Source: Eubacterium sp.
GTDB taxonomy: Bacteria > Bacillota > Clostridia > Oscillospirales > Acutalibacteraceae
DNA: 14,039 bases
Assembly (NCBI GenBank): GCA_024696725.1
Contig: JAILGO010000059.1
Span: forward strand, 1 to 14,039
Direction of reading: 5' to 3'
A model generated the notes under the pieces. It was not told the DNA's origin and did no database searches. It saw nothing but the letters and a program-made list of their open reading frames with translations. The translations under genes and the position numbers were made by a program. Of the stretch, positions 1-14,039 are shown piece by piece. How positions within the stretch are numbered: the stretch's first letter is position 1; every line of letters starts with the position of its first letter.

Positions 1-536
1 TGACTTTCCTCGAAAACTCTTCTTCCGTCCGCGGTTCCGTCATTATTGAGCGCGAGAAGTCTTACGCCGTCAGAAAGCTGATAAACGTAAGATAAATGCT
101 GTTTATCGACTGCGACTGCGTCGCCGAAGCCGAAATCTTTATAAAGCTCAATAAGCTCGTCTCTCGGCGTAGGCTCAGGATGAATTCTTCCGTTTTCATC
201 AAAGCCAAAGCAGCCGTCGGGTTTATCCTTAAAATCGTGGTCAGCGGTTACGACGAGAACTCTTTTGCCCTTTTCCTTAAGTCTCTTAAGATGCTCGATA
301 TATGCGAGGTGGCTCTCCTTTTCGCCATTGAACGAGAGGTCGCCCGCTATAAGAAGCGTATCAGCCTCGTCAGCATTTTCAATATATTCAAATACCGCCT
401 CGTTAATCGCCTGAGTCTCCTCAAAGCACTTCTGCTCATAGTGCATAAAATCGTCATAGTATTCGTTATACTGACTGAGCGAGTGCTTATAAAAATGAGT
501 ATCAGTTATAAGATAAAATTTAGTACTCTCCATCAT
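1..536 (-). CDS. Calcineurin-like metallophosphoesterase, 5' part (runs off left edge)
   Basis: The reverse strand is open from the ATG pair at 536/533 to the window edge, giving 178 residues of an unfinished protein. It has the calcineurin-type metallophosphoesterase pattern: D12-x-H14 in ITDTHFY, and GDLSFNGE with D66, both metal-site motifs of the superfamily. The third block, normally GNHD/E, reads TADHDF (residues 97-102), so the usual Asn is Asp99 and the Gly-Asn pair is lost. No signal peptide is visible, so I expect a cytoplasmic enzyme. A good Shine-Dalgarno (AAGGAGG, 546-552) lies 9 bases ahead of the start at 536, inside the 3' end of the upstream gene, which ends only 1 base before. 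It is therefore the third gene of the operon led by the GH51 enzyme. Substrate is unknown. The family call is secure; activity is uncertain because of the altered third motif. Confidence 0.85.
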   Translation of the reverse strand, partial: MMESTKFYLITDTHFYKHSLSQYNEYYDDFMHYEQKCFEETQAINEAVFEYIENADEADTLLIAGDLSFNGEKESHLAYIEHLKRLKEKGKRVLVVTADHDFKDKPDGCFGFDENGRIHPEPTPRDELIELYKDFGFGDAVAVDKQHLSYVYQLSDGVRLLALNNDGTADGRRVFEES

Positions 537-537
537 A

Positions 538-777
538 TTACCATTCCTCCTTAGGACATCCGGCATCCTTAAGCCTTGCCCTTATTTCAACGTAACAGCC
601 GCAGTTCAGGCACATACCCGATATCAGTCCGTCGCAGGTTTTACAGATATCGAGGCGATTATTCGAGGTCGCTTCGTCGGTTAGACTATCTTTAATCGTT
701 TCAAGATACGCCGTAAGCTCGGCGTGCTTTACTTTTTCTCCTGCCTCAAGAAGCAGGCATTTTTTACATTTATTCAT
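538..777 (-). CDS. Small Cys-rich protein, DUF6171-like, probable zinc or Fe-S binder
   Basis: A 79-residue protein with eight cysteines: C4 and C7 (MNKCKKC), C45 and C48 (ICKTC), C56, C59 and C61 (CLNCGC), and C74 (AGCP). The paired CxxC spacing suggests one or two zinc sites, or less likely an Fe-S centre. From memory the pattern C-K/R-x-C-L-L near the start, followed by C-x2-C, G-x-C-x2-C-G-C-Y-V-E and a final C-P-x-x-W-like tail, matches the Firmicutes family DUF6171, whose function is unknown. Its start codon overlaps the end of the GH51 gene by 4 bases (ATGA at 774-777), implying translational coupling. Its stop is 1 base from the downstream metallophosphoesterase. No membrane segment or signal peptide. 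The gene is real judging by Cys conservation and coupling; role not inferable. Confidence 0.85.
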
Positions 778-2264
778 CTTTCGATAGTGAATCTTATCAC
801 CGAGCAGGCGGGAAGCTCTGCGGTAAAGCCGTCAGAAAGCTTACGGAAGCCGCTGAACTCCTTAATGCACACCTTCTCCTTCTTACCGAAATCGTTAAGG
901 TCGTGAGAGTCGCCCGTAATAATTTCAGCCTTTATACTCTTAATCCTGCTGTCGGCAAGCTGACACTTAATCTTAGCTTTTTTAACGTCAGAGGTATTTG
1001 CGATTGTAGAATAGATAACTCCGTGTTCGTCGATTGACGCGCTTTCGATAAGCTGAGGAAATTCTCTTCCTCCGTCGTTCTTTGAGGCTATCTTATCGCT
1101 TGTTATATACGAGCCGAGAAGTGTATTGTTCTGATGCTCCTTAAATAACTTGAAAACATAGTACGTCGGCGTTTTAACCATTTTCTTACCGTCGGTAAGA
1201 ATTACGGACTGAAGCACGTTAACGGTCTGAGCGATATTACACATAAGAAGCCTGTCGGAGTGCTTATTAAAGATATTGAGAGTCAGAGCGGCGACAATCG
1301 CGTCGCGCATCGTGCTCTGCTGATAGAGGAAGCCGGGATTTGTACCGGGTTCAACGTCGTACCAGGTTCCCCATTCGTCGACAACGAGCTTGACGCGCGT
1401 TCCAGGGACTACGCTTTCCATCATGGCGAGATGATTATTAATAAGCTCATCCATACGGTAAGCCTTACAGATTGTCGAAATATACTCGTTTCTGTCAAAT
1501 ACCGTAGCGCTTCCCTTATTATTCCAGTTATCACGCGGCAGAGTATAGTAGTGAAGCGAGATAGCGTCGGTCGAATACTTTACCTTATCCATCACTTTTT
1601 TAGTCCAGTGATAATCGCCTACGTTGGGACCGCAGGCTATGCGGATAATATGCTCGTCGGGCTTATAGTCACGAACGTAGACGTTATAGTTTTTATAAAG
1701 GTTTCCGTAATGCTCAGGGTCCATATTTCCTCCGCATCCCCAGCTTTCGTTACCTACGCCGAAATACTTAAGGTTCCACGGAGTCTTACTTCCGTTCTTT
1801 GCTCTGAGCTCTGCCATCGGCGAAACTCCGTCGAAGGTCATATACTCTACCCACTCGCTCATTTCACGAACAGTTCCCGAGCCGACGTTACCGTTAACGT
1901 AGGCGTCGCAACCGAGCTGACGGCAAAGCTCAAAATATTCGTGAGTACCGAAGGAATTGTCCTCAACTACTCCTCCCCAGTGGGTATTAATCATTTTCTT
2001 TCTGTCGCTTTTTTTACCGATACCGTCTTTCCAGTGATACTCGTCGGCAAAGCAGCCGCCCGGCCAGCGAAGAACGGGTATTCCCATTTCCTTAAGAGCC
2101 TTTACGACGTCATTTCGCATTCCGTTTACGTTCGGGATATTACTGTCCTCGCCGACGTAGATTCCGCCGTAGATACAGCGACCGAGGTGCTCGGAGAAAT
2201 GGCCGTAAAGGTCTTTATTGATTACTGATTTTCTCTCGTTGGGGTTTATCAGATATTTTTCCAT
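774..2264 (-). CDS. abfA: GH51 alpha-L-arabinofuranosidase, intracellular
   Basis: A full-length 496-residue glycoside hydrolase of family 51, which removes terminal alpha-L-arabinofuranosyl groups from arabinoxylan and arabinan oligosaccharides by a retaining mechanism. Signature segments are present: [16 protein letters not shown] (66-81); [11 protein letters not shown] (169-179), whose E173 is the predicted acid/base; and [10 protein letters not shown] (293-302), whose E297 is the predicted nucleophile. The C-terminal third fits the family's usual beta-sandwich, and about 500 residues is typical. There is no signal peptide, so it should act on imported oligosaccharides. The ATG at 2264 follows AGGAGGG with a 6-base spacer. 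It is the first gene of a three-gene operon, overlapping the next gene by 4 bases. A promoter is visible upstream (2289-2317), with a palindrome at its -35 box that could bind a regulator. The symbol abfA is by family only. Confidence 0.95.
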
Positions 2265-2288
2265 AAATAGCCCTCCTGCGTTACTTTA

Positions 2289-2317
2289 AAACTAACATAA
2301 AAAATCGATAAAGTCAA
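2289..2317 (-). promoter_or_regulatory. Predicted sigma-70-type promoter of the GH51 operon
   Basis: On the minus strand a -35 box TTGACT (2312-2317) is followed by a 17-base spacer and a weak -10 TAGTTT (2289-2294), preceded by TGT, which gives an extended -10. The expected start of transcription is near 2282, about 18 bases from the ATG at 2264. The -35 box touches the palindrome at 2316-2343. Confidence 0.55.
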
Positions 2318-2343
2318 TTAAATGAATTGCAATTTATTTAATT
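2316..2343. promoter_or_regulatory. 28-bp near-perfect palindrome, candidate operator between divergent promoters
   Basis: The axis lies between G2329 and C2330. Thirteen of 14 symmetric base pairs match; the only mismatch is G2324 against T2335. The central core is AATTGCAATT and the arms end in AATTAAAT and its complement. It covers the whole -35 box of the rightward promoter (2327-2332) and touches the last two bases of the leftward -35 box (2312-2317). A dimeric repressor bound here could block both promoters. AT-rich DNA makes short palindromes easy by chance, but this length and placement argue for an operator. The cognate regulator is not in the window. Confidence 0.6.
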
Positions 2344-2354
2344 TGTGTTATAAT
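2327..2354 (+). promoter_or_regulatory. Predicted promoter of the M24 peptidase / HAD gene pair
   Basis: A -35 box TTGCAA (2327-2332), a 16-base spacer and a perfect -10 TATAAT (2349-2354) preceded by TGT (2346-2348), an extended -10. The expected start of transcription is near 2361, only about 11 bases from the ATG at 2372. The -35 box is the core of the palindrome at 2316-2343. Confidence 0.7.
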
Positions 2355-2371
2355 GTCGTGGGTGATTAATT

Positions 2372-3448
2372 ATGATGATAAACAAAGAAAAAGGAATTAG
2401 CCTTATTAACGGGTTGAACGCTGACGCACTCGTTCTTTTTGACGAGGCGAATATGCACTATATGTGCGGCTTTTCACCGAGCGAGGGCGTTGTTTTCATT
2501 ACGAAGGACGGCGCGGCTTACCATATCGTCGACAGCAGGTATATCGAGACAGCTGAGGAAAATGCGAAAAACACGGGACTCACGGCGCTTGAGCCGGAAA
2601 AGAGCTTTTTCGAGGAGCTTGCAGCACTTGCAAAAAAGCACGGCGTAGAGTCAGTAGTATACGAAAGCGATACAATTTCTCTTCTGCGCTTCAATAAGCT
2701 TAAGGAGTCGCTCGGAGATATTGGATATATTGAGCTCGGCGACAGGCTTATGCGCATAAGAAACCGTAAGGAGCCCGACGAAATTGTATTTATGAAGCAG
2801 GCTAACGGTATTGCCGAATCGGCTTTTCTTGAGCTTCTTAACCACGTTAAAGCCGGAAAAACCGAAAAGGAGCTTGCCGCGTACTTCGATTATCTTATGG
2901 CGAAAAACGGCTCCTGGGGACTTTCCTTCGACACTATTCTTCTTACGGGCGCTCACACCTCGATGCCGCACGGCGTTCCGTCGGATAAGGTTATTAAGGA
3001 GGGCGACTTCGTGCTCTTCGATTTCGGCGCGACCTATAAGGGCTATCACTCCGATATGACGAGAACGGTTGCCGTCGGAAGCGCAACGGACGAAATGAGA
3101 AGCAGATATAATCTTGTTCTTGAAGCTCAGCTTGCGGGTATAAAGGCGCTCGAAGCGGGCGTTAAATGCAAGGATGTATACAAGGCGGCGCGCGACGTTC
3201 TTGAAAGAGAGAATATGGCGGAGTATTTCCGTCACGGTCTCGGTCACGGCGTAGGACTTGAAATCCACGAGGGCTTCAATTCAAGCCCGAAAAGCGAGGA
3301 CACCTACGAGGTCGGTAACGTAACCTCAATCGAGCCGGGAATTTATCTTCCCGATAAATTCGGTATAAGAATCGAGGACGTTTTATACCTCTCGCCGCGC
3401 GGAAGAGAAAACCTTTCAACGATTACGAAAGAGCTGATTATTCTGTGA
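2372..3448 (+). CDS. M24 family Xaa-Pro aminopeptidase/dipeptidase-type metallopeptidase
   Basis: A 358-residue 'pita-bread' metallopeptidase of family M24B, expected to cut the bond between an N-terminal residue and proline in peptides, in the cytoplasm. The N-terminal creatinase-like domain covers about residues 1-125 and the catalytic domain about 135-358. All five dinuclear metal ligands are readable: D217 in LFDFGA, D228 in SDMTRT, H292 in GLGHGVGLEIHE, E321 in EPGIY and E335 in RIEDV. The substrate histidine is probably H200 in MPHGVPSD. Length matches the short bacterial aminopeptidase P/prolidase-like proteins (about 350-360 residues). The context does not decide between aminopeptidase and dipeptidase. 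The start is ATG 2372 (a second ATG follows at once); the Shine-Dalgarno is weak (GGGTGAT, 2360-2366) and the predicted leader very short. Its stop overlaps the HAD gene, so the two are co-transcribed. Confidence 0.93.
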   Translation: MMINKEKGISLINGLNADALVLFDEANMHYMCGFSPSEGVVFITKDGAAYHIVDSRYIETAEENAKNTGLTALEPEKSFFEELAALAKKHGVESVVYESDTISLLRFNKLKESLGDIGYIELGDRLMRIRNRKEPDEIVFMKQANGIAESAFLELLNHVKAGKTEKELAAYFDYLMAKNGSWGLSFDTILLTGAHTSMPHGVPSDKVIKEGDFVLFDFGATYKGYHSDMTRTVAVGSATDEMRSRYNLVLEAQLAGIKALEAGVKCKDVYKAARDVLERENMAEYFRHGLGHGVGLEIHEGFNSSPKSEDTYEVGNVTSIEPGIYLPDKFGIRIEDVLYLSPRGRENLSTITKELIIL

Positions 3449-4095
3449 TGAAAGCGGTAATATTCGATATGGACGGCGTACTCTTCGACACGGAGAGACT
3501 TGCAGTTAAAGCGTGGGACGAAATCGGCGTTAAGTGCGGACTCGGTCCCGTCGGGTATATGGTATACGAAACTCTCGGACGGACTACTCCCGAAAGCGTT
3601 AAGATATTCAAATCGCGCTTCGGCGACAGCTTCAATAACAGCGTTTTTCAGAAGGAATACAGAGAGTGGCTTAACGCGTATTATGAAAACAACCCCGTTC
3701 CTGTTAAGAGCGGAGTTAAGGAAATTCTTACTTATCTTAAAGAAAACGGCTATAAAACCGCCGTCGCCTCCTCGTCTACAAAAGACTCGGTTTATCACCA
3801 TTTGGACAACGCGGGTATTACGGATTATTTTAACGAAATAGTCTGCGGCGACAGTATTGAAAAGTCAAAGCCCGAGCCCGATATATATATTAAAGCCTGC
3901 GAGCTTCTCGGTGAAGCGCCCCAAACTTGTTATGCCGTCGAGGATTCAGAAAGCGGACTTAAGTCTGCGCGCGGCGCAGGCTGTAAGGTAATATACATAC
4001 CCGATTTATACGAGGCGGAAGGCGGGACGTTAAAATGTATAGATTATAAATTTGAGAGCCTCAACGAATTTCTTGAGCATATAAAAAAGACCTGA
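3448..4095 (+). CDS. HAD-superfamily phosphatase/phosphoglucomutase-like hydrolase
   Basis: A HAD-superfamily subfamily I enzyme of 215 residues, resembling beta-phosphoglucomutases and small sugar-phosphate phosphatases. Motif I is IFDMDGVLFDTE with nucleophile D7 and D9. A helical cap follows (about 15-85). Motif II is the Ser cluster ASSST, motif III the Lys in KSKPEPDIY, and motif IV is VEDSESG. The substrate cannot be told from sequence; a phosphoglycolate or sugar-phosphate phosphatase is as likely as a mutase. I chose ATG 3448, which overlaps the preceding stop by one base (TGATG). A GTG at 3445 would add one Met and give a 4-base overlap, and cannot be excluded. Either way translation is coupled to the peptidase gene. 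The stop codon lies inside the stem of the downstream terminator. Confidence 0.9.
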   Translation: MKAVIFDMDGVLFDTERLAVKAWDEIGVKCGLGPVGYMVYETLGRTTPESVKIFKSRFGDSFNNSVFQKEYREWLNAYYENNPVPVKSGVKEILTYLKENGYKTAVASSSTKDSVYHHLDNAGITDYFNEIVCGDSIEKSKPEPDIYIKACELLGEAPQTCYAVEDSESGLKSARGAGCKVIYIPDLYEAEGGTLKCIDYKFESLNEFLEHIKKT

Positions 4096-4117
4096 GTTAA
4101 CCTCAGGTCTTTTTTTT
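4083..4117. terminator. Bidirectional intrinsic terminator between convergent genes
   Basis: An 8-bp GC-containing stem, GACCTGAG (4089-4096) with CTCAGGTC (4102-4109), and a 5-base loop TTAAC. It is flanked by six A on the left (4083-4088) and eight T on the right (4110-4117), so it has a U tract in either direction. The stop of the plus-strand HAD gene (4093-4095) is within the stem, and the stop of the minus-strand GH13 gene (4116-4118) overlaps the T tract. Confidence 0.92.
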
Positions 4118-6017
4118 ATTTTACCTTATAGATATTGCCCTCGAACGGGCGGAGCTTTTCACTTTTGTCGTTTCTTGTTGAAAGAAGAAGCTCCATCCTG
4201 CTGACGTCGAGCGGACGATTAAGCTGTTCTCTTCCGAGGTTAAGCTCAACATAGTAAAGCTCGCCGTTATATTCGCGGTAATAGCAGTAGAGCGGAGCGG
4301 AGATTCCGTTAGCTATTATAAACTCGCCGTAAACGAGCGCCTTATGCTCCTTACGCAGCGCTATAACTTTCTTATAGAATTCAAGCACGGAGTCGGGGTT
4401 CTTCGCTTCGTCCTCGGCGTTATATTTTCTGTAATCGGGAGTAATCTTCATCCACGGAGTACCCGTAGTAAAGCCCGCGTTTTCGCTGTCGGACCAATGG
4501 AACGGAGTTCTCGAATTATCACGCGTTCCCGTCTGTACGACGAACATCGCCTTTTCGGGCTTCTTACCCTTTTCAATCATTTCGTTATACTTACCGACAG
4601 CCTCGCGGTCGTCGATATCGTCGATTGAATCGAACTTTCCGTTACCCATTGAAATTTCCTGTCCCTGATAGATATAAGGCGTTCCTCTCAGAGTCATTTC
4701 TATAAGTCCGCAAACCTTAGAAATATCCTCGCGGTACGCGCCCGTCTTGTCTACCTTAGCGACGATACGCGGATTATCGTGGTTTTCAAAGAAAACGGTC
4801 GGCCAGCAGTGATTCGTAAGGTTAGTCTGGAAGCGCTCAAACTCAAGCATAACCTTATATAAATCGAATTCGTAGTAATCGTAATTAGTGTGGCCCTGAT
4901 TGATAAGAAAGTCGAAATTAAAGATTGTATCGAGCTCCTTACGGTAGTCGGCGGTAAGCATTTTAGTCATCTCGATACCTGCGCCGCCGCATTCGCCGAC
5001 GGTGTATACGTCGTAGTTACCGAAGGACTTTTCGCGCATTTCGGCAAGATATTCATGAAGCCTCGGACCGTAGAAATAGAATTCAGCGCCCTTGTAGCCC
5101 GTAAGCATTCCGAGGAAGGAGTTAGCCTCGGGAAGTCCCTTAACCTTAGAAATGAAGTTAATAACATCCATTCTGAAGCCGTCGACTCCCTTGTCGAGCC
5201 ACCAGTTCATCATTGAATAGACCTCTTCCCTTACCTTCTCGTTTTCCCAGTTCAAATCCATCTGCTTCTTCGAGAAAAGGTGAAGCGCCCATTGATTTAC
5301 GCTTTCGTAATAATTCCACGCGGGACCGCCGAAAAGGCTAATCCAGTTATTGGGAGGAGTAACGCCCTTATCCGTTGCGTCGCGCCAGAGATAATAATCG
5401 TGGTACGGGTTATCCTTCGACTTTTGCGCCTCTTTAAACCACTCGTGCTCGTCGCTTGTATGGTTTACAACGAGGTCTACGATAAGCTTCATACCGCGCG
5501 AATGGATTTCCTCAAGAAGGAGGTCGAAATCCTCCATCGTGCCGAACTCATCCATAATTTTCTTATAGTCGCGGATATCGTAGCCGTTGTCGTCGTTAGG
5601 CGAATCATAAAACGGAGAGCACCAGATTGCGGTAACGCCAAGCTCCTGAAGATAGTCGAGCTTAGAGCGGATACCGTTTAAATCGCCAATTCCGTCGCCG
5701 TTGCTGTCACAGAAGGAACGGGGATAAATCTGATAGATTACGGCTTCCTTCCACCATTTTTCGCTCATCTCGCCCTCGTCGGTAATAACAGAGTTCTTTT
5801 CGAGATTGAAAAGGTCGCAGATAGTCTGAAGCGTCTTACGGTTAAGAAGTCCCGCGGTAAGCGGAGCGAGCGCGCCGAGCTTCATCTTTCCGATAGCGCC
5901 GGTTTCAATAAGCGAGGTCGGCAGCCTGAACGCAAGCATAAGTTTTTCAAGCATATCCTTAGCCATGGGATTTTCCATAGCTTCTTTAATTTTTGTGTTT
6001 AGCGTTATTTTTTCCAT
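4116..6017 (-). CDS. malL: GH13 alpha-glucosidase (oligo-1,6-glucosidase type) with an extra N-terminal module
   Basis: A 633-residue GH13 enzyme, expected to hydrolyse short alpha-glucosides in the cytoplasm. The barrel starts at WWKEAVIYQIYPRSF (about residue 88) and keeps region I (DLVVNHTSDEH), region II GFRMDVINF with nucleophile D284, region III YTVGECGG with acid/base E342, and region IV FFENHDNPR with D414. The Val after the nucleophile is what alpha-1,6-preferring members carry, so isomalto-oligosaccharides are the likelier substrate; trehalose-6-phosphate hydrolase or dextran glucosidase are alternatives. The usual family protein begins at the WW motif; here about 85 extra residues precede it, with helical, non-secretory character. 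I chose ATG 6017 because AGAGGTGAT (6022-6030) lies just ahead; a GTG at 6026 falls inside that ribosome site. The gene has its own promoter and ends in the shared terminator. The symbol is by similarity only. Confidence 0.92.
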   Translation of the reverse strand: MEKITLNTKIKEAMENPMAKDMLEKLMLAFRLPTSLIETGAIGKMKLGALAPLTAGLLNRKTLQTICDLFNLEKNSVITDEGEMSEKWWKEAVIYQIYPRSFCDSNGDGIGDLNGIRSKLDYLQELGVTAIWCSPFYDSPNDDNGYDIRDYKKIMDEFGTMEDFDLLLEEIHSRGMKLIVDLVVNHTSDEHEWFKEAQKSKDNPYHDYYLWRDATDKGVTPPNNWISLFGGPAWNYYESVNQWALHLFSKKQMDLNWENEKVREEVYSMMNWWLDKGVDGFRMDVINFISKVKGLPEANSFLGMLTGYKGAEFYFYGPRLHEYLAEMREKSFGNYDVYTVGECGGAGIEMTKMLTADYRKELDTIFNFDFLINQGHTNYDYYEFDLYKVMLEFERFQTNLTNHCWPTVFFENHDNPRIVAKVDKTGAYREDISKVCGLIEMTLRGTPYIYQGQEISMGNGKFDSIDDIDDREAVGKYNEMIEKGKKPEKAMFVVQTGTRDNSRTPFHWSDSENAGFTTGTPWMKITPDYRKYNAEDEAKNPDSVLEFYKKVIALRKEHKALVYGEFIIANGISAPLYCYYREYNGELYYVELNLGREQLNRPLDVSRMELLLSTRNDKSEKLRPFEGNIYKVK

Positions 6018-6037
6018 AAATATCACCTCTGCGTTTT

Positions 6038-6066
6038 ATTATACCACACTTTAGCGTGCTGTTCAA
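6038..6066 (-). promoter_or_regulatory. Predicted sigma-70-type promoter of the GH13 gene
   Basis: On the minus strand a -35 box TTGAAC (6061-6066), a 17-base spacer and a perfect -10 TATAAT (6038-6043). The start of transcription should be near 6031, about 14 bases from the ATG at 6017, with the Shine-Dalgarno at the very start of the message. The spacer holds an imperfect inverted repeat (6045-6058), too weak to call an operator. Confidence 0.75.
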
Positions 6067-6137
6067 ATAAATTATTCAACGATTTTAAGGTATATATTTG
6101 TTTTCACAGAAAAATATTACAGTAAAATTTATTGAAA

Positions 6138-6155
6138 TTGACAAAATATTAACAA
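6138..6155. promoter_or_regulatory. Rex-like operator upstream of the hydrogenase operon
   Basis: The site reads TTGACAA (6138-6144), four bases AATA, then TTAACAA (6149-6155). The clostridial Rex box as I remember it is TTGTTAA-N4-TTAACAA, so 12 of 14 specified bases match, with the right half perfect. A further TTAACAA half-site follows at 6158-6164. Rex represses fermentation and hydrogenase genes when NADH is low, which fits an NADH-linked hydrogenase operon. The left half also contains TTGACA, a consensus -35, but no good -10 lies at the right distance. The rex gene is not in the window. Confidence 0.5.
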
Positions 6156-6179
6156 TTTTAACAAATACTCTGAAATAGC

Positions 6180-6207
6180 TTGCAATTTACATTAAATATG
6201 TTATTAT
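6180..6207 (+). promoter_or_regulatory. Predicted promoter of the hydrogenase operon
   Basis: A -35 box TTGCAA (6180-6185), a 16-base spacer and -10 TATTAT (6202-6207) preceded by TGT (6199-6201), an extended -10. It has the same architecture as the promoter at 2327-2354. The start of transcription should be near 6214, giving a leader of about 47 bases before the ATG at 6261. It lies 24 bases downstream of the Rex-like site. Confidence 0.6.
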
Positions 6208-6260
6208 TATATAGGTTTAAACTAACCGAAATAAATAAGGAATATAAGAGGTGTTTAATT

Positions 6261-6758
6261 ATGCAAAAGAAATTAAGCAAAATTCCGTTCAACGGCACAC
6301 CCGAGCAGGAGGCTAAGCTCAGAGCTGTCATCGCCGAGAATAAAGATGACCAGAGCCGCCTTATCGCAGTAATGCAGGAAGCTCAGGAAATCTACGGCTA
6401 CCTTCCGATGGAGGTACAGGAGATTATCGCCGAGGGTATGGGAGTTCCGCTTGAAAAGGTATTCGGCGTCGCTTCCTTCTACGCTCAGTTCTCTATGTCT
6501 CCGAAGGGCAAGTACAACATTTCGGTATGCTTAGGTACTGCCTGCTACGTTAAGGGCGCTCAGACTCTTCTTGAGGGACTTCAGGAAATGCTCGGTATCG
6601 GCGTAGACGAATGTACTGCCGACGGAAAGTTTTCTATCGAAGCCTGCCGCTGCATCGGAGCCTGCGGCTTAGGTCCCGTACTTACCGTTAACGACGAGGT
6701 TTACGGAAAGCTCAACGCTGACGACCTCGGAGATATTTTAAGAAAATACAACGCTTAA
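6261..6758 (+). CDS. hydC: NuoE-like [2Fe-2S] subunit of bifurcating [FeFe] hydrogenase (HydC/HndA type)
   Basis: A 165-residue NuoE/24-kDa-type protein: a helical N-terminal part (about 15-80, with IYGYLP and GVASFYAQFS typical of the family) and a thioredoxin-like C-terminal domain. The [2Fe-2S] ligands follow the family rule: C90-x4-C95 (CLGTAC) and C131-x3-C135 (CIGAC). In HydABC-type hydrogenases this subunit sits next to the flavin subunit and takes part in electron transfer between NADH and the iron-sulfur chain. The start is ATG 6261, preceded by AAGAGGTG (6246-6253); an upstream in-frame codon near 6180 is inside the promoter and not used. It is the first gene of the operon. Its partners hydB and hydA lie seven genes and more downstream, with the regulatory-looking cassette between them. 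Confidence 0.94.
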   Translation: MQKKLSKIPFNGTPEQEAKLRAVIAENKDDQSRLIAVMQEAQEIYGYLPMEVQEIIAEGMGVPLEKVFGVASFYAQFSMSPKGKYNISVCLGTACYVKGAQTLLEGLQEMLGIGVDECTADGKFSIEACRCIGACGLGPVLTVNDEVYGKLNADDLGDILRKYNA

Positions 6759-6767
6759 GGTACTTAT

Positions 6768-7121
6768 ATGACAATTAGTGAGATAAAAGAGCTACTCGGC
6801 GCAGAGGTGCTCTGTTGTGAGGAAAACATTAATAATTCCGTTTATTCAGCCTGCGGCTGCGACCTTATGAGCGACGTTCTCGCTTACGTTAAGGACCAGG
6901 CTGTGCTTCTTACGGGTCTCGTTAACCCTCAGGTAGTACGCACGGCTGTTATGATGGATATGGTTTGTATAGTATTTGTAAGGTCTAAAACGCCGAGCGA
7001 CGAAATGTTAAGGCTTGCCGAGGATAACGGTATCGTTATTATGAAAACGGACAAGCGCTTATACGAAGCTTGCGGTATCTTATATTCAAATAATCTTACC
7101 GGCGAGGCTCAAAAGGCATGA
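6768..7121 (+). CDS. Small DRTGG-domain protein, first of two in the hydrogenase operon
   Basis: A 117-residue single-domain protein. Residues 23-110 match what I know of DRTGG domains: an ACGCDLMSDVLAYV segment, a strand-turn LLTGLVNP, and a closing GIVIMKTDKRLYEACG corresponding to the usual IPVLSTxxDTFxTA end. DRTGG domains occur in phosphotransacetylase N-terminal regions and beside CBS domains, and as stand-alone proteins near clostridial hydrogenases; their ligand is unclear. C27 and C29 (ACGC) and the C16-C17 pair could be redox-active, but no known Fe-S spacing is complete. It starts 9 bases after hydC with a short AAGG overlapping the hydC stop, and its own stop overlaps the next start by 4 bases (ATGA 7118-7121). 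The domain call is fairly safe; the role is inferred from context only. Confidence 0.8.
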   Translation: MTISEIKELLGAEVLCCEENINNSVYSACGCDLMSDVLAYVKDQAVLLTGLVNPQVVRTAVMMDMVCIVFVRSKTPSDEMLRLAEDNGIVIMKTDKRLYEACGILYSNNLTGEAQKA

Positions 7122-7543
7122 GCGACGAGCTTGTATTCCACTTCGACATTGACGGAGACGACTTTACCTCCGCCGGTCAGGCGTCTGTACAAATCAAAAA
7201 AAATCTGCGTGCGCTCGGTATTCCGCCCGAAACGATTAGACGCGTTTCGATTGCAATGTATGAGGGCGAAATAAATATGGTCATTCATGCAGGAGGCGGC
7301 GAGGCTGACGTTATTATCAGCGAGGATTGTATTACAATTATTCTTGCCGACCGCGGACCGGGCATAAAAAACGTTGAGCAGGCAATGCAGGAAGGCTTTT
7401 CCACAGCCTCCGATAACGTGCGTTCCCTCGGCTTCGGCGCGGGAATGGGTCTGCCCAACATGAAAAGCTACACCGACGAAATGAAAATTGAAACTGAGGT
7501 CGGAGTAGGAACAACAGTAACAATGAAGGTTAAAATAGCTTAG
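7118..7543 (+). CDS. Stand-alone GHKL ATPase, RsbW/SpoIIAB anti-sigma-factor type
   Basis: A 141-residue GHKL-fold ATP-binding domain with nothing else attached. N box YEGEINMVIHA (about 48-58, with N53 as the Mg2+-binding Asn), G1 box DRGPGI (78-83) and G2 loop LGFGAGMGLPN (104-114) are all intact, so ATP binding or kinase activity is expected. RsbW and SpoIIAB proteins of this size hold a sigma factor or phosphorylate an STAS antagonist on Ser. No STAS protein, PP2C phosphatase or sigma factor is encoded in the window, so the partner is either elsewhere or one of the neighbours. It overlaps the upstream DRTGG gene by 4 bases and is followed after 9 bases by the HydS-like gene; I infer a signalling link to that protein. 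The fold is certain, the partner unknown. Confidence 0.88.
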   Translation: MSDELVFHFDIDGDDFTSAGQASVQIKKNLRALGIPPETIRRVSIAMYEGEINMVIHAGGGEADVIISEDCITIILADRGPGIKNVEQAMQEGFSTASDNVRSLGFGAGMGLPNMKSYTDEMKIETEVGVGTTVTMKVKIA

Positions 7544-7552
7544 TGTGATAAT

Positions 7553-8815
7553 ATGGATAGATATGAACATTCCGTTTTGCTCGACAAGACGAAATGTACG
7601 GGCTGCACGTCCTGTCTTAAGCACTGTCCTACGGAGGCTATAAGAATCAGCGACGGTCACGCCGTCATTAATGATTCGCGCTGTATCGACTGCGGTGAGT
7701 GTATAAGAATATGTCCTCATCAGGCTAAAAAGGCAGTTAGCGGTAAGCTTGACAATATGAAGCGCTTTAAGTATAAGATTGCGCTTCCGGCGCCGACTCT
7801 TTACGGTCAGTTCGACAATCTTGACGATATCGACTACGTGCTTGACGGACTTAAAAAAATAGGCTTCGACGACGTTTATGAGGTTGCCAAGGCGGCAGAG
7901 CTTGTATCGGCATATACGAGAATGTACCTTAAAACCGAAGGAATTAAGAAGCCGCTTATAAGTTCCGCGTGTCCCGTCGTCGTAAGGCTGATTGAGCTTC
8001 GTTTTCCGCTTCTTGCGGAGAATATAATACACATGCTGCCGCCGATGGAGGTTGCGGCAAGGCTTGCAAAGGAACGCGCTCTTAAGGAGCATCCCGAATT
8101 CAAGCCCGAGGAAATAGGCGTATGCTTCATTTCCCCGTGTCCCGCGAAGGTCAGCTACGTTAAGAACGGCTTTGCCGACTACAAGAGTCAGGTCGACGAG
8201 GTAGTATCCATTAAGGATATCTACTTCCTTCTTATAAATGAAATGTCGCACGGAAGCGATATTGAAACGCTTTGCGAATCGGGTATTATCGGAATCGGCT
8301 GGGCGAGCTCAGGCGGTGAAGCTACGGCGATATTCAACGAGAATTTTCTCGCCGCCGACGGAATCGAAAACGTTATTCACGTTCTTGAACAGGTTGAAAA
8401 CGGAAATATTCCGACGCTTGAATTCATTGAGCTTAACGCCTGTCCCGGCGGCTGCGTCGGAGGCGTTATGGCTATGCAGAATCCGTTTATAGCTAAAGCA
8501 AGGCTTCAGTCGTTAAGACACAGTCTTCCCGTATCGCAGAATTTTATAGACAACTCGAACGATTACATTCCCGAGGGATATTTATTTAACGAGCTTCCCC
8601 AGTACAAGCCGATAACGAGGCTTTCGGACAGCATAGTTGAAAGTATGAGAATGCTCGCGGACATTCAGAAGCTGCGTGAATCGCTTCCCGGTATCGACTG
8701 CGGAGCGTGCGGCGCGCCGACCTGCAGAGCCTTCGCCGAGGACGTAATCAGAAAAAGAGTAAGTCCCGACGGCTGTGTAATACTCACGGCTAAAAGGGCT
8801 GAGGGTGAGAAATAA
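7553..8815 (+). CDS. hydS: HydS-like putative sensory [FeFe] hydrogenase without PAS domain
   Basis: 420 residues in three parts. First, two [4Fe-4S] ferredoxin motifs (C15, C18, C21, C25 and C44, C47, C50, C54). Second, an H-cluster domain about 72-335. Third, a C-terminal four-Cys motif C383-x2-C386-x4-C391-x16-C408 of the type seen in PF04060 Fe-S domains. H-cluster loops: L1 reads ISSACPVV, with Ala139 where catalytic enzymes have the proton-relay Cys and C140 kept as cluster ligand. L2 is SPCPAK with C196 and K199. L3 is ELNACPGGCVGG with C297 and C301. Ala at the relay position is the mark of putative sensory hydrogenases such as Thermotoga HydS; that protein ends in a PAS domain, which is absent here, so this one resembles the PAS-less group described from Thermoanaerobacter. 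I expect slow H2 chemistry and a sensing or redox-relay role. Start ATG 7553 has only a weak ribosome site. Confidence 0.88.
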   Translation: MDRYEHSVLLDKTKCTGCTSCLKHCPTEAIRISDGHAVINDSRCIDCGECIRICPHQAKKAVSGKLDNMKRFKYKIALPAPTLYGQFDNLDDIDYVLDGLKKIGFDDVYEVAKAAELVSAYTRMYLKTEGIKKPLISSACPVVVRLIELRFPLLAENIIHMLPPMEVAARLAKERALKEHPEFKPEEIGVCFISPCPAKVSYVKNGFADYKSQVDEVVSIKDIYFLLINEMSHGSDIETLCESGIIGIGWASSGGEATAIFNENFLAADGIENVIHVLEQVENGNIPTLEFIELNACPGGCVGGVMAMQNPFIAKARLQSLRHSLPVSQNFIDNSNDYIPEGYLFNELPQYKPITRLSDSIVESMRMLADIQKLRESLPGIDCGACGAPTCRAFAEDVIRKRVSPDGCVILTAKRAEGEK

Positions 8816-9142
8816 ATGACAGTAAACGATTTAATTAATGAATTCGGCTTTGAGGCGCTGAGCCTTCCCGACGGCGAGAGAGAGATTAACGGCGCCTATA
8901 TCGGCGACCTTCTCAGCTGGGTTATGGGACGCGCTCAGGCTGATAACGCGTGGATAACGATTATGAGCAACATTAACGTTATCGCCGTTGCCTCGCTCGC
9001 CGACGTCGCCTGCGTAATTCTTGCCGAGGGCGTTAAGCTTGACGAGGAAATAATCGAAGCAGCGCGTCAGAAGGATATTAACGTTTTGACTTCTCCCCTA
9101 CCCGCTTATGAAACAGCAGAAAAGCTGTTCGGAAGAATATAA
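8816..9142 (+). CDS. Second small DRTGG-domain protein
   Basis: A 108-residue protein with the same fold type as the product at 6768-7121 but divergent: an N-terminal LSWVMGRAQ segment, the central strands NVIAVASLADVACVILAEG (54-72) and the closing INVLTSPLPAYETAEKL (90-105), the clearest DRTGG-type ending in the window. It has one cysteine (C66), unlike its Cys-rich paralogue, so the two are not interchangeable copies. The start codon follows the HydS-like stop directly (TAA-ATG), with GAGGGTGA (8801-8808) upstream as ribosome site, and its stop abuts the next ATG in the same manner. This packing suggests that the HydS-like protein, this protein and the PHP protein are made together. Function unknown; a nucleotide or protein-binding role is a guess. 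Confidence 0.78.
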   Translation: MTVNDLINEFGFEALSLPDGEREINGAYIGDLLSWVMGRAQADNAWITIMSNINVIAVASLADVACVILAEGVKLDEEIIEAARQKDINVLTSPLPAYETAEKLFGRI

Positions 9143-9865
9143 ATGAAAAGATATTATTACGATTTACATATTCACTCCTGTCTTTCTCCCTGCGCCGACA
9201 ACGACAACACGCCGAACAATATCGCAGGGATGGCGAAAATATGCGGACTTGATATCGTCGCTCTTACGGACCACAATTCCTGTAAAAACTGTCCGGCCTT
9301 CTTTGAGGCAGCGGAGCGTTACGGAATTATCCCTGTAGCGGGAATTGAGCTTACGACGAGCGAGGATATACACGTTATCTGTCTTTTCGAGGAGCTGAGC
9401 GAGGCTATGCGCTTTGACTCGGATTTACAGAGCCACAGAACGCTCGCGCAAAACAGGACAGACATTTTCGGAGAGCAGTTAATACTTGACGGACGTGACG
9501 AGGTTATCGGAAGCGACCCTTACGTTCTCTCATTCGCAACGGATATTTCTCTTGAGGACGTACCCGCGCTTGTTGAAGGCTACGGAGGTATATGCTACCC
9601 CGCCCACATAGACCGTCAGTCAAACGGCGTTATCGCAACGCTCGGTACCTTCCCCGAAACGCCATACTTCGCGAACGTTGAAATCAACAGAAGCGAAAGC
9701 ATTGAAGAATATGTAAAGCGCTACTCTCTCCAGGATAAGAGAATAATCGTCAGCTCAGACGCCCATTGTCTTACCGATATGAGAGATAAGGAAAACTACT
9801 TTGAGCTTGACTGCGAAAACGCTTCGCAGGTAAGGCACAGGCTTTTTGAAGAACTTAGAAAATGA
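9143..9865 (+). CDS. PHP-domain metal-dependent phosphoesterase
   Basis: A 240-residue PHP (polymerase and histidinol phosphatase) protein. The metal-site blocks are complete: DLHIHS (D7, H9, H11), TDHN (D43, H44), GIELTT (E69), IHVICLF (H77), PAHIDR (H155, D157) and SSDAH (D206, H208). Such enzymes hydrolyse phosphomonoesters, nucleotides or small phosphodiesters with a trinuclear metal centre. Two cysteine pairs flank the first metal motifs, C13-x3-C17 (CLSPC) and C47-x2-C50 (CKNC), placing four thiols near the active site; I believe this is shared by clostridial relatives found beside hydrogenases. The gene abuts the preceding DRTGG gene (TAA-ATG) and overlaps the next ATPase gene by 4 bases. 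I infer that it makes or removes a phosphate in the HydS pathway; substrate unknown. Confidence 0.9.
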   Translation: MKRYYYDLHIHSCLSPCADNDNTPNNIAGMAKICGLDIVALTDHNSCKNCPAFFEAAERYGIIPVAGIELTTSEDIHVICLFEELSEAMRFDSDLQSHRTLAQNRTDIFGEQLILDGRDEVIGSDPYVLSFATDISLEDVPALVEGYGGICYPAHIDRQSNGVIATLGTFPETPYFANVEINRSESIEEYVKRYSLQDKRIIVSSDAHCLTDMRDKENYFELDCENASQVRHRLFEELRK

Positions 9866-10395
9866 AAGAGTTATCGTTAAACATACTTGACGTAACCGAA
9901 AACTCCGTAAAGGCGGGAGCTACGCTTACCGAAATTATTATCGAGGAAAGCGACGATACGCTTAAGCTGACAATAAGAGACGACGGCTGCGGTATGGACG
10001 AAGGAACCGTTAAATCGGTTACCGACCCGTTCTATACTACGAGGACGACGCGAAAGGTCGGAATGGGTATCCCCCTACTTAAGCTCGCCGCAGAGCAGAC
10101 GGACGGAAGCTTTAATATAAGCTCGTCAGTCGGCGAAAAGCACGGAACAGAGGTTACGGCGGTATTCAATAAAAAGCATATTGATTTTACTCCTCTCGGC
10201 GACGTAACAGCTACGCTTACAACGCTGATTCAGGGACATCCAGACACGGATTTTCTTTTCCGTCACACAGTCGGCGGAAACGAGATTACCCTCGACACGA
10301 GAGAGGTAAGAGCCGTACTCGACGGAGTTCCGCTCGACACCTATGAGGTTATAAAGTGGATTGAGGAGTACGTAAACGAGCAATACGGACAGTAA
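9862..10395 (+). CDS. Histidine-kinase-like ATPase without a phosphoacceptor domain
   Basis: A 177-residue protein that begins directly with a GHKL ATPase: N box LNILDVTENSVKAGA (6-20, with N14), G1 box RDDGCGM (39-45), F box DPFYTT (55-60) and G2 VGMGIPLL (66-73). There is no HisKA or other His-box domain, no transmembrane segment and no PAS domain, so it cannot autophosphorylate like a classic sensor kinase unless the acceptor is on another protein. After the ATPase fold ends near 107, about 70 residues follow (DFTPLGD to the end) that I do not recognise. It overlaps the PHP gene by 4 bases and ends the cassette inserted between hydC and hndB. It differs clearly from the RsbW-like ATPase upstream, so the cassette encodes two distinct ATPases. 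Confidence 0.85.
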   Translation: MKELSLNILDVTENSVKAGATLTEIIIEESDDTLKLTIRDDGCGMDEGTVKSVTDPFYTTRTTRKVGMGIPLLKLAAEQTDGSFNISSSVGEKHGTEVTAVFNKKHIDFTPLGDVTATLTTLIQGHPDTDFLFRHTVGGNEITLDTREVRAVLDGVPLDTYEVIKWIEEYVNEQYGQ

Positions 10396-10450
10396 GGCTG
10401 TCAGTATATAAAATGTTAAAAAATATTTTAGAATAAGGAAGGAAAACGCT

Positions 10451-10822
10451 ATGAAATCACTCGCTGAACTTCAGGCAATCAGAGAAAAGATGAGGGACAA
10501 GGTTGTTCTTCGCGAAGGCTCAAACGACGTGCGTGTAGTAGTAGGCATGGCGACCTGCGGTATTGCGGCAGGCGCGCGTCCCGTTCTTAACGCATTCGTT
10601 GAGGAGGTTAACGCTAAAAATTTAACAGACCGCGTTACCGTATCACAGACAGGCTGTATCGGCATCTGCCAGTTTGAGCCCGTCGTAGAGGTTTTCGAGG
10701 CAGGTAAGGACAAGGTTACTTACGTTAAGATGACTGCTGAAAAAGCCAAGGAAGTTATTGAAAAGCACATTATAGGCGGCAAGGTTATTGCGGAATACAC
10801 CGTTGACAGAGCCAAGTTATAA
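10451..10822 (+). CDS. hndB: HndB-like thioredoxin-fold ferredoxin subunit of the hydrogenase
   Basis: A 123-residue thioredoxin-like [2Fe-2S] domain protein, the type named HndB in the NADP-reducing hydrogenase of Desulfovibrio fructosivorans and common in clostridial hydrogenase operons. A helical lead (1-25) is followed by VVVGMATCGIAAGARPV, QTGCIGICQFEP and the YVKMTAEKA segment typical of this family. Only three cysteines exist (C36, C69, C73), one short of a standard four-Cys [2Fe-2S] site; the missing one would precede C36. Either the cluster is lost or another residue binds. It resembles the first 100 residues of the hydB product next to it. A strong ribosome site AAGGAAGG (about 10436-10442) sits 8 bases before the ATG, after a 55-base gap that separates it from the regulatory cassette. 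Confidence 0.88.
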   Translation: MKSLAELQAIREKMRDKVVLREGSNDVRVVVGMATCGIAAGARPVLNAFVEEVNAKNLTDRVTVSQTGCIGICQFEPVVEVFEAGKDKVTYVKMTAEKAKEVIEKHIIGGKVIAEYTVDRAKL

Positions 10823-10838
10823 TATTGGAGGTTAAGTT

Positions 10839-12662
10839 ATGATTCGTTCACAAGTTCTTATCTGCGGCGGAACAGGCTGCACCTCATCGGGCAGTAAAAA
10901 GATTCACGCTGCTTTCGTGGAAAACCTCGAAAAGCACGGTCTTACCGATGAAATCAAGCTTGTTAAGACCGGATGCTTCGGTCTTTGCGCACTCGGTCCG
11001 GTCGTAATCGTTTACCCCGAGGGTACGTTCTACTCGATGGTTAAGCCCGAGGACGTTGCTGAAATCGTTGAAGAGCATCTTTTAAAGGGACGCGTTGTCG
11101 AGCGCCTTGTTTATAATGAAACGAGCGCTCCCGTTGAAGACCTTGACTCGCTCCATATCTCTCTTAACGATACCGACTTCTATAAGTCACAGCACCGTGT
11201 TGCGCTCAGAAACTGCGGCGTTATCGACCCCGAGAATATCGACGAGTATATCGCGATGGACGGTTACGCAGCACTCGGTAAGGTTCTTACCGAAATGAAG
11301 CCCGAGGACGTTATTGAGGTTATCAAGGCTTCGGGACTTCGCGGTCGCGGAGGCGGCGGCTTCCCGACAGGCTTCAAGTGGTCTCTCTGCGCTCCGAACA
11401 AGGCTGACCAGAAATACGTTGTATGTAACGCCGACGAGGGCGACCCGGGCGCGTTTATGGACCGTTCCGTTCTTGAGGGCGACCCGCATTGTATTATTGA
11501 GGCAATGGCTATCTGCGGCTATGCTATCGGTGCTACCGAGGGTTACGTTTACGTAAGAGCTGAGTATCCTATCGCTGTTGCAAGACTTCAGATTGCAATC
11601 AATCAGGCTAAAGAGTACGGTCTTTTAGGCAAAGACATCTTCGGCTCAGGCTTTGACTTCGACCTTCATATCCGTCTCGGCGCCGGCGCTTTCGTCTGCG
11701 GTGAAGAGACTGCTCTTATGCATTCAATCGAGGGTAACAGAGGCGAGCCCAAGCCCCGTCCCCCGTTCCCTGCACTTAAAGGTCTTTTCGGCAAGCCGAC
11801 CGTTGAAAACAATGTTGAGACCTTCGCTAACGTTCCCCAGATTATCCTTAAGGGCGCTGACTGGTTCGCTTCAATGGGTACCGAGCGTTCGAAGGGTACT
11901 AAGGTATTCGCTCTCGGCGGTAAGATTAAGCACACCGGTCTTGTTGAGGTTCCGATGGGTACTACCCTTCGCGAAATTATCTACAATATCGGCGGCGGCA
12001 TCCCGAACGGAAAGAAGTTCAAGGCTGCCCAGACCGGCGGTCCTTCGGGCGGATGTATTCCCGCTTCCCTTATTGATACAGAGATTGACTACGATAACCT
12101 CACAGCTATCGGCTGTATGATGGGCTCGGGCGGTCTTATCGTAATGGACGAGGATACCTGTATGGTTGATATCGCTAAGTTCTTCCTTAAGTTCACGGTT
12201 GACGAGAGCTGCGGTAAGTGTACGCCCTGCCGTGTAGGTACTAAGAGACTTCTCGAAATGCTTGAAAAGATTACAAGCGGAAAAGGCACTCTTGAGGACC
12301 TCGACAAACTTGAAGAGCTTTGCTACTACATTAAAAATAACTCTGCGTGCGGTCTCGGACAGACTGCTCCGAACCCGGTTCTCGCAACCCTCAAGTTCTT
12401 CAGAAACGAATATGAGGCTCACGTTCTCGAAAAGAAGTGTCCTGCAGGCGTTTGTAAAGACCTTCTTACCTTCACTATCGACAAGGATAAGTGTATCGGC
12501 TGCGGAATGTGCGCGAGAAACTGTCCCGCAGAGACAATACATAAGACTGATTACACGGCTCCCGGTCATAAGCTTCCTTCTTATGAGATTGACCCGGCTA
12601 AGTGTATCAAGTGCTCTGCTTGTATAAACAACTGTAAGTTCAAAGCAATCAGCTGTAAGTAA
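10839..12662 (+). CDS. hydB: NuoF-like NADH-binding flavin subunit of bifurcating [FeFe] hydrogenase (HydB/HndC type)
   Basis: 607 residues, full length. Order: thioredoxin-like [2Fe-2S] domain (C9, C14, C46, C50); NuoF-type FMN/NADH domain with GLRGRGGGGFPTG (167-179), CNADEGDPGAFMDRS (196-210) and CGEETAL (287-293); SLBB-like part; [4Fe-4S] site ESCGKCTPCR (C458, C461, C464) completed by C504; then two C-terminal [4Fe-4S] ferredoxin motifs (C552, C555, C558, C562 and C589, C592, C595, C599). In HydABC complexes this flavin subunit takes electrons from NADH and is the bifurcation site; the extra C-terminal ferredoxin domain distinguishes it from plain respiratory NuoF. It starts at ATG 10839 behind GGAGG (10827-10831), 16 bases after hndB. 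Whether the nucleotide is NAD or NADP cannot be told with certainty. Confidence 0.96.
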   Translation: MIRSQVLICGGTGCTSSGSKKIHAAFVENLEKHGLTDEIKLVKTGCFGLCALGPVVIVYPEGTFYSMVKPEDVAEIVEEHLLKGRVVERLVYNETSAPVEDLDSLHISLNDTDFYKSQHRVALRNCGVIDPENIDEYIAMDGYAALGKVLTEMKPEDVIEVIKASGLRGRGGGGFPTGFKWSLCAPNKADQKYVVCNADEGDPGAFMDRSVLEGDPHCIIEAMAICGYAIGATEGYVYVRAEYPIAVARLQIAINQAKEYGLLGKDIFGSGFDFDLHIRLGAGAFVCGEETALMHSIEGNRGEPKPRPPFPALKGLFGKPTVENNVETFANVPQIILKGADWFASMGTERSKGTKVFALGGKIKHTGLVEVPMGTTLREIIYNIGGGIPNGKKFKAAQTGGPSGGCIPASLIDTEIDYDNLTAIGCMMGSGGLIVMDEDTCMVDIAKFFLKFTVDESCGKCTPCRVGTKRLLEMLEKITSGKGTLEDLDKLEELCYYIKNNSACGLGQTAPNPVLATLKFFRNEYEAHVLEKKCPAGVCKDLLTFTIDKDKCIGCGMCARNCPAETIHKTDYTAPGHKLPSYEIDPAKCIKCSACINNCKFKAISCK

Positions 12663-12679
12663 GAAAGGAGAACTCAATT

Positions 12680-14039
12680 ATGAAAAAACTGATTAATTTA
12701 AAAATTAACGGCATCGCTGTTTCAGTTCCCGAGGGCTCCACTATTCTTGACGCAGCTCGCGCAACGGGTATTGAAATCCCCACGCTTTGCTTTATGAAGG
12801 ATAAAAACGAAATAGGCGCCTGCCGTATCTGCGTTGTTGAGGCTAACGAAGGCAGAGGCTTCCGTCAGGTTACAGCCTGCGTTTATCCCGTATCTGAGGG
12901 TATGGAGGTTCTTACAAACACCGAGAAGATTCAGAAGTCGAGAAGAACAACTCTCGAGCTCATTCTTTCGGTTCACGATAAGAGCTGCTTATCCTGTCAG
13001 CGTTCAACAAACTGTGAGCTTCAGAAGCTCTGCCGTGACTACGGCGTTGATATGACAAGCTTTGAAGGCGAGAAGCCGAAGTACGAAAAGGACTTCAGCA
13101 CTCCTCACCTTATCAGAGACAATAACAAGTGTATCCTTTGCAGACGCTGCGTTGCGGCTTGTAAAGAGCAGTTCGTAAGCGTTATCGGTCCGAACGACCG
13201 AGGCTTCGACACCTCTATCGGTCAGCCCTTCGCTGTTTCGCTCAACAACACTCCGTGTATCTCCTGCGGCCAGTGTACCGTAGTATGTCCTACGGGCGCT
13301 CTTGTTGAAAGAGACGACACCGACAAGGTATGGGACGCTCTTAACGACCCCGAAAAGCACGTTGTAGTTCAGACCGCTCCCGCTGTACGCGCTACTATCG
13401 GCGAGTGCTTCGGTCTTCCCATCGGCACTAACTGCGAGGGTAAGATGGTAGCAGGTCTCAGAAGACTCGGCTTCGATAAGGTATTCGATACCGATTTCGG
13501 CGCAGACCTTACAATCGTCGAGGAGGCAAGCGAGCTCGTAGAGAGAATCAAGAAGGGCGGCGTGCTTCCGATGATTACATCCTGCTCGCCCGGCTGGGTT
13601 AAGTTCTGTGAGTTTTATTATCCCGAGCTTCTTCCCCACCTTTCGAGCTGTAAGTCGCCTCAGCAGATGACCGGCGCGGTTATCAAGACCTACTATGCCG
13701 AGAAGATGGGCATCAACCCGAAGGATATCTTCGTAGTTTCAGTTATGCCGTGTACCGCAAAGAAGTTTGAGGTTACGCGCGATGACGAAAACGCTGCAAT
13801 CTTCCCCGACGTAGACGTTGCTCTTACAACCCGTGAGGCTGCAAGAATGATGGACAGACTCGGTATCAACTTTGCAAGCCTTCCGGACGAAGAATTTGAC
13901 AATCCGCTCGGCGACGACACAGGCGCTGCAGTTATCTTCGGCGCAACTGGCGGCGTTATGGAAGCTGCTGTTCGTACTGCAAACGCTTGGCTTAACGGCG
14001 CTAACGAGCCTATTGAGCTTGAGGCTGTAAGAGGTACCC
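12680..14039 (+). CDS. hydA: Catalytic [FeFe] hydrogenase subunit HydA/HndD, 3' end beyond the window
   Basis: 453 residues are visible. N-terminal plant-type [2Fe-2S] domain (C37, C48, C51, C67), His-Cys [4Fe-4S] motif (H99, C103, C106, C112), two [4Fe-4S] ferredoxin motifs (C151, C154, C157, C161; C193, C196, C199, C203), then the H-cluster domain from about 225. L1 reads MITSCSPGW with C302 and Ser303 where many enzymes have two cysteines. L2 is VMPCTAKKFE with C358 and K361. L3, with the last two H-cluster cysteines, lies outside. This architecture is that of the subunit that reduces protons with electrons from ferredoxin and NADH in the trimeric enzyme. ATG 12680 follows AAAGGAG (12664-12670). 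Maturases HydE, HydF and HydG are not in the window. Confidence 0.95.
   Translation, partial: MKKLINLKINGIAVSVPEGSTILDAARATGIEIPTLCFMKDKNEIGACRICVVEANEGRGFRQVTACVYPVSEGMEVLTNTEKIQKSRRTTLELILSVHDKSCLSCQRSTNCELQKLCRDYGVDMTSFEGEKPKYEKDFSTPHLIRDNNKCILCRRCVAACKEQFVSVIGPNDRGFDTSIGQPFAVSLNNTPCISCGQCTVVCPTGALVERDDTDKVWDALNDPEKHVVVQTAPAVRATIGECFGLPIGTNCEGKMVAGLRRLGFDKVFDTDFGADLTIVEEASELVERIKKGGVLPMITSCSPGWVKFCEFYYPELLPHLSSCKSPQQMTGAVIKTYYAEKMGINPKDIFVVSVMPCTAKKFEVTRDDENAAIFPDVDVALTTREAARMMDRLGINFASLPDEEFDNPLGDDTGAAVIFGATGGVMEAAVRTANAWLNGANEPIELEAVRGT

Follow-up and report, generated by a model that had tools for sequence, protein, structure and literature searches.

A conserved five-gene core with a group D-like HydS beside hydABC and rnf genes: a possible sensory relay

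The window, by which we mean the whole analysed stretch of 14,039 nucleotides of Eubacterium sp. DNA, carries a HydS-containing gene cassette within a hydrogenase operon:

6264..6758, + strand: hydC, NuoE-like 2Fe-2S subunit, cassette neighbour (PF01257, 1.4e-48)
6768..7121, + strand: d1, DRTGG protein 1 (Pfam DRTGG, 2.6e-7)
7118..7543, + strand: h1, SpoIIAB/RsbW-like stand-alone ATPase (HATPase_c_2, PF13581, 3.3e-11)
7553..8815, + strand: HydS, group D (M2e)-like [FeFe] hydrogenase homologue without PAS (PF02906, PF04060)
8816..9142, + strand: d2, DRTGG protein 2 (PF07085, 9.7e-8)
9143..9865, + strand: PHP-domain enzyme (PF02811, 3.4e-11)
9862..10395, + strand: h2, histidine-kinase-type ATPase without phosphoacceptor domain (HATPase_c, PF02518, 2.8e-13)
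10451..10822, + strand: hndB-like gene, cassette neighbour (Pfam scan)
10839..12662, + strand: hydB, cassette neighbour (Pfam scan)
12680..14038, + strand: hydA, group A [FeFe] hydrogenase, running past the window end, cassette neighbour (PF02906, 9.3e-80)

The six cassette genes lie at 6768-10395 on the + strand between hydC and hndB-hydB-hydA, exactly where the original prediction had placed them, and four of their five internal junctions overlap or abut, as it had also said (in order, a 4-nt overlap, a 9-nt gap, 0, 0 and a 4-nt overlap). The hydA gene, truncated by the window end, matches NCBIfam NF040763 at 1.1e-205, below the cut-off. Among 101 loci, hydC lies directly 5' of d1 on the same strand only in this window; the placement seen in the window is found also in six other loci (L185, L216, L222, L227, L233 and L234). 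In most other loci hydC comes after the PHP gene, so hydC is the unusually placed member in the window.

Comparison of the 101 loci indicates that five genes, d1-h1-HydS-d2-PHP, make up the actual core unit, with h2 as an addition. The exact order of the core is found in 76 of them, representing 36 family codes, and is also kept in several phyla. A six-gene unit was rejected because the position of h2 varies: it comes after hydC in 62 of the 101 loci and after PHP in 23, is missing in 15, and lies on the other strand in one. Among 249 genomes of the phylum, HydS-D (distinguished in this survey by a gap that separates short from long HydS) was identified in 102, h1 in 107 and PHP in 101 (in one of these only as fragments), and all three together in 95; each pair co-occurs with Fisher p < 1e-53, a statistic without kinship correction. 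The co-occurrence predicted for the whole cassette is thus strong for HydS-D, h1 and PHP, but does not extend to the six genes as a unit, h2 varying in position or being absent. In four genomes the set is divided between two places, one with h1-HydS and the other with d1-d2-PHP-h2, and four loci (L078, L079, L087 and L089) lack h1 and PHP but have HydS and one DRTGG gene next to hyd genes. In L142, HydS and PHP are present only in pieces and h1 was not found, while the hyd and rnf genes match at full length, a pattern expected of a dispensable regulator, though sequencing error is possible.

HydS bears the hallmarks of a group D (M2e) [FeFe] hydrogenase, to which it was assigned by motifs, domain plan and neighbourhood. 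Two N-terminal [4Fe-4S] motifs are followed by the H-domain (Fe_hyd_lg_C, PF02906, 2.5e-31) and a C-terminal FeS domain (PF04060, 1.3e-13). The protein ends in a Cx2Cx4Cx16C cluster motif of its own, and 16 cysteines are each kept at 90% or more in an alignment of 93 relatives. By motif reading against a published description (PMC8163306), the position of CpI Cys299 is not Cys in the window protein (SSAC-P motif), and that of CpI Met353 is Ser (SPC; the consensus of its relatives is Thr-Pro-Cys). The gene adjoins those of the trimeric bifurcating hydrogenase in the window, and HydG is encoded in the same genome. The Pfam scan lists no PAS domain, as the original prediction had it, but this is not unusual, being normal for group D HydS (PMC8163306, PMC13104023). 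Members of this class, previously termed putatively sensory, with a route of signal output that is unsettled in the literature, are often encoded beside a trimeric bifurcating hydrogenase (PMC8163306, PMC3561251), and M2e HydS genes near both kinases and bifurcating hydrogenases were already in print (PMC3561251); the original prediction had noted that HydS proteins near bifurcating hydrogenases are known. The C-terminal cluster of TamHydS is reported to be unresponsive to H2 (PMC13104023).

The nearest solved structure to h1 is SpoIIAB, found by profile search (1til, 1e-10). Its match to the anti-sigma F family TIGR01925 (1.2e-16) reaches 60.8 of 135 bits, below the NCBIfam cut-off, and its ATP-binding motifs are intact in the alignment of relatives. 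By Pfam, none of the ten scanned proteins of the window is a STAS antagonist, sigma factor or PP2C phosphatase; the partner switch first proposed is therefore not supported in its classical form. What the cassette has beside h1 is d1 and d2, whose DRTGG fold is supported by Pfam, profile and predicted-model matches, the predicted model matching DRTGG, HPr kinase N-terminal and Mur-ligase-type domains. A STAS-like fold for DRTGG was considered and set aside; no STAS protein is among the fold matches listed, though this absence excludes nothing. Matches of the DRTGG profile to designed 'Pizza' proteins, each insignificant alone, were discarded as an artefact. Both d1 and d2 have an invariant Asp-x-x-Ser and an invariant Thr, whereas, of 10 outside rows, the seven other DRTGG domains that reach those columns all have GAM or AAM where d1 and d2 have D-x-x-S.

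In the PHP enzyme, residues H9, H11, D43, H44, E69, H77 and H155 are invariant in 32 rows, and D206 and H208 nearly so; these are metal-ligand positions of the PHP family. PDB entries related to it by profile range widely, from EndoQ to 2yb1. The Pfam scan lists no HisKA domain in h2. Direct PHP-h2 fusions in six loci speak for h2 belonging to the unit.

Neighbouring genes of the cassette are naturally fused in several combinations: among 196 loci, CBS-h1 occurs 14 times, d1-h1 six times, PHP-h2 six times, HydS-d2 twice and h1-HydS once (L120). Three 'HydS-HATP2' frames (L066, L070 and L215) were not counted as cassette fusions, that of L066 being a group C HydS-PAS-histidine kinase by domain scan and the other two being taken as like it without one. 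Where HydS is missing, the CBS form of h1 has two CBS domains. The h1-HydS fusion and these CBS pairs support the prediction that a HydS-type input acts on an RsbW-like ATPase. Of 169 h1 places, 13 of those lacking HydS carry CBS and 15 have neither (in one of the latter, L223, HydS lies at a greater distance within the locus), so a recognised sensor is not obligatory for h1. The tree of h1 behind this sensor exchange spans 146 columns; many of its forks are open, and L143 sits on a long branch. The model of the L120 fusion has pLDDT 89.6 and pTM 0.76; its linker (151-154) falls below 50, and no docking of h1 onto HydS is claimed from it.

The enzymes encoded beside the core vary, being HydABC, Rnf, or NiFe- or molybdopterin-type relatives. 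HydB is present in 78 of the 101 loci, which leaves room for a HydABC-centred or assembly role. The original prediction envisaged the cassette apart from the structural hyd genes, and three of the 101 loci (L115, L118 and L121, with Rnf proteins identified by Pfam) indeed have the core beside Rnf with no hydB; Orenia L153 is likewise Rnf-only. Matches of hydB type (E up to 1e-100, a threshold that may admit related NuoF proteins) occur in 220 of the 249 genomes, versus any of HydS-D, PHP or h1 in at most 110, so many such enzymes evidently do without the cassette. The core has a Rex gene as a neighbour in 22 of the 101 loci, and Rex is also encoded in the genome of the window; an OmpR-type regulator is found in L040. 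An 18-base candidate Rex site with two mismatches lies at 6138-6155, one of two sites at three or fewer mismatches in the window, where shuffles average 0.86. With sites of at most two mismatches in only four of 98 upstream regions, that of the window included (inside controls, 0; shuffles expect 0.5), Rex control of the cassette was set aside as a lead only.

The varied partners, HydS-free forms and neighbour fusions argue for a signalling relay whose input can be exchanged, as opposed to a set of hydrogenase subunits, and we give about an even chance to a sensory relay, proposed from sequence, that would tune the enzymes by which electrons pass between H2, ferredoxin and NADH. HydS would serve as the input, with the H-cluster and iron-sulfur clusters reporting H2 or the supply of low-potential electrons. 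Its direct target would be h1, a SpoIIAB-like ATP-binding switch that is probably a protein kinase; h1 in turn would act on d1 and d2, candidate substrates or adaptors that bear the invariant Asp-x-x-Ser and Thr. The PHP enzyme may, as first proposed, counteract or end the signal, and h2 may act nearest the enzyme complex, which is HydABC in the window and Rnf or another complex containing HydB in other loci. What is observed is the gene content, order, co-occurrence, fusions, CBS-h1 HydS-free forms and conserved residues; we infer the direction of signalling, the kinase and phosphatase activities, H2 as the ligand, the final target, and action on enzymes rather than on transcription. A bolder and rather improbable version holds that h1 is a SpoIIAB-like kinase with an exchangeable HydS (H2 or redox) or CBS (nucleotide-type) input that modifies the twin DRTGG proteins at Asp-x-x-Ser or Thr, that the PHP enzyme undoes this, and that the switch directly gates HydABC, Rnf and other HydB complexes, DRTGG replacing STAS and PHP replacing PP2C. 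If true, it would be a reversible switch of a new kind for electron bifurcation. The original proposal as a whole is thus partly supported.

Alternatively, the cassette may be an assembly or maturation set, in which chaperone-like GHKL ATPases, DRTGG proteins and the PHP enzyme help to insert flavin or Fe-S into HydB- or Rnf-type complexes. Its tight linkage to hydB and Rnf agrees with this, as do the suggestion that HydE of Acetobacterium woodii serves assembly or signalling (PMC3315566) and the assumption that HydD, HydP and HisK of Acetomicrobium mobile serve maturation and/or regulation (PMC8880783). The exchange of the input part between HydS and CBS domains, the closeness of h1 to an anti-sigma kinase, and the excess of genomes with hydB-type matches over those with cassette markers (with NuoF possibly among the matches) weaken the assembly reading, which the original prediction had itself named as an alternative and which we regard as unlikely. 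Equally unlikely in our estimation is a transcriptional partner switch in which the cassette governs how far hyd and rnf genes are transcribed, with h1 binding or phosphorylating a regulator whose gene lies elsewhere. The resemblance of h1 to SpoIIAB and RsbW, the Rex and OmpR-type genes beside some cores, and the role in transcription regulation proposed for group D HydS (PMC8163306) would fit, but Pfam finds no DNA-binding, STAS or sigma-factor domains among the cassette proteins of the window, and the nearby regulators differ between loci in the fetched stretches. That HydS is an extra catalytic or electron-delivering hydrogenase subunit with the others as its helpers is very improbable: its cluster and H-cluster cysteines are kept and HydG is in the genome, but the three Rnf-only loci and the cores without HydS speak against it, and TamHydS activity is reported to be low (PMC8163306). 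Just as improbable is that the genes share no function and have stayed together through operon inheritance, for although gene order alone is no proof of interaction and the co-occurrence statistic ignores kinship, the order is kept over 36 family codes and several phyla and neighbours are fused.

The relay reading makes h1 the likely receiver of the group D HydS signal, with named partners, and the natural fusions and HydS-free CBS forms are ready test proteins. If it is right, many anaerobes share a control of the hydrogen and ferredoxin economy around HydABC, Rnf and related enzymes, which would matter for hydrogen metabolism in the gut and in syntrophy, and for strains used in biofuel production. 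TamHydS was already reported to be flanked by an HK-like ATPase (PMC8163306), but no description of the five-gene core, the sensor exchange or the Rnf-only form was found in the one open-access library searched, where the single paper matching DRTGG together with hydrogenase concerned another DRTGG protein.

The closest described counterpart of the window HydS is TamHydS of Thermoanaerobacter mathranii (PMC8163306, PMC13104023, PMC10407848), which shares its domain plan, lack of PAS, C-terminal Cx2Cx4Cx16C, Ser/Thr in place of Met353 and non-Cys Cys299 position, and is likewise encoded in the vicinity of genes for a trimeric bifurcating hydrogenase and an HK-like ATPase; the likeness is drawn from published descriptions, and the available text of these reports deals with the enzyme and two flanking genes, not the DRTGG-ATPase-HydS-DRTGG-PHP set. 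The sensory hydrogenases of group C (TmHydS type), in which PAS is combined with a kinase or MCP output, are related sensors that adjoin the cassette in L066 and L040; since they carry their own output domain and the cassette HydS has none, the output here must be a separate protein. HydE of A. woodii and HisK of A. mobile, stand-alone HK-type ATP-binding proteins encoded in bifurcating hydrogenase operons and reported as not part of the enzyme (PMC3315566, PMC8880783, PMC9304861), probably correspond to h2, to judge by their descriptions; only h2 has a counterpart in those operons, h1, DRTGG and PHP proteins not being named in the available text. The CBS-DRTGG region of the Clostridium perfringens pyrophosphatase (PDB 3l2b, 3l31) has the same DRTGG fold as d1 and d2 and pairs it with CBS, as do the HydS-free cassette forms, whereas the cassette DRTGG proteins stand alone and have D-x-x-S in place of the GAM/AAM of other DRTGG domains. 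Finally, h1 is a stand-alone ATPase of the same type as the SpoIIAB/RsbW anti-sigma kinases, but where those have STAS, sigma factor and PP2C partners, the window cassette has DRTGG and PHP proteins instead.

Open reading frames of the window bear out the original prediction of six tightly packed genes (6768-10395, plus strand), flanked by hydC on one side and hndB-hydB-hydA on the other. By Pfam they encode a DRTGG protein (d1), a SpoIIAB/RsbW-like ATPase (h1), a HydS-like protein, a second DRTGG protein (d2), a PHP-domain enzyme and a histidine-kinase-type ATPase (h2); among the NCBIfam matches listed (25 each for HydS and h2), none of the six reaches any model's cut-off. Two long ORFs upstream of the operon resemble glycoside hydrolases by eye, of arabinofuranosidase-like and alpha-amylase-like type:

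774-2264, minus strand: putative glycoside hydrolase
4116-6026, minus strand: putative glycoside hydrolase

A possible Rex-like operator (6138-6155, 2 mismatches) lies upstream of hydC, and a Rex gene is on a different contig of this genome.

Two [4Fe-4S] motifs at the N-terminus of the HydS-like protein are followed by an H-domain, which contains the four H-cluster cysteines, and by a C-terminal Cx2Cx4Cx16C motif; no PAS domain was found in the window protein. Each of the 16 cysteines is conserved in at least 90% of 93 relatives and invariant in 31 aligned rows. The residue preceding the first H-cluster ligand (Ala in the window) varies among relatives, and the Met353 position is Ser in the window and mostly Thr in relatives. 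These traits are marks of M2e/group D according to PMC8163306. Group D is called putatively sensory, with its signalling route left open, in the portions available of PMC10407848 and PMC13104023, the latter also reporting that the C-terminal cluster of the group D protein TamHydS does not respond to H2. A search of 249 genomes of the phylum separated short HydS (E of 1e-132 to about 1e-54, the window aside) from longer HydS (1e-43 and weaker).

The co-occurrence across genomes that the original prediction put forward as a check is strong. Of the 249 genomes, 102 encode HydS of group D type, 101 the PHP subfamily (fragmentary in one) and 107 h1; 101 genomes have both HydS and h1, 96 HydS and PHP, 98 h1 and PHP, and 95 all three (Fisher p < 1e-53 for each pair, genomes being counted as independent despite kinship). 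At the thresholds used, PHP gave a single match in 100 of 101 genomes and h1 in 106 of 107. Matches of hydB type occur in 220 of the 249, so in many genomes these proteins are present where the cassette is absent.

Besides the window, 100 loci (of 107 rows; 42 family codes) were fetched with flanks of up to 8 kb per side; all 101 were translated in six frames and searched with profiles built on the window proteins. All contain HydS, for which they were chosen; h1 is present in 96, d2 in 90, d1 in 88, PHP in 87, h2 in 86, hydC in 80, hydB in 78 and hndB in 76. The exact order d1-h1-HydS-d2-PHP is kept in 76 loci from 36 family codes, some of the other loci being short contigs. Four genomes carry a second group D locus by hyd genes, with HydS and one DRTGG gene and without h1, PHP and h2 (L078, L079, L087, L089), and a fuller cassette elsewhere (L100, L088, L080, L113).

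On the question, raised with the original prediction, of whether the cassette occurs without structural hyd genes, three loci have Rnf and no hydB (L115, L118, L121), and 78 have hydB, on the same strand in 72 (13 also with RnfC) and divergent in 6. Neither hydB nor Rnf was seen in 20 loci, nine of them short contigs; of the other 11, whose flanks are complete, L097, L102 and L109 have a hydB match on the same contig at a distance of about 9 kb, measured to HydS, and in L124 hydB begins just beyond the fetched end. Ten downstream stretches were inspected: rnfC, D, E, A and B follow in order in all seven picked for an RnfC match after hydA (rnfG detected in three), and no rnf match was found in the three lacking RnfC. 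Adjacent hyd and rnf clusters are described for Tepidanaerobacter in PMC4374699. In Orenia (L153) the core accompanies Rnf without hydB; in L167 and L165 it precedes HydB-type subunits, after which come a NiFe hydrogenase and a molybdopterin enzyme, respectively. PMC9304861 classes HydABC relatives that have partners of this kind as BfuABC. The common factor of these settings looks like H2/ferredoxin/NADH traffic rather than hydrogenase as such. Profile matches to RseC and Rex follow h2 in five loci (L084, L085, L090, L096, L098), Pfam supporting the RseC match in L085 and the Rex match in L084; RseC proteins are associated with Rnf/Rsx.

Ten PHP places not adjoining intact HydS were inspected: in three (L143, L144, L146) the order is d1-h1-d2-PHP-h2 and h1 carries two CBS domains; four read d1-d2-PHP-h2 (L145, L147, L148, L150) with h1-HydS on another contig of the same genome (L064, L040, L062, L054); two are cut by contig ends (L149, L151); and L142 (5530-13152) has HydS and PHP in pieces only and no h1 found, its hyd and rnf genes matching well. 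The h1-HydS pair of L040 lies beside an OmpR-type regulator and is directly followed by a chemotaxis-type HydS-MCP fusion (5899-7812). A CBS match unfused to h1 lies upstream of d1 in L145 (about 7 kb off), L154 and L217. At L066 (10980-14664), a group C HydS-PAS-histidine kinase, together with a response regulator of the sigma-54 type, lies directly upstream of a group D-type cassette. A PHP-based scan of named genomes (best 80 of at least 587 relatives) added the HydS-bearing form in 35 loci of Bacillota and in one locus each of Chlorobiota, Sumerlaeota, Stahliibacteriota, Coatesiibacteriota, Bacteroidota and Myxococcota.

Among 169 h1 places (one genome counted twice), 137 adjoin HydS, 13 bear CBS domains (six from Chloroflexota, four from three genomes of the Bacillota phylum and three others), 1 has both, 15 have neither (HydS lying further off in L223) and 3 are cut off. 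On a quick h1 tree (166 rows, 146 columns, many open forks) 11 changes of the sensor label are required, against a minimum of 3, and none of 200 shuffles came down to 11. For the CBS label, two or more changes are forced by starred branches. A starred branch places the CBS-type L143, itself a long branch, among five rows of HydS type.

Across 196 loci, fusions, defined by one stop-free frame, were found for CBS-h1 (14), d1-h1 (6), PHP-h2 (6, the frame being the sole basis), HydS-d2 (2) and h1-HydS (1); Pfam confirms four CBS-h1, d1-h1 of L063, HydS-d2 of L066 and h1-HydS of L120. These pairs are read as a probable contact order of sensor-h1, d1-h1, HydS-d2 and PHP-h2.

In alignments of relatives, h1 keeps motifs of SpoIIAB type: E49, N53 and H57, which correspond to the catalytic box of SpoIIAB, together with D78-x-G-P-G and G105-F-G-A-G. 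PHP keeps its metal-site residues. At residue 22 the window PHP (9143-9865) has Asn, whereas Met is found in 99% of 79 relatives; the surrounding SPC-MTP stretch is otherwise conserved. An invariant D, S and T are common to d1 and d2 (52 rows); the D/S motif looks cassette-specific, since all seven of ten outside DRTGG-family rows (from ten genomes) that extend to these columns carry GAM or AAM instead. Because these h1, DRTGG and PHP residues are kept, we favor a relay from HydS through h1 to the DRTGG proteins, whose chemistry we infer: HydS would gate h1, h1 would modify or hold the DRTGG proteins, PHP would reverse that effect and h2 would act beside the enzyme. The main rivals to this relay are that the cassette serves assembly or exerts transcriptional control.

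In the open-access literature searched, no description was found of the DRTGG-ATPase-HydS-DRTGG-PHP core as a unit, or of its Rnf-only form, CBS form or fusions. Parts of the arrangement are in print: PMC3561251 places M2e HydS next to kinases as well as bifurcating hydrogenases, and the spacing of Cthe_0335 to Cthe_0342 in its table fits the order HydS, d2, PHP, hydC, h2, hndB, hydB, hydA. An HK-like ATPase flanks TamHydS (PMC8163306), and HydE/HisK are treated as non-subunits in PMC8880783, PMC9304861 and PMC3315566.
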